From positions 1 to 56,246 of the IMG/VR virus record IMGVR_UViG_3300029448_000047: a DNA stretch of 56,246 nt. One strand, given 5' to 3'. The translations under genes and the position numbers were made by a program. The stretch comes from a virus. The notes below the pieces were generated by a model, which saw nothing but the letters and a program-made list of their open reading frames with translations, did no database searches and was not told the origin of the DNA. This document shows positions 1-56,246 of the stretch, one piece after another. Position 1 is the first letter of the stretch; each line of letters begins with the position of its first letter.

Positions 1-39
1 ATTAGATTATGGGAGGCTATGGACGATGGCGATTATTAG
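1..39 (+). CDS. Possible 3' end of an upstream gene
   Basis: From base 1, frame 1 reads 12 codons (IRLWEAMDDGDY) and stops with TAG at 37-39, overlapping the next start by 14 bases. Overlaps of this kind are the rule among the neighbouring early genes, so this may be the tail of a gene cut by the window edge. It is too short to identify and could be chance. Confidence 0.3.
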   Translation: MRLWEAMDDGDY

Positions 40-403
40 ACCGGATCAATACGTTGAGTTGTACTCTGAGTTAGCAGAGTTAATGATGACGTACCTTAAT
101 GCTAACGCTCTGACACCTGAAGAACTTCTGATTTATCAGGAAGAAAACGGGGACATTCGTTACACTGAGTTAGGTCAGCAACAGTTTGAAGAATGCGTTG
201 ATGATGTTGAGGCTGTTTTGACGGCGAACAATATCATCAAGGTGTCTGATGTTGAGTACAACGTTTTGCAAGTTGCTCTTGATCACATGATTGAGCATCA
301 GGAAGGCATTCAGTCGGATGATGTGCCATGCGATGATGCTGAGTGGGATGACATTTGCAAGAGGTTGCAAGCCGCCAAGAAATTGAAGGCGTTGTTTTCA
401 TGA
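26..403 (+). CDS. Hypothetical acidic early protein
   Basis: A 125-residue acidic protein that I do not recognise. It has no membrane segment or signal peptide. The ATG at 26 follows a good Shine-Dalgarno sequence (GGGAGG, 10-15); an ATG at 20 is out of frame. Its stop overlaps the methyltransferase start (ATGA at 400-403), so the two are probably translationally coupled in an early operon. The C-terminus is mixed charge ([15 protein letters not shown]). Function unknown. Confidence 0.75.
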   Translation: MAIIRPDQYVELYSELAELMMTYLNANALTPEELLIYQEENGDIRYTELGQQQFEECVDDVEAVLTANNIIKVSDVEYNVLQVALDHMIEHQEGIQSDDVPCDDAEWDDICKRLQAAKKLKALFS

Positions 404-1431
404 GTGCGTATTACAATGAGATAGATCCGTTTGCCGCTGATTGGCTCCGCAACTTAATTGGTGCGGGGTTAATTGCGGATGGTGTAGTGGACGAGAGGAG
501 CATCAGTGATGTCAGACCAGAGGAACTTTTTGAATTTACTCAGTGCCACTTCTTCGCAGGAATTGGCGTCTGGAGCCACGCACTCAGGGGTGCGGGATGG
601 GACGATGACCGGCCGGTCTGGACGGGATCCTGTCCGTGCCAGCCTTTCAGCGGGGCAGGCAAGAGAGCGGGGATTGCTGACAAGCGGCACTTATTCCCAG
701 ACTGGTTCCACCTCATCCGCGAGTGCCGCCCTGCAACGGTCTTTGGAGAACAGGTTGCGAGTAAAGACGGCCTTGGTTGGATCGACCTTGTACAAGCTGA
801 CATGGAAGGAGAGGGCTACGCCTTTGCACCGTTCGATCTCTGTGCTGCGGGGTTCGGTGCGCCGCACATCAGGCAACGTTTATGGTTCGTGGCCCACTCC
901 GACCACACGGGATCACAAGGGCGGGTATCAGGGTGGACGCATTCGGAACGGCAAGATCAGCACGGACACATTGGATGTGACGGCACAGTTGACGGGATGG
1001 ACAACGCCGGCGGCATCGGACGGGACGCGGGGCGGCACGGGAATTACGGCGGGGATGTCCGGATCGAGTTTGACGCAACTGTCGAAGATGGTGGTTCGCG
1101 GATGGCCGACCCCGAATGCGACCAACAACGGTCGGGGCGAGGGACCGGACGCGAAGGTCAAGCGGGGGATGAATGCGGGGTTGAACCCAGCGGACGCGGC
1201 GAGGCTAGCGGGATGGGATCATTACGGGGCGAGGCTAACGGCATCTGGGGAGATGTTGATTGGCTCTTCTGCAAAGATGCCAAGTGGAGGCCAGTTGAAC
1301 CCAGCACATTCCCGCTGGCTAATGGGATTGCCGGCCGCGTGGGACGATGCCGCGCCTACGGGAACGCGATTGTCTCGGAAGTCGCGCAAGGATTAATCAG
1401 TAGTTTTATAGAAGGAGAGAGAGATGACTGA
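400..1431 (+). CDS. dcm: C5 cytosine-specific DNA methyltransferase
   Basis: Transfers a methyl group from S-adenosylmethionine to carbon 5 of cytosine in DNA; in phages this commonly protects against host restriction. Seen in the 343 residues: motif I FAGIG near residue 52 (SAM binding); motif [11 protein letters not shown] with the catalytic Cys at about 80; a motif VI-like GEQV near 116 (ENV in most relatives); motif [13 protein letters not shown] near 157; and a C-terminal YGNAIV block (motif X region). The ATG at 400 overlaps the previous stop (ATGA); an in-frame ATG-like start at 355 lies inside the previous gene. Residues about 170-300 are Gly/Asp/Arg-rich, where the target-recognition domain should be, and this is the stretch most affected by the second gene encoded in another frame (509-1396). 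The sequence recognised cannot be read from the protein. Confidence 0.93.
509..1396 (+). CDS. Overlapping-frame protein nested in the methyltransferase gene
   Basis: A 295-residue frame lying entirely inside the methyltransferase gene, same strand, other frame. I treat it as real for two reasons. A strong Shine-Dalgarno (GAGGAG, 495-500) sits 8 bases before the ATG at 509. The product also matches a phage protein family I recognise from memory, often found beside or over phage dcm genes, with the blocks [11 protein letters not shown]-like (about residue 90), [20 protein letters not shown] and a C-terminal [18 protein letters not shown]. That Trp/Pro-rich ending resembles a segment found in some cytosine methyltransferase proteins. 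Function unknown; it may assist the methyltransferase or DNA recognition. It is Ser/Thr/Arg-rich with no membrane segment. Confidence 0.7.
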
Positions 1432-1654
1432 GTACAAGAAGAAGATGATTGAGTTGAACCATGCGGCCTATCAGGCCGTGGGTTCATGCCCTCACAAGCG
1501 GCCGCATCCTACGGCTGAGGCGTTGATAAGGATTGCACGGGAGATTGACGATTTAATCGATGATGAAACATGGGGCAGGGACAACATGCCGCCTGATGAG
1601 TGGACCGCTGCGGGTGGATTGAAGGCATTTTGTAAACAGCAAGGAGAGAAGTAA
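1424..1654 (+). CDS. Hypothetical small early protein
   Basis: A 76-residue soluble protein starting at ATG 1424, eight bases inside the methyltransferase end, behind a strong Shine-Dalgarno (AGAAGGAGAG just upstream). Its stop overlaps the next start (TAATG at 1652-1656). It contains HAAYQAVGSCPHKRPHPTAEALIR and an acidic DDLIDDETW segment. I do not recognise a family. Coupling suggests co-expression with the methyltransferase. Confidence 0.75.
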   Translation: MTEYKKKMIELNHAAYQAVGSCPHKRPHPTAEALIRIAREIDDLIDDETWGRDNMPPDEWTAAGGLKAFCKQQGEK

Positions 1655-2106
1655 TGGGATTAGATGCATATTTAATTGCGGAGCGGAACAACACTACAAC
1701 GAGTGTTGTGAAGGGAAAGTATGAGGCTGTTGACCGGCCAACGGAAGCGGTCGGTCACGTAAAGACGGGGGACGCAGAGTTGCGTCCTTCTGAGGTTTGC
1801 TGGCCTATTGCCTTGGTCCGGTTGGAGATTCAGTACTGGCGCAAGCATTGGGATTTGCATGAGTTAATTAACCAGAGCTATGCAAGCCCTGATGAGTACA
1901 ACTGCAATCCGATGAAGGTGTATTTATCTCCGGAGAATTTGCGGGAGATTGCGGCTAAGATCCGCGATGATTTAACGGAGGACGCAGACCCTCGGTATCG
2001 TCACCATACAGAAAGGGAGGAGTACGCTAAGAAGTTTGATTTAGCGGCTGATTGGATTGAGTTCGATCAGTGGAACAGATCGGTTTATTATCGGGGAGAT
2101 TTCTGA
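1654..2106 (+). CDS. Conserved phage protein with MGLDAYL start
   Basis: A 150-residue protein beginning MGLDAYLIAE, a start I have seen in many small phage proteins of unknown function; the resemblance is from memory. Residues 52-75 are rich in Trp/Arg (EIQYWRKHWDLHELI). A C-terminal segment contains ERGD-like charged residues and DLAADWIEF. It overlaps both neighbours at the start/stop (TAATG and TGATG), so it is translated as part of the early operon. No catalytic motif is evident. Confidence 0.78.
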   Translation: MGLDAYLIAERNNTTTSVVKGKYEAVDRPTEAVGHVKTGDAELRPSEVCWPIALVRLEIQYWRKHWDLHELINQSYASPDEYNCNPMKVYLSPENLREIAAKIRDDLTEDADPRYRHHTEREEYAKKFDLAADWIEFDQWNRSVYYRGDF

Positions 2107-2288
2107 TGCTTGATTACACTTGGGGCGCAAGCACCGTTGCTACTAAGTACGTGCATCAACGGTTGCATGAGGTTTTGGACATGAAGGATAATGACTCTAT
2201 GTGCATAGCGTTGTCTCAGTTTTATGCTGAGTTAGCGGAAAACTATTACAAGGACACGGGTCAAAGGATTGGTGATCCGCATGATTGA
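2106..2288 (+). CDS. Hypothetical 60-residue early protein
   Basis: The ATG at 2106 overlaps the preceding TGA (TGATG). An upstream in-frame start at 2070 would lie deep in the previous gene and is less likely. The protein is mostly helical in character (SQFYAELAENYYK) with no recognisable family. The stop region overlaps the zinc-ribbon gene that starts at 2281. Confidence 0.65.
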   Translation: MLDYTWGASTVATKYVHQRLHEVLDMKDNDSMCIALSQFYAELAENYYKDTGQRIGDPHD

Positions 2289-2448
2289 GTGTCCGGAGTG
2301 CAGTTACACTGGTCACAAGGGCATGGTTGAGAAGACCTTGTACCAGAGGTTTGGCGAAACGTTAGAGCCGGTAGCTGAGTGGGTTGCTTGTGAGAATTGT
2401 GATGGTTCAGGAGAGATCGATGTTGATCAAGAAGAAGACGCTTGTTGA
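2281..2448 (+). CDS. Tiny zinc-ribbon protein, DnaJ-like CxxCxGxG
   Basis: A 55-residue gene. It encodes two Cys pairs: ECPECSYTG at residues 3-11 and CENCDGSGE at 37-45. The second is a CxxCxGxG element, the repeat used by the DnaJ cysteine-rich zinc domain. Four cysteines could bind one zinc. It overlaps the previous stop by eight bases and sits in the early operon. Role unknown; a zinc-stabilised adaptor or a metal-binding chaperone-like fragment are both possible. HMO-2011-type phages are reported to carry a partial DnaJ domain in their polymerase, which makes a free-standing version here notable. Confidence 0.7.
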   Translation: MIECPECSYTGHKGMVEKTLYQRFGETLEPVAEWVACENCDGSGEIDVDQEEDAC

Positions 2449-2566
2449 GAGTGAGAAAACAGACAAGAAGCTTGAAAGTCAAAAGAGAAAGGCCAAGCAA
2501 GCATCATCCTTGCGTTATCGCAAGGGTGTTAAGGTTAGTTTGTCAAAGGAGCCTTGGAAGAAATGA
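2420..2566 (+). CDS. Hypothetical Lys-rich 48-residue protein
   Basis: ATG 2420 is preceded at good spacing by GGAG (about 2409-2412); other in-frame starts at 2384 and 2402 lie further inside the zinc-ribbon gene. The product is very basic (many KKK and KRK runs, ending SKEPWKK), so nucleic-acid binding is possible, but nothing else supports it. It overlaps both neighbours. Confidence 0.55.
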   Translation: MLIKKKTLVESEKTDKKLESQKRKAKQASSLRYRKGVKVSLSKEPWKK

Positions 2567-2808
2567 GTACGCATAGCGTTAAATCGAAGTCGCGGCATCC
2601 AGGGGCGCCGAGAGAACAGTTTCAAGTTGATCACATTACGTTTGAATTATCTGACACGACTTATGCGTTGGTCGCGGGTGAGGCTGTTTTTGCCAAAGAC
2701 CGGAAGCCGTTGTTTACTGGTTTGATTACCAAGGGCATTGCGGTTCAACTGCGCCAGCTTGCAAATGAGTTTGATAAAAGGGAAGAGTCTTTGATCGACA
2801 GATTGTGA
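2563..2808 (+). CDS. Hypothetical early protein, 81 residues
   Basis: Starts at ATG 2563, overlapping the previous TGA (ATGA). It has a basic N-terminus (KSKSRHPGAP) followed by a compact probable alpha/beta domain and an acidic-basic C-terminal helix. I do not recognise it. It is the last gene before a 102-base gap holding a structured RNA. Confidence 0.7.
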   Translation: MSTHSVKSKSRHPGAPREQFQVDHITFELSDTTYALVAGEAVFAKDRKPLFTGLITKGIAVQLRQLANEFDKREESLIDRL

Positions 2809-2811
2809 TGG

Positions 2812-2883
2812 TGAGAGGCGGCGGCGGAGTTATTCGAGCAAACTGAGCGCAGGTAAGGTTTCAGTTGAATAAGCCGCCTCTCA
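2812..2883 (+). ncRNA. Candidate structured leader RNA (possible riboswitch)
   Basis: A coaxial stem fills the gap before the PP-loop gene. Helix 1 is 11 bp (2812-2822 with 2873-2883). It is followed by a 5'-side bulge GGCGGAG, a 6-bp helix TTATTC/GAATAA (2830-2835 with 2867-2872), a 5'-side bulge GAGCA, a 6-bp helix AACTGA/TCAGTT (2841-2846 with 2861-2866), and a 14-base loop. All pairs are Watson-Crick. No T-run follows on either strand, so it is not a standard terminator. The gene's Shine-Dalgarno lies just downstream. A cis-regulatory role is inference. Confidence 0.6.
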
Positions 2884-2910
2884 TAAAAAGTATATCAAAG
2901 GACGCAGAGA

Positions 2911-3732
2911 ATGCCAGAGTATTTATTGCCCGAAGGCAATGTTTTAATAAGTTTTTCGGGGGGCAGGACCAGTGGGTATATGCTTCACAAGATCTTAGAA
3001 GAGAACGGCGGGTTGCCTGATCGGTGCAAGGTTGTTTTTGCCAACACTGGTCGCGAGATGCCTCAGACATTAGACTTTGTGCACGAGTGTGGTAATCGGT
3101 GGAACGTGCCGATCAAGTGGTTGGAGTACGACCGGATTGATAACAAGGTTACGTTTAAAGAGGTGAGTCACAACTCCGCTGCGCGAAACGGTGAGCCGTT
3201 CGAGACACTGTTATACAAACCTTATTTGCCCAACGCAGTGGCTAGATTTTGCACGGCAGAGTTAAAGGTACGGACGATCAAGCGTTACCTGGTGTCGCAA
3301 AAATGGAAGCATTGGAACTCTGGTATTGGCATTCGTGCTGACGAGCCCCGCAGAATTAATCGTGGGGACAGCAAAGATCGGTGGGTGTTTTGGTATCCGC
3401 TGGCTGATGCGGGAGCAACCAAGGCTACGGTCATGGATTTCTGGAAGCAACAGCCTTTTGATTTGAGATTGTTTGGTCCGAATGGTGTGACGGCGAAGGG
3501 CAACTGTGATGGTTGTTTCTTAAAGAGCGAGGCTACTTTGGCGATGATGTGGCGAGAGCATCCGGATCGTATGGAGTGGTGGTCGGCAATGGAGAAGAAG
3601 ATAGGGGGGACATTTCACAAGCGCAGAAGTTATGACGATGTTGGTAATTTTGTAAAACGGCAGGGCGATTGGATCTTTAATGAAGAGGTAGGCGCCCTTT
3701 GCCAAGAAGATGATGGAGAATGTACGGGATGA
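2911..3732 (+). CDS. PAPS-reductase-family PP-loop ATPase
   Basis: A 273-residue phage member of the phosphoadenosine-phosphosulfate reductase / adenine-nucleotide alpha-hydrolase family. The PP-loop SGGRTSGYML is at residues 16-25, where ATP or a related nucleotide binds. Further blocks are FANTGREMPQTL at about 43-55, RFCTAELKVR at about 112-120 and NCDGCFLKS at 198-206; Cys 114, 199 and 202 could bind an iron-sulfur cluster or zinc. It may act in sulfur assimilation or nucleotide/tRNA/DNA sulfur chemistry; the true substrate of phage members is unclear. AAGGA precedes ATG 2911. The gene is separated from the upstream operon by the structured RNA and overlaps the next gene (ATGA). Confidence 0.85.
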   Translation: MPEYLLPEGNVLISFSGGRTSGYMLHKILEENGGLPDRCKVVFANTGREMPQTLDFVHECGNRWNVPIKWLEYDRIDNKVTFKEVSHNSAARNGEPFETLLYKPYLPNAVARFCTAELKVRTIKRYLVSQKWKHWNSGIGIRADEPRRINRGDSKDRWVFWYPLADAGATKATVMDFWKQQPFDLRLFGPNGVTAKGNCDGCFLKSEATLAMMWREHPDRMEWWSAMEKKIGGTFHKRRSYDDVGNFVKRQGDWIFNEEVGALCQEDDGECTG

Positions 3733-3911
3733 CACTTTATCACCCAGCAAAAGAAGCAGAACTAAAATATTTGCGGCGCATGGTAGATGTTCTTGAGCCC
3801 GAAGCGTACAAGACGGACGCGACACAAGATGCAAAGAACAAACTGTACCACGCACGATTAGAATTAAAGCAGTATGTAAATAAACTAAGACAAGAAGGAT
3901 ATAGAATATGA
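3729..3911 (+). CDS. Hypothetical small helical protein
   Basis: A 60-residue protein starting at ATG 3729, overlapping the previous TGA. The upstream in-frame start at 3720 adds only three residues and lies inside the previous gene. It is highly charged and helical (AKEAELKYLRRMVDVLEPEAY). It overlaps the next gene by four bases. No family recognised. Confidence 0.7.
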   Translation: MTLYHPAKEAELKYLRRMVDVLEPEAYKTDATQDAKNKLYHARLELKQYVNKLRQEGYRI

Positions 3912-4348
3912 TAGTAGATACCAAGCGGGTATTGGTTGAAGAGTTGACCTACTCGGGCAGTGCCTTTGGGGTACTGGCTAATGGCGAGGGGGTGTTTATT
4001 AACTCTCGCATTGTAGACAAGATGGAACTCAGCCCTGGCACTGCGGTTCACGCGCAGATTTTGCCTAACTTTTCTGATAAGCGGGAACAGATTCCATGGC
4101 GCGTGGTTAATATTCAGGCGGAAACGGCGGATCAATTGCAGCCAACTCAAAAGCCAGAGCCAGAGGTTAATGACCATGAGGATGATATAGACGTAAAGAT
4201 CTTTGATGTTTTGGAAGAGGCGGGAAGGCCATTGACCATGCGTGAGATTTTCGACGCTACTGATTTGCATTTACCTGACATACGCGCATCGCTGCACCGG
4301 CAACGTGAGTTGGTGTCCAAGGTAGAAGTTTTCTTTGTATCTAAATAG
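3908..4348 (+). CDS. OB-like plus winged-helix-like early protein
   Basis: A 146-residue protein with two apparent parts. Residues about 1-75 are beta-rich with GSAFGVLANGEGVFINSRI, similar in style to cold-shock/OB folds that bind RNA or single-stranded DNA. After an acidic, Pro-rich linker (QPTQKPEPEVNDHEDD), residues about 95-146 look like a winged helix (IFDVLEEAGRPLTMREIFDAT). The domain assignments are my reading of the pattern. A nucleic-acid-binding or regulatory role would fit; no catalytic residues are seen. It overlaps the previous gene by four bases. Confidence 0.72.
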   Translation: MIVDTKRVLVEELTYSGSAFGVLANGEGVFINSRIVDKMELSPGTAVHAQILPNFSDKREQIPWRVVNIQAETADQLQPTQKPEPEVNDHEDDIDVKIFDVLEEAGRPLTMREIFDATDLHLPDIRASLHRQRELVSKVEVFFVSK

Positions 4349-4360
4349 AGAGGTGTTGAT

Positions 4361-4525
4361 ATGATTAACAGGGAAGAATACAGTGTATTAATTTCAGAGT
4401 TAAAGGCTGCTAACTCTGAAATAGAAAGGCTGCAAGCAGAGAACAAAGAGTTGCGGGAACAAAGCAAGACCGATGAGATTATTAAGTTACTAAAGGCATC
4501 AGGTTCGGGAGATGCCAAACAATGA
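4361..4525 (+). CDS. 54-residue coiled-coil protein
   Basis: A short gene with a good Shine-Dalgarno (GAGAGG, 4347-4352) before ATG 4361. The product is a continuous heptad-like coiled coil (LISELKAANSEIERLQAENK) followed by a Gly/Ser tail. Probably a dimeric adaptor; function unknown. It overlaps the next start (ATGA at 4522-4525). Confidence 0.7.
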   Translation: MINREEYSVLISELKAANSEIERLQAENKELREQSKTDEIIKLLKASGSGDAKQ

Positions 4526-4713
4526 CTAGTGTGTGTCCTCATTACATTGTGGAAAGGTTGGATGATATATCCAAGAAGATTGAGGAGGACATTAAGTTAA
4601 ACCCTAATGCTGATATATTTTCTGACGTTATGGTCGAGGATTTACGGCATGAGATTATTTTTAAGATGGGCGTTGATGCCCACAATGCATGGAAGAAAAA
4701 TAAAAAAGGATAG
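4522..4713 (+). CDS. Hypothetical 63-residue protein
   Basis: Starts at ATG 4522, overlapping the preceding stop. It has a helical, acidic middle and a very basic end (WKKNKKG). No recognised family. It closes the first + strand gene run; the next gene converges from the other strand only five bases away, with no obvious terminator between them. Confidence 0.68.
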   Translation: MTSVCPHYIVERLDDISKKIEEDIKLNPNADIFSDVMVEDLRHEIIFKMGVDAHNAWKKNKKG

Positions 4714-4718
4714 TAATT

Positions 4719-4862
4719 CTATCTGTCAATTGGTAACTTATCCGTCCGAAATATCTCAGCCTTTTGTTTCAGTATAAGTTCTCGTTGACGTTCAAGTTCC
4801 TCAAACTGCCGGTCGATTTCCGACAGCTTGGGGAACTCTACAATTTTACTTTCTTGGTTCAT
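4719..4862 (-). CDS. Hypothetical 47-residue coiled-coil protein
   Basis: On the - strand, ATG at 4862 opens 47 codons ending in TAG at 4719-4721. The middle is a charged heptad-like helix (EIDRQFEELERQRELILKQK). It overlaps the 3' end of the 91-residue gene upstream of it by 17 bases, so it is probably the last member of the SNF2-helicase operon. Function unknown. Confidence 0.6.
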   Translation of the reverse strand: MNQESKIVEFPKLSEIDRQFEELERQRELILKQKAEIFRTDKLPIDR

Positions 4863-5121
4863 TGGACTTGCCAATCTTGGACTTTCTTAAATGCTCTGGT
4901 TCTTTTGAGTAGCCTCTGATCTGGGTAACGTTGTTACCGTTCATAGATTTAAGCAACGCCTTTGATACATCTAGGTCCAACCCTGTTTGCTTGGATATAA
5001 CTTGGGCTCCACTATCGATTGTTCGCAACTGGCGTTTCTTATCCACCATGGTTTCAACCATGGCATCTACCATTTCTTTAGCTACTTCTTTTGCCTGTAG
5101 TTCTAAGTAAGTTTTAGCCAT
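4846..5121 (-). CDS. Hypothetical protein, SNF2-helicase operon
   Basis: 91 residues, starting at ATG 5121 inside the 3' end of the helicase gene (19-base overlap), so coupled to it. The first half is helical (KEVAKEMVDAMVETMVDKKRQL); the second is basic (EHLRKSKIGKSNEPRK) and may touch DNA. Its fixed place after the helicase suggests a partner role, but this is inference only. Confidence 0.7.
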   Translation of the reverse strand: MAKTYLELQAKEVAKEMVDAMVETMVDKKRQLRTIDSGAQVISKQTGLDLDVSKALLKSMNGNNVTQIRGYSKEPEHLRKSKIGKSNEPRK

Positions 5122-6557
5122 TCTCTTGCTTTCTCTCCTAATACTAATGCGCCTATGTTGATCTTGTTTCTAAGTGCTTCAACGATACGTTCGTCTATTG
5201 TGCCTTCTGAGATCAGATCAATATAGGTCACGGGGTTTTTCTGCCCGATGCGGTGAGCCCGGTCTTCACTTTGGATCCGTGTTTCCAAGTTGAAGTCATT
5301 GGCATAGTATACCACAAGGTTGGCCTCGGTCAAAGTTAGGCCGTAACCAGCGGTAGCTGGGTTGCCCACAAAGTATTTCAGTGGGTGGTTGGGGTCTTGA
5401 AAGTTCTGCACGATAGCCAGACGCTCATTGTCCGGAGTGTCTCCAAAGTATGCCGCTGCGGACTCAGGTCCAAACTCTTTGTTCAGCATTGCAACGATAG
5501 ACTTGATGTCATGGCGGAACCGCGACCAGACAATTGCTTTGCCATCGTGTTCTGACATTATTTCTTTGAGTGCGTCTGTTCTTTTGGTTGGAAAGTACTC
5601 GATGTCTCCCTCATCTGTCTTGATATGGCCTGACAGGATCTGTTGTAGGCGCAAAAGCTGTGTAATAACTGCGGGTGCGCTGACCAATTCACCATTGTTT
5701 AGTAGAACCATGGCCTGTCGAGAGATATCGTTGTACATTTTGGTTTGTTCTGGCGTCAGTTGTACATACCTGACGGTGTATGTCTTGTCTGGCAGGTCTA
5801 GGCATTCCTTTTTAAGAACACGGTAGCTGAAGGAACTGATTCGTTCTGTTAGTTCATCCAGATATCGATAGCCTACGATCTGAGTAAACGATCTGGCGCC
5901 CATCTTCTGTTGTCTGGTTATCGCATACCGGCCTTGGAAAGCCCAATACGAATCACCTAGCATACCTCGTTTCAGAAACTCTGCTTGCGAGTAGATGTCG
6001 AGGGGAGACTTGGTGATTGGTGAGCCGGTCAGTAATCTTTTGTATGAGAACCCATCAGATATATCCATGAGTGCTTTGGTTCTTTTGGCCTTGGGGTTTT
6101 TGATGGTGGTGCTTTCATCAATGGCAATCATGCCGTGCTTGCCTAGATGTTTTGACATCCACTTTCCTACACGCTGCCCCTTCGTTGAGGAAAAAGCCTC
6201 CACGTTCATGACAAACACGGTGAGCCCAGCAAAACCTTTTTGTATGGATCGTATTTCTTCTGTTTGTTTTTTGTTTGGCGATGCTACCCAACGAATCATT
6301 CGCAGCGGTACATCATCCGACATGTGTTGAGGTATTTCCTTAGCTACCCAGTTTCGATACACGCCCTTTGGCGCTATCACCAAGGCGAAGTTGATCTTAC
6401 CTTCCAAGAACAACTGTCCCATGTTATCAATGAGAACTTTAGATTTGCCGGTGCCCATTTCCATAAAGAACCCAAAGAAATCTTTCTGTCCAGCAGCATT
6501 CAATGCGGTTCGTTGGTGGTCATACGGTTTCGTTTTGAATTTATAGTTGACTGTCAT
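5103..6557 (-). CDS. SNF2-type superfamily 2 DNA helicase/translocase
   Basis: A 484-residue ATPase expected to translocate on double-stranded DNA. Motifs seen: Walker A MGTGKSK at about 34-40; APKG (motif Ia) near 62; DEST, a DEAH-box variant, at 147-150; LTGSP (motif III) at 176-180; SRFRHD (motif IV region); and the C-terminal arginine-finger block QSEDRAHRIGQ. This order is typical of compact phage/prophage SNF2 proteins. I chose ATG 6557 because GGGAGGAACG lies directly before it; the frame extends upstream to 6590 with weaker support. It lies on the opposite strand from the other replication genes, behind its own promoter. It may act in recombination, replication restart or displacing host proteins. 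Confidence 0.9.
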   Translation of the reverse strand: MTVNYKFKTKPYDHQRTALNAAGQKDFFGFFMEMGTGKSKVLIDNMGQLFLEGKINFALVIAPKGVYRNWVAKEIPQHMSDDVPLRMIRWVASPNKKQTEEIRSIQKGFAGLTVFVMNVEAFSSTKGQRVGKWMSKHLGKHGMIAIDESTTIKNPKAKRTKALMDISDGFSYKRLLTGSPITKSPLDIYSQAEFLKRGMLGDSYWAFQGRYAITRQQKMGARSFTQIVGYRYLDELTERISSFSYRVLKKECLDLPDKTYTVRYVQLTPEQTKMYNDISRQAMVLLNNGELVSAPAVITQLLRLQQILSGHIKTDEGDIEYFPTKRTDALKEIMSEHDGKAIVWSRFRHDIKSIVAMLNKEFGPESAAAYFGDTPDNERLAIVQNFQDPNHPLKYFVGNPATAGYGLTLTEANLVVYYANDFNLETRIQSEDRAHRIGQKNPVTYIDLISEGTIDERIVEALRNKINIGALVLGEKAREWLKLT

Positions 6558-6576
6558 AACGTTCCTCCCATATACT
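6547..6576 (+). promoter_or_regulatory. Possible sigma-70-like promoter for the replication block
   Basis: TTGACT (6547-6552), 18 bases, then TATACT (6571-6576), giving a start near 6583 and a leader of about 50 bases before the gene at 6634. It overlaps the opposing promoter and the helicase start. Supported by consensus similarity only. Confidence 0.4.
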
Positions 6577-6578
6577 CC

Positions 6579-6607
6579 AAAATACGGCACAAAAATGGTT
6601 GTGTCAA
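6579..6607 (-). promoter_or_regulatory. Sigma-70-like promoter for the SNF2 operon
   Basis: On the - strand: a perfect TTGACA (6607-6602), 17 bases, then TATTTT (6584-6579). The predicted start falls near 6572, leaving room for the GGGAGG ribosome site before ATG 6557. The position, spacing and exact -35 make this one of the better promoters in the window. Confidence 0.55.
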
Positions 6608-6633
6608 CTTAACCCTGAAGAGGATGTACTTTA

Positions 6634-7194
6634 ATGGAAGATATATTTGATGACATATTCGACACTAGCCAAGCGTTGGCCGGTGTTGATGCAGAGGTAG
6701 GCAAGAGCCTGTCTCAACTGGTGAAACAGGTCACCCAGCTTGATAAAAAAATCGATGATTGGGAAGGACAGATTAAAATCCTAAAGGATCAGCGTAAGCG
6801 AATCACTCATGACCGCATACCTAGTTTGATGGATGAAATGGGTGTGGAAAAGATAGAAGTAGAGGGCGCCTCGGTTTCTTGTAAGCCTGTAGTACACGCA
6901 TCTATTCCTGTTCCACGCAAAGAAGAAGCATTTGCTTGGCTTAGAGAAAATGGTCTGGACGGTATTATTAAGAACGATGTCGTTGTGACGTTTGGTAAGG
7001 GCGAAGACAACATTGCCGGCAATCTTGTTGGGCAGTTGCAGGAAAAGGGTTTTGATCCGAAGACCAAGACACACATCCACGCTTCAACACTCAAGGCTTT
7101 TGTAAAAGAGCGGGTAACAGCAGGTAAGCACATCGATCTGGACATGTTCGGGGCGTTTGTTTCATCAGCAGCAGAAATTAAGAGGAAAGCATAA
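6634..7194 (+). CDS. Coiled-coil protein, start of replication block
   Basis: 186 residues. After an acidic start (MEDIFDDIFDTSQ), residues about 22-60 form a coiled coil (LSQLVKQVTQLDKKIDDWEGQIKIL-type heptads), followed by a mixed alpha/beta region and a basic C-terminus (AAEIKRKA). I know similar early phage proteins only as uncharacterised; Gam-like or recombination-mediator roles are possible but unproven. It is the first gene of the co-directional set leading to the SSB and overlaps the next start (TAATG). Confidence 0.78.
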   Translation: MEDIFDDIFDTSQALAGVDAEVGKSLSQLVKQVTQLDKKIDDWEGQIKILKDQRKRITHDRIPSLMDEMGVEKIEVEGASVSCKPVVHASIPVPRKEEAFAWLRENGLDGIIKNDVVVTFGKGEDNIAGNLVGQLQEKGFDPKTKTHIHASTLKAFVKERVTAGKHIDLDMFGAFVSSAAEIKRKA

Positions 7195-7499
7195 TGGGTG
7201 CGTATAAGAATAAAATGTTGGAAGAAATGGATGATGAAGATCACACTGATGAGTATGGTGCTTCCATGGACAATGATGATCCGAAATCTCTATGGGACGA
7301 GGAGGATGAATTTGAAGACAACTTGATCGAAAAGCAGATTGAAGACGAACTTCAAACTCTCGTAGAACTTGAGGCTGATATGAACACGGTTCAGAAGGCT
7401 GCATACGCGCACCTGTCAGAGGGAAAGACGATGGTAAAGGAGCGTATTCTTCTGATCAAAAGTATCATGAGTAACTATAAATATGAGGGGGAAAAGTAA
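7194..7499 (+). CDS. Hypothetical highly acidic protein
   Basis: 101 residues with a very acidic half (EEMDDEDHTDEYGASMDNDD and a following run of Glu/Asp), then a helical end. The bulk negative charge could mimic DNA or serve as a protein-binding tail; that is speculation. It overlaps both neighbours by one base (TAATG junctions) and lies between the coiled-coil protein and the SSB, so it is probably part of the same replication unit. Confidence 0.72.
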   Translation: MGAYKNKMLEEMDDEDHTDEYGASMDNDDPKSLWDEEDEFEDNLIEKQIEDELQTLVELEADMNTVQKAAYAHLSEGKTMVKERILLIKSIMSNYKYEGEK

Positions 7500-8311
7500 T
7501 GGGTAACGCAGTAGCTAATAAAAAAAATGCAGAGTTAAGCACAGATGTTCTTGACGATATCTTTGAAACCGCAGGTGAAGGCTCCTCGTACAGTAGTGAA
7601 GAGATGCAAATCCCTTTTGTTCGGTTGCTCCAGCCTATGAGCCCTCAGATTAACAAGAAAAAGCCTGAGTTTATTGCCGGCGCTGAACAGGGTGATGTTT
7701 TCAACACTGTTACTGGTCAGTATTGGCCCGGTGAAGAAGGTATAAAAGTTATTCCGTGTTATCAAAACACTGAGTACCTAGAGTTTGTACCCAGAGATTT
7801 AGGCGGTGGGTTTAAAGGTAGGGTTCCTCTTGGTGATCCGTTAATTAACCAGACCAAACGCGAGGGAATTAAGGAAATCCTACCCAACGGCAATGAACTG
7901 ATTAAGTCTGATCAACATTACTGTTTGGTTTTAGATGATGACGGTTCCTATCAGCCAGCTATTATTGACATGAAGTCTGCTAGCTTAAAGATCAGCCGAC
8001 AGTGGAAGTCTAAGATTTCTATGCAGAAGGTCCAGCATCCTAAGACAGGACAGGTTGTAAAACCTGCGGTGTTTGCCACAATCTGGCGGTTGCGTTCGGT
8101 TGAGGAAACCAACGATCAAGGTAGTTGGAACAACTGGGCCACGGATCATGTCAGTCTGGTTGAGGATCGTGACCTTCTGATGGCGGCAAAACAATTCCGA
8201 GACTCTATTGTTGCGGGAGAAGTTAAGGCCGCTGCGGATCCCACAGTTAATCCCGAAGGATCTGGCAACGCAACTGGAGCGCCATACAAGGACAATGAAA
8301 TCCCTTTCTAA
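7499..8311 (+). CDS. Probable single-stranded DNA-binding protein
   Basis: 270 residues. The main evidence is the C-terminal tip: an acidic, flexible tail ending DNEIPF, matching the DDIPF-type tip bacterial SSBs use to recruit partners. Residues about 40-200 are a beta-rich domain with many aromatic and basic residues (ISRQWKSKISMQKVQHP), as expected for an OB-type DNA binder; I see no clear match to a named SSB family. It lies directly before a strong terminator and then the primase. Expected to coat single strands during replication and recruit primase or helicase. Confidence in the gene is high, in the function moderate. Confidence 0.65.
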   Translation: MGNAVANKKNAELSTDVLDDIFETAGEGSSYSSEEMQIPFVRLLQPMSPQINKKKPEFIAGAEQGDVFNTVTGQYWPGEEGIKVIPCYQNTEYLEFVPRDLGGGFKGRVPLGDPLINQTKREGIKEILPNGNELIKSDQHYCLVLDDDGSYQPAIIDMKSASLKISRQWKSKISMQKVQHPKTGQVVKPAVFATIWRLRSVEETNDQGSWNNWATDHVSLVEDRDLLMAAKQFRDSIVAGEVKAAADPTVNPEGSGNATGAPYKDNEIPF

Positions 8312-8325
8312 AAAAGTGAATAAAG

Positions 8326-8357
8326 AATCGCGCTAGCCGGGTTAGCGCGATTTTTTT
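8326..8357 (+). terminator. Rho-independent terminator between SSB and primase
   Basis: A perfect 10-bp stem AATCGCGCTA/TAGCGCGATT (8326-8335 with 8343-8352), 7-base loop, and a run of seven T (8351-8357). The primase Shine-Dalgarno (AGGAGGG) begins at the end of the T-run, so this works as a partial stop that lets SSB mRNA exceed primase mRNA. Confidence 0.9.
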
Positions 8358-8367
8358 AGGAGGGATT

Positions 8368-9900
8368 ATGTCTCAAGCAAAAAAGTTAATGGATGCGTTC
8401 TGCGGATCGATAGCGGCGCACGGTACAACCACTGTAGGCAGGGTTGGACGCAACGGCAAAGCCGAGGCGAAGAGTATGATTGTTCGCGGACCTTTGACCG
8501 CTGAGTTAGTACAGGATCACATTGAGGGCCGTCAGGGTGTGGGATCTATACCTATTACCCAAGATAATTTGTGCATGTTCGGGGCTCTGGACATTGATAC
8601 CTATGATCTCAACCTGGTGGAGTTAAATGCCAAGGTTCAAAAGCTAGGGTTGCCCTTGGTGTTGTGTCGTTCCAAGTCGGGCGGCGCCCACCTCTATTTG
8701 TTTCTCAAGCAGTGGGAGCAAGCGGCCATGGTTCGAGAGTACCTGACCGAGATGTCTGTTGCCTTGGGGTTCTCCGGTTGTGAGATCTTTCCAAAGCAGG
8801 ACACTATCTTGGCGGAGCGTGGCGATGTGGGCAACTTTATAAACATGCCGTACTTTGGTGGGGATGTAACCACACGCTATGCCTTGGATAAGAAGGGCGA
8901 AGCTATGGACATGGCGCAGTTCTTTGCTGCGGTTGATGCAGCAAGGATAGACATTCCAGAGTTAAATGAACTTCAGTTTGGTGGAGAGAGAACACACTTT
9001 ACTGACGGGCCGTACTGCTTGGAGATCATTACTGGGCAGGGCTCTGTTACTGAACACCGGAACACGTTTATGTTTAACGTTGGCGTGTACTGCCGGTTGA
9101 AGTGGCCTGACAATTGGAAGAAGCATCACGAAGAATACAACAGGACGTTATGCAGCCCTGCCCTTGAGGCAACTGAGATCGTTGCGTTGCAGAAATCGTT
9201 GATGAAGAAAGAGTACTTCCTGCAATGCAGTGTGTGTCCGTTGAAAGATCACTGTGATGTACAGATCTGCAAGTCGCGTCAGTTTGGTGTGGGCAACTCG
9301 GCCCCAGATCGGGCCAACCTTGGTGGTCTGACAGTCATGTTATCGGAGCCTCGGCATTACTTCATGGATGTAGATGGTCAGCGGCTTCAGCTAACTGTTG
9401 AGCAATTGCAGAACCAAGGTCTTTGGCAGCGGTCATGCATGGAGCAACTCAACTTCATGCCGCCTCAAGTTAAGCCACAAGATTGGCAGGTTGCAATCAA
9501 CACCCTGATGAAGAACTCGGTCACCATAGATGTGCCTCCGGAACTCACGATCAAGGGGCAGTTCCATGAGATGCTCAAGACGTTTTGCACAAGTCGGATT
9601 AGGGCTTTGTCTCCGGAAGAAATGGAGATGGGCAAGCCTTGGACCGAGGACGGCGTGACGTACTTTACGATGGCTGGCTTGGAACAGTTTCTCAAGAACA
9701 GGCAGTTCACACATTACAAAGCGGTTCACATACAGGAACAGTTAAAGGCTTTGAACGATGGAGGAGATTGCCACCAGCAAAAGTATATTAAAAGAGAGAA
9801 CGGAAAGTCTAAAAAGTTACGTGTCTGGCATGTGCCGGCATTTGAAGATGAAGAAATAGAACTGGAACCAAAGGAGTTTAGTGATGACATCCCCTTCTGA
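8368..9900 (+). CDS. Archaeo-eukaryotic-type (AEP) primase
   Basis: A 510-residue primase/prim-pol. Seen: GALDIDTYD with metal-binding D75 and D77; CRSKSGGAHLYLFL at about 100-113 with the family His in GGAHL (about 108); EIFPKQ near 158; and VGNFINMPYF. This is the pattern of the TOTE-like/phage AEP catalytic core. A Cys cluster follows (CSVCPLKDHCDVQICKSRQ), probably a zinc or iron-sulfur site. It should make primers for PolA. The very C-terminus, EFSDDIPF, repeats the SSB-type tip. The start is fixed by AGGAGGG, six bases before ATG 8368. The 3' end overlaps the AlpA-like gene by 17 bases. Confidence 0.85.
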   Translation: MSQAKKLMDAFCGSIAAHGTTTVGRVGRNGKAEAKSMIVRGPLTAELVQDHIEGRQGVGSIPITQDNLCMFGALDIDTYDLNLVELNAKVQKLGLPLVLCRSKSGGAHLYLFLKQWEQAAMVREYLTEMSVALGFSGCEIFPKQDTILAERGDVGNFINMPYFGGDVTTRYALDKKGEAMDMAQFFAAVDAARIDIPELNELQFGGERTHFTDGPYCLEIITGQGSVTEHRNTFMFNVGVYCRLKWPDNWKKHHEEYNRTLCSPALEATEIVALQKSLMKKEYFLQCSVCPLKDHCDVQICKSRQFGVGNSAPDRANLGGLTVMLSEPRHYFMDVDGQRLQLTVEQLQNQGLWQRSCMEQLNFMPPQVKPQDWQVAINTLMKNSVTIDVPPELTIKGQFHEMLKTFCTSRIRALSPEEMEMGKPWTEDGVTYFTMAGLEQFLKNRQFTHYKAVHIQEQLKALNDGGDCHQQKYIKRENGKSKKLRVWHVPAFEDEEIELEPKEFSDDIPF

Positions 9901-10102
9901 ACAACGAAAGCTGCTGAAGATTGCGGAAATAACCGAGTGGTTGGGGGTATCCCATTCCACCATTTACAAGTGGGTAAGCGAGGACATCTTTCCACAGCCC
10001 ATATATCTTGGACCGGGCAAGGGCGATAAGAACAGCGCCACCCGTTGGGTCGAGGAAGAAGTTCTGGAGTGGCTAGCTCAACGTCCACGCGGTAAAGAGT
10101 GA
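9884..10102 (+). CDS. AlpA-family small DNA-binding regulator
   Basis: 72 residues with an AlpA/MerR-type helix-turn-helix: LLKIAEITEWLGVSHSTIYKW at about 10-30, then a wing with P-x-P-I-Y-L and the ending EVLEWL typical of AlpA proteins. Such proteins regulate phage genes or act as excisionases; with no integrase here, a transcription role is more likely. ATG 9884 is favoured by AAGGAG seven bases upstream. It overlaps the primase end and the helicase start. Confidence 0.82.
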   Translation: MTSPSEQRKLLKIAEITEWLGVSHSTIYKWVSEDIFPQPIYLGPGKGDKNSATRWVEEEVLEWLAQRPRGKE

Positions 10103-11622
10103 TGTCCGAGGAGATGCTTTTAGGTCCGCCTGGGTGTGGTAAAACGTACAGCCTTATACAGCGCGTACAAGAAGCCCTTGAGGACGGTGTTGACCCTGAA
10201 CAGATAGGGTTTATGTCCTTTACAAAGAAGGCCGTACAAGAGGCCGTTGAGCGGTCGTGTGGCAAGTTTGGGTTTGACGAGAAACGTCTGCCTTACTTCC
10301 GCACCCTGCACTCGATTGGGTTCCGCGCTTTGGGGCTAGTATCTGGTGACATGCTAGCCAAGGACGATTGGCGCAAGCTGGGTCATGGTCTGGGTTTGTC
10401 GTTTGATAATGCAGAAGGCGCCGCACCTGATGACGGCATCCTGATCCCTGCCATTGGTGGTGACGGCGGCAAGTACATTCAGTTGATCGACCGGTCCAGG
10501 TACAGGTTGATTGCAATGGAGCAAGAGTTCAACGAGGCTGAGGATTGGGATCTATCGTTTCCAAAGATGAAGCAGATCGAGGTCAGTGTTGCTTTGTACA
10601 AAAGCAAGTTCGGTAAGATGGACTTCGTTGATTTGATTGAACAGTACCTGAACGTAGAACCACCGTACTTGAAGCTGCTGATTGTGGACGAGGCCCAAGA
10701 CCTTACTCCCTTGCAATGGGAGATGGTGGATCACATGAAGGCCAACGCGGAGAATGTGGTGTATGCAGGGGACGATGACCAAGCCATTCACCGATGGACC
10801 GGCGTTGATGTTAATCGTTTTATCAACGCGACAGACAACAAGACAATCCTATCACAGTCGTACCGGTTGCCTCGGGCCGTTTGGTCTTTGTCTCAGCAGG
10901 TTGTAAAGCGGATCGACAACCGGATTGAGAAAGAGTTTCTACCCATGGAGGAAGAAGGCTTGGTTGAATACCACCTAAGCCGGCACACAATTCCGTACCA
11001 CAAGGGTTCGTGGACAATCATGGCTAGAACCAACAGTTTTGTGCGTGAGTTTGCAGAGTCTTTAAGGGAAGACGGATACCTATACAGTGTTAAGGGTCGG
11101 CCTTCTATCAACCCAGATGCAGTAGATGTGATCATTGCTTGGCGTGATCTACAAGCAGGTAACCCTCTGTCGCTGCGCCGCGTTAAGAAGATGTATGCGT
11201 CTGTACCAAAGCAGGGGGACTATGCTGTTGTAAAGCGGGGCTCTGCTAGATTGCTAGACGCTGCGGATCCAGAAGCGATGTTGGATTACGAAACCTTGGT
11301 GCGTGATTATGGAATGATTGCTCCGTTATATACGGATGCAATGGATGTGGCACGGTTTGGTAGGGAACAGAAGCTATACGTTCGGTCAATTGAAAGGCGC
11401 GGGGAAGATCTCACCAAGACCCCGCGCCTTAAACTATCGACGTTCCACGCTATGAAGGGAGGAGAAGACGACAATTGCGTGGTGTATTTAGGTATACCAA
11501 GAGTATGTGCAGAAAGCAAGCACCCAGATGATGAGCATCGGGCATTCTATGTGGGCATAACACGCGCCCGAAAAGAATTGCACATACTAGATACAGATAA
11601 GAGGTATAAGTACCAGCTATGA
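10102..11622 (+). CDS. UvrD/Rep-type superfamily 1 DNA helicase
   Basis: 506 residues. Walker A GPPGCGKT is at 8-15; motif Ia is FMSFTKKAVQEA; motif II DEAQD at 196-200; motif III GDDDQAIHRW at 223-232; motif IV about 255 (SQSYRLP); and C-terminal motif VI YVGITRARKEL. It uses ATP to unwind DNA 3'-5', in replication or recombination-linked repair. It is shorter than cellular UvrD (about 700 residues), matching compact phage helicases. ATG 10102 overlaps the AlpA-like stop (TGATG). Its own stop overlaps the next gene. Confidence 0.93.
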   Translation: MSEEMLLGPPGCGKTYSLIQRVQEALEDGVDPEQIGFMSFTKKAVQEAVERSCGKFGFDEKRLPYFRTLHSIGFRALGLVSGDMLAKDDWRKLGHGLGLSFDNAEGAAPDDGILIPAIGGDGGKYIQLIDRSRYRLIAMEQEFNEAEDWDLSFPKMKQIEVSVALYKSKFGKMDFVDLIEQYLNVEPPYLKLLIVDEAQDLTPLQWEMVDHMKANAENVVYAGDDDQAIHRWTGVDVNRFINATDNKTILSQSYRLPRAVWSLSQQVVKRIDNRIEKEFLPMEEEGLVEYHLSRHTIPYHKGSWTIMARTNSFVREFAESLREDGYLYSVKGRPSINPDAVDVIIAWRDLQAGNPLSLRRVKKMYASVPKQGDYAVVKRGSARLLDAADPEAMLDYETLVRDYGMIAPLYTDAMDVARFGREQKLYVRSIERRGEDLTKTPRLKLSTFHAMKGGEDDNCVVYLGIPRVCAESKHPDDEHRAFYVGITRARKELHILDTDKRYKYQL

Positions 11623-12461
11623 ATAGAGAAGATTTACTAGACGATGCGTGGAGCAAGATCAACGGGGATCGAGAAGAAGAATACGGCGATGTATATAACA
11701 GTTTCACCACCATATCTTTGGGATGGGACATAATTACGAAGAACGCTCTCGCCACGCATGGGTGTGTAAGCCCAATGCATGTTGGTCTGATGATGGATTG
11801 GCTGAAGACGAGCCGGCTGTTGGTGAACATAAACCATGAAGATTCGTGGATCGATAAGATTGGGTATTCCGCCCTGTCTGCGGAGGTTGCAGATGAGTAT
11901 AACGATAGGGTTGAAGAGGTTGGAGAGGATGAAGACAAGTCATTAGAAGAGCTTCTTCAGGAGGTTCCACCAGAAGGAGTGGTGGTGGAGATAGAGATAG
12001 AGGAAGAGCCCCCTGTTTGGGATGGTACGATTCAAGATGTGGAAACAAAGAAATGGGTGAATGAAGCAACGAATTATGCCAAAGAGTTTGCCGAGCGAGA
12101 AAAGAAATACTTGGCTGAAAAAGGTGTTCTTGAAGTTTATAAAGAGCTTTTAAAGATTGCTACGTTGGACGAATTAGATGCCATGGCGAAGTATTCTCCT
12201 GAACCTAGGCCCATGACCCGCAAGCGTTTAGCCGCATACCTAGAGCCGGGTCTTAATGAATTGTTCGGCACTGAGTATGATCCATACGTTGAGCCAAAGA
12301 CATGTCAGAAGATTGATGGTCGCAACGGCAAGCCTTGTGGGCTCCCGTTAGTTGGTAGACAAAAGAAGTTTTGTAGTAAGCACGTTCCAAAGAGTACCAA
12401 AGCAGCAAGGAAAGCCTATGGCAAGAGATCGAAAAGACAAGTCAACGATCAACTATCTTGA
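11619..12461 (+). CDS. DUF6378-like protein with capsid-like segment and zinc ribbon
   Basis: 280 residues in three parts. Residues about 5-90 match the phage DUF6378-type domain by memory (INGDREEEYGDV, HVGLMMDWLKTSRL, HEDSWIDKIGYSAL). An acidic linker follows (98-132). Residues 201-223 are nearly the same as residues 5-27 of the major capsid protein (shared LEPGLN, LFG, EYD; 16 of 23 identical). The C-terminus has C229, C240, C252 and H255, a likely zinc site, then a Lys/Arg tail. It overlaps the helicase (ATGA) and PolA. Why a replication-block gene carries capsid sequence is unknown. Confidence 0.8.
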   Translation: MNREDLLDDAWSKINGDREEEYGDVYNSFTTISLGWDIITKNALATHGCVSPMHVGLMMDWLKTSRLLVNINHEDSWIDKIGYSALSAEVADEYNDRVEEVGEDEDKSLEELLQEVPPEGVVVEIEIEEEPPVWDGTIQDVETKKWVNEATNYAKEFAEREKKYLAEKGVLEVYKELLKIATLDELDAMAKYSPEPRPMTRKRLAAYLEPGLNELFGTEYDPYVEPKTCQKIDGRNGKPCGLPLVGRQKKFCSKHVPKSTKAARKAYGKRSKRQVNDQLS

Positions 12462-14328
12462 TCGGATGGACATTGACCGGTTAGATCCTGATTGGAACAT
12501 ACCAACAGAGTACCCTGATCTAACAGGATACAAGTCTATCGCAGTTGATTTGGAAACAAGCGATCCAAACCTCAAGTCTCTCGGACCCGGTTGGGCCCGA
12601 GGGGATGGTTTCATCGTGGGCATTGCTGTAGCTGCAGGAGATTACAAAGGCTACTTTCCCATACGTCACCAGAACGGACACAACCTAGATCCCAAGATGA
12701 CCATGCGGTGGTTTGCAAAGCAGATGGATACTCCGCGGATCGACAAGATCATGCACAACGCCACGTATGATGCCGGTTGGTTGCAAGCGGAAGGCATCGA
12801 GGTAAAGGGTCGGATTATTGATACCATGATTACCGGAGCTATTGTGGATGAGAACCGGTTTTCCTACAGCCTTAATAATCTAGGCCGTGATTGGATCGAC
12901 ATGCGGAAGGACGAGAAGGCCCTTCGCGCAGCGGCCCGTGATTGGGGGTTTGATCCTAAGTCCGAGATGTGGCGCCTACCTCCGATGGACGTTGGACCCT
13001 ACGCGGAACAGGATGCTTTAATGACGCTCAAGCTATGGGAGCGGTTGAAGATAGAGGTGGAGAAGCAAGACCTCTGGGCCATATGGGAATTGGAAACAGG
13101 GCTCATTCCTCTCATGCTTAAAATGAAAACCAATGGCGTTAGAGTAAACATCGATCAAGCAGAGCAGGTTCGGAAAGAATTGAAGGGCCGAATCACCGGG
13201 CTAAAGAAATCCATTTGTGATGAGACAGGTGTGGACCTTGAACCATGGGCCGCGGCCTCTGTTCAGAAGGTCTTTGATTCACTGGGCTTGGAGTATGCAC
13301 AGACTGCGGCTGGCAATGCTACCTTTACCAAGCAGTTTTTAAACCTGCACCCTCACCCTGTAGCACAACAGATCGTTAAGCTGCGGGAGTTTGATAAGGC
13401 CGACAGCACGTTCATCGACACCATCCTGCGTCACTCACACAAAGGCAGGATCCACTGCGAGTTTCACCAACTCCGGAGCGATGACGGCGGTACAGTTACG
13501 GGTCGTTTCTCATCGTCCAACCCTAACCTTCAGCAAATTCCTGCACGGGACAAAGACATTAAGAAGATGATCCGCGGATTGTTTATCCCCGAAGACGGAT
13601 GCAAGTGGGGTTCGTTTGATTACTCTAGCCAAGAGCCACGGTTGTTGGTTCACTTTGCGGCTAGCTTGAATGACGATCACCGGCATCAGATGGTGGATGG
13701 TATTGTTGATGAGTGGCAAACCAAGGACATCGATCTGCACCAGATGGTTGCTGACATCGCTGGCATTGATCGGAAGTCTGCAAAGACTGTGAACCTAGGG
13801 ATTATGTACGGCATGGGTAAGGCCAAGCTAGCAGACCAGTTGGACATTAGCGTAGCCGAGGCCACCACACTGCTTCAGACGCACCAGAGCAAGGTGCCTT
13901 TCGTTAAGGGGCTAGCGGAGATTGCAAGCACTCGCGCCTCTCAGAAGGGCTCTATACGCACTCTGCTAGGCCGTAGGTGCCGGTTTGATCTGTGGGAGCC
14001 TAGAACGTTTGAATACAACAAGCCACTGGCTCTAAAGGACGCACAAGAAAAGTACGGGATGTACCTGCGTAGGGCGTTTACATACAAGGCGCTGAACAAG
14101 CTGATCCAAGGATCCGCTGCGGACCAAACCAAGAAGGCCATGGCTGATTGCTATGCCGAGGGATTAGTTCCTATGCTCACGGTCCATGATGAACTATGCT
14201 TTTCTGTAGAAAGCCAAAAGCAAGCCTCTAAGATAACCGAGATCATGGAGACAGGCTTATCACATATACTCAAGGTTCCGTCTAAGGTAGACGAGGAACT
14301 CAAGGACAACTGGGGAGAGATAGAATGA
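12418..14328 (+). CDS. polA: Family A DNA polymerase with 3'-5' exonuclease
   Basis: 636 residues; the phage replicative polymerase. The N-terminal proofreading exonuclease has DLE (D44, E46), NATYDAGWL and YAEQDAL. The polymerase core has motif A DYSSQEPRLL (D401), motif B KTVNLGIMYGMG with leucine at 460 where E. coli Pol I has Phe762, and motif C HDE (590-592). No 5'-3' nuclease domain is present. I see no DnaJ-like insert between the domains. ATG 12418 follows AGGAAAGCC; the frame opens earlier (12352) but those codons lie inside the previous gene. It forms the last major step of the replication block. Confidence 0.95.
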   Translation: MARDRKDKSTINYLDRMDIDRLDPDWNIPTEYPDLTGYKSIAVDLETSDPNLKSLGPGWARGDGFIVGIAVAAGDYKGYFPIRHQNGHNLDPKMTMRWFAKQMDTPRIDKIMHNATYDAGWLQAEGIEVKGRIIDTMITGAIVDENRFSYSLNNLGRDWIDMRKDEKALRAAARDWGFDPKSEMWRLPPMDVGPYAEQDALMTLKLWERLKIEVEKQDLWAIWELETGLIPLMLKMKTNGVRVNIDQAEQVRKELKGRITGLKKSICDETGVDLEPWAAASVQKVFDSLGLEYAQTAAGNATFTKQFLNLHPHPVAQQIVKLREFDKADSTFIDTILRHSHKGRIHCEFHQLRSDDGGTVTGRFSSSNPNLQQIPARDKDIKKMIRGLFIPEDGCKWGSFDYSSQEPRLLVHFAASLNDDHRHQMVDGIVDEWQTKDIDLHQMVADIAGIDRKSAKTVNLGIMYGMGKAKLADQLDISVAEATTLLQTHQSKVPFVKGLAEIASTRASQKGSIRTLLGRRCRFDLWEPRTFEYNKPLALKDAQEKYGMYLRRAFTYKALNKLIQGSAADQTKKAMADCYAEGLVPMLTVHDELCFSVESQKQASKITEIMETGLSHILKVPSKVDEELKDNWGEIE

Positions 14329-14528
14329 TGGAAGATAAGATTGATACCGTAGGGCTTAAAGAGATGCATCCCATGCAGGTTCAAGCCCTGTTGAAAGTGG
14401 TAGATATAACTATGCGCCTTGCTGTCTGTTCAAACGATGACGCTATCATCGAGGATGTGACAGAACACGTTAACGATATGATCCAGTTGTTCGGTGGTCT
14501 TGGTGTGAAGGTCGATGTTATGGATTAA
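14325..14528 (+). CDS. Hypothetical 67-residue protein after PolA
   Basis: Starts at ATG 14325 (or 14328), overlapping the PolA stop, after GGGGAGAG. Helical, acidic, no family recognised. It ends the early/middle + strand genes; its end overlaps by 11 bases the end of the converging late region. No hairpin terminator is visible at this junction, so read-through and antisense RNA are possible. Confidence 0.65.
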   Translation: MMEDKIDTVGLKEMHPMQVQALLKVVDITMRLAVCSNDDAIIEDVTEHVNDMIQLFGGLGVKVDVMD

Positions 14529-17500
14529 GCCGGCGCTGTATCTCTTGGTCCTGCGGGTTAGGCAATACCGTAGGGCCTGGGGGCAGGGTGGGTAGTGCGG
14601 GGATTGGAACGCCACCAAATCTATTACCTGTAGGAGCCGTGACGGGAACGCCACCAAATCTATTACCTGTAGGAGCCGCAGGCACAGGCGCTGCTTCTAA
14701 CTGAGTATCAAGGTTAGGAGCCCGGACATCTGGGTTGTCATCGGGCGCAAGAGAAGCGCCACGCATTAACTTTCTAATCTCATTTATTCTTTTGTTTACA
14801 AGCCTAAACTCGTCTTGAGTTCCTGCCTTACGCATTTCTTTGCGGTTCTTGGAGCTAACTTTAAACGGATCAAACTGTCCACGCATAACCTTACGGGCGC
14901 TAGAACCAATATTGCTATCCTTTAATACTCTACGCATTTCGCTGTCGGACAAACCCATGGCCCGGAGATCCTCAAACATCTGGTAGTATCTCTTGTCGTT
15001 CCGCAGCTTTGCCTCATTACCTTTAATGAACGCATCCACAAACTCCGATGCAGTGGTTCCAGAGTCATCGGCCACCCTGTTAAACATCTGCTTTGCTTCG
15101 GTTTGACCGCGTTGAAAACGGTAGCCCCCAAACTCTAATCCTTTCTTAGGGTCAAACTCTAGAGTGCTTACGCCAGATCCAGCCCTGATTAATTCAGTTA
15201 GTAGTGTTCTTTCGCGGCCAAACTTATCTTCAGACTTAATTCCAAAGAAAGTTCCTTCCTCTGTTCCTACCAGCCCACGGGAGAACCTGCCTGCCACGGG
15301 AGCGCCACCTTTAAAGTCCATTGGTAAAAAACCAGGCATCATGGTGTTTGCCACATGCATAAAGGATTTAAAGCCCTTGGTCAGGTTAGAATCAAGAGAG
15401 TTAAATATTTGAGCGCCAGACTTTGTTCTTCCGTTGTTCCGACTAGCCGCATTGTATACGTCAATCGCCGCTTCAGTTATGATAGCCTCATCCATAAACG
15501 GAGCAAAGAACTCACCCATCGTGGAGAACATAACGTTAGTTACTGCATCCGCGGGATCTTGGCCTTCCTTAATAGCCTTATCACCCTCGTTCATAGCACG
15601 GTTCATAAACCGAGTTAGAGTATCATATGGGTTCAACGTACTGTAGTTGACGTACTGGATCTTACCGTCTTCATCTTTTCCAACAGGCACTAGGACCGCG
15701 CCCTTTTCCCACTGTGGAGCAAAGGATCTTTTGTATGCTTTCATCTCTTCTCGGTCTACACCTGAGAACTGGTACGCCGCCTCTACCGCAGCGACAGGTG
15801 CAGCTATGGTCGTTGCACCAAAGCTCATCAGCCTGTTACGTCCTCTAGCCTCTATTGCGGGGATGCCTGAGTACATATCATCCAAACCCTGTTGAACAAT
15901 GTTAAACCCAGTACGCAGTATCTCAGCAGGGAAGGTAATGAAGTTACCAAACGGCAACCGGCGCCCAAACTTAACTAGCTCCGAAGCACCCTTGGTATAG
16001 TTTGGTAGTGTATCTCTGACGATCTGGGCAGCGCGGTGCTTTAACAACTCTTTGTAGGCATCTTTGCTAGGGGTCATGCTTAAATCAAGAGGTACATCAG
16101 TTCCGTTTTTGGTCAGATACTTTATCGCAGTTTTTTCATCTACTGTGTCTAACGCCTTAGCTAGCTTCATCTCCTCAGCGGCATAGCTCATAAACTTCAT
16201 GACATCATCGCCGCCTTGGTATAGCCCTTCAGCGTAATACCCTGCTTTACCAAATGCCTTTGCTACCTTTGATTTTGCGGCAAGACCCGCTGCTTTTTTA
16301 CCAAGCAACCCTTCTATTGCAGTGCTTGGAGCATCGCTTGCTCGATCAATACCCTTACGCAGGGCGTCTTGTATTTCTCTTAACTCTGCATTCGTGCCAA
16401 TGACCCCACGGTTTTGAGCGTCCATAAGAAGTTCAAGAACCCGGTCATCGCCGCCCTTAAATATGTTGGCAGCAACTAATTTAAAAGCATCTGCGGAACT
16501 GGCGCCACGGCCCAAAGGTGCGTAAGGAAGGTTGCCATTAGCAAGCATAAAGGCATGACCAGTTGTAAAGTTACGCACCATCGTAACAGGAGATAGAATT
16601 GTTTTAGAGTATTGAGATAAGGCTTTGCCTCGAACAAACGTGTTTAAAGCGCCTTGAAATAGTTGTGTTGCGGCATCTGCCTCAGACCACACCTTGTTTG
16701 TCAGGCTGTTATAGATATCCTCGGGAACGTAATACCCATCAAGAGATCCCCACCCAGAGCGGCTGATCATCTCATCCAGTTTCTTTACATCTTGTATTGC
16801 TGCGGGGCCAGCCATGGATCCAATGCCACCTTCGCCGCCAAGCTGGACGTAACCCTTGTTCTTTAATGCTGTTTTTGCTGCTTCAGATGTGACCTTTTCA
16901 GGGCCAATAAACAAGCGGCCAATACCGTCATTGTTTTTAGCCATGTTTGCAACCGATGTTTGCATACTATCAACGGCCGTAAACTGCGCTAGGTCCGCTA
17001 TTGTTTTTAGGTAAGCCTCTCTGGGATCCGTTACCTCTCCCATTAATCTGCGTAACTCGGGAGCTATCTTCTTCCGTTGGATAAACATACCAGTATCCAA
17101 GCGGTCCTTAGCTACACGCCCTGCGCCCTTCTTGGCAGTGGATCTGTTAAGTACTCTGTATTGGTCGAGAAAAGCATCTCTTGCTTTTTTTGCTACTTCG
17201 TCAGTAACTTTTCCGCCAACAGTAACTTTAAGATCGTCACCTCCGCCAGACACCGTTAAGCCATTTCGTTTTATAAAGTCATCAGTAAACAGGGTATTGT
17301 TGATGTCTGCTTTTTTAATTTCTGACAACATCTTTTCTGTGAGTTTATCGTTTCGTTTAAAATACATCCTTGCAACATCAAGTGTTTCGTCATCTGGAAT
17401 ATACTTAGAGTCTTGAAATACTTTAAAGTCTCTCCGCAAGTATTCCTCGGAACCTTCGTTTAAAACTTCGTTAAACGTTTTGCCTAGGTCTGGGATTTCA

Positions 17501-18672
17501 GTCTCTCCAAGACCGCCTTTAACAAAGCCAGACTCGGGAACTAATTTAGCTAAACTATTGCGATGATCCGCCATCTTCTTTGCGGGGTTCCGCAGTTCTT
17601 TTGGAAGAGCCGATAGTGCCTTCGCTGCCTTGTCTCCTGAATTAGTTAAGTAAGCATAAAGATTGTTTGTTATGTTAACTTCTTCTAACTTTGATTTGTC
17701 TTTGGGCATTTTACTGAAGAATGCCTTACTAGCCTTGTCCAAATCATTTAGGTTTCTTTCGCCTTGTGAAACAGCAGTGCGAACTTGAGCCTCTACACCA
17801 AGTTGTTTTTCGGCCACGGCCCTAGGTAAAAATCCACCGTAACGAGAGGCTGCAATTAAATCTATCGCCTTGTTTTTAAATGTCCCAAACTCTTGTCCGG
17901 GTTCCGCGGTCATCTTTTTAACAAGGGTGTCTTCTATTTTTGTCCCAAGGTTAGACAGACCCTGTTGTAACTCTCTGCCAGTGCCTGTTTTCTTTAATTG
18001 ACCAAGGGTCTTGCCCAACCCAGCAAAGGCACCGGTTACTGCACCGCCAATCAACCCACCTTCAAGACCTATTTGTGTGCGTTTTGCCAAACGCAACAAA
18101 GCCTTGTTAGTTCCTGTCTCACCTACTAGATCGGAAGCATCTTGAGGCAGGCTATCAAACACATCAGCAATAACTGTGTTGTTATCATTGGACACCACAA
18201 AGTCTACGCCGCCCATAGCTGCGGCTTCTTGAGCCCCAAGAACTAGCTTTTCTTTTCCGGTCAATGCTCTCTTGGCTTTGGTTGCGGCTTGAACAGCTTT
18301 AGAACCTTTAGCCACGGCTCCTGCTACACCAAGCCCTGGTATTACAAACTGCCCTGTGACCTCGCCTATTGTTCCAGCAAAACCCTCCGGATCAATACCC
18401 ATGTCATCTTTAAATTCTTGAAAACTTTGGTTGAGTTTGGTTGTGGTGTCTGTCCCTGCTACAGCGTCTTTAAGTGTTGTTCCTAAACCGATTACGCCCT
18501 CAACTGCTCCAAGCCCTCCGGACAATAATCCTTCGCCCAGTTCTTTTGCTATTGAACCTTCAAGGAACGGACGATCTTCTTCTTCCACATCAACAGGGAC
18601 ACCTCCAAAACGATTTGTTGTTTCAACTTTTTGGGATACCGGTATTCCACCGAAACGATTTGTTTCTGCCAT
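14518..18672 (-). CDS. Large internal virion / probable ejection protein
   Basis: 1384 residues, last gene of the late region. It has long Ala/Gly/Lys-rich helical stretches and hydrophobic segments (for example GLGAVEGVIGLGTTLKDAVA near residue 55 and AATTIAAP-like near 940). Large end-of-operon proteins of this build in podoviruses usually sit inside the capsid and enter the cell with DNA, as T7 gp14-16 do; this role is inferred. The octapeptide NRFGG(V/I)P(V/I) appears twice at the N-terminus (residues 5-12, 20-27) and twice at the C-terminus. I see no lysozyme motif with certainty. The start, ATG 18672, follows AAGGCAAGACC. Confidence 0.75.
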   Translation of the reverse strand: MAETNRFGGIPVSQKVETTNRFGGVPVDVEEEDRPFLEGSIAKELGEGLLSGGLGAVEGVIGLGTTLKDAVAGTDTTTKLNQSFQEFKDDMGIDPEGFAGTIGEVTGQFVIPGLGVAGAVAKGSKAVQAATKAKRALTGKEKLVLGAQEAAAMGGVDFVVSNDNNTVIADVFDSLPQDASDLVGETGTNKALLRLAKRTQIGLEGGLIGGAVTGAFAGLGKTLGQLKKTGTGRELQQGLSNLGTKIEDTLVKKMTAEPGQEFGTFKNKAIDLIAASRYGGFLPRAVAEKQLGVEAQVRTAVSQGERNLNDLDKASKAFFSKMPKDKSKLEEVNITNNLYAYLTNSGDKAAKALSALPKELRNPAKKMADHRNSLAKLVPESGFVKGGLGETEIPDLGKTFNEVLNEGSEEYLRRDFKVFQDSKYIPDDETLDVARMYFKRNDKLTEKMLSEIKKADINNTLFTDDFIKRNGLTVSGGGDDLKVTVGGKVTDEVAKKARDAFLDQYRVLNRSTAKKGAGRVAKDRLDTGMFIQRKKIAPELRRLMGEVTDPREAYLKTIADLAQFTAVDSMQTSVANMAKNNDGIGRLFIGPEKVTSEAAKTALKNKGYVQLGGEGGIGSMAGPAAIQDVKKLDEMISRSGWGSLDGYYVPEDIYNSLTNKVWSEADAATQLFQGALNTFVRGKALSQYSKTILSPVTMVRNFTTGHAFMLANGNLPYAPLGRGASSADAFKLVAANIFKGGDDRVLELLMDAQNRGVIGTNAELREIQDALRKGIDRASDAPSTAIEGLLGKKAAGLAAKSKVAKAFGKAGYYAEGLYQGGDDVMKFMSYAAEEMKLAKALDTVDEKTAIKYLTKNGTDVPLDLSMTPSKDAYKELLKHRAAQIVRDTLPNYTKGASELVKFGRRLPFGNFITFPAEILRTGFNIVQQGLDDMYSGIPAIEARGRNRLMSFGATTIAAPVAAVEAAYQFSGVDREEMKAYKRSFAPQWEKGAVLVPVGKDEDGKIQYVNYSTLNPYDTLTRFMNRAMNEGDKAIKEGQDPADAVTNVMFSTMGEFFAPFMDEAIITEAAIDVYNAASRNNGRTKSGAQIFNSLDSNLTKGFKSFMHVANTMMPGFLPMDFKGGAPVAGRFSRGLVGTEEGTFFGIKSEDKFGRERTLLTELIRAGSGVSTLEFDPKKGLEFGGYRFQRGQTEAKQMFNRVADDSGTTASEFVDAFIKGNEAKLRNDKRYYQMFEDLRAMGLSDSEMRRVLKDSNIGSSARKVMRGQFDPFKVSSKNRKEMRKAGTQDEFRLVNKRINEIRKLMRGASLAPDDNPDVRAPNLDTQLEAAPVPAAPTGNRFGGVPVTAPTGNRFGGVPIPALPTLPPGPTVLPNPQDQEIQRRLNP
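14606..14678. repeat. Perfect 34-bp tandem direct repeat
   Basis: The same 34 bases occur at 14606-14639 and 14645-14678, a 39-base (13-codon) period. They encode the two C-terminal NRFGGVP copies in the 1384-residue protein. Perfect identity points to recent duplication or homogenisation. Confidence 0.9.
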
Positions 18673-18682
18673 GGTCTTGCCT

Positions 18683-19846
18683 TTATGGTTTTTTCAACAA
18701 GGTATCGCCGTCATAGTACTCTGAGCCGCTAGGAAGAGCGTCAAATTCTTCTTGAGTATTTATTGAAGGAGGGGTTCCCGCGCCGCCACCACTCGCAGGA
18801 GCCGCTGCCCCACCGCCTTGATTTGCAAACAAGTCATTAGCCATAGATAGTCCTTGCGTATATGCTTCTTCAGCATCAAGACCTTGTTTAATTAACTCTG
18901 CGGTAAACCTTGCGGCAACATCCGAAAATGGTTCTGCTTTAGAAAAAGCTCCTCCTGCCCCTGTCCGAGGCGTCAACGCTGCCTTCAGTCTCAACAGGCG
19001 CTCTGCTTCAGCGTTAGCCAACGCAGTCTTCTGAGCATCAGCCTCAAGAGCCATCTGAGTACCTTGCGCTTTGCCCATGGCTCTACCAAAGGCAGACGCG
19101 GCTCTGGGATCTTTGTCCGCGGCCATGCCAAAGAATGCCTCAGACTCCGCCATCTTGCCAAGATCACCCCTGACCTGTTTAAGTATTTTAGGAAGAGAGT
19201 TCTTAGGATTTATTTTAGGAAGTCCTAACTTAGAACTCACTTTATCCATTTCTGCTTTTAAAGGTTTGTCAGGGTCACCACCCCCCATGACAATTAAAGA
19301 TTTCGCTTTGCCAGTATCATCCACATCCGGATCATCAATGACCCCAATAGCTTGAACCACGGTCCCTGCAAGCTGGGTAATGTCTATTTGACCAAAGGGA
19401 GTTTCTTCCTCATAGACAGCATTCATTGGCCCCATAGGAGTAGTCTCTCCACCTTCCTGCATAGTCTTAACACCAGGGCGCATAGGATTAAGGTTAGGTT
19501 GCGGCTGTGGCTGTGGCTGTGGTGCTTGGGCCATCTGTTGTGGAGGAGGGGCCATGGGCATTGGTGCAGGAGGTGGTGCCATAGGCATAGGCATAGGCAT
19601 AGGCATAGGCATTGGTGCGGGGGCCATGGGCATACCATCGGCTCTTCCCGCGCTCATACCCTTAGCGACATCCATAGGTATGGCTGAGGTTTCCGGTCTG
19701 CGAACCGACTTCATCGCCTCATCAATCAAGGGTTGGCTGGATGCAAGTATGCCCGAAGGCTGATCGGCCCTAGCCAGTTGGTTAAGCCGCGTCCGAGCGC
19801 CATCCTTGCGTTGAAACAACCTCCGATTAAAGACCTCATTCTGCAT
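18683..19846 (-). CDS. Virion-type protein with Met-Pro repeat
   Basis: 387 residues. Residues about 70-120 are a low-complexity stretch of Met-Pro, Ala-Pro and Gln-Pro repeats, a flexible linker. The C-terminal half is helical and Gly/Ala-rich, ending in GSEYYDGDTLLKKP. It lies between the two other probable ejection proteins with short gaps, so a role in the internal core or ejection is likely but unproven. Codon-level repeats (ATAGGC x5) underlie part of the Met-Pro run. Confidence 0.7.
   Translation of the reverse strand: MQNEVFNRRLFQRKDGARTRLNQLARADQPSGILASSQPLIDEAMKSVRRPETSAIPMDVAKGMSAGRADGMPMAPAPMPMPMPMPMPMAPPPAPMPMAPPPQQMAQAPQPQPQPQPNLNPMRPGVKTMQEGGETTPMGPMNAVYEEETPFGQIDITQLAGTVVQAIGVIDDPDVDDTGKAKSLIVMGGGDPDKPLKAEMDKVSSKLGLPKINPKNSLPKILKQVRGDLGKMAESEAFFGMAADKDPRAASAFGRAMGKAQGTQMALEADAQKTALANAEAERLLRLKAALTPRTGAGGAFSKAEPFSDVAARFTAELIKQGLDAEEAYTQGLSMANDLFANQGGGAAAPASGGGAGTPPSINTQEEFDALPSGSEYYDGDTLLKKP
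19581..19610. repeat. Hexanucleotide tandem repeat ATAGGC x5
   Basis: Five perfect copies of ATAGGC on the + strand, encoding alternating Met-Pro on the - strand. Because the unit is six bases, copy-number change keeps the frame and would lengthen or shorten the linker. Confidence 0.85.
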
Positions 19847-19858
19847 AACGTTGATCCT

Positions 19859-20944
19859 TTAACTATAACCGGAGAAGTTTTGATAGGCCCCAAGCCCCAT
19901 TGTATTACCTAAAACAGCGTTAAGTGGGCTGGGTGATGGCACAGTGGTTTGCGATAAAGTGCTGCTAGTAGACGGAACGCCACGGAAGATGTCAGACATG
20001 TAGCTAAATCTTCTAAAAGGCTCGTAAGCCTGTTCCATTTGTCCTTGCCGCTGCACATCAAATTCACGTTGCTGCTGCTGTTGCTCCAACGACCCGATGT
20101 TATAGAGCGCATTGACATCACTCTGTGCGGATGTCTGTGCTAGATTTCCTAATGCCGCTTCCCTAGCCCCCAAGCTAGCGATACCTTGGCCCAGTTGCCC
20201 AAAGATCTGGCTGGCCTGTTGGCCGCGGTTCATCTGGTTTTCAAAAGCAGACATGCCCTTGTTTGCCAAATCACTGCCCATGTTTACGATGCCCGTAGCA
20301 GCCCGACCTTCTCGAGCTAATTGATTTTCAAAAGCTTGGCGTCCACTTTCATAACCACTTCGACGCAGTTGCCCTGCTGTCCTGGCAGATTGTTCTAAAA
20401 TATCCCTGTTAAGCAAAGCGTTTTCTACAGCAAAACGAGATCCACCAAAAGCTCCCGCTCCAGCTGCGGCTCCACCAATTTGAGTGGCACGTTCTTGTCC
20501 CGCCTTTTGAATGTCAGCCAACGCCTGTTGAACAACGGCATCTTCATATGGGTTCATGTACTGATCGGCGCTATCTGCAAAGGTACGGGTTGTTCCGCGC
20601 AGTCCTTCTTGCCCCTCGGTCACATCACCAGCATAGCCGCTTAGATCAAAACCACCCATGGTTCCGCCTAATGCAGAAACACCAGAGCCATATGCTGTTC
20701 CCGCTGTATCGAAACTAGCCTCTGCCTCCCGCATCATGGGCTCGTAGGCGCCAATCCCTGCCCGACCAAGGCGGATTGCCTCTAGCTGGTTTGGAGTAAA
20801 CTGCATGACATCAGGTGCCGCTACATCTCCTAAAGGGGAAGTTTTACTTATATCTGTAACGTTAGCCAGCAGGTCTTTCAGATACTTCTCTTGGTACTCC
20901 GGAAGAAATATCCCACTTAACTGAGTTTGTGTCTGATCAGCCAT
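19859..20944 (-). CDS. Probable internal virion protein, helical
   Basis: 361 residues, Gln/Ala/Gly-rich and strongly helical, with QEKYLKDLLANVTD near the N-terminus and a long helical part (GQERATQIGGAAAGAGAFGG, then many Gln/Arg). The position between the Gly-rich 247-residue protein and the Met-Pro protein, in the same order as in related marine podophages as I recall, suggests an ejection or inner-core protein. No enzyme motif. Confidence 0.68.
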   Translation of the reverse strand: MADQTQTQLSGIFLPEYQEKYLKDLLANVTDISKTSPLGDVAAPDVMQFTPNQLEAIRLGRAGIGAYEPMMREAEASFDTAGTAYGSGVSALGGTMGGFDLSGYAGDVTEGQEGLRGTTRTFADSADQYMNPYEDAVVQQALADIQKAGQERATQIGGAAAGAGAFGGSRFAVENALLNRDILEQSARTAGQLRRSGYESGRQAFENQLAREGRAATGIVNMGSDLANKGMSAFENQMNRGQQASQIFGQLGQGIASLGAREAALGNLAQTSAQSDVNALYNIGSLEQQQQQREFDVQRQGQMEQAYEPFRRFSYMSDIFRGVPSTSSTLSQTTVPSPSPLNAVLGNTMGLGAYQNFSGYS

Positions 20945-20948
20945 GGCC

Positions 20949-21692
20949 CTATCCTATATTCCGTTGCATCGCGTACAATCGAGCGGCGCCTTTTTCTCTG
21001 TCCCCATCACCAACAGCCAGAACATCCTTCTCACGAAGAACAAACTCACCGTCAGACAACCGTGCTTCTTGTACCGGCTCTCCGTTTTGGTAGATCGTTG
21101 CGGGGATATCATCACTGGTGCCGGTCCCTGGTCCTTCGATCATGCCACCCTGCGCTGCGTAACGCATTGGAGTATAAACCTCACCTTTGTAATCGGGCAG
21201 TCTTTCTCCAGTAGCTAATTGTCTTTCTTGCAGGGGAGTGCTGGTTTTAACACCGTCTGGATATTGCTGTTCATCAAAAGCCTGTAACGCTAGGGACGTT
21301 AGCAACGGGTTGTCTCTCATTAAACCCAGCAAACCTGAGCTGCTGCTACTACCGCCGGCAGGTCCACCAGCAAATATGTTTCGACCCAGAGATGCAATCC
21401 CACCACCGCTGCCGCCACCCGCCATTCCGCTGAAAGGCATTGCTTTACCCGCCGCACCTCCCGCTTGAGCCAAGGCCGCGGGGCTTGCAGTGTTCATCAA
21501 GCCGGCACCTTGGAGGGCGCCTATACCAGAGGTAATTGCCGTACCGCCAAAGAACCCTTTTAAACCACTGCCCAAGATGTCTTTAAAGTCTCCACCCTGC
21601 GCGGCTTCAGTAGCACCTACAGCTAAAGCTGCGCCCAGTGGTCCGCCAACCGCAAGGCCGGCTAACCCAGCTAATGATTTTATAAGACCCAT
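20949..21692 (-). CDS. Gly-rich virion protein with hydrophobic N-terminus
   Basis: 247 residues. The first 35 residues are hydrophobic and Gly/Ala-rich (LAGLAGLAVGGPLGAALAVG), possibly membrane-active. The C-terminus has the blocks GMIEGPGTGTSDDIPA and EARLSDGEFVLREKDV, which I know as a recurring ending in phage structural proteins near the tail/ejection genes. It probably helps DNA pass the membrane. ATG 21692 follows a weak ribosome site. Confidence 0.7.
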   Translation of the reverse strand: MGLIKSLAGLAGLAVGGPLGAALAVGATEAAQGGDFKDILGSGLKGFFGGTAITSGIGALQGAGLMNTASPAALAQAGGAAGKAMPFSGMAGGGSGGGIASLGRNIFAGGPAGGSSSSSGLLGLMRDNPLLTSLALQAFDEQQYPDGVKTSTPLQERQLATGERLPDYKGEVYTPMRYAAQGGMIEGPGTGTSDDIPATIYQNGEPVQEARLSDGEFVLREKDVLAVGDGDREKGAARLYAMQRNIG

Positions 21693-21719
21693 GGCTTAAA
21701 TCCTTTTGACATCATCTTA

Positions 21720-22040
21720 TCAGGTAATCTCCAAAATACTAGCTACAACGTGTAACCTGTCCGCCGTTCCAGCCGTGACTTTTAAGATTTCATCTGCTTG
21801 AACCACAAGTGGGGACGTTAGTAATTCAACCGTACCCTTGGCCCCAACAGCCTTGTCCTTATATAAACTAAACACGCTTGCTCCGCTAGTCAGCGTCAGT
21901 GTTAGAGTGTCGCCGCTGCCACTATCATCGGACACAAGAATAGATTTTACAATCGCAGTTGTAAACTGACCACATGTATACAACGTAGTTATGTCTGTGG
22001 TCGTAAGATCAACCTTTGCGTTTACATATGCGTTAGCCAT
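21720..22040 (-). CDS. Small beta-rich virion protein
   Basis: 106 residues, Thr/Ser/Val-rich, a likely beta-sandwich (TLTLTLTSGASVFSLY). No catalytic residue or membrane segment. Its start overlaps the stop of the 55-residue gene upstream (TGATG at 22040). Probably a minor head or tail component. Confidence 0.7.
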   Translation of the reverse strand: MANAYVNAKVDLTTTDITTLYTCGQFTTAIVKSILVSDDSGSGDTLTLTLTSGASVFSLYKDKAVGAKGTVELLTSPLVVQADEILKVTAGTADRLHVVASILEIT

Positions 22041-22207
22041 CAGCCCATAAACCAGCTTAGGGCAGTCGTGTCATCATCTGCCACTTGTTGAGTGTTGTTA
22101 AACTGATTTAAAAAAACAGAAAAGGAACGAACTACCTCATTTAAATACTCTTGGCTGTACTCTTGAGGTGGTATCGGAAAGAACGGTGCTGGGGTGCTAG
22201 TAGCCAT
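22040..22207 (-). CDS. 55-residue hypothetical tail-region protein
   Basis: The - strand ATG at 22207 overlaps the stop of the 734-residue gene (TAATG). The product begins MATSTPAPFFPIPPQEYSQE, has a hydrophobic FSVFLNQF segment and ends SWFMG. It overlaps both neighbours by one to three bases, so it is translated in series. Function unknown. Confidence 0.7.
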   Translation of the reverse strand: MATSTPAPFFPIPPQEYSQEYLNEVVRSFSVFLNQFNNTQQVADDDTTALSWFMG

Positions 22208-24411
22208 TATCTTCTCCCGTCTGGTCTAATATCTACACGAGGCACACCCAATCTCCAAAGGACATTTGCATCTGTAGATTGTAGCTTGAGTGTAAAGCTA
22301 CGGCCCCGTAACCTTGTAAAGTACTGGTTCGTGTACTGATCTACAGGCGTACTAGATGTTTTGGACACAGTGTTTGTTGAGGAGTTTTGATCAGCTTGGC
22401 CCGGAAAACTTTTGGTCTCCATAATAAAATCCATAGAGGACGTATCAACAGTTTCCCTAAAGTTAATGTCCGGTATTACTCTACTGATAAAGGAGAACTG
22501 ATTACCTTCCGTAATCGACATATCTCCAGACTCAATGAACGAGGTCATAGCCGCGCCGTCATCTTGTGCGCCCACTTCTTGGTTGTACAAGAAGTTGTTA
22601 GTTCCCGCTGCAAGAGGCAACGAAGAAATACCACGATCCAACCACGCCGTTCTAGCTAGGTTTCCTATAAACCAAAGCTTCTCAAGGTAATTGTAAACCA
22701 CATACCTGTCGTTCTCGGTTGAGTCCGCAGACGGATAAAACCACCACACCTCTGAGAACGACACGTTGGCTCCCGCAACGATCTTATCAGACTGAGCCGT
22801 GTTTATATCGTTAAACACATAGTCACGCACAGTGCAGGGTATTCTTTGAACCGCACCAGTAAACGCATAGAACTCTGCCGATCCCATCCAAAATACCGCA
22901 TCGTCCACCGCAACCGCAGCCTTGGGACTAGCGATGGTAATGTTTTCAGAAAGTAAAGTTATACCAAATGTGAACGGCGGTCCAAGGAATTGCATCGCGT
23001 GGATAGAAACATCCGTAAACACCAAGATCTGTTGTCGTGTTTCTACTGCCTGAATAATTTTAGAACCAGAACTTATACGCAAGTCACCCGCTGTATTGGT
23101 AGAGGTAGGATACCAATCTACAGGATCTTCTTGACTACTAAACCGGATCAACAAAGGGTCTTGGACCCCATTGCCGTCTGTCGCAGAAGAAGTCAGACCA
23201 AGACTGTCAGCGCCAAACGCAATTACATGCCTATCTCTGTCAGATAAAAGAACCTGCGTGGCTATGGTAGGAACCGAGGTTCGTGTGCCAAGGCTCAAGG
23301 CGCTATCTGTTAGGAACTTGGCTCGTGTACCTACACCATTTGTTTTGTCCCAGTAATAAATTCTGCCGTTTCTTTCATTTAACAACAGGTCTTCGCCAAA
23401 GTTGTCTTGTGTCCAAATACGTAGGTTTGCAGAAGGCGTGATTGTTCCTGAAACAAGGGCCAATCCCCAGCCAGAAAAATCGTCCGCTGTCTCCGCGTTA
23501 CCTGTTGCAAGTCTAACGGCAGAAACATCCGCATGAGTAGCGGCAGTGGTGCCTTTATGTCCTCTGGTGCAGCCTGTTAAATCGTTGGAACTTATGCCGC
23601 CCACCAGAATAAGTTCGTCATCTATAAGAACAATGTCACTGGCTACAATACCCGTAGTGTTAGCCACAGTGATAGTGGTGTCACTAGCAGAAAGTGTACC
23701 GCCTTCATTTACCGTTGTAGTAAGAGCGCCCGTAGTTGTTCCACCCCAAACTCCTGCGCCCCAACCCGTGCCAAACACTGAGCTATTAAGACCCGTACCA
23801 ATTTGATAGGTTCCTACAACACTACTACCACCGTTACCCGTATCACTAGCGTTAGCAGTGACGGCAGTGACGCTTATACCACCAGAAACAGTAACACTGT
23901 CTATGGTACTAACGGTCCTTGCAGATATTTTGTAGGTGTTGCCATCTACAACTTCTGTGACTTGATACTCTTGGTTAAGGACGTTCGCTGTAATGTTGCC
24001 GCCCAAAGAAGCCGCACCAGAGAATGTAACAAAGTCATTCGCTACACAACCATGATTGGGGTCGGCTACTGTAATTACGGACGAGCCGTTTGTAGCAGAA
24101 AAGGTAACGTCCCCCGCAGATGTTGTTTGCCTAACCGGAGTAACGTCTTTAAAATCAGTACCCTCTTTAATGTAGAACTTTAATTCTGTCCCAAGGCCCA
24201 AAAACTTTTCACCGCTCAATGCCACAAACTCGTGCATCCCACGGCATATTCCCAAGAAAGCGTTGTTGGTATTTTTTTCCCAGCCGTTTAACTTCTCAGG
24301 ATACCCAAACCGAAACCGTACTTTGTCACAATCTACCCAGCCGTTTTCTTCAGAATACGGAGTAGTTTCTTTGTTAATTCCGGGCTTAAATTTTAAGTTG
24401 GCTAATGGCAT
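22207..24411 (-). CDS. Large tail / DNA-stabilisation-type protein
   Basis: 734 residues. The N-terminus KFKPGINKETTPYSEENGW followed by VRFRFGYPEKL is a hallmark I know from large phage proteins at the head-tail interface, sometimes annotated as P22 gp10-like packaged-DNA stabilisation or tail proteins. The middle is beta-rich with an inserted Val/Thr/Gly-rich region (about 100-260). It is upstream of the ejection genes in the late operon. I am confident it is a virion protein, less so of the exact role (tail hub or plug). Confidence 0.72.
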   Translation of the reverse strand: MPLANLKFKPGINKETTPYSEENGWVDCDKVRFRFGYPEKLNGWEKNTNNAFLGICRGMHEFVALSGEKFLGLGTELKFYIKEGTDFKDVTPVRQTTSAGDVTFSATNGSSVITVADPNHGCVANDFVTFSGAASLGGNITANVLNQEYQVTEVVDGNTYKISARTVSTIDSVTVSGGISVTAVTANASDTGNGGSSVVGTYQIGTGLNSSVFGTGWGAGVWGGTTTGALTTTVNEGGTLSASDTTITVANTTGIVASDIVLIDDELILVGGISSNDLTGCTRGHKGTTAATHADVSAVRLATGNAETADDFSGWGLALVSGTITPSANLRIWTQDNFGEDLLLNERNGRIYYWDKTNGVGTRAKFLTDSALSLGTRTSVPTIATQVLLSDRDRHVIAFGADSLGLTSSATDGNGVQDPLLIRFSSQEDPVDWYPTSTNTAGDLRISSGSKIIQAVETRQQILVFTDVSIHAMQFLGPPFTFGITLLSENITIASPKAAVAVDDAVFWMGSAEFYAFTGAVQRIPCTVRDYVFNDINTAQSDKIVAGANVSFSEVWWFYPSADSTENDRYVVYNYLEKLWFIGNLARTAWLDRGISSLPLAAGTNNFLYNQEVGAQDDGAAMTSFIESGDMSITEGNQFSFISRVIPDINFRETVDTSSMDFIMETKSFPGQADQNSSTNTVSKTSSTPVDQYTNQYFTRLRGRSFTLKLQSTDANVLWRLGVPRVDIRPDGRR

Positions 24412-24420
24412 ATTAAACCC

Positions 24421-25164
24421 CTAGTAAAATTCTATTATTAACACAGAACCCGTGTAGCCCGAACTACTCGTCCAGCCCGGAACACCTGTATTAACACCAC
24501 CAACAGCGGCAGTTTCACAATTAGCGGCTAACGTATCTTCTTCGGGTTTTCCTGTGGAGCTAAAAACAGGCACCCCACTCCCAGCACCATAACTATCTGT
24601 TCTAGTGTACGCAAAATTAATTCCATACGGCGACAAATCAAAGACGCCAGCCACTTCATTACCGCTGTTACCTATTGCCCCTGAAGCACCGGGAGTAGTG
24701 CCACCTGAAGTTCCGCCGTTGCCACCTGTGCCGCATCTGCTACCACCCGCCGCTGATCCTCCCCGTGCATTGGTGTTGTACAAACTGCCAGAGGCCCCGT
24801 ACCCACCATTAGCAAGAAAATCTCCAGCGTAGCCATAACCGGGAATCATGTTAGAATTCCCACTGCTGATGACACTTGCACCACCCGCACTGGTAGTTCC
24901 CCCAGAAGTTATAGTTACAGGGTAACTGCTAGATAAAGATGACACATACTTTTCAGCATACCCTCCCCCACCACCCGAATTGGCGACATCATTTCCCACG
25001 CTTGGTTGAGTACCAACCGCACCAAACACCATGAACAGGGCTGATTTTACATCGCTACTGGGTGTATACGGCGATACCCCCACAGAAAATGAAAATACTT
25101 GGCTTGTGTAACGTGACCCACCACCCGCGCCAAATCCCAGTACGTTATATCCAAAAGAAGTCAT
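24421..25164 (-). CDS. Glycine-rich tail adhesin
   Basis: 247 residues with extended glycine-rich runs (GGGGGYAEKY, SAAGGSRCGTGGNGGTSGG). Phage tip adhesins such as T2 gp38 use polyglycine segments to form a compact sandwich that binds the host receptor, so host recognition is a reasonable inference. Two Cys could form a bond. Its start overlaps the stop of the tail-fibre gene upstream. Expect rapid variation in this gene among relatives. Confidence 0.7.
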   Translation of the reverse strand: MTSFGYNVLGFGAGGGSRYTSQVFSFSVGVSPYTPSSDVKSALFMVFGAVGTQPSVGNDVANSGGGGGYAEKYVSSLSSSYPVTITSGGTTSAGGASVISSGNSNMIPGYGYAGDFLANGGYGASGSLYNTNARGGSAAGGSRCGTGGNGGTSGGTTPGASGAIGNSGNEVAGVFDLSPYGINFAYTRTDSYGAGSGVPVFSSTGKPEEDTLAANCETAAVGGVNTGVPGWTSSSGYTGSVLIIEFY

Positions 25165-26564
25165 TAAGCATCATTCTTTGCGTCTGTCGTAAAGAACAGT
25201 TTTATTCCCAACAACCGTGCGTCTCCCGTCTGTGAATCAGCCGATACATCTCGCATAATTTGAAAGTACGTTTGCGTATCTACCGCAGCACTAGCAATAG
25301 TAACTGCACCGCTTGTGTCAGAAACCATTAGGTCATTAGATGTGCCACTAAACGCCTTGGCAGTGGTTACAACATTGGTTCCAAACGCCGTGTTAATAGA
25401 ACCATCGTTTGCTATAGAAACCCCCGACAAGCCCCAAGCCACTGTGCCTGTATCTGTTCCTGTAACAGTCCAAAAAGGTTGAAACGTAATCGTGCCTTCG
25501 TTCCAAGATTTAGGAAAGCACACGGTAAACTGAGCATTTTCATCAGAGCTTGGATCAAAGTCTAACACTTTTATTTCTGGGCCATTTGATAACTCAACTT
25601 GAGTAGCAAAGGCACAACCATTTGTAGTGTTTGGATACATAGCGTTTGATGGAACATAAATAGTTTCCAGACCCGCAACTTTAGCTGCTGCGCCATCAAC
25701 TGTTAAAACGTCTGCTTCTAACGTACCATCAATGTCTGCATTACCCGATATATCTAATGTTGCGGCATCTAGCTCACCTGACAAGGTAATGTCAGTGGCC
25801 CCTGTAATTGCGCCATTTAAAACCACTGCACCATCAATGTCTATCGTTGTTGCCGCGATTTGAATTTCGGTGTCTGCAACGATATCAAGCTGACCATCCG
25901 CACTGGAATTAATGTACAGGCCCGTATCTCTAAACTGTATTTTATTATCGGTTGCTATAGTTGTAGCTGCAGCAATATTTACCGCTCCATCAATATCTAC
26001 GATATCTAAATTAGTGGTGCCATCAATATCAACATCGCCCGTAGCTGTAATATTTCTAAAGCCCGTAATGTCTTTGTTGGCATCAACAACAACCGCCTTA
26101 CTAGCGGTCACCGTACCCGCAGTAACACCGTCCAACTCTGAGATACTAACAAGTGAGGTGAAATCAGTAACAGCCGCCCCCGATCCTGCACCATCAGCTA
26201 AAATAATAGCCGACTTTCCAGCAAGTATAGTGACGTTCGATCCGGAGCCTTGCGTAATAGACAGGCTTTGGTTTGTGCTGTTGAGGATCATATACATTCG
26301 AGCTTTGTCGTTTTGCTCTAATGTAACCGTGCAAGTTCCGCCCGGAGTTCCAGTAAAGTTTATTGCCTTGTAATGTCCGTTGGACAAAACAGCCGTAGTT
26401 GATAACGCCAGAGTGTAAGAAGTACTGGACAGAGAGATAGAAACAAAGCCGTTCGCAGCACGATCTATAATGTCGAAGTTGTTGTTGGTGCTATTGCCCC
26501 ACGAACCCGATTCATCCCCCGTGGTTATTTTCTTAATAGCGTTAGATGCGGTGTATGTAGCCAT
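25164..26564 (-). CDS. Tail fibre with IDGAV repeats
   Basis: 466 residues. The N-terminus carries KKITTGDESGSWGNSTNNNF, an N-terminal segment I recognise in many marine phage fibres. It is followed by a beta-helix-like region of DIDGA(T/V) repeats (about 165-300), then a C-terminal beta domain ending in a charged tail (FFTTDAKNDA). It has its own good promoter just upstream. Likely forms a trimeric fibre with the Gly-rich adhesin at its tip. Confidence 0.78.
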   Translation of the reverse strand: MATYTASNAIKKITTGDESGSWGNSTNNNFDIIDRAANGFVSISLSSTSYTLALSTTAVLSNGHYKAINFTGTPGGTCTVTLEQNDKARMYMILNSTNQSLSITQGSGSNVTILAGKSAIILADGAGSGAAVTDFTSLVSISELDGVTAGTVTASKAVVVDANKDITGFRNITATGDVDIDGTTNLDIVDIDGAVNIAAATTIATDNKIQFRDTGLYINSSADGQLDIVADTEIQIAATTIDIDGAVVLNGAITGATDITLSGELDAATLDISGNADIDGTLEADVLTVDGAAAKVAGLETIYVPSNAMYPNTTNGCAFATQVELSNGPEIKVLDFDPSSDENAQFTVCFPKSWNEGTITFQPFWTVTGTDTGTVAWGLSGVSIANDGSINTAFGTNVVTTAKAFSGTSNDLMVSDTSGAVTIASAAVDTQTYFQIMRDVSADSQTGDARLLGIKLFFTTDAKNDA

Positions 26565-26593
26565 GACGGGACCTCAACTATAAATATGCTTGG

Positions 26594-26622
26594 ATTATAC
26601 CCATGCCAAGTCATTTAATCAA
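26594..26622 (-). promoter_or_regulatory. Sigma-70-like promoter inside the late region
   Basis: On the - strand: TTGATT (26622-26617), exactly 17 bases, TATAAT (26599-26594), with GGG preceding the -10. It lies in the 58-base gap before the tail-fibre gene, giving a leader of about 20 bases. Confidence 0.6.
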
Positions 26623-28128
26623 CTACGCAGCGATATCTGTCCAAGACGGAGTTTGTGAGGGGGTTATACTAGAGAACCCCGAAGATTGCGAAGGAGTTAT
26701 ACTAGAGAAATTAGACGTTTGATCTGGTTCAATCTTTGACCAAACCAAAACATTTCCTACTTCCGCCGTACCAACAACGCCTGTGACAGAAACAGGGTTG
26801 TCAACGCTAGCGGTAGAAGAACCAACTGCTCCTGTAGCTGCTATGCCCGTGACGGGTACATCTACATCAATTTGAACTATGGGCGATCCTACCGCACCTG
26901 TACCAGAAACCCCTGTAACCGATAGAGTGCTGTCTGCAGTAATTGAAGTGGTTCCAATAATTCCTGTAGCTGCTACGCCTGTAACAGCAATATTCGCGGT
27001 AGATTTTGTCGTAGTGGAACCAACCGCACCCGTGCCTGCTACGCCTGTAACCGATATGTCTGCAGAAGAAGTAGTCGTAGTGGAACCAACCGCACCCGTG
27101 GCAGAAACTCCCGTGGCAGAAACATTTGCGTCACCACTAACACCGCCGCCGCCCACAAAAAGACCGTCAGTAAACGCTTGAAGCGCCTCACCCATTATAA
27201 CGGGAACATCGGAATCTATTGTTACAGAAACGCCTCCAACAGAACCCGTGGACGAAACTCCCGTGACAGAAATGTCTGCACCGCTAGTGGTAGAAACACT
27301 GCCCACGGAGCCTGTAGCAGCAACTCCCGTAACAGGAACTGTTGCTCCAAGAGTAGTTATCGCGGAACCTACAGAACCTGTAGATGCAATACCTGTAACG
27401 GACAAGACAGAGCTGCTTACGATGGATACAGAGCCCACAGAACCCGTGGCAGCAACACCTGTAACACCTATATCTAAATCTGTAGTAGTAGCCACGCCAC
27501 TTACAGCACTTGTACCAGCAACACCCGTAACGGATATGTCAGCAGTGCTGGTGGTAGTAACAGCACCAACGCCACCCGTGGCGGATACTCCTGTCGGAGT
27601 GACAGTTGCAAAACCTGTAACGGTAGGGGAACCAACCGCACCTGTACCAGAAACACCCGTGACATTATTGATTACAGCAGTAGTAGTAGTGGCTGAACCA
27701 ACAGCGCCTGTGGCAGAAACACCCGTGACGGAAATGTCCGCAGTGCTGGTTGTGGTGACAGAACCAACAGCGCCTGTACTAGAAACACCCGTAACAGATA
27801 TATCCGCCGCACTCGTGGTAGTCACACTACCAACAGAGGCCGTCCCAGAAACACCTGTGACAGTAACAGAAAGACCGCTTGTAGTTGTTACACTACCAAC
27901 AGAGGCCGTCCCAGAAACACCTGTGACAGAAATGTCCGCCGCACTTGTAGTCGTTACACTGCCAACAGAACCTGTACTAGAAACACCCGTAACAGATATA
28001 TCCGCTGCGCTTGTAGTCGTTACACTACCAACAGAACCTGTTGCAGAAACACCTGTAACAGATACTTCTGTGGAAAACGTAGCTGAACTAGCTAGTGGCG
28101 CAGCGCCAAGAGGAGAAAAGCCCAGCAT
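26623..28128 (-). CDS. Repetitive tail protein, VTGVS(x)TG(x)VGS repeats
   Basis: 501 residues made almost entirely of a roughly 20-residue repeat of the form ISVTGVSSTGSVGSVTTTS, over twenty copies, with a break near residues 320-335 (MGEALQAFTDGLFVGG). The C-terminus has an unrelated short SSITPSQ repeat. The pattern predicts a long beta-solenoid or beta-prism shaft. The same motif occurs in the 265-residue virion protein (34501-35298). Probably a side fibre. The repetitive DNA lacks stops on the other strand too, producing a long false frame there. Confidence 0.75.
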   Translation of the reverse strand: MLGFSPLGAAPLASSATFSTEVSVTGVSATGSVGSVTTTSAADISVTGVSSTGSVGSVTTTSAADISVTGVSGTASVGSVTTTSGLSVTVTGVSGTASVGSVTTTSAADISVTGVSSTGAVGSVTTTSTADISVTGVSATGAVGSATTTTAVINNVTGVSGTGAVGSPTVTGFATVTPTGVSATGGVGAVTTTSTADISVTGVAGTSAVSGVATTTDLDIGVTGVAATGSVGSVSIVSSSVLSVTGIASTGSVGSAITTLGATVPVTGVAATGSVGSVSTTSGADISVTGVSSTGSVGGVSVTIDSDVPVIMGEALQAFTDGLFVGGGGVSGDANVSATGVSATGAVGSTTTTSSADISVTGVAGTGAVGSTTTKSTANIAVTGVAATGIIGTTSITADSTLSVTGVSGTGAVGSPIVQIDVDVPVTGIAATGAVGSSTASVDNPVSVTGVVGTAEVGNVLVWSKIEPDQTSNFSSITPSQSSGFSSITPSQTPSWTDIAA

Positions 28129-28139
28129 CGGTTAAACCC

Positions 28140-28436
28140 TTAACTATCGAATGCGGTACACCATGCCGCAACATTATCCGTTACTTGCTGCGTGGTCATT
28201 GTTTTATTAGTTGTCCCATCCACCATGGGGTAACGCCTGTGAATATCTAATACCCGCGTAGTAAGCTGGTCTTTTGTAAGTTTAGTTACGCTATCCGGAA
28301 CCTTATACTCGCGTTTAGTGGGGCTAACGCCCACCATTGTAAAATTGTCTGGGTCTGGATAATAACCGCCATTATCTACCCAATAAGGACAGTGCATACC
28401 TTGCGGCCCCGCGTCTAACTTATACTCAAGTATCAT
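28140..28436 (-). CDS. Hypothetical small protein in tail module
   Basis: 98 residues, with a Tyr/Pro/Asp-rich first half (CPYWVDNGGYYPDPDNF) and a helical C-terminal half. Cys at about 20 and 93. Position between a fibre gene and a coiled-coil protein suggests a fibre chaperone or small tail part; there is no direct evidence. Confidence 0.7.
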   Translation of the reverse strand: MILEYKLDAGPQGMHCPYWVDNGGYYPDPDNFTMVGVSPTKREYKVPDSVTKLTKDQLTTRVLDIHRRYPMVDGTTNKTMTTQQVTDNVAAWCTAFDS

Positions 28437-29241
28437 CTTTTTTCTCCAGTTTAAGCATGTAATCGGTGTTAGCTAACTTAGACTTACCAAATAAACGCTC
28501 AGAAGTCTTGTCTACATTGACCGTGTATTTATCCGCCATCTGATCTAAAAAATCTTCTAGCTCATTAGCGTGAGGCAGCTTTCCTTTGGCGATTGCTTCG
28601 CCCGTATATTTTACATACCCTGAAACTTCCGTCAAACAAACCTGCGGGTGAACGCCATATTGCTGGCAGTATTCAATCGTCGCTGTTTGAGCGCGGCCAC
28701 CATCCAAAAGATTTCGGTACATAAGCTCGAACCCGCGACGAACGTGGTGACGTTTTTCTTCGTTCTCAAAATCCTCTTCGCTCCAATCATCAATGCCGTT
28801 CACTTCTTTAATGTTTTCGTAAGCATCAATCAGTGTTGCAATGTCCTTGAACGAGCCGTTTATCTTGCTTTCCATAACGTCTAAGCCAACACTTTTCTGA
28901 CGAAACTCAGCTATAGAAACGGGGTCATCCTTTCCAGAAAGCTCCTCAAGTTCTTTAACCGATTTAGCGTGATTTACCTGCGCCTCGGCTAAAGCCATCT
29001 TTCTCTTTTCAACTTCCGACATAACTTGTCGCATCATTCGCATGGGCGACTGACCGTTTAGCATCGTCAACGTCATCAGAGACAACGTGTGCTGGCTGTT
29101 GTTGCGGTCAAACGCTCTTGTTTTTGCATCCAACTCTGGAAGCATTTCGTTTACTTTAGCAACTGCCGCCGCATTTATCTTATCCGCTGATATAGCTGGT
29201 AGACTAAAAGCAACGTCTATCTTCTTAGTTAAGCTGTTCAT
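28426..29241 (-). CDS. Helical hypothetical protein in tail module
   Basis: 271 residues, almost all helical and charged (KRKMALAEAQVNHAKSVKELEEL) with a basic/acidic coil. No signal or membrane segment. It overlaps the 98-residue gene by 11 bases. It could be a tail-fibre assembly factor, as helical proteins between fibre genes often are, but I do not recognise it. Confidence 0.72.
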   Translation of the reverse strand: MNSLTKKIDVAFSLPAISADKINAAAVAKVNEMLPELDAKTRAFDRNNSQHTLSLMTLTMLNGQSPMRMMRQVMSEVEKRKMALAEAQVNHAKSVKELEELSGKDDPVSIAEFRQKSVGLDVMESKINGSFKDIATLIDAYENIKEVNGIDDWSEEDFENEEKRHHVRRGFELMYRNLLDGGRAQTATIEYCQQYGVHPQVCLTEVSGYVKYTGEAIAKGKLPHANELEDFLDQMADKYTVNVDKTSERLFGKSKLANTDYMLKLEKKDDT

Positions 29242-29250
29242 TTTTCCCCG

Positions 29251-30360
29251 TTATGTTCCTGAAAGACCCGCTAAATATCTTCTGGCAACAGTTAAATCGC
29301 CAAAATCAGTTGCGTTGCCTGTGGTTGATATAGTTATATATTGAATTACGTTGCTTCCGGTGTTTCCGGCACCTGAAGCATTTCCCCCACCAATCACGCC
29401 CTTCGTGCCGTCAGAAAGAACACCCATAGCGTCCAGCGTAGTAAGCAGGTCGCCAAAATCAGTCGCGTTGCCTGTGGTTGCTATAGTTATATATTCCATA
29501 CCGTTGCTGTGGGGAGCACCATTTCCCCCAACAAACACAGCCCTAACGCCATTACTACACCCAGACGCAGCGGTGTAAGTACTAGTAAGCAGGTCGCCAA
29601 AATCAGTCGCGTTGCCTGTGGTTGCAATCGTAACGTAGTCAATAACATTTAGGGAGGCACTACTACTGGAACCGCCAGCAAACACGGCACGAAACGCTGA
29701 TGCGGCCCCAGAAACAAAACCCCTAGCAACAGTTAAATCGCCAAAATCAGTCGCGTTTCCAGTGGTTGCAATCGTAATGTAGTCAATAGTATTTACATAG
29801 CCACCGGAACCTCCTCCGCCAGCAAATAATCCGCGTGTGCTACCAGACGTACCAGCCAGATTACTCCTACTAGAAGTTAAATCCCCAAAATCTGTAGCAT
29901 TTCCGGCAGAGGCTACTGTAATATACTGTATAACATTGTAATAATACGGAGAAGACGAATTATACCCACCGCCGAAAACACCACGAGTGCCATTAGAAGC
30001 CCCCGCCAGTTGTCTCATAACGGATGTAAGATCTCCAAAATCCGCAGCATTTCCGGGAGAGGCTACCGTAATGTAATCCATTGTATTAATATCTGCGGCA
30101 CTGTTGTTATACCCCCCGCCAAACACACCGCGAGAGCCTACACCAAACCCCGCCGCAGACGAAGTGATCGTAAACCAATCGTTGTTTACATATATTTTAA
30201 AGACTTCATTGCTGGTGTCATACCACACGTTTCCATTAGCCGGACTAGATGGGGCTGACGTTGAACTCGTCACGACACGTTTTAAATTAGCAACCCCGTC
30301 CACCAAAACATCTTGAGGGAAATCTACTGACCCTAGGGCGTCTGTTTTAAGTGTACTCAT
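29251..30360 (-). CDS. Six-repeat propeller-like adhesin, copy 1
   Basis: 369 residues. After an N-terminal attachment part with NGNVWYDTSNEVFKIYV (a tail-fibre head motif), six repeats follow, each ending in a version of GNATDFGDL, with R(G/A)VFGGG and a DYITI/DYVTI strand in each. Six such units suggest a six-bladed beta-propeller. It is the first of three tandem paralogues of nearly equal length. A receptor-binding role fits but is inferred. Confidence 0.75.
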   Translation of the reverse strand: MSTLKTDALGSVDFPQDVLVDGVANLKRVVTSSTSAPSSPANGNVWYDTSNEVFKIYVNNDWFTITSSAAGFGVGSRGVFGGGYNNSAADINTMDYITVASPGNAADFGDLTSVMRQLAGASNGTRGVFGGGYNSSSPYYYNVIQYITVASAGNATDFGDLTSSRSNLAGTSGSTRGLFAGGGGSGGYVNTIDYITIATTGNATDFGDLTVARGFVSGAASAFRAVFAGGSSSSASLNVIDYVTIATTGNATDFGDLLTSTYTAASGCSNGVRAVFVGGNGAPHSNGMEYITIATTGNATDFGDLLTTLDAMGVLSDGTKGVIGGGNASGAGNTGSNVIQYITISTTGNATDFGDLTVARRYLAGLSGT

Positions 30361-30363
30361 TTG

Positions 30364-31479
30364 TTAATCCCCTGAACATGCGCCGTTCATGCTGGTTTTA
30401 TAGTTAAGCATATCACCAAAATCAGTAGCGTTGCCTGTGGTAGCAATAGTGACGTAGGACATATCTTCAGTCGCTCCTCCGTTATCTCCTCCCGAAAATA
30501 CAGCCCGTGTAGAATTAGCAACAGCCGCCATCACGCTGTTGGCTGAAAGTAAATCACCGAAGTCAGTGGCGTTGCCTGTCGAGGCAACCGTGATGTACTG
30601 AATTACGTTACTGTGTGAACCGTCATAGAAACCCCCTGCAATCACTGCACGAGTATCATTAGAACAAGCAGAAGTATCTCTCAGGTCCGAAAGTAAGTCA
30701 CCGAAATCTGTGGCGTTTCCCGCAGTATCAATCGTAATATACTGCATGACATTGCTGGCATAATCAGAACCAACGCCATCATTTCCGCCGCAAAACACCC
30801 CACGAGAGCCGTTGCTACATCCATAAAATTGATTTAAAGCAACCGTTAAATCCCCAAAGTCCGTGGCGTTTCCCGTAGTCGCAATAGTCACATACTGAAT
30901 TACGTCTGACTTTTGTCCGCCGCTAGTCGTTCCACCCGCTGCAACGCCTCTAACAGTGCTTGCACATGCTGCGGGGCTAAAGATCGCTGCAAGCAAATCC
31001 CCAAAATCAGCCGCATTTCCAGCAGTCGCAATAGTCACATAATCAATGGATTGTATGGCTTGGTTACTAGAGTCTTCTCCACTTATAAACAAGCCCCGAG
31101 AGCCGCTTGAACACCCCCCAGCACGTTGCCTATTTATAGTAAGATCACCAAAATCAGTGGCGTTGCTGGCAGTAGGGATGGTAAATTGTCTAATATCAAC
31201 AGAACTATTGCTACCACCAGCAACCAAACCCCTATCACCAAAGGGCGCTGGGAAACTGCCGCTTAAAGTAATCCAACCCGCATTAACATACTGCTGAACA
31301 TTAGTACCATCCCACCAAATAGCTCCATTAGCAGCACTAGACGGCTGTGTGCCGCCCGTGTGATATTCTGTAACGGCAACCAAAGTTTTTATATCTACGC
31401 CGCCAACCGTTAAGCCTTGACTAAAAGAAGTTGCGCCACTGCTACGGCTTTCTATGTTGGCTACAGTTACAGTGCTCAT
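30364..31479 (-). CDS. Six-repeat propeller-like adhesin, copy 2
   Basis: 371 residues; same plan as its neighbours: attachment segment with ANGAIWWDGTNVQQYV, then six GNATDFGDL-type repeats. It differs in loops between repeats, where receptor specificity would be expected to lie. The gap to the next paralogue is three bases. Confidence 0.75.
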   Translation of the reverse strand: MSTVTVANIESRSSGATSFSQGLTVGGVDIKTLVAVTEYHTGGTQPSSAANGAIWWDGTNVQQYVNAGWITLSGSFPAPFGDRGLVAGGSNSSVDIRQFTIPTASNATDFGDLTINRQRAGGCSSGSRGLFISGEDSSNQAIQSIDYVTIATAGNAADFGDLLAAIFSPAACASTVRGVAAGGTTSGGQKSDVIQYVTIATTGNATDFGDLTVALNQFYGCSNGSRGVFCGGNDGVGSDYASNVMQYITIDTAGNATDFGDLLSDLRDTSACSNDTRAVIAGGFYDGSHSNVIQYITVASTGNATDFGDLLSANSVMAAVANSTRAVFSGGDNGGATEDMSYVTIATTGNATDFGDMLNYKTSMNGACSGD

Positions 31480-31482
31480 TGT

Positions 31483-32598
31483 TTAACCTCCTGCTAACCC
31501 ACCTAAGTCTTTTCGAGCAGCCGTTAAATCGCCAAAATCCGTAGCACTTCCTTGAGTGGATATTGTGAGGCGGCTTATAATATTGCTTTCATTAGGGGCA
31601 TTACCTAACGCAAATAAACCGTAGGTGTTGTCCCCACAATTCCCTGCTCCCAGATTGTTGCTTGCATTTAAGTTTCCAAAGGAGGCGGCGTTTGCTGCTG
31701 TTTGTATTGTTACAAAACAAAGATTGCTTGAGGGACTACCATAATTAAATGCAAATACCGCATGTGTAATATCTCCACCAGAAGGAAGACCGCTAGTGCC
31801 AGAAATAAGATCACCAAAATCGGTGGCGTTTGCTGCGGTGTCAATAGTAACGTAATCAATTACATTTTGCCCCCCGCCCCCCGCAAACAATCCTCTTGTG
31901 CTATCTTGTTGAGCAGCGGGTCTATACCTTGAAACCGTTAAGTCACCAAAATCTGTAGCGTTCCCCGCGTTAGCGATGGTAATGTAATCAATTATATTAC
32001 TTTGAGAATAGCCACTTTCATAGCCCCCACCGAACAATCCACGAGTGGTTCCGTGTACCCCTATTGTAAATCCTCTTACTGAAGTTAAGTCCCCAAAATC
32101 AGTTCCATTTCCCGGCGTAGAAATGGTTATATAATCTATGCCGTTCCTAAAACCAAATGATGTGTCCTGACCTAGCGTAATACAGCCACGAGTTCCGTTA
32201 GAAACTGCAGAAGTACCCGTACCAGAAGACGTTAAATCTCCAAAATCAGTAGCGTTGCCCGAAGATGCAATAGTCACATAATCAAGTACATTTGCAAAAA
32301 CAGTTGGAAAAGCAGATTGTTGCCCCGGAGTAAAGATACCGCGACTACCAAAGAAGGCTGGCGGCGGCGGCGTAAACGTAATCGTATTCCATTGTGTTCC
32401 ATCCCACATATAAAAGGCATCTGAAGTGGTGCTATACCAAAGCGAACCAACGGAAGGAGAGGTTGGCGCACTAGCCGAAGCAACATATTCCATTTGCGGA
32501 ATTGAAGAAAGCGCAACATTGTCTACCGTCACCGCAGTTGCATTAGGCGCTCCGCTACCTGCTACATTAGTAACCGTGTCTACCTTTAAAGTACCCAT
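31483..32598 (-). CDS. Six-repeat propeller-like adhesin, copy 3
   Basis: 371 residues. N-terminal PTSPSVGSLWYSTTSDAFYMW attachment motif, then six repeats, of which the fifth is degenerate (NAASFGNLN rather than NATDFGDLT). The most diverged of the three paralogues. First transcribed of the three. Confidence 0.75.
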   Translation of the reverse strand: MGTLKVDTVTNVAGSGAPNATAVTVDNVALSSIPQMEYVASASAPTSPSVGSLWYSTTSDAFYMWDGTQWNTITFTPPPPAFFGSRGIFTPGQQSAFPTVFANVLDYVTIASSGNATDFGDLTSSGTGTSAVSNGTRGCITLGQDTSFGFRNGIDYITISTPGNGTDFGDLTSVRGFTIGVHGTTRGLFGGGYESGYSQSNIIDYITIANAGNATDFGDLTVSRYRPAAQQDSTRGLFAGGGGQNVIDYVTIDTAANATDFGDLISGTSGLPSGGDITHAVFAFNYGSPSSNLCFVTIQTAANAASFGNLNASNNLGAGNCGDNTYGLFALGNAPNESNIISRLTISTQGSATDFGDLTAARKDLGGLAGG

Positions 32599-33048
32599 TT
32601 ATACCACCGACCAAGCTGCGCCAGAAGGCACCGTGACCGTTACACCGCTGGCTATTGTAATCGGACCAGCGGCAACAGCGTTTTTTCCAGAAGTGAGCGT
32701 ATGATCTGCACTAACAGTTTGATCGTTTTCATAAAAAACCCCCTTTTGGGGCTGTATATCAGAATTAATGGCAGTAATAAAAACCTCTGCAGCACCGCCT
32801 AGAGTAATAGCGTTTCCACTATTACTGCTTTCAGAAGGCGTCCTAGAAAGGGTCGTACCTGACGAGGTGTATGTACCAGAACCAATTTCAAAATTAGTCC
32901 CTTCTTCTATCACATAACGCACAACGTTTGTGTTAGCGACCCCAGCAGTTGCGAAGGTTTGAAATCCCGCTACAGCGGAACCCAGAGTTATGGTCCCCGT
33001 CCCTGTAGTGGACGTAGACATCTTAGCCCTGTTTACAAGCACCACCAT
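32599..33048 (-). CDS. Tail/fibre protein, beta-rich
   Basis: 149 residues, Thr/Ser/Val/Gly-rich, with FEIGSGTYTSSGTTLSRTP and a C-terminal ITIASGVTVTVPSG hairpin-like element often seen at fibre shaft ends. GGAG before ATG 33048 supports the start. Placed before the three propeller-like genes, it could be a fibre connector. Confidence 0.7.
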   Translation of the reverse strand: MVVLVNRAKMSTSTTGTGTITLGSAVAGFQTFATAGVANTNVVRYVIEEGTNFEIGSGTYTSSGTTLSRTPSESSNSGNAITLGGAAEVFITAINSDIQPQKGVFYENDQTVSADHTLTSGKNAVAAGPITIASGVTVTVPSGAAWSVV

Positions 33049-33073
33049 ATTTTATGCTCCGAAAGTAACTCGT

Positions 33074-33550
33074 TTAAGCTATCCTAATAATCGCGTTGCT
33101 TGCGTCAGCCGTAGGAAAAACAATCGTAAAATCGCCAGAACTAGCCGATTTATCACTGCCAAAATCCAGAACACAAACAGCGGGTGTTCCGCCACCCGAC
33201 ACTGGGTTTGAATTATAAATTAATGCGCCACGAACAGAAGAGATTGTTACGTTAGAAAACACTTCATCAGGCGAAAAATCTGTTAAGGCCGTTGTACCGC
33301 TAATGGTTGGCGTTACACTGGTTAATAGCTGGCCCCCAGCGGTGTAGTTAGTGCCACTAATTTCGTTATTAGTAGCATACGTTGTAACACTTCCATCCAT
33401 AGTGCTACCAGAGCCGCCCATGTCTGAGGGGACGGCACTATTAGTAAATAACGCCAGCTTAAAAACATTACTCGCAGCCGTGAAGTTATGAACACCTATC
33501 ATGAGTTCTTTTTTGAACGAGGTGCAAAGGGCGTTTCCAGAAAAAGCCAT
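33074..33550 (-). CDS. Probable tail-tip or fibre-associated protein
   Basis: 158 residues, beta-rich, with LFTNSAVPSDMGGSG and VCVLDFGSDKSASSGDFTIVFP. I recall similar small phage proteins of marine podo- and siphophages as uncharacterised virion proteins. No membrane or enzyme motif. Confidence 0.7.
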   Translation of the reverse strand: MAFSGNALCTSFKKELMIGVHNFTAASNVFKLALFTNSAVPSDMGGSGSTMDGSVTTYATNNEISGTNYTAGGQLLTSVTPTISGTTALTDFSPDEVFSNVTISSVRGALIYNSNPVSGGGTPAVCVLDFGSDKSASSGDFTIVFPTADASNAIIRIA

Positions 33551-33551
33551 A

Positions 33552-33848
33552 TTAAAGTTTCCTTATATGTTCAGCTAGTTCAGGATGACCAGCTTGTTTA
33601 ATTGCATTATATACCGTAGTACGGTCCCCTTGGATAGCCTGTTTCATATACAGCACTAAAAGCTTCTCTATGCTGCTTTTATATTCTATCGTTTGCTCCC
33701 GCAAAACAGGATGTGCTGTCGCGGAAACCTCCACCATTTTGTTTATGCAACGGTTAGCCACCTCTTCAGGAGTAGACCCCCTGTTGTTGGTTGTATGAAC
33801 CTCAACTTTAAAGTCACTTCCCATAGACGCCTGCACGGACATATTCAT
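33552..33848 (-). CDS. Hypothetical small helical protein
   Basis: 98 residues with a beta start (DFKVEVHTTNNRG) and a long helical C-terminus (EEVANRCINKMVEVSATAHP). Overlaps the connector gene upstream by four bases. Function unknown; possibly an assembly or completion protein. Confidence 0.68.
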   Translation of the reverse strand: MNMSVQASMGSDFKVEVHTTNNRGSTPEEVANRCINKMVEVSATAHPVLREQTIEYKSSIEKLLVLYMKQAIQGDRTTVYNAIKQAGHPELAEHIRKL

Positions 33849-34492
33849 TGTTTCTCCCTCACAACTTGACCAACGCGATAGTTTTGCGTGGTTTCTTTAG
33901 CTTCACCCAGTAGTTTCAATCCAATCAAAGATTCTTGAAACCGCTTATCATACATTCCCATAACGTCTTGCTCCCCCTTCATAAAAATATACGCCTCTAT
34001 CAACGAAGCGTACAATAGGCTTAACTCTGCATTTTCGCTTAACCATGTTGTGCCACTATCTGACCCAGCAGTGATACTCGCAGGTCGGTACAAATAATGA
34101 AGCTCCGCAGTAAAGGACGCATTTGGGGTTGGAGCTAAGATAAAATTACTAACATCAAACGAGGCATAGTACTTTGGCAAACCCGTAACTGTTGAGTCTG
34201 GGTTGTACGTCTGTATAAAGCTAACGTCCTTAAACTCCACAAAAACCTCTTCCGAACTACTGGTGTAGCTCAAGGAATACGGCGCTAAAAAGTCATCTGG
34301 CACCCTAAGATACTTATTACCTTGAGACATAACTCCCGAAGCATTTCTTCTAAACAGGTTTAGTTGAACCGATTTTAAAATGCGTTCTTCTGCAGATCGT
34401 ATAAAAAGAGGCAGATTAGTTACAAACGAAGTCTCCGTATTTTCCGTGTAATCTTGGATGGCCTGCTTTAATGTTGCGTATGTATAGCTCAT
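33845..34492 (-). CDS. Phage head-tail adaptor protein
   Basis: 215 residues, opening YATLKQAIQDYTENTETSF and then FIRSAEERILKSVQL, which I recognise as the start of a widespread phage adaptor family at the head-tail junction. The C-terminal half is helical (LYASLIEAYIFMKGEQDVMGMYDKRF). It probably forms part of the ring below the portal. Next to the other connector-type genes in the late operon. Confidence 0.8.
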   Translation of the reverse strand: MSYTYATLKQAIQDYTENTETSFVTNLPLFIRSAEERILKSVQLNLFRRNASGVMSQGNKYLRVPDDFLAPYSLSYTSSSEEVFVEFKDVSFIQTYNPDSTVTGLPKYYASFDVSNFILAPTPNASFTAELHYLYRPASITAGSDSGTTWLSENAELSLLYASLIEAYIFMKGEQDVMGMYDKRFQESLIGLKLLGEAKETTQNYRVGQVVREKQ

Positions 34493-34500
34493 TTGTCCAC

Positions 34501-35298
34501 CTATGGTGTGTTCGCCGTTCCGCCCATACCACTATGGTTGGTGCAGTAGTAATAGAGGGTTGGGGCAGAATTTGCGACAGTTATTTGAACATACGCACCA
34601 GCCTGACCAGCCGTCCCTGACGTAGTAACCCCTGTGGTGTACTCACTTCCCCCAGCATGTGTTCCGTTTGGCGTACTAGAAAATCTGAGCGGATGGCTAC
34701 TATTAGATGAGTCTGACTGATCGAATCTGAACGTGCTGCCCTCTGCTAAACTGAGCGTTGGGCTCACAACGCCATCAATATAAAACTTATTACCCGTACC
34801 ATAGGAATTAGTGCCACTAGCCACAGTTACGATGTAAACATTGGTAGTAACCGTAACAGATCCAGGCGTTGCGGTTCCGGACACCCCAGTGACAGAAATA
34901 GAAGGCTCAGTTACCGTGACGGAGCCAGTTGCTGCTGTGCCTGATACCCCAGTAACGGAAATGCCACCACTAGCAGGGGTGGTGACAGTGACCTCTCCTA
35001 CAGAAGCCTTAGCAACCAAATTGTTTTCAGTGAAACCAAGCGCATCACCTCTATATCCAACCGGATTAAAGCCATACTGAATGGACCTTTCTTCCGTTAG
35101 ATTTGTTTCAGGCCTCGGATTGCGTAGAGCTTGAGGATCAGGGCCAACCTTGGGAGGAAACAACTGCGGATGTTTTGGCTCAAACTCATCTTTGCCTACC
35201 TTGGCGCCGGTCCACTCTACACGCATGTCTCTCAAACGGTAGCGAAATCCGGACCTGTCAGATATACCATAAGCATTTTTGTCTGAGGCATAAGCCAT
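34501..35298 (-). CDS. Virion protein with cupredoxin-like C-terminal domain
   Basis: 265 residues. The N-terminal part (about 1-95) is acidic/aromatic. Two VTGVSGTA repeats (about 115-150), like those of the 501-residue fibre, form a linker. Residues about 155-262 look like a cupredoxin: H202 in SSHPLRF, then YYCTNHSGMGG with C252, H255 and M258. This is the spacing of amicyanin-type type-1 copper ligands (C-x2-H-x2-M). Whether it binds copper in a phage particle is unknown; the fold may be used purely for structure. Confidence 0.72.
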   Translation of the reverse strand: MAYASDKNAYGISDRSGFRYRLRDMRVEWTGAKVGKDEFEPKHPQLFPPKVGPDPQALRNPRPETNLTEERSIQYGFNPVGYRGDALGFTENNLVAKASVGEVTVTTPASGGISVTGVSGTAATGSVTVTEPSISVTGVSGTATPGSVTVTTNVYIVTVASGTNSYGTGNKFYIDGVVSPTLSLAEGSTFRFDQSDSSNSSHPLRFSSTPNGTHAGGSEYTTGVTTSGTAGQAGAYVQITVANSAPTLYYYCTNHSGMGGTANTP

Positions 35299-35299
35299 A

Positions 35300-35965
35300 C
35301 TAAGCCCTTAGATATTGTATGCTTGGTTGAAGTTTAAGGGGAACACGATCCTCATCCTCATCAGACGCTCGTTGGAACTCTTCCTCATAGACAGTCTTTA
35401 GCATTTGAATACGATCTGGCGTTCTCTTCATTGCGATGTAATACGCCAAGCCAGCAACCATACATGGGTAAAACCTAAAAGGCATGTCCGTTGTATTAAC
35501 CAGCGTATCTGCATCATCAATGCGGCGAACGTAATGATAAACCAGTTGATCTGTAGAGTTTTCAGGTGTTGCCCAAAGATTTAAGATAGGCGTAATCTGA
35601 CGATCAAAATAAAACTGGCTGGGCCGACCCTGAGTAGTCTTGTCGGGAAGAGTGACATACTCTCCGCGGCTAATTCTTGTAATCTCAAAGTCTGTTCCAT
35701 CGCGGCGCAACACAATCTCCAAGACATCAACAACGTCCGCGGCCAACGTTATTGCGCTAGTCCCTTGCGTTAAAGTTACCGTTTCCGATTTGACCGTCCA
35801 CATGTTAATGCCCCTGTTCGCCCAATCAGCGAACATAAGGTTTAACGATCTACGAGCGGTACGAGCATCATACCCAGTGCGAACTTCTATTCCGCAGCGT
35901 TCATATGCCTCTTCGATAACCTCACCGACATCGAGGTTGAAGTCTCTGGATCCTGATACTGTCAT
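35300..35965 (-). CDS. Tail tubular / head-tail connector protein
   Basis: 221 residues with the pattern DVGEVIEEAYERCGIEVRTGYDARTARRSLNLMF at the N-terminus and HYVRRIDDADTL near residue 144, which I know from P22 gp4-type and T7-tubular-A-type phage connectors. Mostly helical, acidic. Expected to attach below the portal ring and extend the DNA channel. Adjacent to the adaptor-type genes. Confidence 0.8.
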   Translation of the reverse strand: MTVSGSRDFNLDVGEVIEEAYERCGIEVRTGYDARTARRSLNLMFADWANRGINMWTVKSETVTLTQGTSAITLAADVVDVLEIVLRRDGTDFEITRISRGEYVTLPDKTTQGRPSQFYFDRQITPILNLWATPENSTDQLVYHYVRRIDDADTLVNTTDMPFRFYPCMVAGLAYYIAMKRTPDRIQMLKTVYEEEFQRASDEDEDRVPLKLQPSIQYLRA

Positions 35966-35969
35966 GGCC

Positions 35970-36257
35970 TTAACTCATATGTGGTTTCTGGTTGGTCTTA
36001 ACCATCACTGCGCCACCATGTTTGAAGCCCTGAACCTTGCCGCCCATTGCCATACCCTTGGACTTTACCTTACCGCCCATTGCCATGCCCTTAGACTTAA
36101 CTCGGCCACCCATAGCGTAACCTTTGGACTTTACCTTACCGCCCATTGCCATACCCTTGGCTTTGACCTTGCCACCATTTTTCATGTAGCCCATTTTGTT
36201 GCGAACCGATTTAGGCAGTTTTTTCAAACCGGCTTGATCATCTGTAGGTTGTTTCAT
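35970..36257 (-). CDS. Lys/Gly-rich repeat protein (MGGKVKSKG)
   Basis: 95 residues, with four to five tandem units of KGMAMGGKVKSKG. Very basic, with no hydrophobic domain. It may bind DNA or act as an internal packing protein; this is inferred from charge. It is one of four adjacent small basic proteins. Confidence 0.72.
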   Translation of the reverse strand: MKQPTDDQAGLKKLPKSVRNKMGYMKNGGKVKAKGMAMGGKVKSKGYAMGGRVKSKGMAMGGKVKSKGMAMGGKVQGFKHGGAVMVKTNQKPHMS

Positions 36258-36269
36258 ATCCGTACTCCT

Positions 36270-36653
36270 TTAAAACTGCCGCACCACGCCCTTGGTGCTT
36301 TTGCGCCTGTCGGCCATTACCGCTCCGCAGCCTTTCGCGACCGCTTCGCCTTTTTTGTTTTTGCCTTGGTACGGCCTTTTTGCTCCGTTGATTTCAATGT
36401 CTCCACCGAGACTATATCCTTTGACCTTGGCTTTTTTGGTGTTGCTGACAACGGTTTTTCCTTTTCTGCCAGCCGACTTTTTTTTCTTTGCAGTCGCAGC
36501 TCTATCTTTTTTAGAAAGAGAACGTGCTTTAGCCAGCGGAAGGCATCGGTCAGGGTTCTTCTTGTCTTTTGAAGTACCGCACTTACCTTTAATCTTGCCA
36601 TCGGTTCCTATCCTTACCCACTTCTGATCACGCCATTTCTTTAGCTCACCCAT
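36270..36653 (-). CDS. Basic DUF5872-like phage protein
   Basis: 127 residues. KWVRIGTDGKIKGKCGTSKDK is an N-terminal block I recall from a small phage family (DUF5872-type, from memory), followed by a Lys-rich stretch and a repeat-like ending (NGAKRPYQGKNKKGEAVAKG). ATG 36653 overlaps the previous stop (TAATG), better than the upstream start. Probably DNA-associated in the virion. Confidence 0.68.
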   Translation of the reverse strand: MGELKKWRDQKWVRIGTDGKIKGKCGTSKDKKNPDRCLPLAKARSLSKKDRAATAKKKKSAGRKGKTVVSNTKKAKVKGYSLGGDIEINGAKRPYQGKNKKGEAVAKGCGAVMADRRKSTKGVVRQF

Positions 36654-36913
36654 TACGCTCTCTTCTTCTTTTTTCCCTTTGCGCCTTTTGCATAGTTTGG
36701 GTCTTTGCAATACTTAGATGCAGCCATGTTCGCATAAGCAGAGGGATATGTATCAAAGGTGCGCTGGGCCCACGCTTTTCCCGCAGGACATATCTTACTG
36801 CCTTTTGATTTAGCAGACGCTTTGCCACCCTTTTTAAAGTACATAACGCCTTTAGGGTTTTTACTCGGTGGTTTTGACACTTGCTGTTTCATCTGCCCTC
36901 GGGACATAGCCAT
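36653..36913 (-). CDS. Small Lys-rich hypothetical protein
   Basis: 86 residues with GGKASAKSKGSKICPAGKAW, AKYCKDPNYAKGAKGKKKK at the end, and Cys at two positions. ATG 36913 follows GGAGCG; two further upstream codons are possible but less supported. Basic charge suggests DNA contact. Confidence 0.65.
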   Translation of the reverse strand: MAMSRGQMKQQVSKPPSKNPKGVMYFKKGGKASAKSKGSKICPAGKAWAQRTFDTYPSAYANMAASKYCKDPNYAKGAKGKKKKRA

Positions 36914-37085
36914 AATCACGCTCCATGTACAACTTTATGTACGATATCTCTGATGCAATAACCTCTGCTTTTTTATCTACAGAAATTAAAGTTTTAGTTG
37001 TCCAACTTGCCCAGCTATAGGTAACCGCGCCAACCCCGCCAATAAAGGCCGTAGCCACGATAACTATGAACTGCTTACCTAACAT
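36861..37085 (-). CDS. Small single-pass membrane protein
   Basis: 74 residues: a hydrophobic helix near the N-terminus (FIVIVATAFIGGVGAVTYSW) then a soluble, helical tail. Could be a minor virion or membrane protein. ATG 37085 chosen; a TTG upstream is weaker. Overlaps both neighbours (stop region of 37079 gene; first 53 bases of next). Confidence 0.65.
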   Translation of the reverse strand: MLGKQFIVIVATAFIGGVGAVTYSWASWTTKTLISVDKKAEVIASEISYIKLYMERDYGYVPRADETASVKTTE

Positions 37086-37354
37086 TTCCAACGCTTCCTT
37101 GCTTGACGAAGTCTACTGTTTGGATCCTTTGCAGCCTTCGGAAACTTCTTCATCTGTCCCGCAGAACGAGCGCAATAAGACTTGCGCCTCTTCGCGTCCT
37201 TACTGCCCTTCTTAACCTTGCCGGTAACCGCAGTCTTTAACTTAGAACCAGGGTTGGCTCTTCGATGGGCCTTTACACCCTTCTCAGTCATCCCCGCCCC
37301 AGACTTAGTGGGGCGGTAGTTTTTCTTGTTACGCTTTATAGGCTTATCAGCCAT
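37079..37354 (-). CDS. Basic DUF6321-like phage protein
   Basis: 91 residues, about a third Lys/Arg. GVKAHRRANPGSKLKTAVTG, then KKGSKDAKRRKSYCARSAGQ, a pattern I know from small phage proteins (DUF6321-type, from memory). The Cys at about 61 and 91 may pair or bind metal. Likely packed with DNA in the capsid; this is inferred from basic charge and position. Confidence 0.72.
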   Translation of the reverse strand: MADKPIKRNKKNYRPTKSGAGMTEKGVKAHRRANPGSKLKTAVTGKVKKGSKDAKRRKSYCARSAGQMKKFPKAAKDPNSRLRQARKRWKC

Positions 37355-37357
37355 GAT

Positions 37358-37960
37358 CTAGGCGTGAAACGCAGTAACCATGTGCGCTCCAGCTACGTCA
37401 TATGTTATGATTAAACCAACTTTAAACAAAACTCCTTCTTCAGGAATGTATACATCATCCGCGGCGTTGTTAACGCCGCTAGTTTTTGTAATAAAAGAAG
37501 AAGTTCCAGAGCCGGGCGCCAAACCATCAATAAAAGTTACTCTGTGAGAGGCACTGTTAGAGATGGTTGAGAATGCTTTTAATCGAGTTCTCTGGTCATA
37601 AAAGGACGCAGATGCCTCACTTAACATTCCCACCGAAACATTTGCTGCATACTGAGAACTACATGTAGCAGAAACGATGGTTTTAAAATACTCAGTACCT
37701 GACACGGTAGCCGCAGAACCCGTAGAAGTTATCACTTCTGTAAGAGATTCTCCGTCTAAGCCAGTACCAACTATAGTAACCGTTTTTCCGTTATCACCCG
37801 TTCCAGATGTTGTCACACTTAACTTACGAGCGTGACCCGCAGTAAAAGAAGAGTTGGCTATTGTAAAAGTCGTAGCTGGCCTATTTGCAGCGGCAACGTA
37901 TGTTGTAGACGCCGCTTGGGAGTCTACAATCGTTGTTGCTATAATATCTGAACCTGCCAT
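37358..37960 (-). CDS. Beta-rich minor virion protein
   Basis: 200 residues, Thr/Ser/Ala/Val-rich (IVDSQAASTTYVAAANRPAT at the start). Four Cys-poor beta sheets, no enzyme motif. Lies between the Lys-rich set and the 151-residue virion protein. A decoration, tube or completion role is plausible; I do not recognise a named family. Confidence 0.7.
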   Translation of the reverse strand: MAGSDIIATTIVDSQAASTTYVAAANRPATTFTIANSSFTAGHARKLSVTTSGTGDNGKTVTIVGTGLDGESLTEVITSTGSAATVSGTEYFKTIVSATCSSQYAANVSVGMLSEASASFYDQRTRLKAFSTISNSASHRVTFIDGLAPGSGTSSFITKTSGVNNAADDVYIPEEGVLFKVGLIITYDVAGAHMVTAFHA

Positions 37961-37970
37961 CTATTTACCC

Positions 37971-38426
37971 CTAAGCGTTGTTGCTTTGTGCATAGACAAC
38001 AGTGACTGCGCCAACACCATTTCCTGTGTTTGCCGTGGTCACGATCAGCCTGTGATCTCCTGTGCCTGTGTTCAGCCACTTTCCTGTGCGCGTTGCATCA
38101 GTACCTGGACTTGCCGCCACAATACCTACTGCGTTGCCCTGAATGGCTCCAGCCGCAGTTAGAGAGGTTGCCGCACCAACACCACCAAGACCAAGAGTTG
38201 TGGCTCCGCCGCTCCACGCAGTGGTTACAGTCACATCAATTGAAATTAACTGACTGTTTGGAGGGATTATAATGTCTGTGGTTGTGGTTGTGGCCGTCTG
38301 GTCAATCGCTGCTGTCTGGGACATGACCACAAATCCAGTGTTTTTCATGTCCGAACCAACCGTTGTTCCGGTGGTGTTCTTGATTGTTCCAGCCTTAATA
38401 GGGCCTGAAAAAGTTGTTGTACCCAT
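37971..38426 (-). CDS. Capsid-region beta-rich virion protein
   Basis: 151 residues. MGTTTFSGPIKAGTIKNTTGTT is a start I recognise in marine podophage and siphophage genes near the major capsid; those are uncharacterised virion proteins. ATG 38426 follows CAGGAG. It is the first gene downstream of the capsid's terminator. Confidence 0.75.
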   Translation of the reverse strand: MGTTTFSGPIKAGTIKNTTGTTVGSDMKNTGFVVMSQTAAIDQTATTTTTDIIIPPNSQLISIDVTVTTAWSGGATTLGLGGVGAATSLTAAGAIQGNAVGIVAASPGTDATRTGKWLNTGTGDHRLIVTTANTGNGVGAVTVVYAQSNNA

Positions 38427-38501
38427 GTTATTCTCCTGTCTGGGTTTGTCAGTCGCATCATGCAACTGTCAGGGATGAAAACATGATACAATATGTTTTT
38501 T

Positions 38502-38533
38502 AAAAAAGAAAGGGGCCATCCGAAGACGGCCCC
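38502..38533 (-). terminator. Rho-independent terminator after the capsid gene
   Basis: On the - strand: a 9-bp stem GGGGCCGTC/GATGGCCCC (38533-38525 with 38520-38512, one G-U), loop TTCG, then TTTCTTTTTT. It probably ends most capsid mRNA and lowers downstream expression. Confidence 0.9.
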
Positions 38534-38565
38534 AGTTTACAATACAGGGAGGTTGTATCGCAGTA

Positions 38566-39471
38566 TTATACGCCAGGAGATCCAAAAACGCAACGAGGAT
38601 CTGAGAACCCAAACGAGTAACGCTCACGGGCTTTAAACCGCATGTTACCAGTGTCGAAGTCCGCTTCCATGTTGGTTGAAAGAGGCGTCCGCTCAAAGTG
38701 GATAAATCCACGGGGAGCATCGGTCAGAACAAAAAACGCATCGGGGTCATTGAGAAAGTCGTTAACAGCATAACCGCTGGGCAACATTCCCATAGATCTC
38801 ATTGCATTTGTGTCATTGTCCGCAGTACCCGAACGAAGGTTGGAAGCGAGGATCCGCTCTGCAACAAACTGTAGTTGCCGTGGGATAATCATCTTCAAAC
38901 CACGAAGAGCAACCTTCAGACCACGCTCATCAACGAAACCAGCGATGTTGATAAGAGCGTCCTCAAGAGAGGTTTCGTTCAGATCAGCGGCTGACACGTT
39001 GTTAAGAGTTCCACCGTTAGTCAGTGGGTGGGCTGCGGAACAAAGTGCAACACCGTCACCTCCCGCTGAAGCACCCGCAGTAAACGCATTGTTAAGAACC
39101 GCAGCGGCTTTAACTTGCTTACTGTGAGCCATCGAACGAGCAAGGGCTTTGGTGTAGCGAGATCCAAGACGATCATAGAGATTGTCCTCGATTGCTTCTT
39201 CCGTAATCGAAAAGGCCAACGCCAGAGTTTCGTGATTGTAACGAGCGGTGTACGCTTCGTTGGCATCATCGTAACTTACATTGCTGCCCTCTGCCTTAGT
39301 GGGCGCAGCGCCAAATCCACTCAACATAACTTCCTCCTCGAACGCTCTGTCCGAAGATTCTGTTGTGTAGATTTCTGCGTGTTGACCTTCGTATCGGTCG
39401 TATTCCATTCCAAACAGTGCGTTCAGGCCGGGTTCTAGCTCTTTCGCTAGTTGTGCGCGAGAAATAGCCAT
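38566..39471 (-). CDS. Major capsid protein
   Basis: 301 residues. The N-terminal LEPGLNALFGMEYDRY opens a major head protein, with SSDRAFEEEVMLSGFGAAP (about 38-56), the Mu-like/HK97-like block LCSAAHPLTNGGTLNNV and the C-terminal PRCVFGSPG. These features and the position between scaffold and connectors support the call. No C-terminal protease or maturation cleavage site is recognised. It is followed by a terminator, fitting high expression. The N-terminal segment recurs in the protein at 11619-12461. Confidence 0.88.
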   Translation of the reverse strand: MAISRAQLAKELEPGLNALFGMEYDRYEGQHAEIYTTESSDRAFEEEVMLSGFGAAPTKAEGSNVSYDDANEAYTARYNHETLALAFSITEEAIEDNLYDRLGSRYTKALARSMAHSKQVKAAAVLNNAFTAGASAGGDGVALCSAAHPLTNGGTLNNVSAADLNETSLEDALINIAGFVDERGLKVALRGLKMIIPRQLQFVAERILASNLRSGTADNDTNAMRSMGMLPSGYAVNDFLNDPDAFFVLTDAPRGFIHFERTPLSTNMEADFDTGNMRFKARERYSFGFSDPRCVFGSPGV

Positions 39472-39486
39472 TATCTATACCCTTCC

Positions 39487-40131
39487 TTATACGCCAGTTG
39501 TTGAAACAGTGCCAGCTGCAATGGAGCCTGTCGGCGCATTGAAGTGGTTGTTTAAACGAACGATTAACGGGATACCAGCAACAGTAAAGTCGTTATTTTC
39601 TGGGTCATCAAGAACACCCACAATACGACAGAACAATGTGTTGGTGGTTGCGATGGTATTTAAATCCACAGTTGCAGAAGAAATACCAGTGGTATTAGAA
39701 CCACTATTACCTGTAGCTAACGCAATGTTAGCGAAAACCGCAGCACGAATTTCTGCCTCAGTGTTAGCACCAGCAACAACGTTAGACGTTGCGATGGTAA
39801 ACAGTTGTGCAGGGTTGTCGTAAACAAACGCTTTTACAGGGAAGTTAGTGTCCGCGCCAGATCCAGGCCAGTTGTTGGAAAAGATCGTTTCACCAGTAGT
39901 TGAAGAAACGTATTCACATCCATTGAACACACCAATAGTAGAAACGTTACCGCCAGCCGCAGCTTGCAGATCGTCAATGACCCCCGCAGCAAGCGGAATA
40001 ACCGCCATACCTTGGTAGATCCTATTAGCGTTGCCAGCGGCAATACGATATTCAGTTGTACCAGTGGTGTTAGCGGCGGAACCTAAAACACCATACGGGC
40101 GGAACCCGAAAGCGACATTAGAATTTGCCAT
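39487..40131 (-). CDS. Probable capsid decoration/minor head protein
   Basis: 214 residues beginning MANSNVAFGFRPYGVLGSAAN, a start I know from genes placed just beside marine phage capsid genes. It is Gly/Thr/Asn-rich and mostly beta. The adjacent location (16 bases upstream of the capsid start) suggests decoration or capsid-associated function. Confidence 0.75.
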   Translation of the reverse strand: MANSNVAFGFRPYGVLGSAANTTGTTEYRIAAGNANRIYQGMAVIPLAAGVIDDLQAAAGGNVSTIGVFNGCEYVSSTTGETIFSNNWPGSGADTNFPVKAFVYDNPAQLFTIATSNVVAGANTEAEIRAAVFANIALATGNSGSNTTGISSATVDLNTIATTNTLFCRIVGVLDDPENNDFTVAGIPLIVRLNNHFNAPTGSIAAGTVSTTGV

Positions 40132-40147
40132 GATAGCACCTCAAATT

Positions 40148-40606
40148 TTATTCGGACCCGCTTCCGCGACCTCCGAAAGTTACACGGGATTGCCGGTTAT
40201 TACTAATCGGCATTGAAGGATGTTGCTCCTTCATTAAGTCAGAATCTACAGCGACCATTTGATCTCGGGTCCGTAACCCGTAGTAATCGGCTCGTTCTTT
40301 CGCTGTTTCTTCAGGCAGTCTGCAAAGCATTAGTCCACCGTTACCGATTATCCCTGAATACTGACCCTCATCTATTGTGGGGTACGCACGGTCGGGGTAC
40401 TCATCTGCGCGAACAGGTTCCCATCCTTCGCGAAGTTTGGCATAGACATTAGTCTTGTCTTCCTCACCACGCATGGATATTCGGATCCATCGTTGCACAT
40501 AACCCACCGGGGGGTCGGGAGCCTCTAATCGTTGGGGCGGAGCCCATGGTTTACGCCGCTCAGTATTTTCGCGAGTTGAGCTTTCTCGAGTTTTTCTTTC
40601 AGCCAT
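40148..40606 (-). CDS. Hypothetical head-region protein
   Basis: 152 residues, Arg/Glu/Pro-rich, beginning with a charged tail (ERKTRESSTRENTERRKPW). It contains LREGWEPVRADEYPDRAYPT and LMLCRLPEETAKERADY. It lies between the scaffold and the decoration/capsid genes, so a head-assembly role is likely. I recall relatives only as unnamed marine phage proteins. Confidence 0.72.
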   Translation of the reverse strand: MAERKTRESSTRENTERRKPWAPPQRLEAPDPPVGYVQRWIRISMRGEEDKTNVYAKLREGWEPVRADEYPDRAYPTIDEGQYSGIIGNGGLMLCRLPEETAKERADYYGLRTRDQMVAVDSDLMKEQHPSMPISNNRQSRVTFGGRGSGSE

Positions 40607-40609
40607 GGT

Positions 40610-41509
40610 CTAATCCTTCACAAATTTTGCGTATTCAGCGAGAGGGACGTTAAGTTTCTTCGCCATAATAACTTGCCTCTGGGTCAGCCTGACCGACTTA
40701 GTACGCTTCTGGTTAGTGTTACGAGAGGCTGAGGATGCAGCAGAAGCGACCTGGGCACCCCCTCCCGATTTCTTAACAGCAAACTTGTTTGGAAACTCCG
40801 AACGCATTCGCCTATCTACCTCTGTATAGTAGTCATCGGACGTTGGGTCAAACCCTTCTTGAGTAACCATCCTATTGTGGATAGCAAACACAGACGCCGT
40901 CATTACGTCATCGTCACCAAACCAAGTGTTTTTCTTAGCCCAAGCATCTGCTTTAGGATCTACTTGTGGTGACTGTTGTTGTTGAGGAGCGGCCGGCTGT
41001 TGAACAGGTTGTTGCGCCTGTTGTTCTACCCGCTGTTTGGCAGCTTCAAAGCGGCTTTCATCGTACTGAGCCCTGTTTAAAGCCTTTTGCGCGGCCAACA
41101 TGGCTTCAGTATCGCCATCGTCCGCGGCTTGAAGATATGCTTTCTCCGCTGCGGATGTCTCAGACTGAACACGATTTCCGTATTCATTGAGATACCCAGT
41201 ATCTAGTTGTTGAACTCTTGCCTGAAGCTGCCTGTTTTGCTCTGCTAGCTTTTCCGCAATTTTAGTCGCTTCTTCTCGGCTAACCTGTTCATCACGATAC
41301 CGCTGGTTAAGTTGGCGTATGCGTTTCTGCACACCCTTACTATACTCATCCAGTTCTTCCGGATCTTCCGCTACAGGTTCAGGAACAATTTCAACCTCGG
41401 GTTCTGGCTCTGGTTCAGGAGAAGCCTTCGCTTCTTTAGGCTCCTCTTCTTGACCCTCAATCTCAACTTCAATTTCTTCTTCTACCTCGTTAGACATGTC
41501 TGACATCAT
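40610..41509 (-). CDS. Scaffolding protein
   Basis: 299 residues. The first 60 residues are an extreme Glu/Pro run (EEEIEVEIEGQEEEPKEAKA). A long coiled coil follows (about 60-180: RDEQVSREEATKIAEKLAEQ), then a Gln/Pro linker and a basic C-terminus expected to hold the capsid. This is typical of phage scaffold proteins, placed between GroES-like and capsid genes. ATG 41509 or 41506; both follow GGAGCCAG. Confidence 0.8.
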   Translation of the reverse strand: MMSDMSNEVEEEIEVEIEGQEEEPKEAKASPEPEPEPEVEIVPEPVAEDPEELDEYSKGVQKRIRQLNQRYRDEQVSREEATKIAEKLAEQNRQLQARVQQLDTGYLNEYGNRVQSETSAAEKAYLQAADDGDTEAMLAAQKALNRAQYDESRFEAAKQRVEQQAQQPVQQPAAPQQQQSPQVDPKADAWAKKNTWFGDDDVMTASVFAIHNRMVTQEGFDPTSDDYYTEVDRRMRSEFPNKFAVKKSGGGAQVASAASSASRNTNQKRTKSVRLTQRQVIMAKKLNVPLAEYAKFVKD

Positions 41510-41957
41510 CTGGCTCCAACAATGTTGCGATTACTTCATCGTCATTAAGAATACGGACTTCTCCGCCATCGATCTTAAATCGAGATCCGGAGTATCTGCC
41601 GATACAAACCCATTGGCCTTCTTTGCACCAAGATGTGCCTTCAAACTTGTCTTGATCCTTATATGCCAAAGGGCCCAACTTGAGAACATATGCCACAACA
41701 GTAGCAATAGTTTCTCTTTCCCGAACCTCGTCCGGTATATGCAGGCCAGAAGCTGTTTTTGATTTTCCTTGATATGGCATGACCAAAACCCGCCATCCGG
41801 TAGGTTGTGGTAATCTTTCCATCAAGGTCTTGTCCAGAAGGGAAGGGTCTAACACCCGAGCTTCGGGGGGAACATACGCTGTTTCGGAAACGTCTTTAGA
41901 TCGATTGTCCTTAACTTTTTTAGCTACATGTTCAGGAAGAAATAATGTCTTCGACAT
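41490..41957 (-). CDS. GroES-like co-chaperonin
   Basis: 155 residues. The first 45 residues are an extra charged extension; from about residue 48 it follows the Cpn10 pattern: LPQPTGWRVLVMPYQ, mobile-loop-like SKTASGLHIPDEV, then VAYVLKLGP and EVRILNDDEVIATL. GroES caps GroEL; phage co-chaperonins (T4 gp31, and cyanophage proteins) adapt host GroEL to fold the capsid. It overlaps the scaffold gene start by 20 bases and lies three genes before the capsid. A role in capsid folding is expected but inferred. Confidence 0.82.
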   Translation of the reverse strand: MSKTLFLPEHVAKKVKDNRSKDVSETAYVPPEARVLDPSLLDKTLMERLPQPTGWRVLVMPYQGKSKTASGLHIPDEVRERETIATVVAYVLKLGPLAYKDQDKFEGTSWCKEGQWVCIGRYSGSRFKIDGGEVRILNDDEVIATLLEPDDVRHV

Positions 41958-42144
41958 CGTCTTGATTACTCTCCAACAGGGTCTTGATTTCTTCTTGTGC
42001 TAGGGAAAGGCCCCGAATTTCCCCGACAAGCATCTTGTAGTCTTCCCAAGTTTTAACGCTACCTTGGGACATAGCGAATGCAATGTCACTCTCCCTTGCA
42101 CGAAGAACTTTGTATAAGTACTTAGAAAAGTCTACTACATCCAT
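41932..42144 (-). CDS. Hypothetical acidic helical protein
   Basis: 70 residues from ATG 42144 (another start at 42150 is possible). Helical, with an acidic end EEIKTLLESNQDDVEDI. It overlaps the GroES-like gene by 26 bases. No family is recognised; perhaps a coupling element or a helper of head assembly. Confidence 0.6.
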   Translation of the reverse strand: MDVVDFSKYLYKVLRARESDIAFAMSQGSVKTWEDYKMLVGEIRGLSLAQEEIKTLLESNQDDVEDIISS

Positions 42145-42176
42145 AAGCATATCCGTATGTCCGTCTTATGACGTTG

Positions 42177-42851
42177 TCAATCGTCGTTGTATATATTGTC
42201 GAAGATTTTAGTAACGTCTAACGTGTAATCTAAGTCAGACTTAGAGTAATGTATGTGTTGAGAGGGACGAAAGTCAGGAGCGCCCTCCCCCGTTTCAAAC
42301 CAAGCAGGGTGCGTTACCCGCACTCGATTGTTAGGCAAAGCTACAATATTACCTGTATACTCACCCGCATCCAACAACTCCAATACATGGCTCTGCTTAT
42401 GCTGGGCAGGATCATCAGCTATCTCGCTGTCTGTGTAATCCACTGTAAACAAATACTTTGCAGGATAGAACTCACTGTCTATCTTTGCCATCCAAGGACA
42501 AGGCGTTGCCCTGTCTAACTTGTAAACCGCATGAGTATGCGATGAACAATCCCAAGGTTGGGCCGAATGCACCGCCATGGGCATAGGCCACTCCTCGTAT
42601 GGAGTATCCGCTACTAACGCCGTGATTGGCATTCTTGCCCACATTGCGCCACCATGCACGTTAGGTGTGTCTTCTATGTCAGCCTCACAACCAGTGAAGA
42701 TAACTTGAAAGCTCAAGCACCTATTAGGCATGGTGGTGACGGCAATCGCCATCGCATGTAAGAACTCCCCGTGATACCCGTTATGATTATATGTATACTC
42801 TCTCCGTACCCAGCATTTAAAATGTGGGATATTACTTTGAAGGTATGGCAT
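42177..42851 (-). CDS. Conserved hypothetical protein
   Basis: 224 residues, with many His, Trp and Asp/Glu residues (TPYEEWPMPMAVHSAQPWD, PAWFETGEGAPDFRPSQHIHYS). Related sequences appear in marine phages by memory without a known function. Whether the HPAW and HIH residues bind metal is not determinable here. No signal or membrane segment. Located between the lysis and head genes. Confidence 0.72.
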   Translation of the reverse strand: MPYLQSNIPHFKCWVRREYTYNHNGYHGEFLHAMAIAVTTMPNRCLSFQVIFTGCEADIEDTPNVHGGAMWARMPITALVADTPYEEWPMPMAVHSAQPWDCSSHTHAVYKLDRATPCPWMAKIDSEFYPAKYLFTVDYTDSEIADDPAQHKQSHVLELLDAGEYTGNIVALPNNRVRVTHPAWFETGEGAPDFRPSQHIHYSKSDLDYTLDVTKIFDNIYNDD

Positions 42852-42859
42852 TTCTCTCC

Positions 42860-43075
42860 TTAATATATGGAATGTTTCGTTGGATCTTCTAACCGTGTCG
42901 GCACACAGTACGCTACAGCGCGATCTGATAACCCAATCCCATGAGTAGAGTACCTCTTAACCAATGACTCGGCTACCTTGTTGCAGTAGTTTACCTGTTT
43001 AAAGTACATGTCATCAATAACTAAAGTACGCTCGTCCCCATACCCTAGATACAGCATGAGGACGAACACATGCAT
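42860..43075 (-). CDS. Hypothetical small protein in lysis area
   Basis: 71 residues; a short hydrophobic N-terminus (MHVFVLMLYLGYG) could be a signal or membrane anchor. Its ATG overlaps the endolysin stop by one base (TAATG). A role in lysis is only suggested by position. Confidence 0.6.
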   Translation of the reverse strand: MHVFVLMLYLGYGDERTLVIDDMYFKQVNYCNKVAESLVKRYSTHGIGLSDRAVAYCVPTRLEDPTKHSIY

Positions 43076-43527
43076 TAGAACATGATCTCGAAATGTGGAG
43101 CATCAATAAAGGGCCTACGCCCCTGTGAACGCCTTATGTCTATGTAAGAGTTCATGGCATTCTCTGCGTTTCCTTCCCAAGCACCAAGATCATCAATAGT
43201 CCACGCAGCACCCCACCGTATCTTAACCCCTGCAGCCTCTGCTCCTTCTTTCATGGCATCAGCAATCTCATCATACAGGTTCAATTCCCACCGACCACCA
43301 TCAATGTAAGCCATCAGATCAACGGCATTGCCGTGAATGTGCTTTGACTTCATGGTTTGCGAGGCCCCTTTCGCGACCAACGCCTTTTGCTCCTCTATCG
43401 TTCTGACGCCACAAATCACGCTGAAGTCCTGCTTCGTAACGCCTATGGCGTACTTCACGACAGTTACCAGATTTTCGTTGACACCTTCTAGCCTTGATAG
43501 GCTTCGCTTTCCTAACTTGTATCCCAT
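43075..43527 (-). CDS. Endolysin, M15-family peptidase
   Basis: 150 residues. Contains S61-K-H63-I-H-G66-N-A68-V-D70, the SxHxxGxAxD zinc-site pattern of VanY/T5-endolysin peptidases, with the third ligand in DAPHFEI (H145). It should cleave L-Ala-D-Glu or D-Ala-D-Ala bonds of peptidoglycan at lysis. No signal peptide is visible, so it needs a holin. Two bases upstream of it lies the 3-TM holin gene. Confidence 0.88.
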   Translation of the reverse strand: MGYKLGKRSLSRLEGVNENLVTVVKYAIGVTKQDFSVICGVRTIEEQKALVAKGASQTMKSKHIHGNAVDLMAYIDGGRWELNLYDEIADAMKEGAEAAGVKIRWGAAWTIDDLGAWEGNAENAMNSYIDIRRSQGRRPFIDAPHFEIMF

Positions 43528-43529
43528 AA

Positions 43530-43985
43530 TTATTTCCCCGCATATTTAGAGATTGCTCTATTTCCAAACCAAAAAGCCAACACTGCACTGAACAAACCAG
43601 AGGTTTCTCCATCCCACATCAAGTCAACAGCCTGCATCCAATCACCACCAGCCTCCGTAACTTTAATCATAATCACAACCTTCGTGGCTACGAACAATCC
43701 GAAAAAGGCATAAGTAACAATAGGACGAACACTACCCCGAAGAGCGTTGATAAATTTTCCAGCGTCGATAGCTCGATCATGCTCATACAACCCCCTTGTT
43801 TCTTCAATGTCTGCCTTCTTGTCTAGCTCAACAAGCTTCATCTCAGAGCGTCTTTGAGCAAGCTCCGTCTCTAACTGCATCATCTCCATGCGATGCTTCT
43901 GCGCTTGGTTTGCCTTAAAATATTCAAGAACAGAAGGCAGGAACGAACTGCCGAAACCAAGTAAACTTCCTAGTAATGCCATCAT
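43530..43985 (-). CDS. Probable 3-TM holin
   Basis: 151 residues. Hydrophobic segments near 3-20 (LLGSLLGFGSSFLPSVLEY), about 84-106 (VTYAFFGLFVATKVVIMI) and 118-140 (LFSAVLAFWFGNRAI), separated by a charged helix. The ending AFWFGNRAISK matches the GTA/3TM holin family I know. It probably makes the hole that releases the endolysin. ATG 43985 overlaps the upstream stop (ATGATG). Confidence 0.78.
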   Translation of the reverse strand: MMALLGSLLGFGSSFLPSVLEYFKANQAQKHRMEMMQLETELAQRRSEMKLVELDKKADIEETRGLYEHDRAIDAGKFINALRGSVRPIVTYAFFGLFVATKVVIMIKVTEAGGDWMQAVDLMWDGETSGLFSAVLAFWFGNRAISKYAGK

Positions 43986-44182
43986 TTTTCTGATCCTAAC
44001 CATACGGCGAATGCGCCCGTCATGGCGCCCGTTACAGTTGCAGTCAGCGCAGTAGCTTGCGTACTAACAACATCCTGCGGCAACGACATAAACCACTCAA
44101 TCACACGAATATACATAACAGTCATCACCAACATCATAAATCTAGGCATAATCCTCCATGCCAAAAACTTCTCCATAGTCAT
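43982..44182 (-). CDS. Small two-TM membrane protein (possible second holin)
   Basis: 66 residues: hydrophobic segments near 9-30 (FMMLVMTVMYIRVIEWFM) and 45-62 (ATVTGAMTGAFAVWLG), with short charged ends. It overlaps the 3-TM gene by four bases, so they are made together. It could be a class II holin, antiholin or membrane-targeting partner. Confidence 0.65.
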   Translation of the reverse strand: MTMEKFLAWRIMPRFMMLVMTVMYIRVIEWFMSLPQDVVSTQATALTATVTGAMTGAFAVWLGSEK

Positions 44183-44448
44183 TAGAAACCTCCTTTCAGG
44201 CCATCTAATATCTCCGATAAACTAGGTCGCTTGTCCTTCTTCTCATAAAGACAACTAAAAACCTTCGGACATTCTGAAAAACTCTTCGTAGGGTAATGAT
44301 ACCCCAAACCTCCAAAACCCGCTGTAAATCTGTAGACACAAACCTTTTGACCGTTTCCGTCTGTAAACCGTTTCCATAAGTGACACTGAACATGAGTAGG
44401 GTTGGCTACTCCCGCAAGCGTTGCAGACAACATTAAAACTTTTATCAT
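44182..44448 (-). CDS. Cys-rich secreted/periplasmic small protein
   Basis: 88 residues. MIKVLMLSATLAGVANPTHV is a likely signal peptide. The mature part has five Cys (CHLW, VCVY, ECPKVFSC), a candidate disulfide-bonded periplasmic protein. No lipobox-type Cys right after cleavage is obvious, so it does not look like a classical o-spanin. ATG 44448 overlaps the upstream stop (ATGA). Confidence 0.65.
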   Translation of the reverse strand: MIKVLMLSATLAGVANPTHVQCHLWKRFTDGNGQKVCVYRFTAGFGGLGYHYPTKSFSECPKVFSCLYEKKDKRPSLSEILDGLKGGF

Positions 44449-44924
44449 TGCGTAACCAATACTATTAAATAAATCCCACCGCCCAAAGCACCAACTATGC
44501 CTAAACACAAACCACCAATAGCCATATTGTTCTGTATTTGGCGCTTGGCTTCCATAGCGCGATACACCGTTTCTTCGCGTTCTGCGCGTATCTTGCGCCG
44601 CATACCCAACATCTCATCGTAAGTCCCCAAGCCAAACCTGTAGTCCAGCATGAACTTAATTTCTTTCTCTTTCTCCATCAGGGTCTTCTTGCGGATCACG
44701 ATATCCATAGCTTCTTGCTCTATGTTATCAGTTCCGTGTGTTTTCTTATCCAACCACGTAGGGTTTTTACGTTGTGTTTCTGCCTTGGAAATATCTGCAA
44801 CAGCACAGTACCACTGCCCAAGCTGTTTGCTAACGTCCTGCATTTCACGGCCGGCGCCAACGAGCATTTTTACGCCCTTAAAGGCCGCGTTAGCTGCTGC
44901 AAAGGCTGTGACAGGATCTATCAT
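44445..44924 (-). CDS. Internal/membrane-tethered helical protein
   Basis: 159 residues, DPVTAFAAANAAFKGVKML at the N-terminus (a start I recall from many small phage proteins), a charged helical middle, and a C-terminal transmembrane segment (about 135-157, GLCLGIVGALGGGIYLIVLV). Possibly part of lysis (i-spanin-like) or DNA ejection. The gene lies after the portal and before the lysis cassette. Confidence 0.7.
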   Translation of the reverse strand: MIDPVTAFAAANAAFKGVKMLVGAGREMQDVSKQLGQWYCAVADISKAETQRKNPTWLDKKTHGTDNIEQEAMDIVIRKKTLMEKEKEIKFMLDYRFGLGTYDEMLGMRRKIRAEREETVYRAMEAKRQIQNNMAIGGLCLGIVGALGGGIYLIVLVTQ

Positions 44925-44945
44925 AACACATCTCTAACTAGGGAT

Positions 44946-47426
44946 TTACCCCCTACGAGCCATAGCTTGACGTTGAACGTCTATACGCTCCCGATTAACC
45001 TCGTTCCTGTTTTCTGCAATCTCTTCACTACTTTCGATCCGAGCGGCATCAGTAACAGCGCGTTGCTCCATCTTAGCAGACTCAAGCATAATCTGGGCCT
45101 CGTCCTCTTGTGCCTTACGCTGAAGCTCCTTGTCTTTGATCTCCACCTCTTTCATGCGGATCTGTACCAATGGATCCGACATAGGATCTTGACCCGGAGG
45201 CGTAATCTCATCCAGAGTGGCTTTCATAATCTCTAGCTCTTGCGCCGCAACAGCCTTCTCCATCTCAGCAGGGTTCTGCATTTGCTGCTGTACTTCTTGG
45301 ATTTGCATCTGCGCCACCATAGGATCGATTAAACCTTGTTGTACTTGTTGCTGTACCTTTTGAACCAACTCTTGGATCTCTTGAACGATACTCGCCCTCG
45401 CCTTCATTGAGATATGTTCTTGAAGGTGTGCGTAGAACGTACCCATAACTTGTGGAGAAGTCATAATTAAAGGCGTTCTCATAAACATAACGTGAATAGC
45501 TATGTGAGTATCGTGGTCCTGTTCTTCAAAGGCCACCAGTATTTCACCCATCAAACCACGGGCGTTCTCAATAGCAGGGTCCAACGGCTTGGGCTTTGGT
45601 GCCGGCGGTAATATCTCATCAATGTTCTGTACTTCCAACGCCTGATACATACGCCGGTATGCCGCGTGTAAGTTATGCATCTGAGGATTAGATTGCGCCA
45701 ACTGCAACTGCGTTTGAGCCAAAGTAACCCGCTGCGCCATCGAGAAGATGTTAGGATCCGACACCGGTATAACATCTACCCGACCGTCAAAGTCCTGCGC
45801 CTTAATGCTTCTCTCGCCACCAGCTACATCATACGGATATTCCTGATCCATATTCTCTGCACAGATACGAGCCAGAATACGGAACTCATTCTTCTGAGCA
45901 TAATGCAGGCGCTTGTGAATGGCCGACATCACCTTCATGCCACGCTCAAGCATAGCAACAGTCGTACCAACAGGTGTCTCTTGGTTCATATTACTGGTCT
46001 GTTCATCAGCCAGTGATACAAAGCGGCGTCCGCCCTCCACCAAAGCGCCTAGAAGCTGTGCTAGAGTGGCACTAGGCTCCTTGTACGGCAATGGTATAAT
46101 AGAGTCCCTAATGTTGCCCCCAGGGGCGTCTATATCACGCCACTCTCCGGGCTGTAATGGCTCGTCATCGTTGCGTAGACGCACACCCCGAGCCTTAAAT
46201 CCAGCCGGCAGGTTTGCCAAAGTACCCGCATCAATCAATTGGCGCAGAATACTGGTCGCAGCGCGGCCCAACCCGCCAATCATGTGGATCAAACCAAAGC
46301 CATAGAACCCAAGACCGGGCATAAACCGGTAGTGAACAAAGAACTGACGCTTCTTAGCGAAGTCTGTTTCAGCCTCAAAGTTCCTGCGTATTGCTAAAAC
46401 CTTGCCAGAAGCCTCGTCCAAAGTAACGATGTAAGGCAGATGAATACCCGTTGGCTCCCCATCAGGAGACATGTCCTCAAAGCCCTCAACGTCCAAATCG
46501 ACATGCATCTCCAACAACGTGTAGATTTCGTCCTGATAGGTGCGGGATGTACCCTGTATCTCATCAACCTTCTGCCGAACCTCGTCAGGCTCCGCGTCAG
46601 ACGCCTGTAACTCGATGTCCTTGAAGAACCCAGCAATCTGCATCTTGCGAACTTGGTTGTAATCCATACGCAAAACATGAGTAACCCTAGATGCCGACTG
46701 TAAGTCAGCCGCAGCGTAAGGAACAACTAAGTCTTGAGCCGGCACAAAGGTCGAAACAGCCCTTTGCTTGGACTCGTCAAAGTAAACCTTCTTGAACGTA
46801 GATCCGGACATAGGGAGATAAAACAACAACTGATCCATCTCAGGATCGTATTCTTCCATCACCTCAGTAATCTGGTAATTCAAGTAATCCTTAACGCGAT
46901 TAGCCTGCGCCTCTACATTCGCGTCCTGCTTGCCCAAAATCTGCGTTTGAACAGGGCCACCCGCCGGCAGCAACTCTTTGTATGCTTGCGCTTGAAACTG
47001 AGTTACAGACTCCACAATCAAAGGATGCGTAACGCCCGAGGCACCCTCAAAGGGTTGGGTGCGATCCTCTTGCTTAATACCTAACTGGTCTAAACCCTTG
47101 GTATATGTCTCTTCCCAATCAGATCGAGACTCCAAATCATCCTCGTAAGAAGCACGAAGCTCACTTGATAACTCGCCCAAGTACCCATCATCCAAGTATT
47201 CCGCTAAGTTAGCGTCATGTGGAATGTCCTCGGGTATCTCGTCCCCCATAGCCTCTCCCAGAAGCTCCTCAATGGTAACACTGCCATCCTCGTTAGGAAT
47301 AATCTCCGCACCCATGGCAAAATCCATCGGCTCTGGAACATCAACTTCCGTTTGCTCCCCAGTTACATCAAGGGGCATCAAAGATGGATCAACAAGAGAT
47401 CCCATGGGTCGAGGTGGCAGGGCCAT
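44946..47426 (-). CDS. Portal protein
   Basis: 826 residues; large portal of the P22-like type. It contains a long acidic N-terminus, then SDWEETYTKGLDQLGIK, the portal pattern PFEGASGVTHPLIVESVTQFQAQAYKEL (residues about 128-155), VPAQDLVVPYAAADLQSA and a helical C-terminal barrel/crown rich in Gln (VQKVQQQVQQGL, ending NREERID-like). Forms the dodecamer through which DNA is packaged. The ATG overlaps the terminase stop (TGATG at 47424-47428). Confidence 0.9.
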   Translation of the reverse strand: MALPPRPMGSLVDPSLMPLDVTGEQTEVDVPEPMDFAMGAEIIPNEDGSVTIEELLGEAMGDEIPEDIPHDANLAEYLDDGYLGELSSELRASYEDDLESRSDWEETYTKGLDQLGIKQEDRTQPFEGASGVTHPLIVESVTQFQAQAYKELLPAGGPVQTQILGKQDANVEAQANRVKDYLNYQITEVMEEYDPEMDQLLFYLPMSGSTFKKVYFDESKQRAVSTFVPAQDLVVPYAAADLQSASRVTHVLRMDYNQVRKMQIAGFFKDIELQASDAEPDEVRQKVDEIQGTSRTYQDEIYTLLEMHVDLDVEGFEDMSPDGEPTGIHLPYIVTLDEASGKVLAIRRNFEAETDFAKKRQFFVHYRFMPGLGFYGFGLIHMIGGLGRAATSILRQLIDAGTLANLPAGFKARGVRLRNDDEPLQPGEWRDIDAPGGNIRDSIIPLPYKEPSATLAQLLGALVEGGRRFVSLADEQTSNMNQETPVGTTVAMLERGMKVMSAIHKRLHYAQKNEFRILARICAENMDQEYPYDVAGGERSIKAQDFDGRVDVIPVSDPNIFSMAQRVTLAQTQLQLAQSNPQMHNLHAAYRRMYQALEVQNIDEILPPAPKPKPLDPAIENARGLMGEILVAFEEQDHDTHIAIHVMFMRTPLIMTSPQVMGTFYAHLQEHISMKARASIVQEIQELVQKVQQQVQQGLIDPMVAQMQIQEVQQQMQNPAEMEKAVAAQELEIMKATLDEITPPGQDPMSDPLVQIRMKEVEIKDKELQRKAQEDEAQIMLESAKMEQRAVTDAARIESSEEIAENRNEVNRERIDVQRQAMARRG

Positions 47427-48892
47427 CAGTAATACTCCCGATTACGCGGTCTATATTCATCCTCATAAGTGTCATCTCCTTCCAAGGAAACAAACCCACC
47501 CTTACGAAAACGCATTAATGCTAAGGTCATACTATCACAAAAGTCATCGTTGTCACCATTGGGAAATGAAACAACCTCCTCAATGACCTCTTCGCTAAAT
47601 TTCTTGGTAGTCGGAGCCCAAACCTTGCCAGCCTCAAACAACGGAGCAATCATATGCATCCGAGTGATCTTGTCCTGACCCTTACCGGGCGAAAAACCCA
47701 AAGCAGGAATGCCATGCAACCGTAATTCGTCAATCAAAGGTTGTCCTGTTGCTTTTGCTTCAATCAGAACCATATCTGGCTCCCAATATTCGTGTTCCTC
47801 AAACGCAACTTCCTTTAACTCTGGGAAATTCCAGCGATCACGCCGCGCATCCATCAGAATTATGTTGTCTCCGGTCCCATCCTCGGGGTCAAAAATTCCC
47901 CAAGTCGTAATTGCGCTAAAATCCGCAGTCTCTTTCTTGGAAAACGCCGTATCATACGCCTGAATTATGTATTTAATCGTGGGAATCTTCTTTTTGTCCC
48001 ACTCGCGCCACCATTCGCGCTTAATTATGGCCGATTCGGACGCAGTTGGGTTCTGTTGCCACTGAGCGTTCCACTTTTGAATGGGCAAAGACGCCTTAAT
48101 CGAAAGCAAAGCGTCCTTATCCCAGAACTGAGGCCATAATGGGTTGTCACTGGGTAGTATTGCAGGAAATTCTACAACCTCCCATTGATCTGCCAGTATA
48201 TCCTTGCCCTGTTCCGCCAACAAACGGCCCGTCAAATCCTTCTTACCCCAGCGGGTCATAACAACAATGATAGTTCCGCCCGGTTGCAATCGCTGACGAG
48301 GCCCAGAAGTGTACCACTCATACGCATGATCAAACGCAGTCTCGCTTAATGCGTCCTGTTCCGAATGAGGGTCGTCAATGACAAGCAAGTCCGCCCCGCG
48401 GCCAGTAATCGCAGCCCCAACACCCGCCGCAAAGTACTCCGCGCCCTTGTCAGTGCCCCACTTACCCGCGCCCTTGTTGTCTTCCTTGAGGTTAGTTTCA
48501 GGGAATATCTCTTTATAGGCTGGGTCATCAATCAAATCCCTTACTTTACGGCCAAACCGAACGGCCAACTCCGTGTTGTGCGTAGCCTGAATAATCTTGA
48601 GCTTCGGGTTCCTACCCAAAAACCAAGCAGGCATTAAATAACTGGCAAACTCAGACTTGGAATGACGAGGCGGCATGTTAATAATCAAACGCTTTAACTC
48701 GCCCCGAGCCACACGCTCCAGCTTCTCCGCAATAATCCGGTGATGACGGCCCTCAATGAAGTTCTCATACACATGATGAGCAAACGGCATGAAGTAATTC
48801 TCCGCCTGTTCGCGGATGTCTAACTTCCGTTTGGCCTCAGTTAGCGCCAAAATCTCCTTCAGCGCGTCCTCTGGTAATGCTTGTAAATTCAC
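47426..48892 (-). CDS. Terminase large subunit
   Basis: 488 residues. Walker A-like PPRHSKSE at 74-81, Walker B LLVIDDP at 169-175, and a C-terminal RNase H-like nuclease with AYDTAFSKKETADFS (D314), VLIEAK (E379) and DDFCDS (about 449-454). It powers DNA packaging and cuts genome ends. No small subunit was recognised nearby. The start is GTG 48892, preceded by TTAGG; the next ATG is 34 codons in, leaving out conserved sequence. Confidence 0.95.
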   Translation of the reverse strand: MNLQALPEDALKEILALTEAKRKLDIREQAENYFMPFAHHVYENFIEGRHHRIIAEKLERVARGELKRLIINMPPRHSKSEFASYLMPAWFLGRNPKLKIIQATHNTELAVRFGRKVRDLIDDPAYKEIFPETNLKEDNKGAGKWGTDKGAEYFAAGVGAAITGRGADLLVIDDPHSEQDALSETAFDHAYEWYTSGPRQRLQPGGTIIVVMTRWGKKDLTGRLLAEQGKDILADQWEVVEFPAILPSDNPLWPQFWDKDALLSIKASLPIQKWNAQWQQNPTASESAIIKREWWREWDKKKIPTIKYIIQAYDTAFSKKETADFSAITTWGIFDPEDGTGDNIILMDARRDRWNFPELKEVAFEEHEYWEPDMVLIEAKATGQPLIDELRLHGIPALGFSPGKGQDKITRMHMIAPLFEAGKVWAPTTKKFSEEVIEEVVSFPNGDNDDFCDSMTLALMRFRKGGFVSLEGDDTYEDEYRPRNREYY

Positions 48893-48900
48893 TCTACAGC

Positions 48901-51900
48901 CTAATCTCTTACAGCCACATCTTTAAATATTCTTGCTCTACGCCCAGGAACGTATGGTGTGTAATTACTCTCAATCATCTCCGGTACATAGTACGGACTG
49001 ATCTTCGGACGCTCCGTTGCCGGTATGTCAATCACGACATCCTCATCCTCTGTCTCTTCGGCAGGAGCCGCAGGAACGCCGGCAGAACCTTCTTCAATCT
49101 TGAGACAAATGTATCGACCCGTGGCAGGATCCAAAACACGGCGATAACCGGGAGGACAACCTTGGGCATCATTACTATCATCTGTCATATCTACAGGGAC
49201 AACAGCAGGGCGGTCATCACTAGGGCCGCTAGGTCCACCTTCCCTCTCCTCGGGAGGAAAAACATCGTCCGTGGGTAACTCAGGGAAGTATGGTGTTCCC
49301 TCTTGATCCTGAAGCTCTGTAAAATCTTTGCGCTCAGTATCAATGCCAGTAACAACTCGTCTTGTTGGCGGAACCTTACGCCGTTTCGCCGCGTCTTCAG
49401 CCGCATCCAAAGAACCCACGCCCTTCTTTAACTCTGCTTCGGTGGGTGTTGGTCTTTGCGCCGCAGCTAACTCATTCTCTTGTTCCGCGAACCGCGCACG
49501 TTGACGCGCCAAACGGTTTTCAAGACTAAAGGGATCCGGACCTAAATCACTTTTTATTTTTTGATCCGTCAACACCAATGGTTCTAGACTAGTTGTATCT
49601 ACCGGCGGAGTTCCTTCTTGAGATTTTAGGGCAGACACAGTTGAACGGACCTTTGGCATTGGCACTTTAGCCACCGCTTCCTCAAAAGATATCTCTGGAT
49701 CAGTCACCGGTACTGCGGCGTCCATCGCCTCTGGCGCCTTTCCACCACGAATTATCCTTGAAGGCTTTAATGCTCCAATTCCTTTATCCTCAAGGTCCAA
49801 AAGCAACTGTTCCTCAAGAGATGGAAGAGGGCCAGTGAAATTAAAATCTCCTTGAACTGGGATGCTTGGTCCTTGCATTGGAGGTATAATATCCGGTTCA
49901 CCAACAGATTCAGGTGAGGCGGCTACAAGCGGAGCCATCGCTGGGGCTTCTACGGGAGTAGTAAGGGCCGCTAACTGCGCTTTTGTTTGAGGAGTAGTAA
50001 ACTCTGGGGTGGCTGGTAAGTTAACAGGCAACGGTGTTTTACCCGCCGCTATAACTTCGTTAACTGCCTGAAGCTGCTCCATTTGATTGGCTAATTGATT
50101 AGCTAACGCAACCTCGTTTTCCGCAGCCGAAACATTACTCTGACTGTTAAGTATCGCATTCTGAGCAGTCTCCAAAGGCCGCATCGCCTCTGCTTCTGCT
50201 TCACCCTTCAAACGATTGGCAATAGCCCTGCGCCGATCAGCTTGCGCGGCCGGTGAATCTGTTAAAGGAATGTTAGACGGGAAGTTTCTTAATGATCCAA
50301 TGCCAGCAGGATCTACAGGCAATGACGTATCAAACGCTTCCATATTAGCAACTGCTTCCGCCTCGGCCTGCGTCTTGGCACGTTGCGCCCTAGCACGTTC
50401 AATATTATCCTGTTGTCGCTTCAACTGACGTTGAGGCGTATCCATCGCAGTCGGAACGGTAGACCCATACGGTCTAAACCTACCCAAATCCTCAATTAAA
50501 AATCGGCTTAAATCCTCCTTGGTCTTGGGAACAGAAGCAGAATCTGCGTCAACAGCACCTAACTCAGGGTTGCCGGCAGCACGGTTAGCCTCGGCTTGCT
50601 CAAACGCTATGTCCTGAAGTCTAGTATCAAGATCACCCCGAGCATCCGCTAAAAACGCAGCGTCAAAAGGCAAGTAATTAGGATCTTTCCTCAGTATTGC
50701 TTCCGTTAAAAAATCTGTACCAGCCGCGGCGCCAACAGACTTTGGTGCGCCACCAGGAACAAGTAAATCAAACTCTGCTTGAGCCTCGGGAGTAATCGCA
50801 GCCGCTTGCGCCGCAGCCGTATCAACTTGAGAAGGATCAAAGCCCCGCTGGTTTTCTAAACCAACTGGACCAACAAAGTTAGGATCACCTGAAACAGGGG
50901 CAACTGGACCAACAAAGTTAGGATCACCAGCCACCGGAGCAAGCTGAAGAGGACCAATGAACTCCGAAGATCCTGGCCTAGGCACAGCAGGAAGAGGACC
51001 AACAAAGTCTGGGTCACCCGGAACAGGGATCGTGCCACTTAATACATCTGCCGCCGCCGCCACGGTAGGTTGTGTCGGGCCAATGAAGTTAGGATCACCC
51101 GCTTGAGGAATAGTCGGACCTTGAGAAGGTTGAAGCGGACCAACAAAACCTGGGTCACCCGGAACAGGGATATTCGGTCCTTGCGGGGAAGGAAGAGGGC
51201 CAACAAAATCTGGATCACCCGGCTTGGGAGCAGATTCAATAGTCGGACCAACTCTAGATTGAGGTCCAAGACCCAAACCTTGAGCCACCGAAACGCCACC
51301 TGCCGCGGTGCTGCCACCAAGAAAACCAAGAATGCCAGACTCTTTGCGCTGGGCCGCAGTCTGCTTTAATGCCTGAGCATCGTTATACCAAGAAGGAATC
51401 TCCGCCTCAGCAATCTCCTGCATTCCCTCAGTCAAACCCTCAATTGCCATCCTAGATGCAGCTTCTACAGTCGGACCCACAACACCACGGCGCCCAGTTT
51501 GTGTGGCACCCTGAACCGCAGCCTTCTGAGAAATAGCCTTAGCCAAAGGCTTAGTAACCGCGCCATTTAAAACAGCGTTGGATAACGATCCACCCGCAGC
51601 ACTAATAGAAGCAACAATCGGAGCCGCCTGCTTGGAAATACCGCCAGCATACGCCAGAACCGCCTCAGCGTCAGAAAGACCCGTAGCCTTTAAATCCTGA
51701 AAACCAGGGGTGTTCTGTAAGCGTCCCTCGTCAAACTCCTTTTGAATAGCCCCCTCAATCTGAGAGTCCATGCCACCCACACCAAGAGTAACACCAGCAA
51801 CAACAGCCGCCGGCAAACTAGCTACCGCTGCCGCAGTGCTAACCGCAATAGAAGGAGCCATGTTCGCCAACTTAGTGCCAACATTGTCAAAACTTAATTC

Positions 51901-53691
51901 ACCTTCTAACTTTGCTTTTGCCTCATCACTCAAACGATCATATGCCGCCTGAGATCTTGCAACAGCAGGATCAACAACCTTCTCTCTATAAGCCTTTTGT
52001 AGATCCGTTTGCGGAGCCATAGCCTGCGCCATGGTTACATCACTATCAACATCAGCGCGGCCAACCCCCGGTCCGCCTCCCCGGTAGCCAATAGTACGGA
52101 AAAAGTCAGTACCATAATCAAGAGCTACATCGCCAGCCCGTGCAATATCCTCACCTAAACCATAAATACCCTGCTCTAAAGCAGTAAGGTTCCTGTCCGG
52201 TGGATCACCCCTGTAAACTCGGCGCTGTAATCCAAACTGATCTGGGGCCGTTTCAAAAGCACGGTTGCCCCTAACTTCAGTCTGTAAAGCAGAATCCATC
52301 GGAGCCCCTATCAACTCGTCAGGAAGAACTGTATTATAAACATTCCCCTCAGTCTCAGAACCAGGGCCATCGCGCCGACCCGGAGGAACCGAAACAGCAG
52401 GAGAAGGCTGAGGTACAGGCAAACTCGCAACACCGCCACCAGAGGTAGTCTCCAACTGTGCGTTAGGGCCTAAAATGTTCTCGTTTAAAAACTTCCCAAA
52501 ACCAGTGTCCCCTAACCCCGCAGACTCATAAGACGCTTCGTCAATAAAACGATCAGAACCCTCTTGATCTCGACGCTGCTGTTGCTGAAACAATATGTCC
52601 CTAACAGACTCAGGCGCACTAGGCTGAACATCCAACATGTCAGGACGCCGAACAGGACGATCCGCTAACGCAGGATCACCACCACCTAACTCAGGACTAT
52701 AAGTACTAGGACGAGAACCAGGATCAAACGAACTTAAAAAAAGCTCTGGATCCCCTCCCGGCGCCTTGGGAGCAGGCAATCCAAACGGAGCCGCGCCAAT
52801 GCCCCCAGGACCATAAGCCGCGTCCTGATACAAACTGTCATAATCAACAATCGGAGCCGCAGCCGGCGACACAGTAGTAGGGCGTAACTGTGGACGTAAA
52901 CTGGTCTTAGGCGCCCGGTCTATGTTAGTCGTAAACTGCTTGCCGCCAAACGTGAACGTACCACCATCACCGCCAGCCTTCCGTCGAGCCTCAGCAAACG
53001 CATCCCCAAATGAACTAGCCTCACCACTCAATGAACCACTGTTCATAATCGCGTCAACCTCACGCGATCCAGAGAAATTTGAACCAGCTACAGTGCCACC
53101 ATTCTTCTTAACACTGCCACCCTTCGTAACCTCATACCCAGCATCCGTTAACGCCTTGCGCTGCGCCGAAGTCATACCCTTCGTACCAATGCGCTGCCGA
53201 GGAGGACGAGGAGCCGATGATCCGCCACCACCACTCAAAGCACGAGCCGCAGCGCCCACTATGCCGCCACTACGAACGTAATTGCCAACAGCAGAAAATA
53301 TATTCTGATCTAAGGGATTAGCCCTAGCCTCAGCAGCACTCACATAACCATCGTTGTTCGTGTCAGCCCTAGCACCACCGCCACTGCCCGATACAGCGCC
53401 AGACTTGCCAGGACCACCGCCGTCAAACATATCAGCCAAACTAGTGTAACCGCCTGACGAACCGCCAGTGGATGCTTTAGAACTAGCCGTGGACATCTTT
53501 TTGTCATAACTCTTGTCCGCAAACTCAACCTTCTGACGGCCCTTGCCCTTAATATTTACAGCCTTGCCATGCTGACCATCACGCGCAGCCTCAGACAAAC
53601 TGTTGTACGTCTTGTCAGAACCGCCGCCGCCGCTGCCGCCCTCGTCACCACCGCCCCAAACAATCTGTGGCCTCTGCCAAACACTGAACAT
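48901..53691 (-). CDS. Very large Gly/Pro-rich virion-type protein
   Basis: 1596 residues. The N-terminal 130 are Gly/Ser-rich with an EF-hand-type loop DTNNDGYVSAAE at about 110-121. A helical, hydrophobic part (about 600-800) follows. Residues about 820-945 contain seven copies of a unit based on PGDPDFVGP. The C-terminus ends in CPPGYRRVLDPATGRYICL, a Cys pair block. It probably belongs to a virion (ejection or tail) protein. ATG 53691 is chosen over TTG 53694. Its ATG directly follows the HlyC-like gene's stop, indicating translational coupling. No close family is recognised. Confidence 0.65.
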   Translation of the reverse strand: MFSVWQRPQIVWGGGDEGGSGGGGSDKTYNSLSEAARDGQHGKAVNIKGKGRQKVEFADKSYDKKMSTASSKASTGGSSGGYTSLADMFDGGGPGKSGAVSGSGGGARADTNNDGYVSAAEARANPLDQNIFSAVGNYVRSGGIVGAAARALSGGGGSSAPRPPRQRIGTKGMTSAQRKALTDAGYEVTKGGSVKKNGGTVAGSNFSGSREVDAIMNSGSLSGEASSFGDAFAEARRKAGGDGGTFTFGGKQFTTNIDRAPKTSLRPQLRPTTVSPAAAPIVDYDSLYQDAAYGPGGIGAAPFGLPAPKAPGGDPELFLSSFDPGSRPSTYSPELGGGDPALADRPVRRPDMLDVQPSAPESVRDILFQQQQRRDQEGSDRFIDEASYESAGLGDTGFGKFLNENILGPNAQLETTSGGGVASLPVPQPSPAVSVPPGRRDGPGSETEGNVYNTVLPDELIGAPMDSALQTEVRGNRAFETAPDQFGLQRRVYRGDPPDRNLTALEQGIYGLGEDIARAGDVALDYGTDFFRTIGYRGGGPGVGRADVDSDVTMAQAMAPQTDLQKAYREKVVDPAVARSQAAYDRLSDEAKAKLEGELSFDNVGTKLANMAPSIAVSTAAAVASLPAAVVAGVTLGVGGMDSQIEGAIQKEFDEGRLQNTPGFQDLKATGLSDAEAVLAYAGGISKQAAPIVASISAAGGSLSNAVLNGAVTKPLAKAISQKAAVQGATQTGRRGVVGPTVEAASRMAIEGLTEGMQEIAEAEIPSWYNDAQALKQTAAQRKESGILGFLGGSTAAGGVSVAQGLGLGPQSRVGPTIESAPKPGDPDFVGPLPSPQGPNIPVPGDPGFVGPLQPSQGPTIPQAGDPNFIGPTQPTVAAAADVLSGTIPVPGDPDFVGPLPAVPRPGSSEFIGPLQLAPVAGDPNFVGPVAPVSGDPNFVGPVGLENQRGFDPSQVDTAAAQAAAITPEAQAEFDLLVPGGAPKSVGAAAGTDFLTEAILRKDPNYLPFDAAFLADARGDLDTRLQDIAFEQAEANRAAGNPELGAVDADSASVPKTKEDLSRFLIEDLGRFRPYGSTVPTAMDTPQRQLKRQQDNIERARAQRAKTQAEAEAVANMEAFDTSLPVDPAGIGSLRNFPSNIPLTDSPAAQADRRRAIANRLKGEAEAEAMRPLETAQNAILNSQSNVSAAENEVALANQLANQMEQLQAVNEVIAAGKTPLPVNLPATPEFTTPQTKAQLAALTTPVEAPAMAPLVAASPESVGEPDIIPPMQGPSIPVQGDFNFTGPLPSLEEQLLLDLEDKGIGALKPSRIIRGGKAPEAMDAAVPVTDPEISFEEAVAKVPMPKVRSTVSALKSQEGTPPVDTTSLEPLVLTDQKIKSDLGPDPFSLENRLARQRARFAEQENELAAAQRPTPTEAELKKGVGSLDAAEDAAKRRKVPPTRRVVTGIDTERKDFTELQDQEGTPYFPELPTDDVFPPEEREGGPSGPSDDRPAVVPVDMTDDSNDAQGCPPGYRRVLDPATGRYICLKIEEGSAGVPAAPAEETEDEDVVIDIPATERPKISPYYVPEMIESNYTPYVPGRRARIFKDVAVRD

Positions 53692-53694
53692 CAA

Positions 53695-54087
53695 TCAAAT
53701 TCCCCTGTTTAAAACCGAAGCTAACCTTGATCCGCGGTGCGAACGTATCCGAACAATCTCCGGAAACTCTCGATTGAAAAAATCCCGAACATCCCTTGAT
53801 ATAAACAATACATCAGAAAGACCCCCCTTGGCAATCATATCTATAACAACCAAACAATCACCGTAATCACGAGCAAATACCTCCAATCCACAATACTCAT
53901 TGGAAATGTACTCCGCATCCGTCAAAAATGCCCAACTCACAAAACCCATGTAACGATCACCGTCCCAATAATGACGTACCTTCCCAGAAGCCTCAGCAGG
54001 CAATAAGCGCCAACCAATCGTCGCTGACCGAAAACCGCAATACGGCTCCTCACTGCACCACAACTCAATCGCATTCAATAAACCCAT
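53695..54087 (-). CDS. HlyC/RTX-type lysine acyltransferase-like protein
   Basis: 130 residues. LLPAEASGKVRHYWDGDRYMG, SWAFLTDAE (51-59), VVIDMIA (D83) and FFNREFPEIVRIR follow the order of the RTX toxin-activating acyltransferase HlyC, which transfers a fatty acyl chain from ACP to a lysine of the toxin. D83 matches HlyC's catalytic Asp; Tyr16 sits where HlyC has the catalytic His, so activity is doubtful or different (alignment from memory). First gene of the late region and directly coupled to the 1596-residue protein, which could be its substrate. A GNAT-type enzyme is an alternative. Confidence 0.6.
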   Translation of the reverse strand: MGLLNAIELWCSEEPYCGFRSATIGWRLLPAEASGKVRHYWDGDRYMGFVSWAFLTDAEYISNEYCGLEVFARDYGDCLVVIDMIAKGGLSDVLFISRDVRDFFNREFPEIVRIRSHRGSRLASVLNRGI

Positions 54088-54092
54088 ATGAA

Positions 54093-54124
54093 ACTATATA
54101 CCGCATATTTTGAAGGCCAATCAA
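54093..54124 (-). promoter_or_regulatory. Possible late promoter giving a near-leaderless mRNA
   Basis: On the - strand, TTGATT (54124-54119), 18 bases, TATATA (54100-54095), or TTGGCC with 16 bases to TATAGT. Either start falls at or within a few bases of ATG 54087, so the late mRNA may lack a leader. No Shine-Dalgarno precedes that ATG. Confidence 0.4.
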
Positions 54125-54354
54125 GGACCATGGCCCCAAATGGAAAAATACTGAAATGAATTTACCAGACCTACTTTTACAGCCTGCTACGTGCGACCGT
54201 AGCCCTGTTTAGGGGGGGATGGGGTCGGTCGATTGCTCTAGATTTCCATGGCATCGCGTCCAGTAACCCCCAGACCTGCGCCGTGTATCGTGTCGCTGCG
54301 TGGCTGATGCCTGTATTTTTTTATCTATATAGTCCGATATGGGCGATTATTGTA

Positions 54355-54383
54355 TTGACATGGTGAGTCGTTTGCTATCTAAC
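54355..54383 (+). promoter_or_regulatory. Sigma-70-like promoter for the right-end genes
   Basis: Perfect TTGACA (54355-54360), 17 bases to TCTAAC (54378-54383) or 15 to TATCTA. Fits transcription of the gene at 54439. The repeat box at 54362-54372 lies between the -35 and -10, an ideal repressor position. Confidence 0.55.
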
Positions 54384-54417
54384 TTTAGTTAGACGCACCG
54401 AAACGCGGTGAGTCGTT
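54362..54417 (+). repeat. Operator-like pair GGTGAGTCGTT
   Basis: The same 11 bases occur at 54362-54372 and 54407-54417, starts 45 bases apart. The first lies inside the promoter; the second in the leader. A small inverted repeat (CTAAC/GTTAG, 54379-54392) and CACCG/CGGTG lie between. Suggests a repressor or activator site. Confidence 0.6.
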
Positions 54418-54438
54418 CAATCAGAAAAGAGGTAAGAC

Positions 54439-54777
54439 ATGACACTTGCAAACCTAATCGAAGACATGACACGCGAAGCATCCCCTCATTGGGATGCGGA
54501 TGACCGTGCCCTACTCGCGGCACGTATTGACGCAATCAAAGCATTGCAGAAAAGCCTAGGCGCGATGCTTAAAGAGGATCAAGCAACGGCCGTCGCGAAC
54601 GGTTTCGCAGAACATAAAGTATCAAGCGTACGCACCGCACCGAAAGTATCAGACTTTGAAACACTAGCACAGAACGGACATAGCGACCTAAGCAAGTTAG
54701 AACTGCGCGGCATCGCTAAGATGTTTGCTCTATTCGCTAAGACCGGAACACGGAACACATTCCGCTGGATCGACTAG
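54439..54777 (+). CDS. Hypothetical right-end early protein
   Basis: 112 residues, helical (LIEDMTREASPHWDADDRAL, LLAARIDAIKALQK) and ending GTRNTFRWID. ATG 54439 follows GAGGTAAGAC. It has its own promoter and leader, unlike the overlapped genes elsewhere. I do not recognise it. Confidence 0.68.
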   Translation: MTLANLIEDMTREASPHWDADDRALLAARIDAIKALQKSLGAMLKEDQATAVANGFAEHKVSSVRTAPKVSDFETLAQNGHSDLSKLELRGIAKMFALFAKTGTRNTFRWID

Positions 54778-54782
54778 GCAAT

Positions 54783-54835
54783 ACATAGCCGGTACACTGG
54801 CAACAGTGTACCGCACTATGTAGATCCTCTACATA
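54783..54835 (+). ncRNA. Mutually exclusive RNA hairpins (possible switch)
   Basis: Hairpin A: CGGTACACTG, GCAA loop, CAGTGTACCG (54790-54813), extended by ACATAG/CTATGT (54783-54788 with 54816-54821). Hairpin B: TATGTAGA, loop TCC, TCTACATA (54817-54835). They share 54817-54821, so only one can form fully. No T-run follows. It may be a leader switch, processing site or stabiliser. Confidence 0.5.
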
Positions 54836-54881
54836 ACACCGGCCGGATCGCGGCCAACTCAGAAAAGAACGAGGTAAAACC

Positions 54882-55085
54882 ATGCGTATCAAGTTAGAAT
54901 ATATTGAGGTCCAGATGCTAATTGCAGGGCTCGATGCAATGCATCTGCCTACTATCATGCACGATGAAGTGAAAAAGAAATTGAAGCGGCGCCTAGAGCG
55001 CATGGAGTCTGACTTCACTGGATCCTATGCTGACACTGCTATCGGCAAAAAGATTTCCGCTGCGGTCGATAAGATCGACGCATAA
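54882..55085 (+). CDS. Hypothetical 67-residue protein
   Basis: A helical, basic protein (HDEVKKKLKRRLERMESDF) with no recognised family. Start ATG 54882 follows GAGGTAAAACC. It stands alone between two structured leaders, so it may be regulated separately. Possibly a small regulatory or DNA/RNA-binding protein. Confidence 0.65.
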   Translation: MRIKLEYIEVQMLIAGLDAMHLPTIMHDEVKKKLKRRLERMESDFTGSYADTAIGKKISAAVDKIDA

Positions 55086-55094
55086 ACCTAGACC

Positions 55095-55121
55095 GGCTAG
55101 CCTATGTGATGTAGGCTAGCC
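55095..55121 (+). promoter_or_regulatory. Leader hairpin with GGCTAGCCTA stem
   Basis: Perfect 10-bp stem GGCTAGCCTA/TAGGCTAGCC (55095-55104 with 55112-55121), 7-base loop. It lies 28 bases before the zinc-ribbon gene. No T-run, so not a typical terminator; likely mRNA stability or protein/RNA recognition. The GGCTAGC core matches the iteron core further downstream. Confidence 0.55.
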
Positions 55122-55122
55122 A

Positions 55123-55145
55123 TACGTTAACCAGAAAGAGGAAAG
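55123..55145 (+). repeat. Repeated leader motif TACGTTAACCAGAAA, copy 1
   Basis: TACGTTAACCAGAAA followed by GAGGAAAG, 23 bases, immediately before ATG 55149. An almost identical copy (22 of 23) precedes the last gene at 55677-55699; looser forms (CAGAAAAGAGGTAAG) precede 54439 and 54882. Includes the ribosome site, so probably a shared translation-control element. Confidence 0.65.
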
Positions 55146-55148
55146 ACA

Positions 55149-55394
55149 ATGCCAGATATTTATTGCGGACACTGTGGCGAACCATGGGAAATGGACACGC
55201 TACATGATGTAGTAAGCGAGGGTAACGCAACGAACTACCGAGATGCTGCTCACAAGTTCACTAAGTTCGGATGCGGCATCATGATGTACCCCACGGCCGG
55301 CACATGTACTAATCCGGTAGTGGATCAATACGCGGCCGACCGTGCTAGGGTAAACCATATCATGTCACCCCATCCAGATGAATGGATGGAATAG
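55149..55394 (+). CDS. Zinc-ribbon-start small protein
   Basis: 81 residues. IYCGHCGEPWEMDTLHDV at the N-terminus, a CxxCGEPWE pattern I know from small phage proteins (also in actinophages), followed by a Cys near 42 and another near 53 (TCTNP) that may complete a zinc site. Role unknown. AGGAAAG precedes the ATG; a terminator follows. Confidence 0.75.
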   Translation: MPDIYCGHCGEPWEMDTLHDVVSEGNATNYRDAAHKFTKFGCGIMMYPTAGTCTNPVVDQYAADRARVNHIMSPHPDEWME

Positions 55395-55398
55395 AACC

Positions 55399-55423
55399 AG
55401 GGGCCCTTCGGGGCCCTTTTTTT
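55399..55423 (+). terminator. Rho-independent terminator with UUCG loop
   Basis: Stem AGGGGCCC/GGGCCCTT (six G-C pairs plus G-U and A-U), loop TTCG, and seven T (55117-equivalent run at 55417-55423). Directly follows the zinc-ribbon gene stop. Ends this transcription unit before the iteron-like block. Confidence 0.9.
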
Positions 55424-55463
55424 ATGCCGCGTTGGGCGCGATCCGCGCCGGCCGGCGGACGCG

Positions 55464-55583
55464 CAGGGCGCAGACATGCAAGCGACCGACCCTGGCTAGC
55501 GGGGGCGCAGACATCTATATATTACCCTGGCTAGCGGGGGCGCAGACATATCGGCCGGCCGGCCGGCTAGCGGGGGCGCAGAC
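55464..55583. repeat. Four iteron-like direct repeats (core GCGCAGAC)
   Basis: Three copies of GGCTAGCGGGGGCGCAGAC (55494-55512, 55529-55547, 55565-55583) plus a partial copy (GGGCGCAGAC at 55466-55475). Ends are 37, 35 and 36 bases apart. Spacers are 16-18 bases. No gene spans it. Likely a protein-binding array, e.g. replication origin or packaging site. An AT-rich tract follows at 55609-55642. Confidence 0.8.
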
Positions 55584-55676
55584 CTGCGACCCTGGAATCG
55601 AATACCTCGATGTATTTTTGACTATATAGACCTACAAATATGTTGCCGCTGCGCGACCGATACTATAGACTAAACC

Positions 55677-55699
55677 TACGTTAACCAGAAATAGGAAAG
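55677..55699 (+). repeat. Repeated leader motif TACGTTAACCAGAAA, copy 2
   Basis: Matches the motif at 55123-55145 in 22 of 23 positions (T for G in the middle). Placed 11 bases before ATG 55711 and supplies the AGGAAAGG ribosome site. Confidence 0.65.
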
Positions 55700-55710
55700 G
55701 AATCCGACTC

Positions 55711-56246
55711 ATGAAATCCGGTATCATATACAAAGGGCAAAGCCTCTTGAATGGTAAACCAGTTGTTGCCATTGCAACATATAGCGACCGCAACACAAAG
55801 ACAGGCAAGGTTTTACAGACCTATATAATCCGGTCTGACATCTCCCCTCTTGATGCAAGCAAGACAGGCGCAGACTTCTCTATCTGTGGTGACTGTAAAT
55901 TCAGGGGGACACCGACAACAGACCCTAAGCGCAAGCAAGCAGTCAAGCGTGACTGTTATGTTAACCTCGGGCAAGGCCCGACCATTGTATATAAATCATT
56001 CTTACGTGGTACTTATCCCATGGCAGATAACAGGGGGGATCGCATGACACTAGGGGCCGGCCGTGTTGTTAGGCTTGGCACGTATGGGGATCCTGCAGCA
56101 ATTCCATCATGGGTATGGGATCAACTATTGACCAGTTGCGCGACTCATCTGGCATACACGCATCAATCCGGCTTTCGTCCAGATATTGCAATGCAAAGCG
56201 CAGACACCAAAGCGCAAGCGGTCGCACATTGGAACAACGGCCGGCG
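55711..56246 (+). CDS. Conserved phage protein with CGDC cluster (partial)
   Basis: Open from ATG 55711 to the window edge (178 complete codons, no stop). Seen: SLLNGKPVVAIAT, VLQTYIIRSDISPLDASKTG, SICGDCKFRG, KRDCYVNLGQGPTIVY, RLGTYGDPAAIPSWVWDQLL and LAYTHQSGF. I recall this from many phages as an uncharacterised family with this layout. The C-G-D-C and later Cys suggest a metal site. It lies next to the iteron-like array, so a replication or packaging role is possible; that is inferred. The 3' end, expected to contain more Cys, is missing. Confidence 0.85.
   Translation, partial: MKSGIIYKGQSLLNGKPVVAIATYSDRNTKTGKVLQTYIIRSDISPLDASKTGADFSICGDCKFRGTPTTDPKRKQAVKRDCYVNLGQGPTIVYKSFLRGTYPMADNRGDRMTLGAGRVVRLGTYGDPAAIPSWVWDQLLTSCATHLAYTHQSGFRPDIAMQSADTKAQAVAHWNNGR

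Follow-up and report, generated by a model that had tools for sequence, protein, structure and literature searches.

The window, by which is meant the whole stretch of DNA that was analysed, is a phage record of 56,246 bases which is called linear. Relatives bridge the end of the window to its start by way of some 3.5 kb not contained in it, and because they run from the one into the other in this manner the genome is circular or circularly permuted, with a length of about 60 kb. The TerL it encodes is 50-60% identical to those of the Pelagibacter phages HTVC027P and HTVC023P, phage DSL-LC04 and 023Pt_psg01, a replication module comprising Pam3-like proteins, a primase, a helicase and PolA lies on the + strand, and the lineage is abundant in marine viromes, in which at least 599 stretches encode a relative of its terL. 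A search for the host by way of terL in genome contigs found none, megablast and blastn comparisons with annotated phages returned no near relative of the array region, and the literature searched contained no description of replication or packaging sites for this lineage.

The array that is the subject of the present work, array 1, occupies a gap between two + strand genes near the right end of the window. On its left the upstream operon (gene 55149-55394) is closed by an intrinsic terminator at 55399-55425 on the + strand (GGGGCCC-TTCG-GGGCCC followed by a T7 run, -15.7 kcal/mol), which forms the border of the gap (55399-55418); the preliminary description, which had the gap bounded by terminators, was right about this side only, since no + strand terminator was found on the other. 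The repeats all lie on the + strand and consist of a partial copy of about 14 bp, GGGCGCAGACATGC, at 55466-55479 (repeat family D2), and three exact copies of the 19-mer GGCTAGCGGGGGCGCAGAC at 55494-55512, 55529-55547 and 55565-55583. They are followed by an AT-rich tract at 55600-55642, which had been correctly recognized from the outset (70% AT, against 52% in the window), and by a putative sigma70-like promoter, TTGCCG-17-TAGACT, read from the sequence at 55643-55671 on the + strand. The gene downstream, g2554 (55711-56246, + strand), runs off the window after 178 of the 232 amino acids of its phrog_2554 protein, which bears a weak resemblance to DUF7227 and the GP88 superfamily. A leader of the form CGTTAACCAGAAA(G/T)AGGAAAG, which resembles a start-associated sequence, precedes both small + strand gene starts, at 55125-55150 and at 55679-55700.

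Copies of the GGGCGCAGAC type start at 55466, 55503, 55538 and 55574, giving spacings of 37, 35 and 36 bp. The word GGCGCAG occurs four times in 55396-55710, where 0.06 occurrences are expected and where 2000 dinucleotide shuffles yielded two at most, and in none of these shuffles did a word of more than 10 bases occur three times inside 120 bp. The four repeats first described at a spacing of 35-37 bases are therefore confirmed in their starts and spacing and exceed chance, with the correction that the first is only partial; relatives carry extra full or partial copies at its position. The regular helical phasing that had been attributed to them does not hold, since a spacing of 35-37 bp corresponds to 3.3-3.5 turns, which places the copies out of helical phase. 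A CRISPR had been argued against, and rightly so, since such an array would combine cas genes with repeats some 23-50 bp long and with spacers that are unique and about as long as the repeats: the cores are 19 bp long and the spacers, of 16-18 bp, are common to relatives. An Rfam search found no RNA element matching the array, and an origin of the repeat in the host was considered and rejected, the 18-mer GCTAGCGGGGGCGCAGAC having a single isolated match in 84,980 bacterial and archaeal genomes. The nearby hairpin that had been singled out for its GGCTAGC stem is real (55095-55121, + strand, -19.8 kcal/mol, z -4.5) and has GGCTAGC in both arms without a T run; it is at most a conjectural part of array 1.

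The same 18-mer is found exactly in 15 other viral contigs, most of which show two arrays, the rest being fragments. In the closest relatives, where the copies are 36 bp apart, the 18-mer occurs exactly two or three times and is joined by additional variants; those of their contigs that extend sufficiently show a second cluster, made of GGGGCGCAG words, about 1.3-2 kb beyond array 1. This second cluster is array 2. Relatives gathered through the gene at 55711 gave 80 loci with 72-100% identity. Wherever a locus is long enough, g2554 is followed by variable small genes, array 2, and then the nuclease gene and terS in the opposite direction. Array 2 stands 0.8-1.6 kb past the start of g2554, where the nuclease gene next to terS has its 3' end, and thus falls in the stretch of about 3.5 kb that is absent from the window. 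A hexamer count that was run unsupervised, with no motif set in advance, showed for most relatives that one and the same hexamer is enriched on either side of g2554. All 73 typed loci possess array 2, whereas array 1 occurs in 49 of them and is absent from the other 24.

Among the 49 loci with both arrays, the word is shared by the two in 46, concordances that are not independent because the loci are related; two further loci are mixed and one, L045, is discordant. This last locus looks like a natural recombinant, its array 1 being made up of GCGCAG words and its array 2 of CCGCAG words. The words of the lineage are GGCGCAG, GGCGCAA, GCCGCAG, GCCGCAA and CCCGAC (the first four in the hexamer forms GCGCAG, GCGCAA, CCGCAG and CCGCAA), and the word type changes at least six times on protein trees. 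Copies are strongly biased towards one strand, by 242 to 18 in array 1 and by 442 to 15 in array 2. Their spacing is not conserved, a loss named beforehand as refuting the first reading: elsewhere in the lineage the repeats form pairs 28-50 bp apart or tandem units of 7-8 bp. Long contigs contain few clusters of this kind, and among the clusters checked, which were not all of them, several of the others are intragenic. That the word is shared by the two arrays of a phage and differs between phages suggests that the arrays are control sites bound by a protein.

A doubtful alternative is that nothing reads the word at all, in which case the arrays would be short tandem repeats that arise by slippage in the only unconstrained gaps and are kept alike by gene conversion, and they may in addition act as recombination junctions for the exchange of cassettes. 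Free variation of copy number and spacing, the rapid turnover of words, the lack of any co-varying protein among those compared, the variability of the bracketed genes and the disagreement between the arrays of L045 are all what such a process would produce. It accounts poorly, however, for positions that are fixed in all relatives, including cultured relatives with unrelated words, for the strong strand bias, for the tie of array 1 to a promoter which is described below, and for the better conservation of the cores than of the spacers (mean column identities in array 1 of 98.0% and 88.6%, respectively, in 14 aligned sequences).

The promoter at 55643-55671 was not picked up by a strict consensus scan. 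Under a relaxed definition, a sigma70-like promoter follows array 1 within at most 130 bp in 35 of 42 distinct loci, compared to 4.3 expected from shuffling. Such a promoter was found in 30 of 40 distinct loci with array 1, against 3 of 12 without it, and all three promoters in the latter group overlie the end of the upstream gene. On the evidence of the sequences, array 1 and promoter-like sequence thus come and go together, at a distance from each other that varies from 12 to 83 bp. The adjoining promoter that an operator would have is found with array 1 only, since none was identified behind array 2; because array 2 is moreover present in 73 of 73 loci, even those that lack array 1, promoter control by itself is insufficient to account for the pair.

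Comparison of the sequences establishes the arrays, their common word, their one-strand orientation, the conservation of their positions and the association of array 1 with a promoter-like sequence. The reading of them that is favoured here, tentatively and with somewhat less than even confidence, is that the repeats of array 1 are clustered binding sites through which the promoter of the g2554 operon is controlled, in concert with array 2, where the word of array 1 is repeated beyond the operon's end. A sequence-specific protein would recognize the word at array 1 and, from there, control the downstream promoter at 55643-55671 and hence transcription of the g2554 operon. The two homotypic arrays, which bracket the operon, could be bound by the protein cooperatively, perhaps with looping of the intervening DNA.

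The link between the arrays and expression is indirect and comes from one phage, HTVC027P. In this cultured relative, arrays of the heptamer CAAGCYN lie on both sides of gp33, a gene of the GP88 family, and abut its TTGACA box, while a further CAAGCYN array abuts the TTGACA box of gp34. A transcriptome study places gp33 and gp34 in a separate expression cluster that is highly expressed at 6-9 h (PMC12753301), with the reservation that its domain note for gp34 fits gp33 of the record, so that the gene numbers in the paper may be shifted by one. The arrangement resembles that in the lineage of the window in having arrays upstream of a promoter and downstream of a GP88-superfamily gene, with the array 2 counterpart at the 3' end of the nuclease gene; it differs in its word and in the extra array upstream of gp34. 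A BLASTP comparison of g2554 with HTVC027P gp33 showed no relation, and the two share only weak DUF7227 matches. HTVC023P, the other cultured relative compared, has three longer repeats after the 3' end of its nuclease gene. Among systems already characterized, the stoperators of mycobacteriophage L5 and OL/OR of lambda are multi-site phage operators with both promoter-proximal and distant sites, and they are alike in repeating a lineage-specific word close to a promoter and far from it; the present arrays differ in being built of tandem or spaced GC-rich units of 7-8 bp and in that no repressor gene was identified.

The protein encoded at 55711 and an AlpA-like protein had been proposed as the binding partners, and for both of them the expected co-variation with the word fails. 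Phages whose words differ can have g2554 proteins as much as 97.4% identical, TerS is 94.4% identical between such phages, and the AlpA-like protein is nearly the same in G017, with the word CCGCAA, and in G033, with CCCGAC; this near-identity across different words makes it improbable that any of the three sets the word. The recognition helix of the AlpA-like protein does differ between lineages, an STIYKW helix accompanying GCAG words and SY(I/V)YKL accompanying GCAA words in six contigs, and the protein was rejected as the reader because G033, the CCCGAC phage, breaks this correspondence. Tests on trees and on alignment columns of g2554, the nuclease and TerS against word type gave no cleanly co-varying position, and no protein tracking the word was found among g2554, TerS and the AlpA-like protein in contigs that are partly fragments. 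As a DNA-binding initiator the protein encoded at 55711 was likewise set aside, its AlphaFold model being of moderate confidence (pLDDT 69) and without a significant match in the PDB; its viral matches are to unnamed, GP88 and DUF7227 proteins only, and the predicted structure offers no functional clue. The AlpA-like helix-turn-helix protein is encoded at 9881-10102 on the + strand of the window, between the primase and the helicase, and is 100% identical in 14 close relatives.

The name of an iteron-like array, given in the preliminary description, fits a same-strand, word-specific and conserved cluster which lies beside AT-rich DNA, as the direct repeats of an iteron origin do. The conserved, helically phased spacing of such origins is missing, as is presence of array 1 throughout the lineage, and the origin function that was proposed with the name is not supported: array 1 is absent from 24 of the 73 loci, and the turn of the skew in the window coincides with divergent transcription. 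The skew at fourfold sites in the lineage of the window peaks to the left and right of the region that contains the arrays and falls almost to zero inside that region. In HTVC027P, HTVC023P and 023Pt_psg01, whose genes are mostly in one direction, it follows the direction of the genes, and no separate turn was seen at the corresponding place beyond the effect of a few reversed genes. Since the skew is confounded by transcription and has no turn of its own in the mostly one-directional relatives, array 1 is unsupported, though conceivable, as a replication origin. A broader form of the idea is unlikely, in which a phage initiator would bind both arrays as iterons, array 2 being indispensable and array 1, with its AT-rich DNA, a second site; it draws on the same-strand clusters, on the AT-rich DNA beside array 1, on the two sites about 1-2 kb apart and on the skew pattern, and it is weakened by the confounding just described, by the dispensability of array 1, by the fact that no initiator gene was identified, and by an array upstream of terS that is at least as origin-like. 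The two-array origins of plasmid P1 (oriR/incA) and phage P4 (ori/crr) each contain two clusters of one short word. They resemble the present arrays, as far as sequence comparison goes, in having one-word clusters around a small operon or replicon region with AT-rich DNA beside one of them; here, by contrast, no initiator gene was identified, word and spacing vary, and one cluster is dispensable.

The other function first suggested, that of a packaging site, has in its favour that array 2 adjoins terS, and against it that the word is not tracked by TerS. In its fuller form this reading makes array 2 a terminase-binding packaging site like the R sites of lambda cosB, with array 1 a relic or an accessory, and it appears quite improbable. 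Array 2 is indeed universal and directional, and it sits at the 3' end of the nuclease gene that neighbours terS, roughly 1 kb away from the terS start; the cultured phages HTVC023P and HTVC027P likewise have repeats at the 3' end of that gene. In lambda cosB and P1 pac, several short terminase-binding words (the R sites and hexamers, respectively) lie near terS, and array 2 is similar in containing several copies of a short word in such a place. Yet the near-identity of TerS across different words is not what a terminase site would show, array 1 is dispensable and far from terS, and a separate array of seven words directly upstream of terS looks more pac-like.

This separate array, which also falls in the stretch of about 3.5 kb absent from the window, is built from a lineage-specific word other than that of arrays 1 and 2, repeated several times on both strands, and is present in nearly every relative that could be tested. 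The word is 7-8 bp long and occurs in about 4-8 copies, at L012:10430-10610 and, in other loci, 420 bp upstream of terS. The region aligns closely in nine phages of the genus of the window, where the word stands at some seven fixed sites, in the order three direct, one inverted, two direct, one inverted. All of these sites bear the word peculiar to the phage in question, the last of them less strictly, and they switch word together, while the intervening DNA is well conserved. Such a layout is reminiscent of P1 pac with its seven hexamers, and the array is a better candidate for a pac site or an origin than array 1. Its word is tracked neither by TerS, which is identical in L020 and L026 despite different words, nor by the AlpA-like protein. 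With words of arrays 1 and 2 that switch together and an independent set of seven upstream of terS, the phages could be imagined to possess lineage-specific passwords, dedicated readers of which would direct replication, packaging or expression to their own genome during co-infection with relatives, a proposal that is speculative and probably incorrect.

Arrays that keep their positions while the word at both ends of an operon changes in step offer a natural experiment on how DNA-binding specificity changes, as well as exact targets for tests of origin, packaging and regulatory function, including in the cultured phage HTVC027P. Elsewhere in the window, a Pfam match of the HlyC type (RTX acyltransferase family) is found at 53695-54087 on the - strand, beside the gene of a 1597-amino-acid protein (48901-53694, - strand). 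An Rfam match to the Mu-gpT-DE RNA (38424-38474, - strand; score 59.2, gathering score 49) lies next to the point where the gene region of the major head protein begins. Upstream of a methyltransferase, an acidic protein (26-403 on the + strand of the window; L012:11820-12248) is 37-97% identical between otherwise close phages, and reaches 97% in two phages whose words upstream of terS are one base apart.
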